Shown one piece after another: positions 1 to 44,861 of a stretch of DNA of 44,861 bases. Under the pieces are notes generated by a model. That model worked only from the letters and a program-made list of their open reading frames with translations. It was not told the DNA's origin and ran no database searches. Source of the stretch: Zetaproteobacteria bacterium CG_4_9_14_3_um_filter_54_145 (GTDB lineage: Bacteria > Pseudomonadota > Zetaproteobacteria > Mariprofundales > Mariprofundaceae). A program made the position numbers and the translations under genes. Position 1 is the stretch's first letter. Every line of letters starts with the position of its first letter. The stretch covers positions 1 to 44,861 of the forward strand of contig PFXI01000091.1 of the NCBI GenBank assembly GCA_002791575.1, written 5' to 3'.

Positions 1-480
1 CGAATTAGTGATGAAACAATCGCCTCCACCAAAACGACAACCAACTGAAAATTTAAACCAACTGAGCCTGATCAATGTTTAACCGGACAGCAGTGTTTTC
101 ATAACTTAAAATATTGCTCCATTATCAACTCAATCAATGGCCCTTCTGAATGGACAGCCTTGGGGCGGTGTCAGTCATTGGATTTCTTCCCCCGTTTCAG
201 TAACACGGGGGCCTACGGATACATGAGCCCCATCCCCCGAAGGTTTCACTATAGCTTAAATATGTGAGTCATGCATTTCTGGTGATTATCAGGTCAGTTC
301 GTACCGGCTTCCATCCAGGCACGGCTCCCCATGCCGGACTCGAACTAAGAGGCACATCAACTGTCCGAAGTTGGCTGAGAACTGACGCCCACTGAAATAC
401 TGCAGTGTTCTGTATTCAATTATGACTGGGGCCGGTATGTGATATTGAGTTATTCGATGCCATTAATGACCAGGCTGAAA
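1..480. other. gene-free stretch with hairpins and a tRNA-3'-end-like segment
   Basis: No convincing coding frame is present. Two structured parts are visible. One is a 7-bp hairpin, CCCCCGT (189-195) with ACGGGGG (205-211). The other is a nested palindrome at 297-345, with GTTCG/CGAAC outer arms and CCGGC/GCCGG inner arms. On the minus strand, positions 323-344 match the last part of the tRNA-Asn gene found at 32405-32480 at 20 of 22 positions. A 15-nt block at 83-97 recurs with one mismatch at 32318-32332. The segment may be the remains of an old insertion, but no integrase or transposase was recognised. Confidence 0.45.
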
Positions 481-483
481 ATG

Positions 484-516
484 AAAAAGGAGCTGCGATT
501 GCTCGCAACTCCTTTT
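484..516 (-). terminator. intrinsic terminator of tRNA-Phe
   Basis: A 14-bp inverted repeat (AAAAGGAG...CTCCTTTT arms with one mismatch and a 4-nt loop) lies just beyond the 3' end of the minus-strand tRNA-Phe. It ends in a run of five T on the minus strand, as expected for a Rho-independent terminator. Confidence 0.8.
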
Positions 517-520
517 CATG

Positions 521-596
<76 letters not shown>

Positions 597-621
597 TCAG
601 ACACCCCTTTCGGGAGCGCGG

Positions 622-649
622 ATTATGGGAGAAAAGTTACCAGATGCAA
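622..649 (-). promoter_or_regulatory. sigma-70-like promoter of tRNA-Phe
   Basis: On the minus strand TTGCAT (-35, 644-649) is followed after 16 nt by CATAAT (-10, 622-627). A G/C-rich discriminator comes next, typical of stable-RNA promoters under stringent control. Transcription would start near 614, about 18 nt before the tRNA. Called from sequence only. Confidence 0.6.
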
Positions 650-678
650 GCGTGAATTTCGATTTCAGATATGAGCCT

Positions 679-1083
679 TTATACAGGCGCATTTGTATAC
701 CATCGCCAGCAGAGAAGGGCGGCGTAAGTCAGGGCAATAAGCCAGATCAGCACAATGGTGACGAGCACATGGCGGCGGTAGGGCGAGGCCATGGCCAGAT
801 TGTCTGATGCCTGCTGCTGGCAGGATTGCCACACTTCTGGCGGAATCAGCCTGATCACCAGCGCAATGCCCAGCGGTAGCAGCAGCAGGTCATCGAGATA
901 GCCGATCACCGGAATGAAGTCCGGGATCAGATCAATCGGGCTGAGGATATAGGCGACAATGATCGCAATCAGAAACCTGGCGAGCGGGGAGACCTGCGGG
1001 TGGCGAGCGGCCAGATAGAGTGCATAGGTGTTCCGCTTTAACGATTCAGCCCATACTTTGAGTTGCTCTGTCCACCGCTTCAC
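679..1083 (-). CDS. DUF1232 (YkvA-like) membrane protein
   Basis: A 134-residue protein. Residues about 33-70 carry the DUF1232 signature, a hydrophobic stretch with SPIDLIPDFIPVIGYLDD followed by a second hydrophobic segment. A further membrane segment lies near the C-terminus (about 105-127). The family is widespread and its biochemical role is not established. The gene starts 9 nt downstream of the dapF stop and looks like the last gene of the dapE-queF-dapF run. Family assignment is firm; function is unknown. Confidence 0.8.
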   Translation of the reverse strand: MKRWTEQLKVWAESLKRNTYALYLAARHPQVSPLARFLIAIIVAYILSPIDLIPDFIPVIGYLDDLLLLPLGIALVIRLIPPEVWQSCQQQASDNLAMASPYRRHVLVTIVLIWLIALTYAALLCWRWYTNAPV

Positions 1084-1092
1084 CGCTTGCGA

Positions 1093-1800
1093 CTACAGGG
1101 TGAATACACCCGAGAAGGTTTGTGTGACAGGGCCTTCCAGTTTGATGTTTTTCGGGCAGCCGGAAACCGTAACGGTGCCGCCCGGCATCTCGATGGTCAG
1201 CGGGCGCACTTCACCTTCTGCAGACCAGATGGCGGCAGCTGTAGCGCAGGCACCGCTGCCGCATGCCAGTGTGCGACCTGCACCGCGCTCAATAATGTCG
1301 ATATAGACATGACTGGCAATCTGACCGGTGACAATTTCGACATTGCGATCAGATGGAAAGGCTTCGGTCGCCTCAAAAAATACCCGGTGCAGATTGCCGA
1401 TATCGATATCGACATGGGATTCTGTAGAGCCTGTGACGGTAGCCGCCCCCATATCAACGCAGATGCCGTTGATCGTGGTTTCGGCATAGACAATCCGGTC
1501 GCCCAGTGCAATGGAGACCATCTCCTTGCCCAGCAGCTGCATCAGTAACTGGCCTACGCAGCGCAGGCCGTTGCCGCAGTTGGCCGCCTTGGAACCATCG
1601 TTGTTGAAGATGCGCATGGCGGCATCGGCCGAATCGCTCTGCTCCAGCACCAGCAGCTGGTCGCAGCCGATACCGTATCGGCGCTCGGTAATCCGGCGCA
1701 CCCATGCAGTAGTCAGCTCCGGCAATGTGCTGGTCAGGCCATTGAGTACGATGAAGTCGTTGCCCTGAGCCTGCATTTTGGTGAATGGCAGCGCCGTCAT
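1093..1800 (-). CDS. dapF: diaminopimelate epimerase DapF
   Basis: Interconverts LL- and meso-diaminopimelate, the step that supplies the meso form for peptidoglycan and lysine; acts in the cytosol without a cofactor. The N-terminal [12 protein letters not shown] matches the family start. The two catalytic cysteines are visible in NCGNGLRC (about residue 75) and in [16 protein letters not shown] (about residue 180). At 235 residues it is clearly shorter than the usual 270-280, apparently through losses in the middle, around the GNLHRV segment, where the family usually has GNPHAV. The start codon overlaps the queF stop by 4 nt (ATGA), indicating translational coupling. Confidence 0.93.
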
Positions 1801-2171
1801 TTGCTGTGTTCAACTTCAACCGTGGTATAAACGCCGCCGCGCACATTGAATACGGCGGTGACTTTTATCCAGCGCGGATCGAGCAGCGCAATCAGGTCGT
1901 TGGCAATCATATTGGTGACCTGCTCGTGGAAGTGGCCTTCATCGCGGAAACTCCAGTAATAGAGCTTCAGCGATTTGAGTTCTACGCACTGCTGATCAGG
2001 CACATAATCGAGCTTGATCTCGGCAAAGTCGGGCTGGCCGGTTTTTGGGCAGAGGCAGGTGAATTCCGGCGAATCGATGCGGATGTGGTAGTCACGCTCC
2101 GGATTCGGGTTGTCGAATGTTTCCAGATGTTTAGTTGGCCGGTTGATGACGGCACCCAGTTTTTCACTCAT
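1797..2171 (-). CDS. queF: 7-cyano-7-deazaguanine reductase QueF
   Basis: Reduces the nitrile of preQ0 to the amine preQ1 with NADPH, a late step of queuosine synthesis for tRNA wobble positions. The 124-residue length is that of the short (unimodular) QueF type. The catalytic Cys and Asp are seen in [15 protein letters not shown] (about residues 38-52), and the QueF signature [20 protein letters not shown] (about 64-83) includes the Glu and His that contact substrate. It overlaps dapE upstream and dapF downstream by 4 nt each. Its placement between two lysine-pathway genes is not functionally obvious. Confidence 0.95.
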
Positions 2172-3298
2172 GCTCGAACCTCAAAATGTTTGATGATGTC
2201 GGAATAGATCGCAGTCAGCGTAGCCAGCTCGCTTACAGCAACCTGCTCGTCGACCTGATGGATGGTGCTGTTGGTGGTGCCGAGCTCCGCAACCGGGATG
2301 CCGGCCGCCGCCAGGAAGCGGCCGTCGGATGTGCCGCCACCGGTATCACGCAGGGTATCAATGCCGGTTGCGCGTTGAATGCTGTCGCTGATCAGATCGA
2401 GGAAGTAGCCGTCCGGGGTGGAGAAGGCGGTGGCCACATGATCGAAATCGAGAGTGGTTTCGCAATCTGAACAGGCGCTTTCAATCATGGCTTTGATCTG
2501 CTCGAAGCTGTTGCCCGGATTGTAGCGGATGTCGATAAAGGCATCGCAGTGGCCGGGTATGACATTGGAGGCGCCGGTGCCGCCGCTGATATTGGTGATC
2601 TGGCAGGAGGTGCCCGGAAAACCGGCAGCAGCTTCTCCCCAGTCAATCGCTGCAATGCGCGTAAGTGCGGGTGCCGCGCGATGGATCGCATTGTCGGCAT
2701 CCTGCGGGTAGGCCGAGTGGCCCTGCTTGCCATGGATGGTGGCGCGCACCTGAATGACGCCGCGGCGACCGCGACGGATGGTATCGCCCACAAGCTTGTC
2801 GCAGGATGGTTCACCGATAATAGCGGCATCGGGCAGTGATCCTTTGGCCTGCATGTACTCGACGATACGGATGGTGCCGTCGATAGAATCACCCTCCTCA
2901 TCGGAGGTGATTAACAGCTGAATCGTCGGTAGCGGCGTGTAGTCGGCACAGAGCCCTGCAACAGCTGCAATCCAGCAGGCGATGGCACCTTTCATATCCT
3001 GTGCGCCGCGCCCATGCAGTATGCCGTCGATGATGCTCGCCGAGAAGGGGGCATGCTGCCACTGCTCAACGGGACCGGTCGGCACCACATCGGTATGGCC
3101 TGCAAAAGCGATTGTCCCCGGCAATTCACCGCCACGGGTGTAGATGCTGTTGGTGATGCCAGCAGTATCAACAGCTGTGCGTACGAAGCCGAGCGGGGCA
3201 AGCAGGGACTCCATATAATTCTGGCAGCCCCCGTCTTCAGGGGTAACGGATTCTCGTTGAATCAGTTTAACGGCAATGTTGGTTGCAATATCAGGCAT
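2168..3298 (-). CDS. dapE: succinyl-diaminopimelate desuccinylase DapE
   Basis: Hydrolyses N-succinyl-LL-diaminopimelate to succinate and LL-diaminopimelate; the product is the substrate of DapF, encoded two genes downstream. The 376-residue length matches the M20 metallopeptidase family. Metal-site motifs are [12 protein letters not shown] (about 66-77), [12 protein letters not shown] (about 97-108) and [12 protein letters not shown] (about 130-141, with the catalytic Glu). A C-terminal His motif appears in [10 protein letters not shown]. The dimerisation domain lies between about residues 178 and 290. The enzyme is expected to bind two zinc ions. The gene precedes queF with a 4-nt overlap. 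Confidence 0.96.
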
Positions 3299-3363
3299 GC
3301 GGCAACCCTAATCAAAAGCGGCTGCCGGTGGTACTCCTTATGCTATAGCGCTGCGCGCGGTGA

Positions 3364-4311
3364 TCAAATGGCAAACTCGGCCCAGAGAGGGCGGTGATCG
3401 GCGATATGATATTTTACGGTACTGTTGAAGTAGGCTTCACTGACGGCCCATGCATCGGCAAAGAATGGTGCGCGGTCAAAGTCGAATACGCCGGCATTGC
3501 CGGTATGGGCCTGCTTCATGCCGCCGGTATGGAAGGCCAGTTGATCGTAATCCTTGTCGCCGGCCAGGTTGCTGCCCATGGTAGTTGAGTGTTTTGGCAG
3601 CAGCAGCCCCTTCTTTTTCAACGCCTTGTAGACATTGCTGCTGTTATCGCGCTTGGGCAGGTTCATGTCCCCCATGACGAGAATATTCTGTGCATATGAG
3701 CCGGCCGCCTTGTGGCGTTGATCCGCCCAGCGTGCCAGTGCATAAGCTTCCAGTGCCCGTCTGTCTTCATCATAGTAGGCGTGGCTGCCGAAATAGAGGT
3801 GGGCGGAAACTGCGGTGAAGGTGAGATTGCCGGCGGTAAAGGCCACGGCATAGGGGTTACGGTCAAAACCGTTGAATGCACCGGAGACTCCGGCCATGCG
3901 GATAAAACGATGATCGGCCGGAGGTACGGCTATTTCGGCCGCGAGTTCCAGCCGGATGACTTTGTTGCTGTCATAAAGAAATCCCGCCCGTTCATCATTA
4001 CCGCCGATATCAGAGAGAATCACCTGGTAGTTTGCCGGCAGATGCGCCATCAGCGCCCGCAGGTCACCCAGTGTGTCAGCTATCTCCTGGACAGCCACCA
4101 GATCGAACCAGCTGATGATCTCGGCCATCAGGCAGAGGTCGTTATCGCTGCGCTGCTGCAAGCCGAAATTGGTCAGGTTCCAGGTGGCAGCCAGCAGTGT
4201 ATCAGGCGACTTTTCAGGCACAGCCCTGCGCTTTTTTGTGCTTTGCAGGGCCAGCAGCTCTGTCTCGAGGGTATATGAAAAGGGTGGGTTTTCCGCTTCA
4301 TGAGGGACCAT
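3364..4311 (-). CDS. endonuclease/exonuclease/phosphatase-family protein
   Basis: A 315-residue protein with the full set of EEP-superfamily motifs in order: TWNLTNF, VQEI (metal-binding Glu), SAHLYF, MGDMNL (catalytic Asp and Asn), DYDQL and the C-terminal ADHRPLWAEF. These residues form a divalent-metal phosphoesterase site, so a nuclease or phosphodiesterase activity is likely, but the substrate cannot be told. No signal peptide is evident. An in-frame TTG at 4344 would add 11 residues; the ATG at 4311 is preferred because CGGAGC stands about 8 nt upstream. It lies between DUF4936 and dapE in the same direction. Confidence 0.82.
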   Translation of the reverse strand: MVPHEAENPPFSYTLETELLALQSTKKRRAVPEKSPDTLLAATWNLTNFGLQQRSDNDLCLMAEIISWFDLVAVQEIADTLGDLRALMAHLPANYQVILSDIGGNDERAGFLYDSNKVIRLELAAEIAVPPADHRFIRMAGVSGAFNGFDRNPYAVAFTAGNLTFTAVSAHLYFGSHAYYDEDRRALEAYALARWADQRHKAAGSYAQNILVMGDMNLPKRDNSSNVYKALKKKGLLLPKHSTTMGSNLAGDKDYDQLAFHTGGMKQAHTGNAGVFDFDRAPFFADAWAVSEAYFNSTVKYHIADHRPLWAEFAI

Positions 4312-4435
4312 GATAACGCTCCGTCTAACAGCTGGGAGGCTCAAGCCGCCACGGGCTGGAATGCATTCCTGATTGCAGTAAACGGATTATAGGCGGCAGT
4401 TCAAGGGGGTGCAAATCCCTGTGGTGCCCGCAGTG

Positions 4436-4696
4436 CTAGCAGGTGATTTCGATAAAACTTTCGCAGCGACGGGCAATATGCTCAAAAACAGGCTGTTTTT
4501 TTGCCAGCCTTTCAATGCGCCTGATGGTGGCTGCGGATACCTCTGTATACGCTTCCATGAATGTGGTTTTATCATCCTGTTTGCGCAGGTACAGCTTGCC
4601 GCGTACACCGGCACTTGCCTCTACCTCGTCCAGCCATTTCAACAGTGCCGGCTCTTGCGTATCGTCGGCATGATACCATATAAATGCATCAGGCAT
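4436..4696 (-). CDS. DUF4936 family protein
   Basis: An 86-residue soluble protein. The pattern FIWYHADD near the N-terminus, the RGKLYLRKQDDKTTFMEAY segment and a C-terminal helical CESF motif resemble DUF4936, a small family of unknown function. The gene overlaps the ygfZ stop by 8 nt, so it is probably co-translated with it. From general knowledge, small DUF4936 genes also sit beside ygfZ in betaproteobacteria. Family call is moderate, function unknown. Confidence 0.65.
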   Translation of the reverse strand: MPDAFIWYHADDTQEPALLKWLDEVEASAGVRGKLYLRKQDDKTTFMEAYTEVSAATIRRIERLAKKQPVFEHIARRCESFIEITC

Positions 4697-5639
4697 GACA
4701 GGCCTCCAGTATGTCGATGGTTACACCGTTGTTCAGGCTGAGTGGCGCTCCGGATTCAGCTGTTTCGATGGGCAGCAGGGCAATGCCTACACAGGCGCTC
4801 TCATGATCGATGGCTGCGCTTTTCAGCTCGCCGATGTTAACGCTCGTTTGAATCGGGCAGGGGATACTCTCCGGCAGCCCCTGCACGGCGACCCGATACA
4901 GCTTCTTTTTGATACCGCCGCGCCAGTGCATGCGGCTGGTAATCTCCTGACCGACATAACACCCTTTTGTGAACGAAACACCATCGAACTCGACCAGATT
5001 GGCATTGAGCGGGTGGATGCTTGCATCCCACTCGATACCGAAGCAGGGGAAGCCGCGTATGATGCTCATGGCTTCGAGCTCGGATGGGTCCACTTTATGG
5101 ATATCCAGCTGCCGGATGGTATCAATCGGAGCGATAATCCAGTAACCGCGTGGCGACTCCGGCATAACCATGGCGAAGATATCGGCATCAGCACTGCGGC
5201 TGCAGCTCAGCCACTGCTGTTCCGGTTCATCCAGACCCAGCATGTCGAGTACGGAAGAGGCGTGCGCACCCTGCACCGAACAGATGGCAAGACTATCGAC
5301 GATACCGGTGCGCAGTGTGTGGCCAAGGGCAAACTGGCGCATGCGTGCGACAGTTGCATCGGCGGCGCTGCCCGGGGTCAACAGCAGCAGTTCATTGTTG
5401 TGGCCTGCCAGCAGATAGAGCTCGCTGACCGCCTTGCCCTGTGGTGTCAGGATGGCACTATGGATGGCTGTCGCATCGGTCAGCAGGGCCATGTCCTGCG
5501 TGATCTGGCCCTGCAGGTAGTCGCGTAGCGTGGGTCCGGATGCTTTGAGTACCGACCAGCCTTTCTGTTCGGTCATGATGCAGTTGTTGAGCAGTAATTC
5601 GGCAGTCTCAGGGGTTAATACGGGCAGATTAATGGACAT
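4689..5639 (-). CDS. ygfZ: folate-binding protein YgfZ
   Basis: A GcvT-like, tetrahydrofolate-binding protein that helps maintain or repair certain iron-sulfur enzymes in the cytosol. The diagnostic KGCYVGQEITSR motif (with the conserved Cys) lies at about residue 213, followed by the GcvT-type beta-barrel region. The chosen start (316 residues, MSINLPVLTPE) matches the usual family length. An upstream in-frame extension to 5843 encodes unlikely, Cys/Arg-rich residues and would run across the divergent gene's start, so it is rejected. First gene of the minus-strand run ending in DUF1232. Confidence 0.88.
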   Translation of the reverse strand: MSINLPVLTPETAELLLNNCIMTEQKGWSVLKASGPTLRDYLQGQITQDMALLTDATAIHSAILTPQGKAVSELYLLAGHNNELLLLTPGSAADATVARMRQFALGHTLRTGIVDSLAICSVQGAHASSVLDMLGLDEPEQQWLSCSRSADADIFAMVMPESPRGYWIIAPIDTIRQLDIHKVDPSELEAMSIIRGFPCFGIEWDASIHPLNANLVEFDGVSFTKGCYVGQEITSRMHWRGGIKKKLYRVAVQGLPESIPCPIQTSVNIGELKSAAIDHESACVGIALLPIETAESGAPLSLNNGVTIDILEACHA

Positions 5640-5691
5640 GAGCTCAATTCTAGGCTGGCAGGAGCGCTTGTGAAAGCATTGCCGTATCATG

Positions 5692-5704
5692 GGTATGGCA
5701 TACC
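5692..5704. repeat. 13-nt palindrome in divergent promoter region
   Basis: GGTATGGCATACC is a perfect inverted repeat (6-bp arms, 1-nt centre). It lies between the divergent ygfZ (starts 5639) and TPR-sulfotransferase (starts 5768). The placement suits a dimeric regulator's operator, but there is no further evidence. Confidence 0.3.
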
Positions 5705-5767
5705 GCCGATGTCGCAGGCAGCAGCAGGGCGTTATGCTTCGACTATTGAGCTGGTTCGGGGTGGCAT

Positions 5768-7453
5768 ATGAGCAAACGGTTGAAATTATCCGGTAACAGG
5801 AAACGAAAGTTCGAGCAGTTGCTGGGGCTTGCAGGGCGTGCATTGCAGCATGGGAATATTGAATCGTGCGAGGCTGCCTGCGGACAGCTTGAGGTGTTAT
5901 GCCCGGACCATGCGGATCTGTTGCACCTGCGCGGGTTGCTGGCTTTACAGCAAGGCTGTGGCGATGAGGCGCGACTGTTGCTGGAGCAGGCGGCGGCGGG
6001 TGCGCCTGCGCGGGCAGATATTATCGCCAGTCTCGGCAATAGCTGGTTGCAGGCGGGCGATATGGAGGCGGCGATGCGCTGTTACCGTCAGGGGCTGGCG
6101 CTGGATGAGGGTGATATTGCCACGCATCTGGGCATGGCCGGTGCCCTGATGGCGCAGGGGCAGCATGCAGCTGCACGTGACCTGCTGGAGCGGATCAGGA
6201 GGCGCAAGCCGGGTGACGCCATGGTGCGTATGGGGCTGTTTCAGGCCTGCCATGCGCTGAATTTATATGATGATGCGCGCAGCCATCTGGAGGCCGTGAT
6301 TGCCCGCGATCCGGCCAATGCCGAGGCCCACTACGGTCTGGGGGTGCTGGCGCTGGAGCAGGGGCGCATCGATCAGGTGCGGCATCATATCCATCGTGCC
6401 CTTGAGGCAAACCCATACCATGCCGATGCCTGGATGGTGTTGGCTGATCTGCGTCGTTTCACGGCAGCAGATGATGAGGCGCAGGCGATGCAGCAGATCT
6501 ATCAACATGCCCCACAGGGGAGTGAGCTGCGTATGAAGATGGCCTTTGCGCTGGCCAAGGTGAAAGATGATCTGGGCGATTATGCGGCAGCATTTCCTCT
6601 GCTGCAGGAGGCCAATGCGATCAGGCACAGTCACAGTGACTTTGATACGGCGGCGGCAGTTGCCGCACTGGCCGAGGTGATTTCGGCAGGGGGCATCGGT
6701 GAAGGGGCGGGTCGCGGGCATACGCCGTGCCTGTTTATCCTCGGCATGCCCCGCTCAGGCACGACCCTGATAGAGCAGATCCTGGCGGCGCATCCGGATG
6801 TGACGGCACTGGGTGAAAACGGCGCTCTGGCATCGGCTATTGCCGATATTGTCGGTGAAGGGCTCTCGCCCGCGGCGCTGAATGCGCTGCCTGTCGATCA
6901 GTGTGCCGCAATAGGTGCGCGCTATCTGGAACGGGTGGAACAGCTATCCGGGGGTGGCGCATGTTATTGCGATAAAACCCTGAGCCATATCAGCCTGGTT
7001 GGACTGATTCACCGGGCACTGCCGCAGGCCCGCTTTATTCATCTGCGCCGGAATCCGCTGGATACCTGCTTGTCCATCTATAAAAATAACCTGCAGGGTG
7101 CTGACTTCGGCTATGGCTGCGAGCTATCCGAGCTGGCGCAATATTATAGCGCTTACCGGCAGTTGATGGGCTACTGGCGAGATGCGCTGCCGGCAGCGCT
7201 ATTCTACGAGCTGGAGTATGAGCGGCTGGTGGCGGCTCAGGAGCCGCAGACGCGAGCGCTGTTGCATGCCTGCGGTCTCGACTGGGATGAATTCTGCATG
7301 CATTTTCAGCAGGCAACCCATGCCGTACAGACGGCCAGCGCGGCGCAGGTGCGCCGGCCGCTCTCCGCGGCTGCGGTGGGCGTATGGCAGCACTATGCGC
7401 AGCAGCTGGCACCGCTGCTGCCCTTGCTGGAAGCAGATGCCGGATCCGCATGA
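5768..7453 (+). CDS. TPR-repeat sulfotransferase
   Basis: A 561-residue two-part protein. Residues about 10-290 are tetratricopeptide-like helical repeats, for example ANAEAHYGLGVLALEQGRID. Residues about 318-555 form a sulfotransferase domain with the PAPS 5'-phosphosulfate loop LGMPRSGTTLIEQIL and the 3'-phosphate-binding segment FIHLRRNPLDTCLSIYKNNL. Such proteins transfer sulfate from PAPS to an unidentified acceptor, a protein, lipid or glycan; the TPR part probably binds the partner. No signal peptide is visible. GGGGTGG precedes the ATG. It stands alone on its strand between minus-strand genes, and no PAPS-synthesis gene lies in the window. Confidence 0.88.
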   Translation: MSKRLKLSGNRKRKFEQLLGLAGRALQHGNIESCEAACGQLEVLCPDHADLLHLRGLLALQQGCGDEARLLLEQAAAGAPARADIIASLGNSWLQAGDMEAAMRCYRQGLALDEGDIATHLGMAGALMAQGQHAAARDLLERIRRRKPGDAMVRMGLFQACHALNLYDDARSHLEAVIARDPANAEAHYGLGVLALEQGRIDQVRHHIHRALEANPYHADAWMVLADLRRFTAADDEAQAMQQIYQHAPQGSELRMKMAFALAKVKDDLGDYAAAFPLLQEANAIRHSHSDFDTAAAVAALAEVISAGGIGEGAGRGHTPCLFILGMPRSGTTLIEQILAAHPDVTALGENGALASAIADIVGEGLSPAALNALPVDQCAAIGARYLERVEQLSGGGACYCDKTLSHISLVGLIHRALPQARFIHLRRNPLDTCLSIYKNNLQGADFGYGCELSELAQYYSAYRQLMGYWRDALPAALFYELEYERLVAAQEPQTRALLHACGLDWDEFCMHFQQATHAVQTASAAQVRRPLSAAAVGVWQHYAQQLAPLLPLLEADAGSA

Positions 7454-7611
7454 AGCTGGACCGTGCCGGCGCAAGCCCGGGCATGGGCACCGATAGTGTA
7501 TGCTGTTGGTCATCTGTGCAGGCAGCCTCGTCTCGCTGCTCAGGCAGGCGGAAGGCCCTGCGCGGCTTGATTCCCGTTTGTCGGCTGCTGTTTTTGACGG
7601 CGGGGCGTGAA

Positions 7612-8541
7612 TTAACTGTCGAGCAGTATCTCTCTGGCGGCAGTGCAGTCGCGGGCAATCTGCTCGGCCAGATCGGCGTGGCCGGTAAATGTGCGATCTT
7701 CGCGGATGCGTTGTACAAACGATACATTCAGGCACTGCCCGTAGAGATCGGGTGAGTCATCCAGCAGGTGGGTCTCCAGCAACAGCGTGCGACCATTGAA
7801 TGTGGGGCGATAGCCGAGATAGGCGGCGCCCAGCCAGCGCTGGTTGTCCGTGTTGGCGCGTACGGCATAGATGCCGACAGGAGGGTGGGCCAGATCCGCC
7901 ACATCTATATTGGCAGTGGGGAAATTCATCTGGCGGCCACGTTTTTCACCATGCAGCACTTCACCGGCAATGGCGTAATCGCGGCCGAGCAGTTGTGCGG
8001 CCAGTTTGAAGTCGGCTGCTTCAACGGCCGAGCGGATGCGGGATGATGAGACAACAGAGCCGAGCATGGCAAAGGCGGCAGCTTCGGAAACGGTGAAGCC
8101 CGCTTTATCACCCAGTTTGCGCAGATCTTCCACATGACCCTGACGATCATGGCCGAAGGCGAAATCGTAGCCGACATGGATATGCCGGAATGCGAAGGTA
8201 TCAAACAGCATCTGTGAAAATTTATCGGCCGACCACGCTGCCATCTCGCGGGTAAAATCAAGCAGCAGTACTGCATCGGCACCGGCCTGTTGCAGGTAGT
8301 GCAGGCGCTCATGCACATGGCAGAGGCGGCGCGGCGCTTCCCCGGGAAACAGTACGGCGCGCGGATGCGGTTCGAAGGTAACGACGATGGTCGGGCCGCC
8401 GACATTGAGAGCGTGACCACGCGTTTCGGCCAGTACCTGTTCGTGGCCCATGTGAACGCCGTCAAAGTTGCCTACGGTAATGGCGCCGCCCTTGAGCTCG
8501 TCCAGTGCCTTTGCATCTTCCCATGTGTGAATAATTCGCAT
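7612..8541 (-). CDS. ribF: bifunctional riboflavin kinase/FAD synthetase RibF
   Basis: Phosphorylates riboflavin to FMN and adenylates FMN to FAD. The 309-residue length is normal. The N-terminal nucleotidyltransferase domain (about 1-170) shows the GNFDGVHMGHEQVL ATP-binding motif and the VVSSSRIRSAV motif. The C-terminal kinase domain (about 180-305) shows GRQMNFPTANID, whose PTAN residues bind Mg-ATP. The gene is convergent with the TPR-sulfotransferase; the 158 nt between them hold no recognisable gene or terminator. A housekeeping gene with no unusual features. Confidence 0.96.
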   Translation of the reverse strand: MRIIHTWEDAKALDELKGGAITVGNFDGVHMGHEQVLAETRGHALNVGGPTIVVTFEPHPRAVLFPGEAPRRLCHVHERLHYLQQAGADAVLLLDFTREMAAWSADKFSQMLFDTFAFRHIHVGYDFAFGHDRQGHVEDLRKLGDKAGFTVSEAAAFAMLGSVVSSSRIRSAVEAADFKLAAQLLGRDYAIAGEVLHGEKRGRQMNFPTANIDVADLAHPPVGIYAVRANTDNQRWLGAAYLGYRPTFNGRTLLLETHLLDDSPDLYGQCLNVSFVQRIREDRTFTGHADLAEQIARDCTAAREILLDS

Positions 8542-8654
8542 CGGTGAAGCCTAGCGTGTCCGGCTGTTTCGTTCACGCAAAAGCGTTCAGGAGCAAGCGG
8601 TGCCGCCTGCCGCACGATGGCTGTTCGTGTGTGACAGCACCCGCAGCAGCAGGA

Positions 8655-9035
8655 TCAGTATGCAGTCGCCCATGCCAGTGCATCGGCAGGTGAGAGAAAT
8701 ACCCGGCATCGATAGTGACATTGCAGCATGTATTCACAGAAGGCATTTGCTGTCGCAACCGATGTTGGTGAGTTGCGACTGATGATGGCAACGTTCAAAG
8801 GACTCTTGGTGTTGGATCTGAGGCGAATGATGCCGGTAAAATCCCGAACTTCGCCGGGCTCAAACGGTGTGTTGGTCGCGCCCGTGTAATCTTCAATGAT
8901 GTAGCGCAGGTCATTGAACCGCGGGTGATCCTGAAGCGCAAGTGTTGCTTCCAGTACATCACACATCGAGAGCTCGCCGATATATTGCCGGTGAAGGCCA
9001 CAGCCGTCATTTTGCCAGATGGTCTCAATGCTCAC
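8655..9035 (-). CDS. unrecognised 126-residue protein, possibly STAS/SpoIIAA-like
   Basis: A GTG-started frame of 126 residues with no convincing family signature. It is predicted soluble. The order of segments (a short N-terminal strand pair, LRYIIEDYTGA, then alternating hydrophobic strands and helices ending in SPADALAWA) recalls SpoIIAA/STAS-like small alpha/beta proteins, but this is a fold impression only. The stop is 113 nt upstream of the ribF start. No clear Shine-Dalgarno sequence precedes the GTG. It is probably a real gene because composition and length of open frame match its neighbours. Confidence 0.55.
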   Translation of the reverse strand: MSIETIWQNDGCGLHRQYIGELSMCDVLEATLALQDHPRFNDLRYIIEDYTGATNTPFEPGEVRDFTGIIRLRSNTKSPLNVAIISRNSPTSVATANAFCEYMLQCHYRCRVFLSPADALAWATAY

Positions 9036-9494
9036 TGTTTGTCGCTCTGCTGTTGCTCATGGCAGCCAGAAGGTAATGCCATCATGGTGTAATCAGCAAG
9101 AAGCCGCGTGCATGCAAGGCTGTCAGGCCGGCCAGTATGAATCGAAGATCACAGGCATGCACCGCAGAGGAGGCGAAGGAAAAGCAAGGCAATATATGAG
9201 CTTGCTTATGATTCCGGGACGTGCTGTCGCGCATGCATATCCGGGTTTGTCCGAGACGAGCCGGTGATCATGCTCATACACTTCGTGCTTACTCTGCGTC
9301 CTTCGCGTCCTCTGTGGTGAAAATATTTTGATTCCGATCATTGGCAGCAGCGAGTAGTTACGAAAGAACAAGGCAATGAATCCTTCCCGCAAGTCCGCGA
9401 AGAACCATATTGTTAATCATCGGTGGTTCGCATTGCATACAAGCTGCCGCTGCCGCTGCTGCTGATGCATGGGGACAATCCGGATTTTTTACCA
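9036..9494. other. 459-nt gap holding an inverted pair of CACAGAGG-type repeats
   Basis: No coding frame is credible here. The minus-strand frame at 9123-9392 merely translates the repeat sequence described in the separate entry. The rest of the gap shows a small hairpin, AAGCAAG (9182-9188) with CTTGCTT (9201-9207), and otherwise nothing recognised. Confidence 0.6.
9160..9319. repeat. inverted pair of CACCACAGAGGA-type intergenic repeats
   Basis: The plus strand at 9160-9189 begins CACCGCAGAGGAGGCGAAGG. The minus strand at 9281-9319 begins CACCACAGAGGACGCGAAGG. The two copies share 18 of their first 20 bases and face each other across about 90 nt. The family (CACAGAGGACNCNGAGG-like) is a widespread short intergenic repeat in bacteria whose mobility is not understood. 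The two copies together resemble a small MITE-like unit. Confidence 0.6.
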
Positions 9495-10145
9495 TCAGAT
9501 GATGGCGCTCGGCTTTTCCGGCCAGTGGCACTCTGCGGCGACCGCGCACTGGTGACAGTGCGGCTTGCGGGCCGTGCAGGTGTAGCGACCGTGCAGGATC
9601 AGCCAGTGATGGGCGTGTTGCATGAACTCGGCAGGAATGGCTTTGAGCAGGCCTTTTTCCACATCCAGTGGTGTCTTCCCCGGGGCCAGACCCGTGCGGT
9701 TGCCGACGCGGAAGATATGTGTATCTACCGCCATGGTCGCTTCACCGAAGAGTACATTCAGTACCACATTGGCTGTTTTTCTGCCCACACCGGGCAGTGC
9801 TTCGAGCGCCTTGCGGGTGTTGGGGACCTCTCCGTGATGCAACTCGACCAGCATCCGGCAGGTAGCCATCAGGTGCTTAGCCTTGCTGTTATACAGACCG
9901 AGGGTGCCGATATAGGTTTTTAATCTCTCCTCGCCCAGATCAAGGATGGCTTGTGGTGTGTTGGCAACGGGATAGAGCTTTGCCGTTGCCTTATTGACAC
10001 CGACATCGGTGGACTGGGCCGAAAGCATGACAGCGGCCAGCAGTTCGAAGTCATTGTTGTAGTGGAGTTCGGTAACCGGTTCGGGATCGATTGATTGCAG
10101 GTGTTCAAAAAAGCGCCGGATTTCGGCGGCAGACATGCGGGCCAT
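9495..10145 (-). CDS. nth: endonuclease III (DNA glycosylase/AP lyase) Nth
   Basis: Removes oxidised pyrimidines from DNA and nicks the abasic site in base-excision repair. The 216-residue length is typical. The helix-hairpin-helix LPGVGRKTANVVLN carries the catalytic Lys (about residue 124), and VDTHIFRV the catalytic Asp. The 4Fe-4S cluster is held by four cysteines in CTARKPHCHQCAVAAEC (spacing C-x6-C-x2-C-x5-C, near 191-207). The start lies 6 nt after the pilP stop, so the two are probably one transcript. An ATG three codons further in is an alternative start. Confidence 0.96.
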   Translation of the reverse strand: MARMSAAEIRRFFEHLQSIDPEPVTELHYNNDFELLAAVMLSAQSTDVGVNKATAKLYPVANTPQAILDLGEERLKTYIGTLGLYNSKAKHLMATCRMLVELHHGEVPNTRKALEALPGVGRKTANVVLNVLFGEATMAVDTHIFRVGNRTGLAPGKTPLDVEKGLLKAIPAEFMQHAHHWLILHGRYTCTARKPHCHQCAVAAECHWPEKPSAII

Positions 10146-10151
10146 CAGTGG

Positions 10152-10631
10152 CTATTGATTGACTTCGTTGAGGGTGAGGGTGACCTGACGATCTATGATG
10201 TCACCGGCCGGATCAAGCACCTGTTCGACGAGGAATACGGTATCGCCGGTGATCTTTTCGATCTTGCCGTTATTTTTTCCCAGATAGTTGCCGCGGCGGA
10301 TGATAAAGCCCTTGTTGGAGCTATCCTCGATCATGGCTACGCGCTCTCCGCCCATGCTGAAAATGGCGACCAGCTTCAGACTGCCCAGATCATAGCCTTC
10401 GAGAGCTTCCCGTTCCCGGTTAGACAGTTGCAGCTGATTCTCCAGCAGTGCATTTTTGCCGGTTGAACTTACCCGCGCCAGATAAGATGCAAACGGATCG
10501 CGCAGGTTGGCAAAATCAATGTCTGGCGCGGTAACCAGATGCTGCATGGCATCCGGCATTTCGCTCTCGGGCGCAGCATAAACCGCCGGCGACAGCGCCA
10601 TGCAGATCATCAATCCTGTCAGTCGTTTCAT
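10152..10631 (-). CDS. pilP: type IV pilus assembly protein PilP
   Basis: PilP is a periplasmic protein that links the inner-membrane PilN/PilO platform to the outer-membrane secretin PilQ. The 159-residue product has an N-terminal signal sequence (KRLTGLMICMALSPAVYA). The family core follows: LRDPF, then LEGYDLGSLKLVAIF and the beta-sandwich with GNYLGKNNGKI and TVFLVEQVLD. GGGAGGTAAG precedes the ATG at 10631, which rules out the longer frame to 10712. Unlike many PilP proteins there is no lipobox cysteine in a good context. It is isolated from pilM, N, O and Q, and sits upstream of nth. Possible sigma-54 promoters precede it. Confidence 0.85.
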   Translation of the reverse strand: MKRLTGLMICMALSPAVYAAPESEMPDAMQHLVTAPDIDFANLRDPFASYLARVSSTGKNALLENQLQLSNREREALEGYDLGSLKLVAIFSMGGERVAMIEDSSNKGFIIRRGNYLGKNNGKIEKITGDTVFLVEQVLDPAGDIIDRQVTLTLNEVNQ

Positions 10632-10684
10632 CTTACCTCCCGGCCCATGCAGGTGAGACTCGCAACAGCCTATGCCGCGGCACG

Positions 10685-10700
10685 AGCAGAATCCATGCCA
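10685..10700 (-). promoter_or_regulatory. sigma-54-like -24/-12 promoter, pilP-proximal copy
   Basis: The minus strand reads TGGCATGGATTCTGCT. Against the consensus TGGCACG-N4-TTGCW it keeps the invariant GG and GC at the exact 12-nt register, with two substitutions. Transcription would start near 10674, about 43 nt before the pilP ATG. Type IV pilus genes are controlled by sigma-54 with PilR in several bacteria, which makes the location sensible. Confidence 0.55.
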
Positions 10701-10719
10701 CTTGCAAAGCAAATATTAG

Positions 10720-10735
10720 AGCAGAATCCATGCCA
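10720..10735 (-). promoter_or_regulatory. sigma-54-like -24/-12 element, distal copy
   Basis: A second TGGCATGGATTCTGCT on the minus strand, identical to the pilP-proximal copy and 35 nt further upstream. It could be a second promoter, or a duplicated binding site with only one copy active. Confidence 0.45.
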
Positions 10736-10819
10736 ATTGCAAATGATGGCAGTAAACCGTCTTTATTGCCTGCCCGTACAGCTCTTGCATGGCGGGCCTT
10801 TGCCTCTCTCCGCTTTACC

Positions 10820-11278
10820 TTACCGCTGTCCCGAGGAGCCGAAGCCGCCGCTGCCGCGCACCGTTTCAGAGAGCGCGTCCACCGCATGAAAATCAGCTTG
10901 CACGAAGGGGGCGATGATCATCTGGGCAATGCGGTCACCGCGACTGACGGTGAAGGGTTGATCACCGAGGTTGATCAGAATAACACCGATCTCGCCGCGG
11001 TAATCGGCGTCGATCGTGCCCGGCGTGTTGAGCACGGTGATGCCCTGTTTCAGGGCAAGTCCCGAGCGCGGACGGATCTGGGCTTCGTAGTGATCCGGCA
11101 GCGCCATGGCAAAACCGGTTTTGATCAGCTTTCGCTCGCCCGGTTGCAGGGTGATATCTTCATCGATGGCTGCGCGCAGGTCGGCACCGGCGGCATGGCT
11201 GGTGGCGTAGAAGGGGAGATCCAGTCCCTCTCCATGCGGCAGTCGCATGATCTGAATGTTCGGCTTGTCACTATTCAT
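10820..11278 (-). CDS. dut: dUTP diphosphatase Dut
   Basis: Hydrolyses dUTP to dUMP and pyrophosphate, keeping uracil out of DNA and feeding thymidylate synthesis. All five motifs of the trimeric dUTPase family are present: [35 protein letters not shown] and the C-terminal [10 protein letters not shown] that closes over the substrate. The 152-residue length is normal. The ATG at 11278 overlaps the coaBC stop by 4 nt, which fixes the start against the longer frame. dut next to coaBC is a common proteobacterial arrangement. Confidence 0.96.
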
Positions 11279-12456
11279 CGGTCCAACCTCGTAATCTGAT
11301 CGATAATGGCAGCGGCAAAGATATGTTTGCTGCCGGCATTGAGTTTTATTTCCTGGTCGCGGCTGATCCACCAGCCGCTGGCGCAGGAGGCGCCCATATT
11401 GCTGATGTCATTGGCAACGACAGCATCTACGTGTTTTGCCAGTAGCTTGGTGCGGCCGTTTTCAATATGTTTTTCTGCTTCTGCGGCAAAGGCGATAACC
11501 CTGACGGGGCGCGCATCCATACCGGCGACGGCTGCAATAATGTCCGGGTTGGCGATCAAATCGATCGACATGGACTGCGTGTCACCGCGTTTCATTTTGC
11601 CGGCAAGGGGTTCGGCAAAGCGGAAGTCGCTGACGGCAGCGGTACCGATAAACACATCGGTGTCACTGCCGGCCTGCAGGCAGGCAGCGAGCATCTGTAG
11701 CGCCGATTCGACAGCGATACGTTGAACCTGTGGATGGGTGGGTGGTGTGCCGGGGCCGGCAATCAGTGTCACTGTGGCGCCGAGTGCTGCAGCCTGTCCT
11801 GCCAGTAGTGCGCCGAGGGTGCCGGTGGCGCGATTGCTCAGCGTGCGTACGCCGTCCCATGCTTCCACCGTCGGGCCGGCATTGATCACCCATTGCTGGC
11901 CTTTCAGGGCATGGGTGGTCAGTAGCGGTAGCAGGGCATCATGGATCGATTCCGGCTCGCTCAGCCGCCCTGCACCTGTTTCGCCGCAGGCCAGATCACC
12001 CGTTGCCGGACCGACCAGCTGCATGCCGCGCGCCGTTAATGTCTCTACATTGCGCTGTGTCGCTTCGGCATGCCACATCGAGTGGTTCATGGCCGGAGCC
12101 AGTAGTACGGGTGCTTTGGCGACCAGCATGATTGTGCTGAGCAGATCATCAGCAATGCCGTGGGCCAGACGCGCCAGCAGGCCGGCGGTAGCCGGTGCAA
12201 TAACAATCGCATCGGCCCAGCGGGCAAGCTGGATATGGCCGATGGTGCGCTCTCCCGTCAGGTCGAACAGATCATTATGCACGGCCTGGCCGGTCAGGGC
12301 CTCAAACGTCATCGGTGTGACAAACTCACAGGCGGAGCGGGTCATGACGCAGCGCACCTCGGCACCCCGCTTGATCAGCAGACGGGCCAGCTCCGCTACC
12401 CGGTAAACGGCAATGCCGCCACCGATACCGAGCAGGATATGCTTGCCGTTAAGCAT
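11275..12456 (-). CDS. coaBC: phosphopantothenoylcysteine decarboxylase/synthetase CoaBC
   Basis: Catalyses two steps of coenzyme A synthesis: CoaB couples 4'-phosphopantothenate to cysteine using CTP, and CoaC, an FMN enzyme, decarboxylates the product. The CoaC half (about 1-190) has [12 protein letters not shown], the AMNHSMW segment and the active-site Cys in [15 protein letters not shown]. The CoaB half (about 190-393) begins with [23 protein letters not shown] and carries KMKRGD. Total length 393 fits the fusion. It starts 24 nt after the bcp stop and is coupled to dut, forming a bcp-coaBC-dut run. Confidence 0.95.
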
Positions 12457-12480
12457 GCAGCCGGCCGGGAACTGCCGGAC

Positions 12481-12963
12481 TCACGATTGCAGTTCCTGCA
12501 AGGTATTGAGTACCTCTTCGACGTGGCCTTTGACAGTGACCTTGCGCCAGGCGCTGGCAATATCGCCTTCGGGGTTAATAATAAAGGTAGAGCGTTCGAC
12601 GCCGAGAGATTGCTTGCCATAGTTCATTTTCATCTGGATGACATCAAAGGCGCGGCAGAGGGTTTCATCCGGATCGGAGATCAGCGGGAAGTTCAATGCC
12701 TGCTTTTCAATGAAGCCGGCATGCGATTTCACCGAGTCGCGCGAAACGCCGACAATGCATGCGCCGGCGGCGCTGAAATCAGGCATGGTATCACGGAATG
12801 CACATGACTCGGTAGTGCAGCCGGAGGTGTTGTCCTTGGGATAGAAATAGAGAATAACCCACTGCCCGGCCAGATCAGCCAGTTTCAGGCGTCCTTCCGG
12901 CCAGGTATCCAGTTCGATATCTGCCGGTGCCGGATCTCCGGGGTTAATGCTGTAATCGGTCAT
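12481..12963 (-). CDS. bcp: thioredoxin-dependent peroxiredoxin, Bcp/PrxQ type
   Basis: Reduces hydrogen peroxide and organic hydroperoxides in the cytosol. The 160-residue product has the thioredoxin-like fold with YFYPKDNTSGCTTESCAFRD. The first Cys is peroxidatic, and the second, five residues later, is the resolving Cys typical of the Bcp/PrxQ class. The ATG at 12963 follows GGAGGCACTC and is preferred to the ATG at 12975. First gene of the bcp-coaBC-dut run and divergent from ispH; the 248 nt between them must hold both promoters, but no strong boxes stand out. Confidence 0.94.
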   Translation of the reverse strand: MTDYSINPGDPAPADIELDTWPEGRLKLADLAGQWVILYFYPKDNTSGCTTESCAFRDTMPDFSAAGACIVGVSRDSVKSHAGFIEKQALNFPLISDPDETLCRAFDVIQMKMNYGKQSLGVERSTFIINPEGDIASAWRKVTVKGHVEEVLNTLQELQS

Positions 12964-13211
12964 GAGTGCCTCCATTGCGTGTGGCGGAGGCTAGCACGGT
13001 TGAATTGAAAACAGAAAAGCATAGGCCACGGAGCAGGCAGAGGGTGGTGTGTATGGATAGTTGTACGGCAGAGCGGTGGCATGGCATGTTGCAGGCCTTC
13101 GGCACCGGCGGCGCTGAAAGGGTTTGTATATAGATCCCTGCTGGCTGGTGTTTGCGACCGGGTTTTTGTTAGTGTGCGCAGCATAGTATTAGTAAAGCAG
13201 GAGTTGTCCCC

Positions 13212-14186
13212 ATGCAGCAGGAGTCTGTCCCCGTTACATTTCATTCGAAATCACTGCTGCTGGCCGAGCCACGCGGTTTTTGTGCCGGTGTGGATCGGGC
13301 TATCGAAATTGTTGAGCGGTCATTGGCCGTTTTTGGCGCACCCGTTTACGTGCGCCATGAGATCGTACATAACCGCTATGTTGTTCAGGACCTGCAGGCT
13401 AAGGGGGCGGTGTTTATCGAAGAGGTGGATGATGCCCCTGATGATGCGTTGCTGATCTTTTCCGCCCATGGTGTGAGTAAAGCGGTGCGTGAGCGTGCCG
13501 ATGCCAGAGGGCTGCGCGTGATTGATGCAACCTGTCCGCTGGTGACCAAGGTGCATCTGGAGCTGCTACGCCATTATCAGCGCGGCGATCAGGTGATTCT
13601 GATCGGTCATGCCGGGCATCCGGAAGTAGAAGGCACCATGGGTCAGGCACCTGCAGGTGCGGTACTGCTGGTTGCTACGCCGGAAGATGTCGCGAACCTG
13701 CAGGTGAAGGACCCGGAAAGGTTGGCTTATGTCACGCAGACCACGCTCAGTGTCGATGATACCGCCGATGTGATTAGCGCCTTACGCAGCCGTTTCCCGA
13801 ACCTGCAGGGGCCCAAGCGTGAGGATATCTGCTATGCCACCAGCAACAGGCAGGCGGCGACCAAGGAACTGGCAGGAGCCAGTGATGTGGTGCTGGTGAT
13901 AGGTTCGAAAAATTCATCGAACTCCAATCGCCTGCGTGAAGTGGCCGAGAGATCCGGTTGTGACGCGTATCTGATTGATGGGCCGGATGATATTGATCCG
14001 GCATGGCTGGCACCGGATGCCCGTATCGGCATCACGGCCGGCGCATCGGCGCCGGAGGTGCTGGTGGAGAGTGTCATTACATGGCTGCAAGCCCGTGATT
14101 ATGGCAAGGTGGAGCTGTTATCGGTAGGGCAGGAGAGTGTCACCTTTGGCCTGCCTGAAGCGCTGCGCCAGGAGCTGCCGGATTGA
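13212..14186 (+). CDS. ispH: 4-hydroxy-3-methylbut-2-enyl diphosphate reductase IspH
   Basis: Last enzyme of the MEP isoprenoid pathway; an iron-sulfur protein converting HMBPP to IPP and DMAPP. The 324-residue length is typical. The three cluster-binding cysteines lie in [12 protein letters not shown] (about residue 24), [11 protein letters not shown] (about 108) and [10 protein letters not shown] (about 207). Substrate-binding motifs are [34 protein letters not shown] and [18 protein letters not shown] precedes the ATG. pheA follows 90 nt downstream in the same direction without a recognised terminator. Confidence 0.97.
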
Positions 14187-14276
14187 TCCGTTATCATGCA
14201 GTCAGTTGTATTGCCACAGAGATGCCGTCGATAGCTATGCATTCCAAGATCTCGCTCCTGCTGCTAGCGTGCTGGC

Positions 14277-15428
14277 ATGGCTGAATTAGAGAAAAAACTC
14301 ACCGTGCTGCGTCAGGCGATTGATGCGGTAGATGATGAACTGCTGGAGTTGATCCGCAAGCGTGCCCGGTTGGCAGGGCTTGTCGGTGAAGCAAAGCAGG
14401 ATAGCGCTGACGCACCGTTTTATGTGCCCAGCCGCGAAGCATCGATTATCCGGCGCATGCTGGCGCGCAATGCCGAGGCAGCGACCAGTGCTCATGAAAG
14501 CAAGATTCCGGATGAGGCGATTCACGGTATCTATCGCGAAATCATTGGCGCCTGTCTGGCACTGGAACATCCGATGACCATCGCCTACCTGGGGCCTGAG
14601 GGCACGTTTAGTCATACCGCAGCCAGCCGCCAGTTCGGCTCAACCGCCAAATACCTGCCCTGCAGCACGCTTGAGCAGGTATTCGATGAGGTGGAGGCGG
14701 GACGCGCGACTTACGGCGTGGTGCCGGTGGAAAATGCCTTTGAGGGTGCGGTGACGCCGACACTGGATCTGTTCGCCGATATGGAGCGCGATGTGTTTAT
14801 CTGCGCCGAGGTGCAGCTCTCCATCCATCACCATCTGTTCACCTATGCCGAATCACTCTCCCAGATTGATGTGGTGATGTCGCATCCGCAACCGCTTGGC
14901 CAGTGCCGCGGCTGGCTGGCCGAACATCTGCCGGGTGCCCAGATGATGGAGGCTTCTTCCACCATTCGCGCCGCCCAGATTGTTGATGAGGCGAAAGCCA
15001 GCGCATCGCCTACGCTGGACTGGAACAGGTGCGCGGTGATTGGCCCCTATTCGATCGTGGATCGGGCCGGTTTGCCGCTATTGCAGCGCAATATTGAGGA
15101 TTTCCACGACAATACCACCCGTTTCTTTGTTATTGGCCAGCATGACTCGCCGGCCTCCGGTCTGGACAAGACCTCGCTGGTAATGTCGATCCGCGATGAG
15201 CCGGGGGCGCTGCATCATCTGATCTCCTCCTTTGCCGATCGCGGTATCGGGCTTACCCGTATTGAATCGCGTCCGTCGAAAAAGAAGCTATGGGAATACG
15301 TCTTTTTTGCCGATATCCAGGGTCATCGTGATGACAGGGTGGTGGCCGAGGCCATTGGCGAGATCCAGAATAAACCGGGCGGATTTATCAAGGTGCTGGG
15401 TTCCTATCCGGTATCCAAGCCGCTGTAA
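14277..15428 (+). CDS. pheA: bifunctional chorismate mutase/prephenate dehydratase PheA
   Basis: Converts chorismate to prephenate and then to phenylpyruvate, committing carbon to phenylalanine. Three domains follow in 383 residues: an AroQ-type mutase (about 1-95, LRQAIDAVDDELLELIRKRARLA); a dehydratase (about 100-280, starting IAYLGPEGTFSH and ending with the catalytic NTTRFFVIG); and an ACT domain (about 300-375) with the ESRPSKKK phenylalanine-binding signature. The last suggests feedback inhibition by Phe. It heads the aromatic run, 9 nt before hisC. The start is clear, with no in-frame alternative nearby. Confidence 0.96.
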   Translation: MAELEKKLTVLRQAIDAVDDELLELIRKRARLAGLVGEAKQDSADAPFYVPSREASIIRRMLARNAEAATSAHESKIPDEAIHGIYREIIGACLALEHPMTIAYLGPEGTFSHTAASRQFGSTAKYLPCSTLEQVFDEVEAGRATYGVVPVENAFEGAVTPTLDLFADMERDVFICAEVQLSIHHHLFTYAESLSQIDVVMSHPQPLGQCRGWLAEHLPGAQMMEASSTIRAAQIVDEAKASASPTLDWNRCAVIGPYSIVDRAGLPLLQRNIEDFHDNTTRFFVIGQHDSPASGLDKTSLVMSIRDEPGALHHLISSFADRGIGLTRIESRPSKKKLWEYVFFADIQGHRDDRVVAEAIGEIQNKPGGFIKVLGSYPVSKPL

Positions 15429-15437
15429 GGAAACCGT

Positions 15438-16544
15438 ATGAGCATCAACTGGCTGGCACGTACTGTGCCGCAAACAAGCGGGTTATACCCCTATGTGCCG
15501 GGTAAACCGGTAGAGACACTGCTGCGCGAAAAGGGACTCTCCCACGCCGTCAAGCTTGCCTCCAATGAAAATCCCTACGGTCCGTCACCGAAGGCAATGG
15601 CGGCAATGTGTGCTGCCGCTGCCGGGGTGCACCGTTATCCCGATGGTGATGCCAACCAGCTGAAAGAGGCGATTGCGGCTTTTCATCAGGTGCATCGCAA
15701 TCAGGTGCTGCTCGGTAACGGCTCCAATGAAGTATTGGAGCTGCTGATCCGGGCCTTTGCGGGGGCGGGTAATGAGGTGGTTTTTTCACGCCGCGCATTT
15801 ATTGTCTATGCACTGGCCGCTCAGGCTGCGGGGGCAATACCCGTTGCTGTAGCGGAGGCCGATGGCCTGAGCCACGATCTGGATGCGATGGCTGCTGCGG
15901 TGAATGAGCGGACCCGGGTAGTCTGCATTGCCAATCCGAATAACCCGACCGGTACCCTGCATGGTAATGATGCACTACAGAGATTTCTTGATCGCCTGCC
16001 GCGCGATGTCATCGTTATTATCGACGAGGCCTACTACGAGTTTGTCGCCGATCAACTGGGCGACTCTGTGCATGAGCTGTCGCATCCCGGGCTGGTGATC
16101 AGCCGTACCTTTTCCAAGGCCTATGGCCTGGCGGGATGCCGGGTCGGTTATGCCATTGCCGATGCCGGGATCACGGCACTGGTGAATCGCTATCGTGAGC
16201 CGTTCAATGTTAATCTGCTGGCGCAGGTTGCAGCCGTTGCTGCGCTGGACGATCAGCAATGGGTGCTGGCACGCGTGGCCGACAGCAATGCCGAGCGCAC
16301 GCGGCTGGAGTCGGCTCTTGCGGCATGGGGTATCTCGGGCGGTGCGAGCTTCTGTAATTTCGTCCTGCTGCGCCATGAACAGAGTGGTGAAATTCTGCGC
16401 CGACTTGAGGATCGCGGTATTATCCCGCGTCCGCTTGCTCCTTATGGTATGGTGGATTATCTGCGTATTTCGGTGGGTACGGCTGCAGAGAACAGTGAGT
16501 GCTTACAGGCGCTGGAAGCGATCCTTGCGGATCTCGGGGCGTAG
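15438..16544 (+). CDS. hisC: histidinol-phosphate/aromatic aminotransferase HisC
   Basis: A fold-type I PLP aminotransferase of the HisC family, 368 residues. NPNNPTG and the PLP lysine in SRTFSKAYGLAGCRVGYAI are visible, and PLRISVGT with the Arg lies near the C-terminus. The family makes histidinol phosphate in histidine synthesis; many members also transaminate phenylpyruvate, hydroxyphenylpyruvate or prephenate. Sitting between pheA and tyrA, with no his genes nearby, the aromatic role is likely, possibly beside the histidine role. AAGGAAACCGT precedes the ATG; the tyrA start lies 3 nt after its stop. Confidence 0.93.
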   Translation: MSINWLARTVPQTSGLYPYVPGKPVETLLREKGLSHAVKLASNENPYGPSPKAMAAMCAAAAGVHRYPDGDANQLKEAIAAFHQVHRNQVLLGNGSNEVLELLIRAFAGAGNEVVFSRRAFIVYALAAQAAGAIPVAVAEADGLSHDLDAMAAAVNERTRVVCIANPNNPTGTLHGNDALQRFLDRLPRDVIVIIDEAYYEFVADQLGDSVHELSHPGLVISRTFSKAYGLAGCRVGYAIADAGITALVNRYREPFNVNLLAQVAAVAALDDQQWVLARVADSNAERTRLESALAAWGISGGASFCNFVLLRHEQSGEILRRLEDRGIIPRPLAPYGMVDYLRISVGTAAENSECLQALEAILADLGA

Positions 16545-16547
16545 CCG

Positions 16548-17444
16548 GTGGCCGCTGGCGAACAACCATTGATTGGTCATCTGGTCATTGTCGGTGTCGG
16601 CCTGATCGGCGGCTCGGTGAGCCTTGCCCTGCAACGGGCCGGAGTTGTCGGGCGGGTGACAGGTGTCGGCCGCAGTCGCGAAAACCTTGAGCTGGCGCAA
16701 CGGCTGGGCATTGTTGATGCATGGAGCCATGATGTGGCCGAGGCCGTTGTCGATGCCGATGTGGTGTTGCTGGCCGTGCCGATGAATGCCTATGCGTCGA
16801 TTTTTTCAGCCATGGCGGCAACGCTGCCTGCGCATGCCGTGGTTACCGATGCGGGCAGTACCAAGCAGTCGGCAGTTGCCGCTGCAGCTCACTGCCTGCC
16901 AAAACCCGAGCGCTTTATCGCCGCGCATCCGATCGCCGGTACCGAGCAGTCCGGTGCAGGGGCGGCTTTTGCCGAGCTGTTTGATAAACGGTTGACCGTG
17001 GTTACGCCCGGGCCGGATTCGGATGCAGCAGCGCTGTTGCTGGTGCAGCAGTTGTGGGAGCAGACGGGTAGCCGCGTTGTTACGATGGATGCGGCAGAGC
17101 ACGATGACTTTCTGGCATCTGTCAGCCACCTGCCGCATCTGGCCGCATTTGCGCTGGTCAATGCTGTAGGCAGACAGAAACGTGAAGGGCATGACCCGTT
17201 CAGCTTCGCCGCCGGTGGCTTCCGCGATTTTACCCGCATCGCTTCCTCCTCACCCGAGATGTGGCGGGATATAGCGCTGAGTAACCGCGATGCGCTGCTC
17301 AGGCAGCTGGATGCGTATCAGCAGGAGCTGGCCGGATTGCGCGCAGCCCTTGTGACTGGCGATGCCGACAGGCTGATGCATGAATTTTCTACCGCCAGAG
17401 CCGCACGCGAGACATGGCTGGCCAAACACGGAGATGGATTATAA
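16548..17444 (+). CDS. tyrA: prephenate dehydrogenase TyrA
   Basis: Oxidatively decarboxylates prephenate (or arogenate) for tyrosine synthesis. The 298-residue protein starts at GTG. A Rossmann dinucleotide fold opens with IVGVGLIGGSVSLAL. TDAGSTKQ and HPIAGTEQSG carry the catalytic and substrate contacts, and VSHLPHLAAFAL lies in the C-terminal helical dimerisation domain. There is no ACT or mutase domain, so it is the monofunctional form. NAD versus NADP preference cannot be told safely. The stop shares one base with the aroA ATG. Confidence 0.95.
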   Translation: MAAGEQPLIGHLVIVGVGLIGGSVSLALQRAGVVGRVTGVGRSRENLELAQRLGIVDAWSHDVAEAVVDADVVLLAVPMNAYASIFSAMAATLPAHAVVTDAGSTKQSAVAAAAHCLPKPERFIAAHPIAGTEQSGAGAAFAELFDKRLTVVTPGPDSDAAALLLVQQLWEQTGSRVVTMDAAEHDDFLASVSHLPHLAAFALVNAVGRQKREGHDPFSFAAGGFRDFTRIASSSPEMWRDIALSNRDALLRQLDAYQQELAGLRAALVTGDADRLMHEFSTARAARETWLAKHGDGL

Positions 17445-18796
17445 TGGAAATCGGCGGAACACTGATAGCAGGGCCGGCCAAAGGCCCGCTGAAGGGATCG
17501 ATCACCGTTCCCGGTGACAAATCGATGTCACACCGCTCGGTGATGCTGGCTTCGCTGGCTGACGGCGTGACGGAAATTCACGGTTTTTTGCCCGGCGATG
17601 ATAATGTTGCCACCGCACAGATGTTTATCGATATGGGTGTGCAGATCGACTGGCTCAATGATGAAAAAACGGCGCTGCGTGTCCATGGCGTCGGCCTGCA
17701 CGGGTTGAGAAAGCCGGTGGCCATGCTCGATGCCGGCAATGCCGGCACCTGCGTGCGTTTAATGACCGGTATTCTGGCCGGCCAGCGTTTTGAGAGTACG
17801 GTGAGCGGAGATGCCAGCCTGTGCAAACGGCCGATGCGGCGCGTGGTTGATCCCGTGCGCAGTATGGGCGCAACGGTGAGTGGTAATGATGGCGGCAATC
17901 TGCTGCCGATCACCATTTCCGGTGGTAAACTGAAAGCGATTCATCATATTTCCGAGGTAGCCAGCGCGCAGGTGAAATCGTGTGTGCTGCTGGCCGGTCT
18001 CTATGCCGATGGCGTGACGCGGGTGCATGAGCCGAAACCGACGCGTGATCATACCGAGCGCATGCTGCCGCTGTTCGGCCAGCCGGTTGCGGTTGCTGAT
18101 GACGGTACGATATCGATGACGCCGACCGACAGGCTGACAGCGCCAGAAGGTGTGGTTGATATCCCGGCCGACCCCTCATCGGCCTGTTTCTTTGCCGTGG
18201 CGGCAAGTCTTGTCGACGGCTCTGATGTGACACTGAAATCGATCGGTATCAATCCGCGCCGTGATGGCTGGCGCAGGGTGATGCATGCCATGGGCGCCTC
18301 GCTGACGCTGCTGAATCAGGCGACAGTCGGTGAAGAGCCGGTGGCTGATGTGCGGATCAGATCGGGCGGGCTGCATGGCATGGCTGTTGATCCGAATGAT
18401 GTGCCCGATGCGATTGATGAGTTTCCGGTGATCTTTGCCGCCGCCTCCCTTGCCGATGGTGAGTTTGTACTGACCGATGCGGAGGAGTTGCGCGTCAAGG
18501 AGTCCGATCGTATCGCGGCCATGGCGACCGCCCTGCGTCTGGCCGGTGCGGATATCGACGAGCATGCGGATGGAGCGGTGATACGGGGTATAAGTAGCCT
18601 GCGCGGGGGTGCTGCTGTCGATGCGCATGGCGATCACCGAATTGCCATGGCCATGGCCGTGGCGGCGCAACGCGCCGATGGCGAGATTCGCATTCACAAT
18701 GCCGCGGCAATTGCCACCAGCTTCCCGAATTTTGTAACACTGGCGCAAGGTATCGGTATGAATGTACGCTGGGCCGAAGATGCGGGTGCAGCATGA
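17444..18796 (+). CDS. aroA: 3-phosphoshikimate 1-carboxyvinyltransferase (EPSP synthase) AroA
   Basis: Joins shikimate 3-phosphate to phosphoenolpyruvate, giving EPSP, the sixth shikimate-pathway step. The 450-residue product shows PGDKSMSHRSVMLASLADG near the N-terminus, LDAGNAGTCVRLMTGILAG (about residues 90-108), RVKESDRIAAMATALR and GDHRIAMAMAVAA. In the glyphosate-critical loop the sequence is GNAGTCVR, with alanine where the sensitive E. coli enzyme has glycine at Gly96 (GNAGTAMR context). This resembles class II AroA proteins, and the KESDRI context supports that. ATG at 17444 overlaps tyrA by 1 nt; the stop overlaps cmk by 4 nt. Confidence 0.96.
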   Translation: MEIGGTLIAGPAKGPLKGSITVPGDKSMSHRSVMLASLADGVTEIHGFLPGDDNVATAQMFIDMGVQIDWLNDEKTALRVHGVGLHGLRKPVAMLDAGNAGTCVRLMTGILAGQRFESTVSGDASLCKRPMRRVVDPVRSMGATVSGNDGGNLLPITISGGKLKAIHHISEVASAQVKSCVLLAGLYADGVTRVHEPKPTRDHTERMLPLFGQPVAVADDGTISMTPTDRLTAPEGVVDIPADPSSACFFAVAASLVDGSDVTLKSIGINPRRDGWRRVMHAMGASLTLLNQATVGEEPVADVRIRSGGLHGMAVDPNDVPDAIDEFPVIFAAASLADGEFVLTDAEELRVKESDRIAAMATALRLAGADIDEHADGAVIRGISSLRGGAAVDAHGDHRIAMAMAVAAQRADGEIRIHNAAAIATSFPNFVTLAQGIGMNVRWAEDAGAA

Positions 18797-19488
18797 GTGA
18801 ATGGCAGGCAGTAAGCGGGCTGAAAATCGCTATTGATGGTCCGTCGGGCAGTGGCAAGGGGACGGTGGCCAAGCTATTGGCTGAGGAGATTGGTCTGCCT
18901 GTGCTGGATACCGGTCTGTTGTACCGGCTCACCGGTGCCGTGGCGCTGGAGCGTGGTGTGGACCTGGATGATGAGGCTGCACTGGCGAGCATGGCCGGCG
19001 AGATGTTGACCGGCTTGTCGTGGACCTGTGACGGCATCAGTTATGAGGGTGAGCCGTGGACGCCGCGTTTGCGTACAGAGGCGGTGGGTGCTGCGGCATC
19101 AACAGTGGCGGCAAAACCGCTGGTTCGCCAGGCTTTATTGAGTCTGCAGCAGCAACTGGCAGAGGCCGGCTGTATCATGGATGGCCGCGATATCGGTACG
19201 GTTGTGCTGCCTGATGCTCCGGCCAAGTTTTTTCTGACGGCATCCGTGCGTGAGCGGGCAAGGCGGCGCTGGTCGCAGTTGAAACAGATGGGCCATGCGG
19301 ATGATATTGATGCGGTGATCATGGACCTGAAAAAGCGTGACCAACGCGACAGAGAGCGTCAGCATGCTCCGCTCGCTCAGGCGACGGACGCCATTTCAAT
19401 TGACTCCACGACATTACGTGTGGATGAGGTGGTTGATCGCATGCTGGGCATACTGGAGCGGAGAGAGCTGATCAAAGCATCGGTCTGA
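18793..19488 (+). CDS. cmk: cytidylate kinase Cmk
   Basis: Phosphorylates CMP and dCMP with ATP in pyrimidine recycling. The 231-residue protein has the P-loop DGPSGSGKGTVAKLLAE at about residues 15-31, LDTGLLYRLTGAVA for the monophosphate site, MDGRDIGTVVLPDA and RARRRWSQLK, the lid region. It begins inside the aroA stop (ATGA overlap) and ends 95 nt before rpsA. The adjacency cmk-rpsA is conserved across many proteobacteria. Confidence 0.96.
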   Translation: MSEWQAVSGLKIAIDGPSGSGKGTVAKLLAEEIGLPVLDTGLLYRLTGAVALERGVDLDDEAALASMAGEMLTGLSWTCDGISYEGEPWTPRLRTEAVGAAASTVAAKPLVRQALLSLQQQLAEAGCIMDGRDIGTVVLPDAPAKFFLTASVRERARRRWSQLKQMGHADDIDAVIMDLKKRDQRDRERQHAPLAQATDAISIDSTTLRVDEVVDRMLGILERRELIKASV

Positions 19489-19498
19489 TCCGTACTGG

Positions 19499-19520
19499 TT
19501 GAAGATAAGTTGAAGATAAG
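19499..19520 (+). repeat. tandem 11-nt repeat in rpsA leader/promoter region
   Basis: TTGAAGATAAG occurs twice back to back. The second TTGAAG (19510-19515) with CAATAC (19533-19538) after a 17-nt spacer could be a modest sigma-70 promoter for rpsA. A duplicated -35-like box could also give alternative start points. Confidence 0.7.
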
Positions 19521-19545
19521 AAGAACGATACACAATACTGAATAA

Positions 19546-19563
19546 CAATTCGCGAGCGAATTG
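19546..19563 (+). promoter_or_regulatory. leader hairpin upstream of rpsA
   Basis: CAATTCGC (19546-19553) and GCGAATTG (19556-19563) form a perfect inverted repeat, giving at least a 7-bp stem with a tetraloop. It ends 20 nt before the rpsA ATG, next to the AGGATGG ribosome-binding region. S1 represses its own translation through leader structure in enterobacteria, so this hairpin is a candidate for similar autoregulation. The regulatory role is inferred. Confidence 0.5.
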
Positions 19564-19583
19564 AGTCATTAGGATGGTACACC

Positions 19584-21452
19584 ATGAGTGAAGCCGAGAA
19601 GCTGGATAAGGTTCAGGACACAGATACAGGGGCAGATGTTACGGACACCCCTGCAACAGTTGCAGATGCAGTTGTTGATTCAGTCCCTGAGGAAACGATA
19701 GCAGCCGCCGCTGATACAGAGGCAGTCGTTGAGAGTGCAGCAGCAGCGTCAGATGAATCTGATGCAGAGGCAGCACCATCCGCCGATGACGAAGATTCAT
19801 TCCGGTTGATGTATGAGGCTTCACTGAAGGAAAAGTCAGATATTCGTATCGGTGAAATGGTGACCGGTATGGTGGTCGGCCTGAATGCCGATGTGGTTGT
19901 TATCGACGTAGGCACCAAGGCTGAAGGCACGATCCCTCTGGCTGAATTCGCCCAGGCCGGTATGGAAGTACCTGCGATTGGCACTGAAATCAAGGCGCTT
20001 ATTCAGTCGGTTGGCGGCTCTTCCGGCGTTAGTCTCTCTGTGCTTGCGATCAGGCAGCGCGAGGCATGGGCCGGTATTGAAGCGGCAGTGACCGATGAGA
20101 GTACGGTAGATGCGGTGATTACCGCTGAAGTCAAAGGTGGTTACCGGGTCAGCCTGAGTGGCCTGAATGCATTTATGCCGCGTTCGGAAGCGGATACGGA
20201 TATTCATATTCAGCCGGCCAGTCTGGTTGGTCAGTCATGCAAGGTGGCTGTGCTGGAAGCGCGCCGCAGGCCTGAAAATATTGTTGTATCACGGCGCAAG
20301 CCGTTGACGGCCGGTCTGGAAATTGAACGCGCTGCCTTTTTTGAAAAACATGCTGTCGGTGACAAGCTGAGTGGTGTGGTCAAACGTCTGGCTGATTTCG
20401 GCGCCTTTGTTGATCTGGGCGGCGTTGATGCGCTGCTGCATGTATCCGATGTGTCATGGCGCCGGATCAAGCATCCGTCAGAGATGTTGAGCGTTGGTCA
20501 GGGTGTCAGTGTCGAGATCGTTAAACTGAATGCGGAGACAGGCAAGGTGTCGGTTTCGATGAAGACCCTGCAGTCGGATCCGTGGGATAATGTGGAAGCA
20601 ACCTATGAGCCGGGTATGGGCCTGACCGGCACCGTGCGTCGCCTGCTCGATTTCGGCGCAGTTGTAGAGCTGGAGCCGGGTATTGAAGGGATGATCCACC
20701 GCTCCGAGTTGAGCTGGACCAAGCGTGATGTGAATCCTGCGTCGGTACTGGCCGAAGGTGATGTGGTGGATGTTGCGGTACTGGAAGTGGATGCCTCATC
20801 ACGCCGTATTCGCCTGAGCCTGAAGGCTGTCAGTGAAAATCCATGGCAGCAGTGGATGGCAGATCATCCGATCGGTTCGCATGTCAGCGGCAAGATCAAG
20901 AATGTCACCGATTTCGGCTTCTTTGTGCATGTGGCTGAAGGCATGGACGGTCTGGTTCATATGGAAAATATCTCCTGGGAGCAGCCCGGTGCAGAAGCAC
21001 TGGCCGCCTATCACAAGGGTCAGGAAGTCGAATGCGTTGTGCTGGGTGTGGATGTCGAGAAACAGCGCATCGCACTGGGTATCAAGCAGCTCTCCGATGA
21101 TCCGTTTGAGTTGTTCCTGGCCGGTATGAAACGCGGCAGCAGTGTCAATGGCACGGTGGTGGATGTGAAACCTGCCGGTGTAATGGTTGAGCTGGCTGAA
21201 GGTGTACAGGCATTCATGCCGATGCGCGAAGTGCCGCGTGATCACGGTGAATTGAAAGTCGGTTCCGAAGTTGAAGCGAAAATCGTCGAAGTTAATAACA
21301 AACGCCGTCAGGTCACGCTCTCCATTCGTCAGCATCTGGTTCAGGAAGAGCGGGAAGCTATGCGTAACTATTCACGTCAGAACGCTGCCGATGACTCTGC
21401 ACCGTCGGCACTGGCACTGGAGCTGCAGCGCAAGCTGTTTGGCAAGATATAA
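19584..21452 (+). CDS. rpsA: 30S ribosomal protein S1
   Basis: Binds mRNA at the ribosome platform and helps unfold leaders during initiation. Six S1 (OB-fold) domains can be followed: two N-terminal degenerate ones from about residue 85, then four regular ones, recognised by segments such as ADFGAFVDLGGVDALLHVSDVS, LDFGAVVELEPGIEGMIHRSEL and TDFGFFVHVAEGMDGLVHMENI. At 622 residues it is about 65 longer than the E. coli protein. The extra length is an Ala/Asp/Glu/Thr-rich acidic tail over residues 1-73. The ATG follows AGGATGGTACACC. Confidence 0.96.
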   Translation: MSEAEKLDKVQDTDTGADVTDTPATVADAVVDSVPEETIAAAADTEAVVESAAAASDESDAEAAPSADDEDSFRLMYEASLKEKSDIRIGEMVTGMVVGLNADVVVIDVGTKAEGTIPLAEFAQAGMEVPAIGTEIKALIQSVGGSSGVSLSVLAIRQREAWAGIEAAVTDESTVDAVITAEVKGGYRVSLSGLNAFMPRSEADTDIHIQPASLVGQSCKVAVLEARRRPENIVVSRRKPLTAGLEIERAAFFEKHAVGDKLSGVVKRLADFGAFVDLGGVDALLHVSDVSWRRIKHPSEMLSVGQGVSVEIVKLNAETGKVSVSMKTLQSDPWDNVEATYEPGMGLTGTVRRLLDFGAVVELEPGIEGMIHRSELSWTKRDVNPASVLAEGDVVDVAVLEVDASSRRIRLSLKAVSENPWQQWMADHPIGSHVSGKIKNVTDFGFFVHVAEGMDGLVHMENISWEQPGAEALAAYHKGQEVECVVLGVDVEKQRIALGIKQLSDDPFELFLAGMKRGSSVNGTVVDVKPAGVMVELAEGVQAFMPMREVPRDHGELKVGSEVEAKIVEVNNKRRQVTLSIRQHLVQEEREAMRNYSRQNAADDSAPSALALELQRKLFGKI

Positions 21453-21464
21453 CAACCGGTCCGC

Positions 21465-21491
21465 ACAAGCCCCGGCCATGCCGGGGCTTGT
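21465..21491 (+). terminator. strong hairpin after rpsA
   Basis: A perfect 12-bp inverted repeat (ACAAGCCCCGGC arms, 3-nt loop) starts 13 nt after the rpsA stop. There is no T-run, so it may be a Rho-independent-like terminator of reduced strength or an mRNA 3'-end stabiliser. Confidence 0.6.
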
Positions 21492-21507
21492 CAGCAGGCT
21501 GATCAGC

Positions 21508-21535
21508 TTGCGTATCTGCAATGATGGACTATGCT
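21508..21535 (+). promoter_or_regulatory. possible sigma-70 promoter of ihfB
   Basis: TTGCGT and TATGCT are separated by 16 nt, placing transcription start about 20 nt before the ihfB ATG. Both boxes are acceptable but imperfect. In other proteobacteria ihfB has its own promoter downstream of rpsA. Confidence 0.4.
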
Positions 21536-21550
21536 CATCTTTATATGAGC
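21533..21550 (+). promoter_or_regulatory. 6-bp hairpin just before the ihfB ribosome-binding site
   Basis: GCTCAT (21533-21538) and ATGAGC (21545-21550) form a perfect stem with a 6-nt loop. The stem is followed immediately by the GGAGG Shine-Dalgarno sequence at 21551-21555. It could affect access to the site; the role is inferred. Confidence 0.4.
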
Positions 21551-21560
21551 GGAGGGCGCG

Positions 21561-21845
21561 ATGACCAAATCAGAACTGGTAGAAATTATTGCTGAGCAAC
21601 AGGAAGGCATCACCAGGCGTGAGGCTGAGGTTGTTGTAAATACTATTTTCTCAGTCATCGGTGATGCTCTGGCTACCGGTGATCATGTGGAATTGCGCGG
21701 CTTCGGCAGTTTTACCACCAAGGCACGTCAGGCCCGTATCGGCAGGAATCCGAAAACCGGTGAAGCTGTATCCGTACCGGCCAAGGCCGTTCCACACTTC
21801 AAGCCGGGTAAAGATCTGCGCGAGCGGGTCGATAACGCAGGCTGA
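21561..21845 (+). CDS. ihfB: integration host factor beta subunit IhfB
   Basis: DNA-bending nucleoid protein of the HU/IHF family that acts as a heterodimer with IhfA, not encoded here. The 94-residue length is exact. The signature GFGSFTTKARQARIGRNPKTGEAV includes the beta-arm with the DNA-intercalating Pro in RNPKTG, followed by PHFKPGKDLRERV. The Shine-Dalgarno GGAGG is very good. IHF is needed at many sigma-54 promoters. rpsA-ihfB adjacency is a conserved proteobacterial arrangement and supports the beta-subunit call over HU. Confidence 0.94.
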   Translation: MTKSELVEIIAEQQEGITRREAEVVVNTIFSVIGDALATGDHVELRGFGSFTTKARQARIGRNPKTGEAVSVPAKAVPHFKPGKDLRERVDNAG

Positions 21846-21852
21846 ATCACGC

Positions 21853-22185
21853 ATGCCCCGGCCAAACATTCAGCTCTCGAGTCTCTATTCGGTTAACTGG
21901 ATCAATGTACTGGTGGTACTGGTCCTGACATCGTTTGCCACGATGTTCGCTCTGGCCAACCTCTCTGAGGTACAACTCCATTTTCTCGGTGTCATAAGCC
22001 GGCCTGTTCCGGTTTATATCCCGATATTCATCGCTTTTCTGCTGGGTTTTTCCGGCGGCATTCTGGCCATGGCCTTCTCCAGACGTAAGCACAAGCAGGA
22101 GATTGTCTGGTTGCGTGCAGAGCATGAACGGCTGCAGCGGGAAGTCGATAACCTCAGAAATATCCCGCTTCAAGACGACGTATGA
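21853..22185 (+). CDS. lapA: LapA-type inner-membrane protein
   Basis: A 110-residue protein of the LapA (DUF1049) family, which works with LapB in controlling lipopolysaccharide synthesis. Two membrane segments are seen, WINVLVVLVLTSFATMFALANL (about 17-38) and VYIPIFIAFLLGFSGGILAMAF (about 53-74). A charged, coiled-coil-like cytosolic tail rich in Glu and Arg follows. The ATG at 21853 lies 7 nt after the ihfB stop; the longer frame upstream overlaps ihfB and is rejected. Its stop overlaps lapB by 4 nt. Confidence 0.85.
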   Translation: MPRPNIQLSSLYSVNWINVLVVLVLTSFATMFALANLSEVQLHFLGVISRPVPVYIPIFIAFLLGFSGGILAMAFSRRKHKQEIVWLRAEHERLQREVDNLRNIPLQDDV

Positions 22186-23324
22186 ATACACTATTGCTGG
22201 CAGTTACTGCAGTTGTACTGGTGCTGTTGCTGGCGCTGGTGTTGCGCCCGTTGCAGGAGGAGTCCGAGCCCGGACCGGACGAAGAGGATAAACGTATCTC
22301 TCCGCTGCTGCGGGGAATCAATTACCTGCTCTCCGATGAGCCGGATCTCGCGTTGCAGGAGATGGTGCAGGTTGCCCGCCTGCGCTCGGAAGCGGCCGAC
22401 GTCTATATGGCCCTGGGCGAGATGTTCCGCTCCCGTGGGGAGATTGGTCGTGCGGTGCGTATTCATCAGAATCTGCTGGCTCGCCCGGATTTGCCGAAAA
22501 GTGTTCATCTGCAGGCCCATATGGCACTGGCCAGGGATTTTCAGACCGGCGGCCTGCTGGATCGGGCACTGTTGCAGTATGGCAAGGCGCTGGATATGCA
22601 GTCGGACCATGCCGGTGCACTTGAAGCGAGTCTGCGCATTCGCGAACAGAGTTCCGAATGGCAGTTGGCCGAAGAGCTGCTGTCGCGGCTGGAGCGGGTA
22701 CGTAATGAATCCTACAGCTCGCATCGGGCCTATCTGTTTTCCGAGATGGCCAGTCAGTGCCTGAGTGCGGGTGATCTTGATGAGGCGGCAACCTTCGCGG
22801 CCAAGGCTGTCGAGCTGGATCCTGCCTGTGCACCAGCGCGCATGGTGGGTATTGAGCTTGCTCTGGCAAGCGGGGACGTGGATGCCGCTGCCGAAGAGAT
22901 CCGTGGCTTGCGTACCCATGCCAATGAACATTTCTCACTGGTGCTGCCGCAGTTGCTGGCGCATCAGGAATTTTATGATGATAAGGGCAGGGCGCTGCTG
23001 ACGGCGATGTGGAAGCAGAAGTCGGATGCCGAGTTGGCACTGAGCTGGCTGGAGGCGCTTGCCCGGGCTCGTAGTACAGCAGATGCGGATACGCTCTACC
23101 ATGATCTGGGTTTTGTGCCGGCAACGCTGCGTGAATCACTGCGTTTGCAGGCGGTGCTTGGTGATGATACGGATGCACACAGTCGCTTCGCCAGACAGTG
23201 GCGCAAGCGGGCCAAGAACTATGCCTGCGAGCAGTGCGGTGTCGAAGTGGTGGATGTGCGCTGGCAGTGTCCCCAGTGCCATAGCTGGGGCTCACTACAC
23301 CCCAAGCAGGAGGAGAAGATCTGA
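22182..23324 (+). CDS. lapB: lipopolysaccharide assembly protein LapB (YciM)
   Basis: Membrane-anchored adaptor that, in E. coli, controls degradation of LpxC by FtsH and so sets lipopolysaccharide amount. The 380 residues comprise an N-terminal membrane segment (about 3-22), a long TPR region (about 40-340) and a C-terminal rubredoxin-like metal site with CEQC and CPQC (about residues 350-371). All are LapB hallmarks. It overlaps lapA by 4 nt and pyrF by 1 nt, indicating an ihfB-lapA-lapB-pyrF transcript. The same coupling with pyrF is seen in gammaproteobacteria. Confidence 0.95.
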   Translation: MNTLLLAVTAVVLVLLLALVLRPLQEESEPGPDEEDKRISPLLRGINYLLSDEPDLALQEMVQVARLRSEAADVYMALGEMFRSRGEIGRAVRIHQNLLARPDLPKSVHLQAHMALARDFQTGGLLDRALLQYGKALDMQSDHAGALEASLRIREQSSEWQLAEELLSRLERVRNESYSSHRAYLFSEMASQCLSAGDLDEAATFAAKAVELDPACAPARMVGIELALASGDVDAAAEEIRGLRTHANEHFSLVLPQLLAHQEFYDDKGRALLTAMWKQKSDAELALSWLEALARARSTADADTLYHDLGFVPATLRESLRLQAVLGDDTDAHSRFARQWRKRAKNYACEQCGVEVVDVRWQCPQCHSWGSLHPKQEEKI

Positions 23325-24001
23325 TGCGGGATCGATTGATGGTGGCGCTGGATGTGCCGGATAGTACGCAGGCGCTGGCATTGCGCGATCAGCTGGGTGA
23401 TACGGTCGGCTGGTTCAAGATCGGTTTGCGCCTGTTCGTGGCAGAAGGTCCGCAACTGGTGGCAGCCATTGGTGCGACGCACAAGATATTTCTCGACCTG
23501 AAATTCCACGATATCCCGAATACCGTGGCACAGGCGATAGAGAGCGCCGGCAAGCTCGGCGTGAATATGGTCAATGTGCATGCCGGGGGCGGTGTCGAGA
23601 TGCTGGCTGCGGCAGCGAAAGCGGCCGCGGCATTCCCGGATATGTTGTTGATCGCGGTGACCGTGCTGACCAGCGACAGTATGCCCAGGGAGCAGGCAGC
23701 GGCTGTGGCGCTGGAGCGGGCACAGATGGCCAAGAGTGCAGGGCTGGATGGCGTTGTGTGCAGTGTGCATGAAGCGGCGGCAATCAAGCATGCCTGCGGT
23801 TCACATTTCATTACTGTTACACCCGGCATACGCTGGGGAGATCAGGATCTGCAGGATCAGAAGCGAGTGGCAGATCCGGCTGGTGCCATCCGGGGTGGTT
23901 CCGACTATCTGGTGGTAGGTCGCCCCATTATTCAGGCGACCGATCCGCGTGCTGCGGCTTTAGAGGCGCAGTCGATGATGCATTCGGCGCTCTGTCTGTA
24001 G
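23324..24001 (+). CDS. pyrF: orotidine 5'-phosphate decarboxylase PyrF
   Basis: Decarboxylates OMP to UMP, the last step of de novo pyrimidine synthesis. The 225-residue TIM barrel shows LDVPD near the start. The catalytic charged array is in FLDLKFHDIPNTVAQA (Asp-Lys-Asp, about residues 59-66), and the phosphate-gripping loops are TPGIRWGDQ and DYLVVGRPI. ATG shares one base with the lapB stop. It is convergent with the large sensor kinase; the 45 nt between them show no clear terminator. Confidence 0.96.
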   Translation: MRDRLMVALDVPDSTQALALRDQLGDTVGWFKIGLRLFVAEGPQLVAAIGATHKIFLDLKFHDIPNTVAQAIESAGKLGVNMVNVHAGGGVEMLAAAAKAAAAFPDMLLIAVTVLTSDSMPREQAAAVALERAQMAKSAGLDGVVCSVHEAAAIKHACGSHFITVTPGIRWGDQDLQDQKRVADPAGAIRGGSDYLVVGRPIIQATDPRAAALEAQSMMHSALCL

Positions 24002-24046
24002 GTTGCAGCCGTACGCTTTGAGCCTGCCGGCAGAAAGAACACCCGC

Positions 24047-27000
24047 TCAACTGCCCAGCTGTTTTTTGATGGCTTTGCTGAGTGCCGCGACATTATAGGG
24101 TTTGGACAGGAATGGGGTGTCATCGGATGAGAGATCTCTGGGCAGTGCCGCTTCCTTGTCGTATCCGGAGCAGAACAGTACTTTAATACCGGGGCTTATC
24201 TGCCTGATCTGCTCGGCCGCTTTTGCTCCGCTCAATCCGGGCATGACCACATCCATCATCACCAGCGCAATTTTCTCGCAGTTGGCACGAAACAGGTCTA
24301 CAGCCGTCTTGCCATCGCGTGCTGCCAGTACCCGGTAACCGAGCGACTCCAGCACCTCTTTGCCGGTCTCAATCACATACGGTTCGTCATCGACAAGCAG
24401 GATCGTTTCGCCATGGCCGATTTCCGGTTGACCATCCTCTGCCAGTTCGGGCGTAATTTCCCTGTCCTCTTCAATCGGCAGATAGATATGGAACACGGAG
24501 CCTTTGCCGGGCGTGCTCTCCACATCAATAAAGCCGTTATGGGTCTGCACTGCGCCAAAGGCCATGGCAAGTCCGAGGCCTGTGCCCTTGCCGGGTTCCT
24601 TGGTGGTAAAGAAGGGTTCAAACAGATGTTTGATTGCATGCTCCGGTATGCCGCAACCATTATCAGCAATACTCAGATGTGCATAGTTGTCATGCGTTGC
24701 ATGCGGATATGCATGCCTGAAGTCGGGATCAGTGTGAAGGTATGCGAGTCTGATATCGATGCGCGGGTTCTCGACCCCTTCCAGGGCATCACGGGCATTA
24801 TTGATCAGGTTCATCAGCACCTGGTGGATCTGTGTCCCGTCGCCCTTGATGATCATCGGGTTGTCAGGAATATCCTGACTGACAGTGATATTCTCAGGTA
24901 TCGATGAGCGCATGAATTTCATTGTCTCCTTGAGAAAGGGGGTGAATGGAAGCGCCTGCATGCTGACCTTGTCCTTGCGGGCAAAGGTCAGTAGTTGCTG
25001 AATCAGGTTGGCCGCGCGGAAAGAGAGGCCTTCTACCGTATGCAATCTATCTGCCGCATCGGGCGGCATCTGGCCCTGTTGTTTGGCCAGGTAGATATTG
25101 CCGGTGATACCGGCCAGAATATTATTAAAATCATGGGCGATGCCGCCGACCAGCGTGCCGAGAGCCTCCATTTTCTGCGCCTGCTGAAACTGCTCCTCCA
25201 GCTCTTTCTGTTCGGTAATGTCCTGAGCTGTACCTGTCATATGGCTGGGCTTGCCTTCCGCATCACATATAAGTTCACCCTGACGTTTAATATAACGCAG
25301 CGAGCCATCCGGTCGAATATAGCGCAGGACAATCGGATCGGGCTTCTGTTCAGCCAGGCAATCATCGAACCATTGCTGCAACAGGGGACGATCATCAGGG
25401 TGAACCAGCTGTATAATGTTTTCAGTAGTTGGTGTGAAGTCTTCGGGAGAGACATCGTAAATGTGGTAGAGCTCATCCGACCAGCTGATATGGCCATCGA
25501 AGTCATTGGTCCAGCTGCCGATGTGTGCTGTTTGCTGAGCCTCACGCAGTGTGCGTTCGCTGATACGCAGCCGTTCTTCAGCCAGCTTGCGTTTATTGAT
25601 ATTTTCGATAACGGCGATGAAATAATCGGGAGCCCCATCTGTTGACAGTACCAGAGAGGCAGTAAGGTTGAACCAGAGCGGGGATCCATCCTTGCGCAGA
25701 TAACGTTTCTCCATGCTGTAGGTTTTAATGGATCCGACCAGCAGCTGTTGCATCAGTTTCAGATCACTGTCCAGATCGTCCGGATGGGTGATATCCTGAA
25801 ACGTTCTGGCCTGCAGCTCGTCGTGTGTATATCCCAGCATGTCACACAGGCGGCTATTGATATGCAGCCATCTGCCATCGAGCCCGACATGGGCAATGCC
25901 AACAGCAGCCTGCTCGAAGGTATCGCGAAAGTGTTTTTCACTTTCGGCAAGCAGTGCAGCGGCTTGCCGACGATCAGTAATGTCTTCAATCACCGTGGCA
26001 AATGAGCCCGCTTCAGGACTGTAAGCCAACACGGAAAACCATTTGTCGAGCGCTTGTGAGAACTGCTCGAATCTTAGCGGCTTGCCGCTCAGGGCAATCT
26101 TGCCATAGCGGGTGATCCAGTCAGCGGAATCATTTTCGATACCAGGCAACACCTCGGTAACCTTCCTGCCGATGATATCATGCCCTTGCAGGCCGGTGAG
26201 CTGCTCAAAGGCCTTGTTCACCTCCACAAACAGATAATCAACCGGTTTGCCCTGCTCGTCGCAGACAATCTTGTGCAGTGCAAAGCCGTTCAGCATATGC
26301 TCGAACAGACCGCGGTACTTCTGCTCACTATGATCCATCTCCTCCAGTGCATGCTTTATTACGGTGATATCATCAAAGGTGATGACAGCGCCGAGAATAC
26401 GTCCCTCTGCTGTGCGATATGGCAGGATGCGACGGTTATACCAGTTGCCTGCCAGATCTTTTACTTCCCTGTGTGATGGCTGCTCTGTTTGCATGACGCG
26501 CTGAATATCATCTGCCAGCTGCGGATCATCAAAGCGGGCTGCGATATCCGACAGCGGCCGACCGATATCCGATGCAATCAGATTAAACAGCCGTTTCGAT
26601 GAGGGGGTGAAAAATTTGATATTCAGATCGGTGTCGAGGAAGATGGAGGCATTCTTGGTGCTGTCGATCAGGTTGCTGATATCATTGTTGGCTGTTTCCA
26701 GCGAGATGACTTTCTCCTGCAGCTCGCTGTTTACCGTATTGAGCTCCTCATTGAATGATTGCAGCTCCTCCTTCGAGGTTTCCAGCTCCTCGTTCGAGGA
26801 TTGCAGCTCTTCATTTGCCGACATCGCCTCTTCGTGGGCAGCCTTGAGCTCCTCATTGGATGCCAGCAACTCTTCAACGGTGTTCTGCAGCTCTTCCCTG
26901 GTGCTGTTGAGCTCACTCTCCAGCTGCTTAACCAGCGGGATATCCTCCACCTGCAGATCAGTCGCTGTTTTGACAGCCGTTTGATCAGAACTTTCATGTT

Positions 27001-28867
27001 CAAAACTGATCAGCAGCAGGTTTTCTCCACCCTCGATATCGGAGAGGCATTTGACCCTGAAGTTGACACCGACGAAGGCGTTGTTGTGTTTGACCTTTGC
27101 CCCCCGGACGCTGACACCGCTCTTCTCTTTCAGTGCCTTGTGGGCGGCACCCCTGACGCGCGTGGCCAGCCCTTCACGCAGCAGCGCAAACAGATCATCG
27201 GTCGTCTCGCCGGTGGGGTAGTGCAAAAAGTCGGATGTTTCACCGAAATGGTAAAGTACTTCATATTTACTGTTTACCAGTAGCGATGCCGGAACGTATT
27301 CGTGCAGCAGAGCGGTTCTGGCAATGTCGGTGATACGCATTATCGATTTTTCGCTACGGTTACCCCTTCCCTGCATATCAATACTCCCGTATCTGACCGG
27401 TCTGGTTGAAAGATTGAATTTTGGTACCCTGAGAATGTTTTTTTTCCTGTACAGGCGCCACTTCTTGGAGATTACTTCAAACAGATCGGATGGTTTTCCC
27501 ACCGATTCCGAACTGCCCAGCATCAGGTAACCATGCGGGTTAAGTGCAAAATGAAACATATCGAGCACCTTGCTCTGGCTAGCGGACTGCAGGTAGATGA
27601 ACAGGTTGCGGCAGCTGACCAGATCCAGTTTCGAGTAGGGGGGATCACTGGTCACATTCTGCTCGGAGAATGTGATACTCTGGCGCAACCATGGCTGCAC
27701 CCGGTAATATTCACCCTCCTTGCTGAAAAACATCTCCAGCCGTTGTGGTGAAATATTGGCAGCGATCTGCTCGGGGTAGAGGCCCTGACGGGCAACAGCC
27801 AGGGCGCGGCTGTCAATGTCGGTGGCAAAAATCTGGTATTCAAGGCTCAGCTTATGCGTGACCATATACTCATGTAGCATCATGGCCATCGAATAGGCCT
27901 CTTCGCCGGTGGAGCAGCCGGGAACCCAGATGCGCAGTGGTTGTTTGCGCGCGGGATCCAGGTCTTTAAAAAACTCTGCAGCAAGCAGCGCCCAGGAATC
28001 GGGGTCACGAAAGAAGCTGGTTACACCGATCAGCATATCCTTGAACAGCGCGATGGTTTCATCCGGCTGCTTACGCAGCAATGCAGCATATGCATCCATG
28101 TCATGCAGCTGCTTCAGGCCAATGCGTCGATTGATGCGCCGCAGCAGGGTACTCTGTTTATAAGGGAAGAAGTTGTAGCCAAGCTGAGTCTGAACAATCG
28201 CCATGATGGTGTTGTAACCCTCATCCGACTGCTCTGAGTCGCTTCTGTCACGATCATTGAACCAAGCTGAGCGGGCATGTGTTAGCAGCGTAGCCCCCAT
28301 TTCAGCTACCGGCAGGATATGATCAACCAGATCTGTGGCAATGGCACTGTTCGGCATGCCGCTAAATTGTGCATCATCCGGGTTTTGTACCATGGTCATG
28401 CCGCCGGCCTGCCTGATTGCCCTGATGCCGATTGTGCCGTCACTGCCGGTGCCGGAGAGGATGATAGCTGCGGCGCGATCAGGCTGGCTTACGGCCAGAG
28501 CATTGAAGAATAGATTTACAGGCAGGTGCAGCCCATGCGGACTGGTGCGGGGATGCAGGCTCAGTGTGCCGTGCGCGATGCCCATATCCCTGTTCGGCGG
28601 AATGATGTAGACATGGTTGGGGCGGATTTTCAAATGATCAGCAGTCTGCATCACCGGCATGGCGGTATAACGGCTGAGCAGCGTTACCATCATATCTTCG
28701 CGCGCAGGATCCAGATGAACAATGACGACAAAAGCCGCGTCTGTATTGACGGGCATATGCCGGAAGAAAGTCTTCAAGGCCTCCAGCCCGCCGGCCGAAG
28801 CCCCCACAGCGATAACCGGTACAATGTTTGCCGGTTGTGGTGGCCCGGATGCAAAGGGGGGCATCAT
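24047..28867 (-). CDS. CheB-CheR-PAS-histidine kinase-receiver fusion protein
   Basis: A 1606-residue signalling protein without membrane segments. In order: a CheB methylesterase domain (about 16-200; GASAGG with catalytic Ser24, IVHLD, GTGSDG); a CheR methyltransferase domain (about 215-490; YNFFPYKQSTLLRRI, WVPGCSTGEEAYS, CRNLFIY); a long coiled coil (about 644-726) of repeating NEEL/EEL heptads; four PAS domains (about 729-840, 845-965, 972-1095, 1102-1220); a histidine kinase core with phospho-accepting His in GIAHDFNN (about 1244) and ATPase boxes ADNGCGIP and GTGLGLAMAF (about 1435); and a C-terminal receiver with Asp in LVMMDVVMPG (about 1538). It lacks the N-terminal receiver of classical CheB. 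Probably co-transcribed with the phosphatase and Ser/Thr kinase upstream. Confidence 0.93.
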   Translation of the reverse strand: MMPPFASGPPQPANIVPVIAVGASAGGLEALKTFFRHMPVNTDAAFVVIVHLDPAREDMMVTLLSRYTAMPVMQTADHLKIRPNHVYIIPPNRDMGIAHGTLSLHPRTSPHGLHLPVNLFFNALAVSQPDRAAAIILSGTGSDGTIGIRAIRQAGGMTMVQNPDDAQFSGMPNSAIATDLVDHILPVAEMGATLLTHARSAWFNDRDRSDSEQSDEGYNTIMAIVQTQLGYNFFPYKQSTLLRRINRRIGLKQLHDMDAYAALLRKQPDETIALFKDMLIGVTSFFRDPDSWALLAAEFFKDLDPARKQPLRIWVPGCSTGEEAYSMAMMLHEYMVTHKLSLEYQIFATDIDSRALAVARQGLYPEQIAANISPQRLEMFFSKEGEYYRVQPWLRQSITFSEQNVTSDPPYSKLDLVSCRNLFIYLQSASQSKVLDMFHFALNPHGYLMLGSSESVGKPSDLFEVISKKWRLYRKKNILRVPKFNLSTRPVRYGSIDMQGRGNRSEKSIMRITDIARTALLHEYVPASLLVNSKYEVLYHFGETSDFLHYPTGETTDDLFALLREGLATRVRGAAHKALKEKSGVSVRGAKVKHNNAFVGVNFRVKCLSDIEGGENLLLISFEHESSDQTAVKTATDLQVEDIPLVKQLESELNSTREELQNTVEELLASNEELKAAHEEAMSANEELQSSNEELETSKEELQSFNEELNTVNSELQEKVISLETANNDISNLIDSTKNASIFLDTDLNIKFFTPSSKRLFNLIASDIGRPLSDIAARFDDPQLADDIQRVMQTEQPSHREVKDLAGNWYNRRILPYRTAEGRILGAVITFDDITVIKHALEEMDHSEQKYRGLFEHMLNGFALHKIVCDEQGKPVDYLFVEVNKAFEQLTGLQGHDIIGRKVTEVLPGIENDSADWITRYGKIALSGKPLRFEQFSQALDKWFSVLAYSPEAGSFATVIEDITDRRQAAALLAESEKHFRDTFEQAAVGIAHVGLDGRWLHINSRLCDMLGYTHDELQARTFQDITHPDDLDSDLKLMQQLLVGSIKTYSMEKRYLRKDGSPLWFNLTASLVLSTDGAPDYFIAVIENINKRKLAEERLRISERTLREAQQTAHIGSWTNDFDGHISWSDELYHIYDVSPEDFTPTTENIIQLVHPDDRPLLQQWFDDCLAEQKPDPIVLRYIRPDGSLRYIKRQGELICDAEGKPSHMTGTAQDITEQKELEEQFQQAQKMEALGTLVGGIAHDFNNILAGITGNIYLAKQQGQMPPDAADRLHTVEGLSFRAANLIQQLLTFARKDKVSMQALPFTPFLKETMKFMRSSIPENITVSQDIPDNPMIIKGDGTQIHQVLMNLINNARDALEGVENPRIDIRLAYLHTDPDFRHAYPHATHDNYAHLSIADNGCGIPEHAIKHLFEPFFTTKEPGKGTGLGLAMAFGAVQTHNGFIDVESTPGKGSVFHIYLPIEEDREITPELAEDGQPEIGHGETILLVDDEPYVIETGKEVLESLGYRVLAARDGKTAVDLFRANCEKIALVMMDVVMPGLSGAKAAEQIRQISPGIKVLFCSGYDKEAALPRDLSSDDTPFLSKPYNVAALSKAIKKQLGS

Positions 28868-28941
28868 ATCAGCGCTTAAGCTTGAGCCGTTGCTGGCATC
28901 GCCGGGTATGCTTGGAAGCAGGCATAAGGGCAGCCGCTGCG

Positions 28942-29745
28942 CTATTTACCCAGCAGACGGGAGAAGAACCCCCGTTTCGGCGCGGCTTTGGCGCTGATCA
29001 GGATCACGGATATATTATCCGGGCCGCCGGCCTCATTGGCCAGGTGAATCAGCTGTTCGGCTGATTTCTCCAGGTTGTTGCGGTGGCGTGTCATGGTTTG
29101 TTGAATCACTTCATCGGCAACCACATCGGTCAGGCCATCCGAGCACATCAGATACATATCACCCGGCAGGACGGTGTCCTCGACAATATCCGGATCCACA
29201 CCCTGTTCGATGCCGAGTGCGCGGGTCACCAGATTCTTGATCGAAGAGTTGCGTGCATCGGCAGCTGTTACCAGTCCGCGGCGCACCTGTTCATGGATCA
29301 GTGAGTGATCTTCGGTGACATGGCTCAGCCTGTTATCGCGCAGGCGGTACATGCGCGAATCACCGACATGGGCGGCTGTGATGCGATCGGCATAGAAGAC
29401 GGCTGCCAGTACGGTTGTGCCCATGCCGGCACACCCCGCATTGGTCTTTGCTTCCTGATAAATGGCATCATTGGAGTGACGTATCGCCTCGCGTACCAGG
29501 ATGGATTCGCCGGTAAAGCCGGTAGCGCTGTCGATGGCGGCTGTGGGTATGGTCAGGATTTGCTGCTGTAGTCTGTCGGTGATGATATCGACAGCCATGG
29601 CGCTGGCTACTTCACCGGCACTGTATCCGCCCATGCCGTCGGCCAGCACGGCAATACCATGTGTCGGCGTTATTTTGACGCAGTCTTCGTTGTGTTTGCG
29701 CCGTTTGCCGACATCGGTGGCTGCATGCATTTCCAGTGATGTCAT
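28942..29745 (-). CDS. PP2C-type Ser/Thr protein phosphatase
   Basis: A 267-residue metal-dependent phosphatase of the PPM/PP2C family, soluble, expected to remove phosphate from Ser/Thr in proteins. RRKHNEDC near the N-terminus, VLADGMGGYSAGEVAS, AHVGDSRMYRL, LMCSDGLTD and GGPDNISVILI are the standard motifs with the metal-binding aspartates. The start overlaps the stop of the CHASE2 kinase gene by 4 nt, so it almost certainly opposes that kinase. A 74-nt gap separates it from the large sensor kinase downstream. Confidence 0.94.
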   Translation of the reverse strand: MTSLEMHAATDVGKRRKHNEDCVKITPTHGIAVLADGMGGYSAGEVASAMAVDIITDRLQQQILTIPTAAIDSATGFTGESILVREAIRHSNDAIYQEAKTNAGCAGMGTTVLAAVFYADRITAAHVGDSRMYRLRDNRLSHVTEDHSLIHEQVRRGLVTAADARNSSIKNLVTRALGIEQGVDPDIVEDTVLPGDMYLMCSDGLTDVVADEVIQQTMTRHRNNLEKSAEQLIHLANEAGGPDNISVILISAKAAPKRGFFSRLLGK

Positions 29746-32144
29746 GATTGGACTCCCGATCTGTTGATCTGCCGCAGGCAGCGGCTTATTTCTTCCAGTA
29801 CATCGCCAGCGGAATCGAAACGTTGCCGGGCTCTTTTGGCCAGCAGGCGGTCGATAAGCGCGACGACACAGTCAGGCACGTCCGGGTTATGTTCCTGGAC
29901 AGCGACATGCGGCTCTTTGGCAATCTTGAGCATTAGCTTGGAGATGGACTCAGCCCGGAAGGGGCGCACGCCGGAGACCAGTTCATAGAGCATGACCCCG
30001 AGTGAGAATAGATCGGAGCGGCCATCCAGCTCCTTGCCGGAAAGCTGCTCCGGTGACATGTAAGACGGGGTGCCGAGCACGACGCCGGCCTTGGTTTTAC
30101 TCGATTCGGCGATATGGGCAATACCGAAATCGGTTACTTTTACCGACTTGTTTTTCAGGATCATGATATTGGCCGGTTTGATGTCGCGGTGAATAACGCC
30201 GTGCGTGTGTGCGTACTGCAGCGCTTCGGCCACTTTGGCGACAATTTTCAGTGTGGTAACCAGCGGCAGCAGTTTATCTTTTTTGGTGTATGGAACCAGA
30301 TCAATACCATCGAGAAACTCCATGGCGATATAGGCCAGATCATGTTCATCACCGGCATCGAAGATGGTGACGATATTGGGGTGATTGAGCATGCCGGCAA
30401 TTTCGGCCTCATGGAAGAAGCGGGCCTTGACCTCTTCGAGTTCGCTGGCTTCAAACTCTTCCGACAGGGCCATGGTCTTGATGGCCACCTGGCGGTTGAT
30501 TTTCGGGTCACGACCGAGAAATACAGTGCCCATTGCCCCCTTGCCCAGCTCGCTCAGTATTTCATAGCGCCCCAGTGTCGCCTTGTTATCACCGGTAAGC
30601 AGCAGCGAGGAGAGGCCGCTGTTTTTATCGCTGCCGGCGAGGGTGTCACTGGCATTTGAGGCAGAGAGCATTCTGTTTTGAATATCTTTGTAGTCCGCCT
30701 GATATGCACCGATATACTCATAGATGCTGATTGCCTTGCTGAACTGACGTTTGCGCTCAAAGGAGAGCGCCAGATCGTACATCAACGAGGCGATCTCCTC
30801 ATTCATCGGACAGGCCATGAATTTCTCGCATGCCTGATCCAGCATGCCCTGGTTCTGGAATGAAAAAGCCAGCATTTTATTGGTCTCATCCATACTGGAG
30901 GCGTTGCTGCGGCGGTGCTGATGGTGCGACAGATAATAGTGCTTCAGCGCCAGCCCGGCGTGTCCCGTCAACAGCAGCAGCACAGCTGCCATGGCCTGTA
31001 GCCGCAGGGCATAGTTGCTCAGCAGCAGTGTGTCGCCACCGACCAGCAGCACCAGCAGCAGCAGCGATGCCATGGCGCCAATCAATATCGGCATGCGCGG
31101 CAGCAGCAGAACAAGGTAGAGACCGATCAACAGCAGCAGCCCGGTTTCGGCCATGGTACTCCAGACCGGGCGGCTGACAGACTCCTCCTTCAGGATGCTT
31201 TGCAGTACATGGGCACTGAATTCAACCGTACTCATCTGATCGGATAGCGGTGTGGCGAAGGTGCTGGCCTGCCCCTTGTCCGCGGTGCCGATCAGCACAA
31301 TTTTGTCACTGAACAGCTCATCCGGTAGTGAGCCGGCGCGCACTGCGGAAAATGCATAGGTCGTGTAGCCCTGCTCATGAAAGGCAGGGAACAGCTGGAC
31401 CCGGTCATTCACCGGGATGTTGATCGGTCCCAGTTCAATGGAGCGTCCGATATTGATGCGGATGTCATTCATGGCGATATGCAGTGCTCCGGCAGCCAGA
31501 GCCAGTGACATGGATGGAAAGAACTGACCGGAATAGAGCATGGCCAGCGGTTCAGAGCGCACGATATTGTCATCATCGGGCAGCATGTTCAGGTGTCCCA
31601 GGCCGGCAGCAGCACGGGTGAGTGCTGCATAGGGCGTGCGCAGAGAGGAGCCGACTACCGGATTGCCGGGGCCATCGCTGTCATTGATGTGCCCGATAGC
31701 CGTACGACGAATATCCTCGGGTATATCACTATTGAGGTGGGTGCTGTTTGTGTCGGTGAGAAAATAGACAGGTACCAGAGTATTGCCTGATGCGCGTACG
31801 GCAGCGGGCAAGCTGGCCGCGCTATCTGCATCTGCACTGCTGCCCGGCTGGCCATAGAAGATATCCAGAGCAATCAGGCGGGCGCCTGCAGCAGAGAGAC
31901 GGGCAATTGTTTCGGCGACAGCTGCCTGTGGATTGTCACCCATCTCGTTGATGGATTTCCTGTTCAGATTGACGATGACGATATTATCATCTGCCGGTTG
32001 TGTGTTGATGCGTGTGTTTAGATCGTAGAAATAGTGCTCCAGGTGTTGTACCGGTTCCAGAGCGTAGCTGTGAAGCAGCAGGAAAAGAAGTGTGATACCG
32101 GTACCGAAAAACCAGTCCGATTTCCAGAATGCGCCACCAGCCAC
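29742..32144 (-). CDS. CHASE2-domain Ser/Thr protein kinase
   Basis: An 800-residue membrane receptor kinase. A membrane segment near 11-28 is followed by a CHASE2 extracytoplasmic sensor domain (about 35-320; IVIVNLNRKSINEMG, FSDKIVLIGTADKG). Two or three further membrane segments (about 326-400) come next, then a helical linker with TPR-like sequence (about 430-500) and a Hanks-type kinase domain (about 526-790). Kinase motifs are the glycine loop LGKGAMGTVFLG, VAIK, HRDIKPANI, DFG and SPEQ. The GTG start follows GGGAGGG at 5-nt spacing. The CHASE2 ligand is unknown. The phosphatase follows with a 4-nt overlap. Confidence 0.94.
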   Translation of the reverse strand: MAGGAFWKSDWFFGTGITLLFLLLHSYALEPVQHLEHYFYDLNTRINTQPADDNIVIVNLNRKSINEMGDNPQAAVAETIARLSAAGARLIALDIFYGQPGSSADADSAASLPAAVRASGNTLVPVYFLTDTNSTHLNSDIPEDIRRTAIGHINDSDGPGNPVVGSSLRTPYAALTRAAAGLGHLNMLPDDDNIVRSEPLAMLYSGQFFPSMSLALAAGALHIAMNDIRINIGRSIELGPINIPVNDRVQLFPAFHEQGYTTYAFSAVRAGSLPDELFSDKIVLIGTADKGQASTFATPLSDQMSTVEFSAHVLQSILKEESVSRPVWSTMAETGLLLLIGLYLVLLLPRMPILIGAMASLLLLVLLVGGDTLLLSNYALRLQAMAAVLLLLTGHAGLALKHYYLSHHQHRRSNASSMDETNKMLAFSFQNQGMLDQACEKFMACPMNEEIASLMYDLALSFERKRQFSKAISIYEYIGAYQADYKDIQNRMLSASNASDTLAGSDKNSGLSSLLLTGDNKATLGRYEILSELGKGAMGTVFLGRDPKINRQVAIKTMALSEEFEASELEEVKARFFHEAEIAGMLNHPNIVTIFDAGDEHDLAYIAMEFLDGIDLVPYTKKDKLLPLVTTLKIVAKVAEALQYAHTHGVIHRDIKPANIMILKNKSVKVTDFGIAHIAESSKTKAGVVLGTPSYMSPEQLSGKELDGRSDLFSLGVMLYELVSGVRPFRAESISKLMLKIAKEPHVAVQEHNPDVPDCVVALIDRLLAKRARQRFDSAGDVLEEISRCLRQINRSGVQS

Positions 32145-32361
32145 TATACCCTCCCAGGGATTGTTTCGAACGTGTTTGATACTATATGGTTATAAGGATC
32201 TATGGAATAAACCGGTGCCTGTAACATAAGTCCATATTTTTACCAGTCAGGCATAGTGGCAATTCTGTCCGCTGAGTGCAATAGTTCGGCATCCTGAGCG
32301 ACTTGTTTAGCCTGATTCCGGACAGCACTGTTACTCTTTTTCATGGTGAGTGAACTGACTG
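32145..32361. other. gap between the Ser/Thr kinase and tRNA-Asn
   Basis: No coding frame. It must hold the minus-strand promoter for the kinase operon (A/T-rich near 32165-32205) and, at 32318-32332, a 15-nt block that also occurs at 83-97 with one mismatch. Nothing else was recognised. Confidence 0.5.
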
Positions 32362-32390
32362 TTGACAGTCTGCAGGTCCGTCCTTACGGT
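32362..32390 (+). promoter_or_regulatory. sigma-70 promoter of tRNA-Asn
   Basis: A consensus -35 TTGACA (32362-32367), a 17-nt spacer and TACGGT (32385-32390) precede the tRNA by 15 nt. A G/C-rich segment follows the -10, as usual for stable-RNA promoters. Confidence 0.65.
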
Positions 32391-32404
32391 TCGCGCCACT
32401 TCAT

Positions 32405-32480
32405 TCCCCGGTAGCTCAGTTGGTAGAGCAGGTGACTGTTAATCACCTTGTCGCTGGTTCGAGTCCGGCCCGGGGAGCCA
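32405..32480 (+). tRNA. tRNA-Asn (anticodon GTT)
   Basis: A complete 76-nt cloverleaf. The acceptor is TCCCCGG/CCGGGGA with discriminator G, the D-arm GTAGCTCAGTTGGTAGAGC, the anticodon loop CTGTTAA with anticodon GTT, the T-arm GCTGGTTCGAGTCCGGC, and CCA is encoded. The T1-A72 pair and G73 are typical for bacterial tRNA-Asn. Confidence 0.97.
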
Positions 32481-32485
32481 TATCG

Positions 32486-32512
32486 AAAAGGCCTGCTATG
32501 CAGGCCTTTTTT
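32486..32512 (+). terminator. intrinsic terminator of tRNA-Asn
   Basis: AAAAGGCCTGC and GCAGGCCTTTT form an 11-bp stem with a 3-nt loop, followed by further T residues, 5 nt after the tRNA CCA. Confidence 0.9.
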
Positions 32513-32600
32513 CGTTTCTCTTGTGCATCTGTTCTCCATACCTGCATCGCTGTTATCACTTAGCTGCATTGCACAGAATTTATCGCTAGTCTGCCGCGCT

Positions 32601-33803
32601 ATGGCAAAAATACTGTTTCATTTCGGCGAACTCTCTCTCAAGGGGAAAAACCGCCACACCTTCGAAAATCGCATGGCGCGCAATATCAAGCGTGTACTGG
32701 GCGATCAACTCAAGCATAACGGCTTCTATCGTGAGCACGGCCGCATGCTGGCCGATGTGCATGAGATCTCGGATGAGTTGCTCAATCTGTTAACGTTGAC
32801 GCCGGGTATCCGCAATCTGTCGCTGGTGCATGAGTGTGAGCTGGATCTGGAAGTTATGCAGCGCACGGCTGCCGAAGCCGTGGTGGCAGCTTACGGTGAG
32901 AATATTGCAGGGCGTCCGTTCAGGGTCAGTTGTAAACGCAGTAACAAGCGTTTTACCATGACCACGCCGGAGATGAACTTCGAGATAGGCGGTTATCTGA
33001 AAAACCATCTGAATCTCAATGTTAATCTGGATGCCGCTGAAATTGATGTGCGCGTTGAAGTCGGCGCCAATGCCGCCTATATCTATACACGCAAGATTAC
33101 CGGCATCGGTGGCCTGCCGATCGGTTCATCCGGTCGCGGTGTGGTGCTCTTCTCCGGTGGCATTGATTCGCCTGTGGCGGCCTATAGCATGATGAAGCGC
33201 GGCATGGAGGTGGTGCTGGTTCATCTGTATAACAGCACGATCAATCGTGATTTTGCCAAGATCAAGGATCTGGCCCGTCAGCTGTCGTTCTATCAGGGGC
33301 GACTCACACTGCATATGATTGATCTGGAAGAGTTCCAGCGCCATGCGATTGCCAAGGTGGCTGCCGAGTATCGGATGATTATCTACAAGCGTCAGATGAT
33401 TCGCAGTGCCGCGATCATTGCCAAAGATACGGATTCACAGGCACTGGTGACCGGTGATTCACTCGGCCAGGTGGCCAGCCAGACGCTGGCTAATATCCAT
33501 GCTATCTATGATGCCAGCGATCTGCCACTGCTGTCGCCGCTGATTGCCTGGGACAAGGAAGAGATTATTGCGCTGGCAAAACGCATCGGCACCTATGAAA
33601 TCTCTATCGAAGAGTATTGCGATATATGCTCCTTCCTGATTGCCAAGCATCCGGTTACCCATGGCAAGCGGGCCGAGGTGGCGGAGCTGGAAGCGGATCT
33701 GCCGCTCACCGGTCTGGAGTGCCATATGCAGACTGTACGCTTTAACGGCGGTAAAGAGATTGTGCGCAAGGCCGAAAGCTCTCCGCCGCTACAAACCGCC
33801 TAG
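32601..33803 (+). CDS. thiI: tRNA 4-thiouridine synthase ThiI
   Basis: Activates U8 of tRNA with ATP and inserts sulfur to give 4-thiouridine; in some bacteria also used in thiamine synthesis. The 400 residues contain a ferredoxin-like and THUMP region (about 1-165) and a PP-loop ATPase domain with LFSGGIDSPVAAYSMMKRG (about 180). A cysteine pair appears in EEYCDICSFLIAKHP. It lacks the C-terminal rhodanese domain of E. coli ThiI, so sulfur must come by another route. The ATG at 32601 is chosen because the longer frame runs through the tRNA-Asn gene and its terminator. Confidence 0.93.
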   Translation: MAKILFHFGELSLKGKNRHTFENRMARNIKRVLGDQLKHNGFYREHGRMLADVHEISDELLNLLTLTPGIRNLSLVHECELDLEVMQRTAAEAVVAAYGENIAGRPFRVSCKRSNKRFTMTTPEMNFEIGGYLKNHLNLNVNLDAAEIDVRVEVGANAAYIYTRKITGIGGLPIGSSGRGVVLFSGGIDSPVAAYSMMKRGMEVVLVHLYNSTINRDFAKIKDLARQLSFYQGRLTLHMIDLEEFQRHAIAKVAAEYRMIIYKRQMIRSAAIIAKDTDSQALVTGDSLGQVASQTLANIHAIYDASDLPLLSPLIAWDKEEIIALAKRIGTYEISIEEYCDICSFLIAKHPVTHGKRAEVAELEADLPLTGLECHMQTVRFNGGKEIVRKAESSPPLQTA

Positions 33804-33818
33804 CCAGGCGGGCTGTTG

Positions 33819-34553
33819 TTATGATGCCAGAAACTGATGGTAGTCAGCCGTCAGTGCATCGACTGCCAGCTTGCAGAACCGCTCACCGGCATCAATGCTG
33901 GCCAGTTGCGGACTAGAGCCCATGCGCCCGTCAGGGAACTGGCGTCTGAAGTCGGCAGCGTCATAGATATCACCGGTCGGTGCAACGACTGGAGCGATGG
34001 CGACATCTTTAACGGCCTCCGGATGGGCAAAATAGCTCAGCGATACTTCACTGACCGTGGCATGATACCCCTCTGCATCGCCATATAATTCCCGTGCAAG
34101 GCTCGTAATGGCATCATTGCGCCACCAGTTGGCCAGCTTGCAGCGCAGCGGGTGCGAAGCATTGCCCTGAATCGCGGCATAAATTTCCGAGAATGCGGCA
34201 GTGACCGGGGCGATGTTGCCACCATGGCCATTGACGAAGTAAAAGTGGGTGAAGCCGTGCCGGTGCAGGGATGACACGACATCAATGACCACCTGTATCA
34301 ATGTCGCCGGACGCAGGGTAACTGTGCCGGGGAATGCCATATGATGCTGCGACATGCCATAGGCGATGGCTGGTGCGATGAGAATCCGCTCCCGCCCGGA
34401 GATGTCGCCCGCAATGCGCACAGGGCAGATGGTGTCGGTGCCGATCAGGCCGTTCGGCCCATGCTGCTCGGTTGAGCCGATCGGGATGATGATGCCTGTC
34501 GACTGCTTCAGATAGTGCTCAATCTCCTGCCATGTGCTCAGTGCCAGTTGCAT
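33819..34553 (-). CDS. creatininase-family amidohydrolase
   Basis: A 244-residue metal-dependent amidohydrolase of the creatininase fold. Metal ligands are visible in IPIGSTEQHGPNGLIGTD (about residues 23-40) and in FVNGHGGN (about 106-113). The family includes creatininase, the mycofactocin protease MftE and ArfB-type FAPy deformylases, so the substrate cannot be assigned from sequence alone. No pathway genes for any of these are beside it. It is convergent with thiI, with only 15 nt between the stops. Confidence 0.85.
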   Translation of the reverse strand: MQLALSTWQEIEHYLKQSTGIIIPIGSTEQHGPNGLIGTDTICPVRIAGDISGRERILIAPAIAYGMSQHHMAFPGTVTLRPATLIQVVIDVVSSLHRHGFTHFYFVNGHGGNIAPVTAAFSEIYAAIQGNASHPLRCKLANWWRNDAITSLARELYGDAEGYHATVSEVSLSYFAHPEAVKDVAIAPVVAPTGDIYDAADFRRQFPDGRMGSSPQLASIDAGERFCKLAVDALTADYHQFLAS

Positions 34554-34712
34554 ACCTTTCTCCTGTGTAACCGGGGGTCAGTGACTTGCCGTATCGTTAC
34601 ATAAACCACGCAACGCAGCCATATCGGATGCGCATGATGGCGATAGATTGATGTTACCATACCGCTATCTGCTACAGTTGCCTGCGAGAACAGGTTAAAA
34701 TGGGGCATCTTT

Positions 34713-35213
34713 ATGACAAATAACGATATATTGCGCCGAATGCGCTATGCCTTCAATTTTGATGACACGAAGATGGTTGCCCTGTTTGCTCTTGCTGATC
34801 ACAAGGTCACGCGCTGCCAGATCAGTGACTGGCTGAAAAAAGAGGATGATCCGGCATTTCAGGCATGTAGTGACAGGGAGCTGGCGCTTTTCCTCAATGG
34901 TCTGATTGATGACAGGCGCGGTAAAAAAGAGGGGCCGCAACCAGAGCCTGAGCAGCGATTGAATAATAATATTATTCTCAGAAAGCTGAGAATCGCGCTG
35001 AACCTGAATGACGAAGCCATGCTGGCCATCCTGATGCTTGCCGGCGTACGCCTGAGCAAACACGAATTAAGCGCATTTTTTCGTAAGCCCGATCACAAGC
35101 ATTACCGCGACTGCAGGGATCAGATCCTGCGTAATTTCCTCGCTGGGGTGCAGCTGGAATACAGGCCGGGTAAGTTGCCTGAAAAAGCATCGAAAGCCGC
35201 ATTTAAATGGTGA
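34713..35213 (+). CDS. DUF1456 (YehS-like) protein
   Basis: A 166-residue soluble protein made of two related halves. Each begins N-N-x-I-L-R-x-[ML]-R-x-A-[FL]-N (residues about 3-15 and 88-100) and continues with a conserved helical unit, the YehS/DUF1456 pattern. The role is unknown; a small helical, possibly nucleic-acid-binding, protein is a guess only. A separate promoter is expected, as the neighbouring creatininase gene is divergent. Confidence 0.8.
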   Translation: MTNNDILRRMRYAFNFDDTKMVALFALADHKVTRCQISDWLKKEDDPAFQACSDRELALFLNGLIDDRRGKKEGPQPEPEQRLNNNIILRKLRIALNLNDEAMLAILMLAGVRLSKHELSAFFRKPDHKHYRDCRDQILRNFLAGVQLEYRPGKLPEKASKAAFKW

Positions 35214-35277
35214 GTCGTTTACTCACGTAACCGGTTCAGTGGTTTCATAGCCTCGAAACGCAGCATATTGAAGCAAA

Positions 35278-35315
35278 AAGAGCGTCTTCCATCCCGGCCT
35301 CAGGTATTCGCTCTT
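35278..35315. repeat. 7-bp inverted repeat downstream of the DUF1456 gene
   Basis: AAGAGCG (35278-35284) and CGCTCTT (35309-35315) enclose a 24-nt loop. Read on the minus strand the stem ends in a T-run; on the plus strand it is a poor terminator. Its role is unclear. Confidence 0.3.
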
Positions 35316-35354
35316 CCTGTACGTACATCCCTGAGATAAATATGCGCAAGGGGG

Positions 35355-35381
35355 GTTGAAATGTATTCAGCAGGCCCCCAC
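35355..35381 (+). promoter_or_regulatory. sigma-32-like heat-shock promoter of groESL
   Basis: GTTGAAA and CCCCAC are separated by 14 nt, close to the sigma-32 consensus CTTGAAA-N13/14-CCCCATNT. It lies about 75-100 nt upstream of groES. No CIRCE (HrcA) inverted repeat was seen in the leader, so heat control by sigma-32 is likely. Confidence 0.6.
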
Positions 35382-35388
35382 AAAGGGC

Positions 35389-35417
35389 TTGAATCGGTTC
35401 CATCCGGTTCCTATATA
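35389..35417 (+). promoter_or_regulatory. sigma-70 promoter of groESL
   Basis: TTGAAT and TATATA are exactly 17 nt apart, giving a start about 30 nt before the groES ATG. It would supply basal expression next to the heat-shock promoter. Confidence 0.6.
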
Positions 35418-35453
35418 GCAGTTTTCAACAACATAACGAAAGGAGAAACATCG

Positions 35454-35750
35454 ATGGCAACAACAGTTCGTCCCCTGCATGATCGCGTCATTGTCCGCCG
35501 TTTGGACGAAGAAGAGAAGTCCGCTGGTGGTATTATTATCCCGGATTCAGCTAAAGAAAAGCCGCTTGAAGGCGAGGTTATCTCTGCCGGTAAAGGCAAG
35601 ATTCTGGAAAACGGCGATGTGCGTCCGCTGGACGTGAAAGCAGGCGATAAGGTGATTTTTTCCAAGTACGCCGGCACCGAAATCAAGCTTGATGGCAACG
35701 ATTTCCTGATGATGCGTGAAGACGACATCCTGGGCGTAATCGAAGACTGA
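35454..35750 (+). CDS. groES: co-chaperonin GroES
   Basis: Seven-fold lid of the GroEL folding chamber. The 98-residue protein begins with [25 protein letters not shown]; the mobile loop that docks on GroEL follows (residues about 16-33), and the C-terminal half ends with [19 protein letters not shown] precedes the ATG at 35454, which fixes the start against the longer frame from 35361, a frame that would run through the promoter. groEL follows after 91 nt. Confidence 0.97.
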
Positions 35751-35826
35751 TTCGTTTAATAACACAGATTATGATCGCTTTGCCAGCCGGTTCGGTGGGC
35801 TAAGCGCAGAACTATGAATGAGATAA

Positions 35827-37479
<1,653 letters not shown>

Positions 37480-37527
37480 GATTCCCTGACGGGAATTTGA
37501 CAGCTAGCTGCATCACTATTGATGTGG

Positions 37528-37561
37528 AAAAGGGCGGTTCCGAAAGGGCCGCCCTTTTTTT
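37528..37561 (+). terminator. intrinsic terminator of groESL
   Basis: AAAAGGGCGG and CCGCCCTTTT make a perfect 10-bp stem, extended inside by TCC/GGG around a GAAA tetraloop and followed by more T. It is one of the strongest terminators in the window and isolates groEL from the hairpin array downstream. Confidence 0.92.
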
Positions 37562-37612
37562 GTTTGCTGCTGGGGAGTAGCAGGGTAACGGCACGGCTCA
37601 TGTTTAACTGAG

Positions 37613-37836
37613 CTATCGTACCTCATCAGAACAACATCTGTTGCTATGGTGAGATTTGCTTATCGCATAAATGAGAGCCGCCCCCACGACTCTGGTCGTT
37701 TTAGACTATCGCATAAACAGGAGCCGCACCCACGGCTCCTGTTTATTTGCTTATCGCGTAAAGCAGAGCAACGCCCATTGCTCGTTTTGATTTGAGTTAT
37801 CGCGCCACCCGGAGCAACCCCATTGCTCTGGGTGGC
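37613..37836 (+). repeat. five tandem imperfect hairpin units, period 45-47 nt
   Basis: Each unit begins with a 7-nt leader (CTATCGT or [CT]TATCGC) at 37613, 37660, 37706, 37751 and 37797 (spacings 47, 46, 45, 46) and continues into an inverted repeat. Stems: 14 nt per arm, 11 of 14 paired (unit 1); AGAGCCG/CGACTCT, one mismatch (unit 2); 14 bp perfect, 37713-37726 with 37733-37746 (unit 3); GAGCAA/TTGCTC plus weaker outer pairs (unit 4); 14 nt with one mismatch, 37804-37817 with 37823-37836 (unit 5). Loops of units 2-5 are C-rich and end in CCCA. Stem bases change on both arms together while leader and loop stay constant. It sits between the groEL terminator and ppiD; the role is unknown. 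Confidence 0.85.
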
Positions 37837-37921
37837 TTGCTTCGGTAGCGTGCCGAGTCCCAAATAATAGGGTGAACTGGCTGCTGTAGCCTTGCCCCGA
37901 CTCTGAATTCTGAGGTTCATC

Positions 37922-39832
37922 ATGCTCGAATCGATGCGTAGTCACGCACAAGGCTGGATTGCAAAAATCATACTCGGCGGTATTGCACTGTCGTTTGTGC
38001 TGTGGGGTGTTGGCGATTACTTCCTCGGCGGCAAAACAGAGCCTATTGCAACAGTCAACGGTAAACCCATTGGCGGTACCGAGTTTTATCAGGCTTATGA
38101 GCGTCAGCTTAATGCCTATCGCTCCATGCTGGGTACCCAGTACTCCACCGCCCTGATGGACTCGCTGGGGGTCAAGGATACAACGCTGCAGACGCTGATT
38201 AATCGACGCATCATGCTCGATCTGGCGCAGCAACTGCATTTGGCAGCCCCGGAATCGGTGGTGCTGGCAACGGTACAGACGAATCCATCTTTCCAGTCGG
38301 AGAGCGGCTTTGATGTCCAGCGCTATCATGCACTGACACGTAATATGGGCTTCAACTCGGCGCAGGATTACGAAAACGACCTGCGCCTGAATATTATGAT
38401 CAGTTCACTGCAACAGGCGCTGGTTGACTCTGCCCATGTCAGTGAAGCCGAGGTTCGTGATCGTTTTAACCGTACCTATGAGCAGCGGGTCATAGCTGCG
38501 ATAGTTGTGGATCCGGCTACCCAGCTGGATAAGGTCACGGTGAGTGATGAGCAGGCGAAGGCCTGGTATGAAGCGCATAAGCAGCAGTACCAGTCACCGT
38601 TGCGTATCAAGGTCAACAGCGTAGCCGTCAATCCGCGTACGCTGGCCGATGATGTGCAGGTGGATGAGGCGGAAGTTCGTAAAACCTTTGAAGCGCGCAA
38701 GGCCGATCTTGCCGTGCCGGAAGAGCGCAAGGCGCAGCATATACTGGTTAAACTGGCTGCCGGCGCATCGGAAGGTGCACGGGCTGTAGCATTGAAGAAG
38801 ATTGAAGCTGCGCAGGCGCGCATCAAGACAGGGGAGGACTTTGCCAAGGTGGCAAAGGAGGTTTCCGAAGATGCTACAGCAAGCGATGGTGGCGAGCTGG
38901 GCTGGTTTAAACAGGGCGCGATGGTAGCAGCATTTGATCAGGCTGTGTTTGCCCTGGATAAGGGTAGTGTTAGTGACGTTGTTGAGAGCCAGTTCGGGTA
39001 TCACCTGATCCGGCTGGAGGATATACGTCCGGCACATGAGGCTCTCTATGCCGATGCCAAGGATAGGATTCGTCAGGATCTGATCAGGGCACGTGCTTCC
39101 GAGGAGGCCTATAAGCTGTCTCAGGATCTGGACGAAGCGCTGGGTATGGAAGCGAACTTGAAAGCTGCCGCGGCTTCCCTGAACCTGAAGGTCAATAGCT
39201 CGGATCTGGTGAGTCGTGATGAAGCGATGGTTGATCCTGCACTGGCAGATCCGGAAGTTGCTGCCAAGGCATTCTCAACACTGCCCGGGCAAGCGGTTGA
39301 GATCGTGGAGACACGTGACGGACGCTTTGTCGCCATTGAAGTAGTGGAGCGCGTTGAGCCTGATACCTTGCCATATGCGAAGGTGGCTCGCCGCGTGCTG
39401 ACTGAAGCCAAGCTGGATGCGGCGGCAAAGAAGGCGCGCGCAGTAGCTGATGAGATCAGAAGCACTACCGGCAAGTCACTGGATGAGCTCGCTCAGCAGT
39501 ATGGTCAGGCAAAATATATCTCCAAGCCGGTACGCAGTAACGGTCAGGGCGACAATGCCTCATGGTTGAGCCAGGCGCTGTTACAGCAGGCGTTTGCCAC
39601 AGAAGCGGATGGATGGGTAGATCAGGCAGTGCAGGTCCCGCAGGGACTGGCTGCAGTGCGCATCCAGCAGGTGATTGCAGCCTCCGGTGAAGAGTACAAT
39701 AAACAGAAACAGGGCATTACTGCCGAAGTGAAAAAAGCCAAGGGTGAAGCCCGCTTTGCCCGCTGGATGGCATCGGTACGTGACCAGTATGAGATCACTA
39801 CGAATCAGGGTGAGCTGACACGTTTCAAATAA
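37922..39832 (+). CDS. ppiD: peptidyl-prolyl cis-trans isomerase PpiD
   Basis: Inner-membrane-anchored periplasmic chaperone that meets proteins leaving the Sec translocon. The 636-residue product has an N-terminal membrane segment (IAKIILGGIALSFVLWGVGDYFL, about 14-36) and a SurA-like N-terminal chaperone region (about 40-200). A parvulin domain spans about 268-370, with QHILVKLAAG, GELGWFKQGAMV and FGYHLIRLEDI, and a long C-terminal chaperone region follows. Near groESL it makes a folding-related neighbourhood. The immediate upstream region is the hairpin array, which could form part of its leader; the Shine-Dalgarno (TGAGGTTCATC) is only fair. Confidence 0.94.
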   Translation: MLESMRSHAQGWIAKIILGGIALSFVLWGVGDYFLGGKTEPIATVNGKPIGGTEFYQAYERQLNAYRSMLGTQYSTALMDSLGVKDTTLQTLINRRIMLDLAQQLHLAAPESVVLATVQTNPSFQSESGFDVQRYHALTRNMGFNSAQDYENDLRLNIMISSLQQALVDSAHVSEAEVRDRFNRTYEQRVIAAIVVDPATQLDKVTVSDEQAKAWYEAHKQQYQSPLRIKVNSVAVNPRTLADDVQVDEAEVRKTFEARKADLAVPEERKAQHILVKLAAGASEGARAVALKKIEAAQARIKTGEDFAKVAKEVSEDATASDGGELGWFKQGAMVAAFDQAVFALDKGSVSDVVESQFGYHLIRLEDIRPAHEALYADAKDRIRQDLIRARASEEAYKLSQDLDEALGMEANLKAAAASLNLKVNSSDLVSRDEAMVDPALADPEVAAKAFSTLPGQAVEIVETRDGRFVAIEVVERVEPDTLPYAKVARRVLTEAKLDAAAKKARAVADEIRSTTGKSLDELAQQYGQAKYISKPVRSNGQGDNASWLSQALLQQAFATEADGWVDQAVQVPQGLAAVRIQQVIAASGEEYNKQKQGITAEVKKAKGEARFARWMASVRDQYEITTNQGELTRFK

Positions 39833-39852
39833 GTAATCATTGCTCCGATAAG

Positions 39853-39877
39853 AAAACCGCCTCCGGGCGGTTTTTTT
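39853..39877 (+). terminator. intrinsic terminator of ppiD
   Basis: AAAACCGCC and GGCGGTTTT form a 9-bp stem with a 4-nt loop and a seven-T run, beginning 20 nt after the ppiD stop. Confidence 0.92.
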
Positions 39878-39996
39878 ATTTACCGCTGATTAGCGAACAG
39901 CATCTGTTTTTCCTGCAGAAGGGTGCTCCGGGGTATGTATGGCTTTGACCATCGCGTTTGAGCTTGTTGAATTTGTAAGCCTGCCAGCAGAGGCGT

Positions 39997-40986
39997 TCAA
40001 CGCCCGGGCAGGTGCCGGATGATGGCATCCAGCAGGCCTGTTTCAGCTTCACCATGCTGTGGCACTGCCCACAGTGCCCGCTCTGCCGGCCATAAGGGCA
40101 GGAGTTTGACGGCATCTTTTGCCGTCACCACGACAGGCATATTCATTGCCAGCAGATCCAGCACATCCTGGTTGCTGAACCGGTAATGATCAGGCCAGGT
40201 CTTCATTGATCGTAGTGTTATACCTTTTGCCTTCAGGTCATCGAAAAAGCGTTGTGGACGGGCGATAGCCGTGGCGGCACAGATCTGCACCGGGACTACC
40301 TCGCCGGTTTGATGCATATCCAGCAGCTCGCCGGCTCTGGCCAACCAGCGCCACTCCTTGCCTGCCGAGACCGGTTGGCTCTGTTGTTGAGGGCGATTGG
40401 ATGTGCGGATGATCAGATCAGCTCTGAGCAGGGCTGCAACCGGTTCGCGCAGGGGGCCTGCGGGGATCTGGTGGCCGTTGCCGATACCTTCGGCGGGCAC
40501 CAGCACAATATCGCAGCAGCGGCCCAGCTGACGGTATTGAAAACCATCATCCAGAATCAGCAGATCACCCAGTCCCGCTGCCAGACGGCTGCCGGCAATA
40601 CGGTCTTTTGCCGTGATCACGGGGCAGGGGGCCGAGCGGGCCAGCATGCACGCCTCATCGCCGACGACGGCCGCTTGAGCATGCATATCCACGACTGCAG
40701 GCAGGGTGCTCTTGCCGCCATCGCCGCGACAGAGAATAACCGGGCTGTATCCGCGCTGTTTTAGCGCTGTTGCCAGCCATAATACAAATGGTGTTTTGCC
40801 GCTGCCGCCGGCAGTGATGTTGCCGACTGAAACCATCGCTATGGGCGGATCGATCACGGCCGCTGCCCGTCTGCTCAAGTGCCGGCGGCTTACTGCGGCA
40901 TAGGCCGGTTCCAGCATGCGCAGCAGTAAAGGCGGCCTGTTCTGGCGCCACCACATCCGCTCCACCCAGGCATGCAGTTTATGCAC
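39997..40986 (-). CDS. lpxK: tetraacyldisaccharide 4'-kinase LpxK
   Basis: Phosphorylates the lipid A precursor at the 4' position at the inner membrane. The P-loop SVGNITAGGSGKTPFVLWLA lies near residue 54. VILCRGDGG, ILDDGFQYRQLGRCCDIV, GPLREPVAALLRAD and VVTAKDAVKL are the family's conserved segments. A GTG at 40986 gives 329 residues, the usual length, and lies inside the end of waaA. The longer frame to 41079 is the antisense-free extension over waaA and is rejected; an ATG at 40956 is an alternative start. It follows waaA directly, so the two lipid A/core genes are co-transcribed. Confidence 0.93.
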   Translation of the reverse strand: MHKLHAWVERMWWRQNRPPLLLRMLEPAYAAVSRRHLSRRAAAVIDPPIAMVSVGNITAGGSGKTPFVLWLATALKQRGYSPVILCRGDGGKSTLPAVVDMHAQAAVVGDEACMLARSAPCPVITAKDRIAGSRLAAGLGDLLILDDGFQYRQLGRCCDIVLVPAEGIGNGHQIPAGPLREPVAALLRADLIIRTSNRPQQQSQPVSAGKEWRWLARAGELLDMHQTGEVVPVQICAATAIARPQRFFDDLKAKGITLRSMKTWPDHYRFSNQDVLDLLAMNMPVVVTAKDAVKLLPLWPAERALWAVPQHGEAETGLLDAIIRHLPGR

Positions 40987-42196
40987 GTGCTGCCGTTGTG
41001 ATCTCCGGCAGATAAGGCTTGATTGCGGCCAGCATCTGCTCCAGAGCATGGCCCTTGTCCTGCATGAAGAGGGCAGCACTGGCGTGCAGTTGCGTCAGCT
41101 CCTCCGGGTGATGCAGCAGACGGGTGACGGCAGCTGCCAGTTCCGGATCATTGCGCGTGACAATGGCGGCGTTTGCCTGCTGCATTTCGGTCATAATCTG
41201 GCGGAAATTCTGTGTATGGGGGCCGGTAACGACGCCGCGACCGCACACGGCTGCTTCAAGCGGGTTATGTCCGCCGACTGGCTCCAGGCTGCCGGCAACG
41301 ATGACGACATCGGCAATGCAGTATAAGCCGCCCAGAATGCCCATGGCATCAACCAGCACAACGTCGGCAGTCGAGTGTGTTGTCTCATCCGACCAGCGCG
41401 ACAGGCTATGGCCGCGCGCGCGAATCAACTCGGCCACAGCATTGAAGCGCTCGGGGTGACGGGGCACAATAAGCATCAACAGGTCGGGGCATGCCGCGTG
41501 CCACTGCTCCCATAGCTTGAGAATACGCTCATCTTCGCCCTGATGCGTGCTTGCCACCAGCAGTATCGGCCGGCGCCCACTCTGATCCGCTTTCTCACGC
41601 AGCTGGCTGCTGTCGACATTGGGAGCGGTAATAGCATATTTCAGGTTGCCACAGGTTCTTACGCGCTCTTCCGGCACACCGATGGCGATCAGGCGCGCAC
41701 GATCTGTATCACTCTGGGCCAGAAACAGGGCGACCGGCTTGAGCCAGCGCTGCCAAAGCCATCGCGATGCTTTATAGCGGGGAAAGGAGCGGTCGGAGAT
41801 GCGGGTGTTGATGCCGATCACCGCAATATTTCTTTGTTTACAGGCGGTCAGCATGCCGGGCCAAAATTCTGTTTCAGCCAGCAGCAGCAGGGCGGGCTGC
41901 AGGCGGTTGACAAAGCGCGACATGGTGCCGGGCAGATCCCACGGCAGAAAAGAGATGCTGATGCGCTTGCCCAGCAGGCGCCGGGCATGGGCAAAACCGG
42001 TGGCAGTGACAACACTCAAATGAATGGTGTGCCCCTGATTTAACAGGGCGTGGATCAGCGGGGTCACTGAAGCTACTTCACCGACAGAACAGGCATGCAG
42101 CCAGATGCAACCGACGCTGGTGTCAGGGAGTGTCAGGGTAAAATGCTGCCGCCATTTTTCTGTGATACTGATCGGGGTGTGGATTCCTGCTTGCAT
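40979..42196 (-). CDS. waaA: 3-deoxy-D-manno-octulosonic acid transferase WaaA (KdtA)
   Basis: Transfers Kdo from CMP-Kdo to the lipid A precursor. The 405-residue GT-B glycosyltransferase shows LHACSVGEVASVTPLI near the start, the LLLAETEFWPGML segment with the catalytic Glu region, ASTHQGEDERIL and AGSLEPVGGHNPLEAAVCGRGVVTGPH in the CMP-Kdo-binding half. The N-terminus begins directly at TEKWRQHF. The roughly 40-residue hydrophobic anchor present in the E. coli protein is missing, and an in-frame stop lies 8 codons upstream of the ATG. The 3' end overlaps lpxK by 8 nt. Confidence 0.94.
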   Translation of the reverse strand: MQAGIHTPISITEKWRQHFTLTLPDTSVGCIWLHACSVGEVASVTPLIHALLNQGHTIHLSVVTATGFAHARRLLGKRISISFLPWDLPGTMSRFVNRLQPALLLLAETEFWPGMLTACKQRNIAVIGINTRISDRSFPRYKASRWLWQRWLKPVALFLAQSDTDRARLIAIGVPEERVRTCGNLKYAITAPNVDSSQLREKADQSGRRPILLVASTHQGEDERILKLWEQWHAACPDLLMLIVPRHPERFNAVAELIRARGHSLSRWSDETTHSTADVVLVDAMGILGGLYCIADVVIVAGSLEPVGGHNPLEAAVCGRGVVTGPHTQNFRQIMTEMQQANAAIVTRNDPELAAAVTRLLHHPEELTQLHASAALFMQDKGHALEQMLAAIKPYLPEITTAARA

Positions 42197-42345
42197 GGCC
42201 GTATTGCAGCAGGAATATCACCATTATGCCAGTTTACCTTGTCATTCGGGGCGATGGGGGGACTAATATAGACGCGTAGACTTGTGCATAATCAGCCGAT
42301 AGCCTGCAAGCTGAATTTAGTAAATGTGTATGACCGGAGGGACAT

Positions 42346-42816
42346 GTGGATATCGAAGTCGCATGGATTGAAGAGAAAATTATTAAAACAAAGCTGAGTG
42401 ATGAGCAGCAGCAGCAGTTGCAGGGCATTGTGAATGCGGTTTGCATCGCCAAAGGCAAAACCATCGTAAAAGAGGGTGAGAAGGGCGGCGTCCTCTATCT
42501 GGTCCGTTCCGGTTGTGTGGATGTTTTTCAGGAGCTGGATGGTCAGGAACAGCGACTGGCCGGTTTGGGCGAAGGCTCGATGATCGGTGAAGTCACCTTC
42601 CTCTCCGGCGAGATGGCGACAGCTACAGTAGTGGCGGCTGAGGATAGCATTGTGTACACCATGGACCGTGCAGGCTTTGCACGCCTGATGCAGACCAGCC
42701 ACGAGCTGGTGTTTGCGCTGTTTACCTACATGTTGTTATATCAGTCTGGAATGATTCGCGGCCTCAAGGCGGATCAGGTCAAGTTGATGTCTTTTATGTC
42801 CGGTAGTCATAAATAA
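42346..42816 (+). CDS. cyclic nucleotide-binding domain protein
   Basis: A 156-residue protein consisting of a single CNB (CAP_ED-type) domain (about 15-130) with VKEGEKGGVLYLVRSGCVDVF and GSMIGEVTFLSGEMATATVVA, the phosphate-binding-cassette region. The usual Arg-Ala/Thr of the cassette is replaced by MATATV, so nucleotide binding is uncertain. There is no DNA-binding helix-turn-helix; the C-terminal tail is short and helical, with hydrophobic LFTYMLLYQSGMI. It may sense a ligand and act by protein contact. GTG at 42346 follows GGAGGG. No obvious operon partner. Confidence 0.82.
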   Translation: MDIEVAWIEEKIIKTKLSDEQQQQLQGIVNAVCIAKGKTIVKEGEKGGVLYLVRSGCVDVFQELDGQEQRLAGLGEGSMIGEVTFLSGEMATATVVAAEDSIVYTMDRAGFARLMQTSHELVFALFTYMLLYQSGMIRGLKADQVKLMSFMSGSHK

Positions 42817-43040
42817 GAGGGTGAGCTGACGGAAGTGGCCCATGGTTGTAAGGGTTTCTGTTTCCTTGGAGCTTTTATAACCATGCCGGCAACGCTCCAT
42901 GATTGCGGGTAGTCACTGCATCGGATCATTACCTGTGTGGGGCATATCTGATCGGGGGAAATCTTCTACTCCGGTTGTTAGCTTGAAAGCATGATCCGGG
43001 TCAGGTTATTGCGGGCGCGGTAGTTTTTGTCGGCGTTTAA
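42817..43040. other. gene-free stretch between the CNB gene and the antiporter, upstream of a terminator
   Basis: With the terminator and following segment the gene-free gap is 336 nt (42817-43152). It holds GGTTGTAA/TTATAACC arms near 42844-42885. A 97-nt segment at 42928-43024 could close by ATTACC/GGTAGT pairing. A TGATCCGGGT block at 42992-43001 resembles one piece of a TPP riboswitch, but the rest of that motif is missing. No coding frame is credible. Confidence 0.5.
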
Positions 43041-43074
43041 AGCCGGTGGCTTGCTTGGTCCGCCGGTATTTTTT
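43041..43074 (+). terminator. intrinsic terminator upstream of the antiporter gene
   Basis: CCGGTGG (43043-43049) and CCGCCGG (43060-43066) form a 7-bp stem with one G-T pair and a 10-nt loop, followed by TATTTTTT. It lies about 78 nt upstream of the antiporter start. It either ends a transcript from the CNB gene or attenuates the antiporter. Confidence 0.75.
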
Positions 43075-43152
43075 CGCCTTACAATGATGCGCGATGTTAC
43101 AGGTAGATGGCGTCATATTTATCTGTGTTTGATGAGTACGCACTAGTCATGC

Positions 43153-44592
43153 TTGAGCGATCGCTTTGATCAACAGACTGGCGGAAAAAAATGGGGGCTG
43201 TTGATGATTATCACTTTACTGGTTATAGCCATGATTCTGTATCTGGCACTGCAACTGGAAGATAAATTCAGTCTGCCTTCGCCGCTCGGACTGATTGGCT
43301 TGTCCTTTATGGCTCACTTTCTGTTTCAACAAGTACCCATCCTGACCGGTGATACCGAGCATTTTGCAGAGCTGGTTGTTTTTCTGTTGCCGGTGCTGCT
43401 GATTGCCGATTCGATGGAACTGAAGATTTCAGACCTGAAAGAGCATGGCCTGAGTCTGTTTTATCTGGCGGTGGTTGCGGTGGCCCTCTCGGTGGTATTG
43501 GCGATTTTTACTGCCGACCTGTTCTTCGGCCAGTACCACCTCTCAGTGGCAGCGATTATCGTGCTGTTTGCCATGGTTCTGGCAACCGACCCTGTATCCG
43601 TGGTCAGTATTTTCTCCAAGTTTAATCTGCCCCATAAGCTGAAAATTCTGGCTGAAGGTGAGAGCCTGTTTAATGATGCTACAGCACTTATTGTATTCGT
43701 CTTCGTCGGGCTCTATGCGCTGGAAGGTGGAGAGATATCGGTCGGTTATGTAACTGAAACCAGCTTGATTGTTGTTCTGGGTTCGGCTTTTCTTGGTTTT
43801 GTCGTAGGCATGGTCGGGCTGCTGGCACTGAAAACGACAGAAAACCGGATTGCCGAGATGATGTTACTGATTATCACCGGTTATGGCGGATTTGAGCTGG
43901 CCGAACATTTTTACACCCTGCTTAATGTGTTCGGGGCACATTCACATATGCACCTCTCCGGCATTCTCAGCTGCATCTTCGCGACCATTACGATTCACCA
44001 TCTGATGACCCGCAGCAGTGAAGCGGATCAAACTCAGATGGAGCGTGATGAGGCTCGCCTGTTGCAGGAGACTCAAAATGAGACCCCGTCACGTAATATT
44101 ATTGTCTCTGCGCTGACGCGCATCCGCATCTCTTCGCAGGAGCAGGACCGCCATGCCCGCTCCAAGGAGGATGTGCAGTTGCTGGCACTGGTAGCCAATA
44201 CCATTCTGTTTGTGGCGATGGCTGAAATTGTGGATCTGTCGCTGCTGTGGCATTACAAGACCGAGATTCTGGCGATGTTTGTTGCCACGACAGTGATTCG
44301 TGCGCTGATGATGGCCAAGTTCGCCGTGATTACCAATCAGACAACGCATATGACCAATGTCAATTTCCGCTGGTGGGGCGTGCTGACCTTTGCCGGTATC
44401 AAGGGCGGTCTGTCTGTGGTGATGTTGATGATGATTCCTGCGGGTTTTGAGCATCTGGAAATGTTCAAGGCTGTTGTGATCGGTGTGATTATGCTCTCGA
44501 CCTTTATCTACTCCGGTATTCTGTTGGCGATTATTGGCGCCAATAAGGAGAGTTTCGCCCGCGAAGTGCAGGCAGAAGGCGACTCGCACTGA
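43153..44592 (+). CDS. CPA1-type cation/proton antiporter
   Basis: A 479-residue inner-membrane transporter with about 11-12 hydrophobic segments. The CPA1 (NhaP-like) signature is in ATDPVSVVSIFSKFNLPHKLKILAEGESLFNDATALIVF (about residues 158-196), with the TDP unwinding and the Asn-Asp pair of the ion site. FRWWGVLTFAGIKGGLSVVMLMMIP (about 415-440) is a late conserved helix. A hydrophilic loop near 285-335 is rich in charge. The TTG start at 43153 has no Shine-Dalgarno; ATG at 43204 with GGGGG upstream is a reasonable alternative. The exchanged ion (Na+, K+) is not decided by sequence. Confidence 0.88.
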   Translation: MSDRFDQQTGGKKWGLLMIITLLVIAMILYLALQLEDKFSLPSPLGLIGLSFMAHFLFQQVPILTGDTEHFAELVVFLLPVLLIADSMELKISDLKEHGLSLFYLAVVAVALSVVLAIFTADLFFGQYHLSVAAIIVLFAMVLATDPVSVVSIFSKFNLPHKLKILAEGESLFNDATALIVFVFVGLYALEGGEISVGYVTETSLIVVLGSAFLGFVVGMVGLLALKTTENRIAEMMLLIITGYGGFELAEHFYTLLNVFGAHSHMHLSGILSCIFATITIHHLMTRSSEADQTQMERDEARLLQETQNETPSRNIIVSALTRIRISSQEQDRHARSKEDVQLLALVANTILFVAMAEIVDLSLLWHYKTEILAMFVATTVIRALMMAKFAVITNQTTHMTNVNFRWWGVLTFAGIKGGLSVVMLMMIPAGFEHLEMFKAVVIGVIMLSTFIYSGILLAIIGANKESFAREVQAEGDSH

Positions 44593-44614
44593 TTGATCCC
44601 TGCCACATGGATTC

Positions 44615-44657
44615 ACCCAACCAGAAGGCCCGGCATTGCCGGGCCTTCTGGTTGGGT
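44615..44657. terminator. perfect 20-bp hairpin after the antiporter gene
   Basis: A flawless 20-bp inverted repeat (arms 44615-44634 and 44638-44657) with a 3-nt loop, starting 22 nt after the stop. It has no T-run on the plus strand but is strongly base-paired and could work in either direction as a terminator or 3' stabiliser. Confidence 0.75.
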
Positions 44658-44861
44658 CATCGCGCATTAGCGGGTAGATCCGGCTACTGGCCCGGCCCAG
44701 CAGGCAGGCTATTTCCGGCTGTTATTACCTGAGGCTCGACCGGCAAGGTTCGGCCAAGAATGGACAGTCAGCAACCTTTCTGTGACAATCGATATCTACT
44801 CAGGGAAACCAGATAAAGTTCCTTGTTTTGCCTTTAATATGCAATAACATGGACAATAAGG
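44658..44861. other. gene-free 3' edge of the window
   Basis: No coding frame or recognised site. It probably belongs to the upstream region of a gene beyond the window. Confidence 0.5.

Follow-up and report, generated by a model that had tools for sequence, protein, structure and literature searches.

The stretch of DNA analysed here (44,861 nucleotides; hereafter the window) contains five tandem hairpins between two genes that we take to be groEL and ppiD, and this arrangement raises the question of what such an array is and how it is maintained. A sequence-only reading had offered three possibilities, a leader RNA for ppiD, a separate structured RNA or a protein-binding DNA array, and had regarded paired differences between the stems as a sign of selection for structure. 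The description on which those proposals were based is accurate. There are five direct units, spaced at 47/46/45/46 nt and together spanning 37613-37842, each composed of a (C/T)TATCG(C/T) leader followed by a hairpin (Table 1). The leaders of units 1-5 are CTATCGT, TTATCGC, CTATCGC, TTATCGC and TTATCGC, the loops of units 2-5 end in CCCA, and the paired stem differences are as they had been quoted. The array lies downstream of the groEL terminator and its end is 85 nt from the ppiD ATG. The strong hairpins have predicted energies of -24 and -28 kcal/mol, that of unit 2 is weak (-8.0 kcal/mol), and units 1, 2 and 4 pair less completely than units 3 and 5. As each unit is a leader plus a self-complementary hairpin and spacers are absent, a CRISPR array was rejected. 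A search of the array against Rfam matched no family, and no further units were found elsewhere in the window.

Table 1. Features of the groEL-ppiD region (positions in the window).
Feature	Position	Strand	Description
groEL	35842..37479	+	upstream gene, 545 aa; name presumed from sequence knowledge
groEL terminator	37526..37560	+	strong intrinsic terminator between groEL and the array
Unit 1	37613..37659	+	leader CTATCGT + hairpin (CCTCATCAGAACAACATCTGTTGCTATGGTGAG); most diverged, farthest from the complete end
Unit 2	37660..37705	+	internal type; inner stem weak; loop ends CCCA
Unit 3	37706..37750	+	complete type; perfect 14-bp palindrome 37713-37746 with AGCCG core; arms 37713-37726/37733-37746, 100% paired
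Unit 4	37751..37796	+	internal type; core GAGCAA/TTGCTC 37766-37783; outer arms mostly unpaired
Unit 5	37797..37842	+	complete (terminal) type; arms 37804-37817 and 37823-37836, 93% paired; loop CCCCA; conserved right end TTGCTT 37837-37842
Proposed ppiD -35 box	37823..37828	+	TTGCTC; formed by 3' arm of terminal hairpin
Proposed ppiD -10 box	37846..37851	+	TAGCGT; 17 nt past -35; conserved in relatives whether or not they carry the element
ppiD	37922..39832	+	downstream gene, 636 aa; name presumed from sequence knowledge

Relatives of its PpiD protein place the window in the genus Mariprofundus (Zetaproteobacteria), closest to M. ferrooxydans PV-1 (81% identity). BLAST with the array region found matches in 19 of the 22 other Mariprofundus genomes (best E 1.5e-67) and, with 61 genomes searched in all, in none of the other genera; because it recurs in this way across the genus, the array is not a product of chance. 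The matches are mostly upstream of ppiD, where the array is present in most Mariprofundus examined, with some elsewhere, for example after purD. A covariance model, the check that the sequence-only reading had recommended, was built from 18 complete units and detected the unit at dispersed loci in 20/23 Mariprofundus genomes, with up to 19 matches per genome; unit 5, itself among the model's units, scored E 2.5e-14. In the window's own genome, where elements were counted by means of the model, ppiD is joined by at least three other loci, the pntB and dinG 3' ends among them, as well as by weaker sites; a narrow DNA pattern matched the array alone. Weaker matches occur in a few genomes of other Mariprofundaceae genera. 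Across 299 genomes of the phylum, matches are confined to three genera, all of this family, and nothing was found outside Mariprofundaceae. Two matches in other genera (L095 and L099) look like chance and were set aside, and comparison of the unit consensus with viral contigs gave no match. We can thus be confident that the array belongs to a dispersed family of hairpin repeats, as its copy at the ppiD locus. That it might belong to a known dispersed family had been foreseen as an objection to a structured RNA; the family is indeed dispersed and turning over, and no named family that fits it was found. A literature search on repeats or integrons in Mariprofundus returned nothing relevant, and the family is apparently undescribed.

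Several observations relate to this distribution. In a sister genus, tandem units with the same leader directly follow the CCA of tRNA-Leu(gag) (L094, L096, L098, L100 and L102; a tRNA call is lacking at L098), and their A-tract and T-tract arms resemble a two-way terminator. In M. erugo, a dispersed repeat of ~212 bp, the copies of which are 90-97% identical, holds a variant of the hairpin (L145, L146, L147, L148 and L149) and looks like the recent amplification of a longer MITE-like element. One 7.8-kb contig (L009, G016 contig C8) carries ppiD and the array twice in inverted orientation, probably as an assembly artefact.

On the strand given here, a complete unit consists of CTATCGC, a 14-nt arm, a loop ending in CCCA, the complementary arm and TTGCTT. 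Among 63 complete units the stem is 13-15 bp long and the loop 5-6 nt, with the tag CTATCGC or a close variant at one end and TTGCTT at the other. Units often occur singly and not only in arrays, and all arrays inspected are direct and head-to-tail. Within an array, the complete palindrome is found in the unit that faces the gene, whereas most other units keep the core alone: the outer arms are paired at 93% of positions in last units and at 34% in internal units. The inner stem is paired at 97-100% in both, a value set by the unit finder, which demanded the innermost five pairs, so that only the outer-arm values carry information. Among recent arrays, all units share an identical left arm, and the matching right arm is found in the last unit only. 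The simplest route to such arrays would be tandem duplication of leader, arm, core and tail from one complete element, as a result of which internal units would lose their outer pairing partner. In a second route, a fresh element would be inserted next to a leader already in place; this may have put units 1-3 beside units 4-5 here. The arrays of the window and of PV-1 are both composite, with an AGCCG-core group that closes with its own complete palindrome, followed by GAGCAA-core units. TTTGCT follows the palindrome of unit 3 and abuts the leader of unit 4, an arrangement that is the same in PV-1; unit 3 may mark the end of an older or separate insertion within the composite array.

The paired changes noticed between the five stems proved to be real and general. 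In alignments drawn from complete units, and therefore descriptive of the complete class, 98.1% of cells are paired at ppiD (11 species), with two-sided changes in 8/14 pairs, and 100% at dinG (nine species), with two-sided changes in 9/14 pairs; no shuffle reached the covariation score of either alignment. The conclusion that had been drawn from such changes, namely selection for structure, is not secure, since the arms diverge faster than their flanks while remaining paired and since G-T and A-C mismatches are equally frequent. Comparison of the window with PV-1 shows differences at 9/16 of the outer arm positions (8+8), whereas the core matches at 17/17 and the 85-nt flank has 95% identity. 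Other species pairs show this contrast less sharply, and the stem is broken in G004/G018. The hypervariable arms are nonetheless 97% paired. There are 30 mismatches among 878 pairs in the 63 units (12 G-T and 12 A-C), with no excess of wobble pairs on either strand, although a modest bias could be missed among 30. Rewriting of the palindrome at the DNA level explains the paired changes at least as well as RNA selection. Template switching is a published route to multi-base paired changes in stems (PMC8794818). The hairpin may form as single-stranded DNA during replication, with one arm being copied from the other, and pairing would probably be kept also by an enzyme that requires a hairpin between constant ends. 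We put forward such DNA-level maintenance of the arms tentatively.

A converging gene ends inside the unit, or within 33 nt of its reference point, in 35/62 unit rows, and in 18 of those 35 the gene-end offset is exactly the same, such that the stop codon falls inside one arm; the 62 rows include orthologues and are not all independent. The host genes, which we take to be dinG, a sensor kinase gene, glnD, a cation efflux gene, def, the trigger factor gene (tig), purD, pntB and glyQ, are unrelated in function. def carries a unit in 3/23 genomes, where the protein ends in KKLYKQGN or KKLFKQGN, compared with KKLYKS or KKLYK when the unit is absent. dinG carries a unit in 9/20 genomes and a remnant in two more. 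On the dinG tree, at least four changes are needed to account for the dinG label and at least three for the def label. This pattern belongs to a repeat that is gained and lost rather than to a fixed regulator. Orthologous sites without the element exist, but their flanks are not alignable to the base; neither a target-site duplication nor a clean empty site could be made out among them.

Other sites deserve mention. In other species, the gap between def and fmt holds a different repeat, CCGCAGAGGACGCAAAG ... CTTTGCGTCCTCTGCGGTGAA (L246, L253, L260 and L262), and this gap therefore accepts several repeat families. A 4.3-kb contig (L163, G007 contig C30) carries single units with shared flanks between toxin-antitoxin type genes and an ATPase gene, on the strand opposite to the genes. 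In M. micogutta, a weak unit is present at the 3' end of a creatininase-like gene (L121), whereas none could be detected at the orthologous gene of the window (33819-34553).

The preference for gene ends invites the suggestion that the unit is an RNA 3'-end element, that is, a hairpin formed at the stop codon on the mRNA of the converging gene (the reverse of the strand given here), which protects that end or terminates transcription and whose pairing is kept by RNA selection. The position of 35/62 unit rows at or over a converging 3' end, the strength of the best hairpins and the sister-genus units beside tRNA-Leu(gag), with their terminator-like arms, would all be consistent with this. We nevertheless consider it rather unlikely, given that wobble pairs are not in excess on the gene strand (12 vs 12), that many arms lack a U-tract, that orthologous genes manage without the unit, and that at ppiD the unit is upstream of the predicted promoter with no converging gene present. 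A second suggestion is that the units form a protein-binding DNA array, recognized for example by a nucleoid or polymerase protein as in REP/BIME. A constant leader, loop and right end around a free stem, in direct repeats at ~46 nt, would suit such a function; single units are common too, loci are gained and lost, and no binding protein is known, and we judge this role improbable.

A role as a dedicated leader or cis-regulatory RNA for ppiD was suggested by position, the element being upstream of ppiD in most Mariprofundus examined. This proposal was not borne out. Across the Zetaproteobacteria, with the element or without it, ppiD is preceded by TTGnnn-N17-TAGCGT or a similar -10 box, and in Mariprofundus the TTG of this promoter falls within the 3' arm of the terminal hairpin. 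The promoter call rests on conservation across relatives, a generic promoter scan upstream of ppiD having found no site. Because this conserved predicted promoter places the start of transcription downstream of the hairpins, the array most probably does not form a leader of the ppiD transcript. Many unrelated genes carry the same element, moreover, and the ppiD genes of other genera are without it, so that a dedicated leader is scarcely credible. Instead, the element has most likely taken over the predicted -35 box of ppiD. Nearly all ppiD copies have GAGCAA/TTGCTC as their inner stem, as against AGCCA-type at dinG, a difference that would be explained if the element supplies this box. At ppiD the element would thus sit upstream of the likely transcription start and provide the predicted -35. 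Its long, near genus-wide persistence at this locus could also reflect a function.

Taken together, these data lead us to favour the view that the Mariprofundaceae have a REP-like palindromic DNA repeat, dispersed and non-coding, of which the array is the copy at ppiD and which may be maintained at the DNA level. Its dispersal, its presence or absence at orthologous sites, its architecture, its hypervariable but paired arms and its restriction to one family were each seen directly in the genomes. The element would spread as a DNA unit with a preference for gene 3' ends, where an arm often supplies the stop codon.

What moves such a repeat was sought among Y1 transposases and integron integrases. 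Y1 transposase genes (Y1_Tnp) are present in 21/23 genomes, and the size, palindromic form, gene-end location and dispersal of the unit match those of REPs, as expected of a GTAG/RAYT-type family moved by resident Y1 transposases. The GTAG/CGTC tag is absent, however, and no unit was found within ~1.5 kb of Y1_Tnp genes at the 30 loci examined, nor any hairpin resembling it near four Y1 transposase genes. G011 has no Y1 transposase gene, yet about nine elements. A RAYT-type family is accordingly quite improbable. Integron attC sites fold as single-strand hairpins with constant ends and free stem sequence, which the unit resembles, and the single units between toxin-antitoxin type genes recall them as well. 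Against an attC-like family, the RYYYAAC/GTTRRRY core boxes were not seen by eye in the unit, and its distribution does not track IntI: an integron integrase scores above the cut-off in only 7/23 genomes, and not in G000, PV-1, G008 or G011, which are element carriers. We regard this origin as very improbable. No mobilizing enzyme was identified from Y1 transposase flanks or integrase distribution. More speculatively, and as something of a long shot, the unit may be a mobile palindrome of a new class: conservation and recognition would be confined to its ends and loop, the stem of each copy would be continually rewritten as a perfect inverted repeat, and a mover other than a RAYT or integron integrase would read folded single-stranded DNA.

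Covariation in a stem is usually regarded as the best proof of a functional RNA, and here it is near-perfect at many loci in a DNA repeat that is gained and lost and whose arms change faster than the flanks; the family therefore warns against calling structured RNAs on covariation alone. It makes template switching testable, across some 20 sister genomes, as both maker and keeper of hairpins. It also adds a dispersed repeat family to the Zetaproteobacteria, for which none was found described in the literature, and one that alters the C-termini of genes and lends a predicted promoter box to ppiD.

Among known systems, the BOX elements of Streptococcus pneumoniae are modular dispersed repeats whose tandem internal modules, of ~45 bp, occur in variable number. 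The Mariprofundus array is also modular and dispersed, with tandem modules that vary in number, but it has no equivalents of boxA or boxC and its sequence is unrelated. YPAL is an enterobacterial repeat that overlaps stop codons. The small mobile palindromic repeats of enterobacteria, YPAL and RU-2 among them, are likewise small, non-autonomous intergenic elements able to enter coding sequence; they are roughly 100-170 bp long and conserved in sequence, in contrast to the ~46 bp and free stem of the Mariprofundus unit (PMC2229807, PMC2759123).

The closest parallels are with REPs of the GTAG and CGTC superfamilies, short dispersed palindromes that lie mainly 3' of coding sequences and have, at one end, a constant tag that does not pair (PMC3733652, PMC8266576). 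The unit differs in its tag (CTATCGC), its other end (TTGCTT), its 14-bp stem with hypervariable arms, its head-to-tail arrays and its low number (at most ~19 model matches per genome). Of the marks of the GTAG superfamily, dispersal mainly downstream of genes is found in the unit, whereas the tag is absent from the 63 complete units and RAYT linkage from the 30 Y1_Tnp loci. The CGTC superfamily is defined by a CGTC tag, an 8-9 bp stem and a 4-5 nt loop (PMC3733652, PMC8266576), and the unit, with its longer stem, its loop of 5-6 nt and its own tag, lies outside it. Nor do the inspected arrays have the REP/BIME organisation, in which head-to-head or tail-to-tail dimers predominate. Families of CGTC REPs without a linked transposase are nevertheless described, as is the case for the Mariprofundus unit (PMC3733652, PMC8266576). 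Thus, while it fails the GTAG and CGTC marks of tag, stem size and RAYT linkage, the unit behaves like a small palindromic repeat of the REP type.
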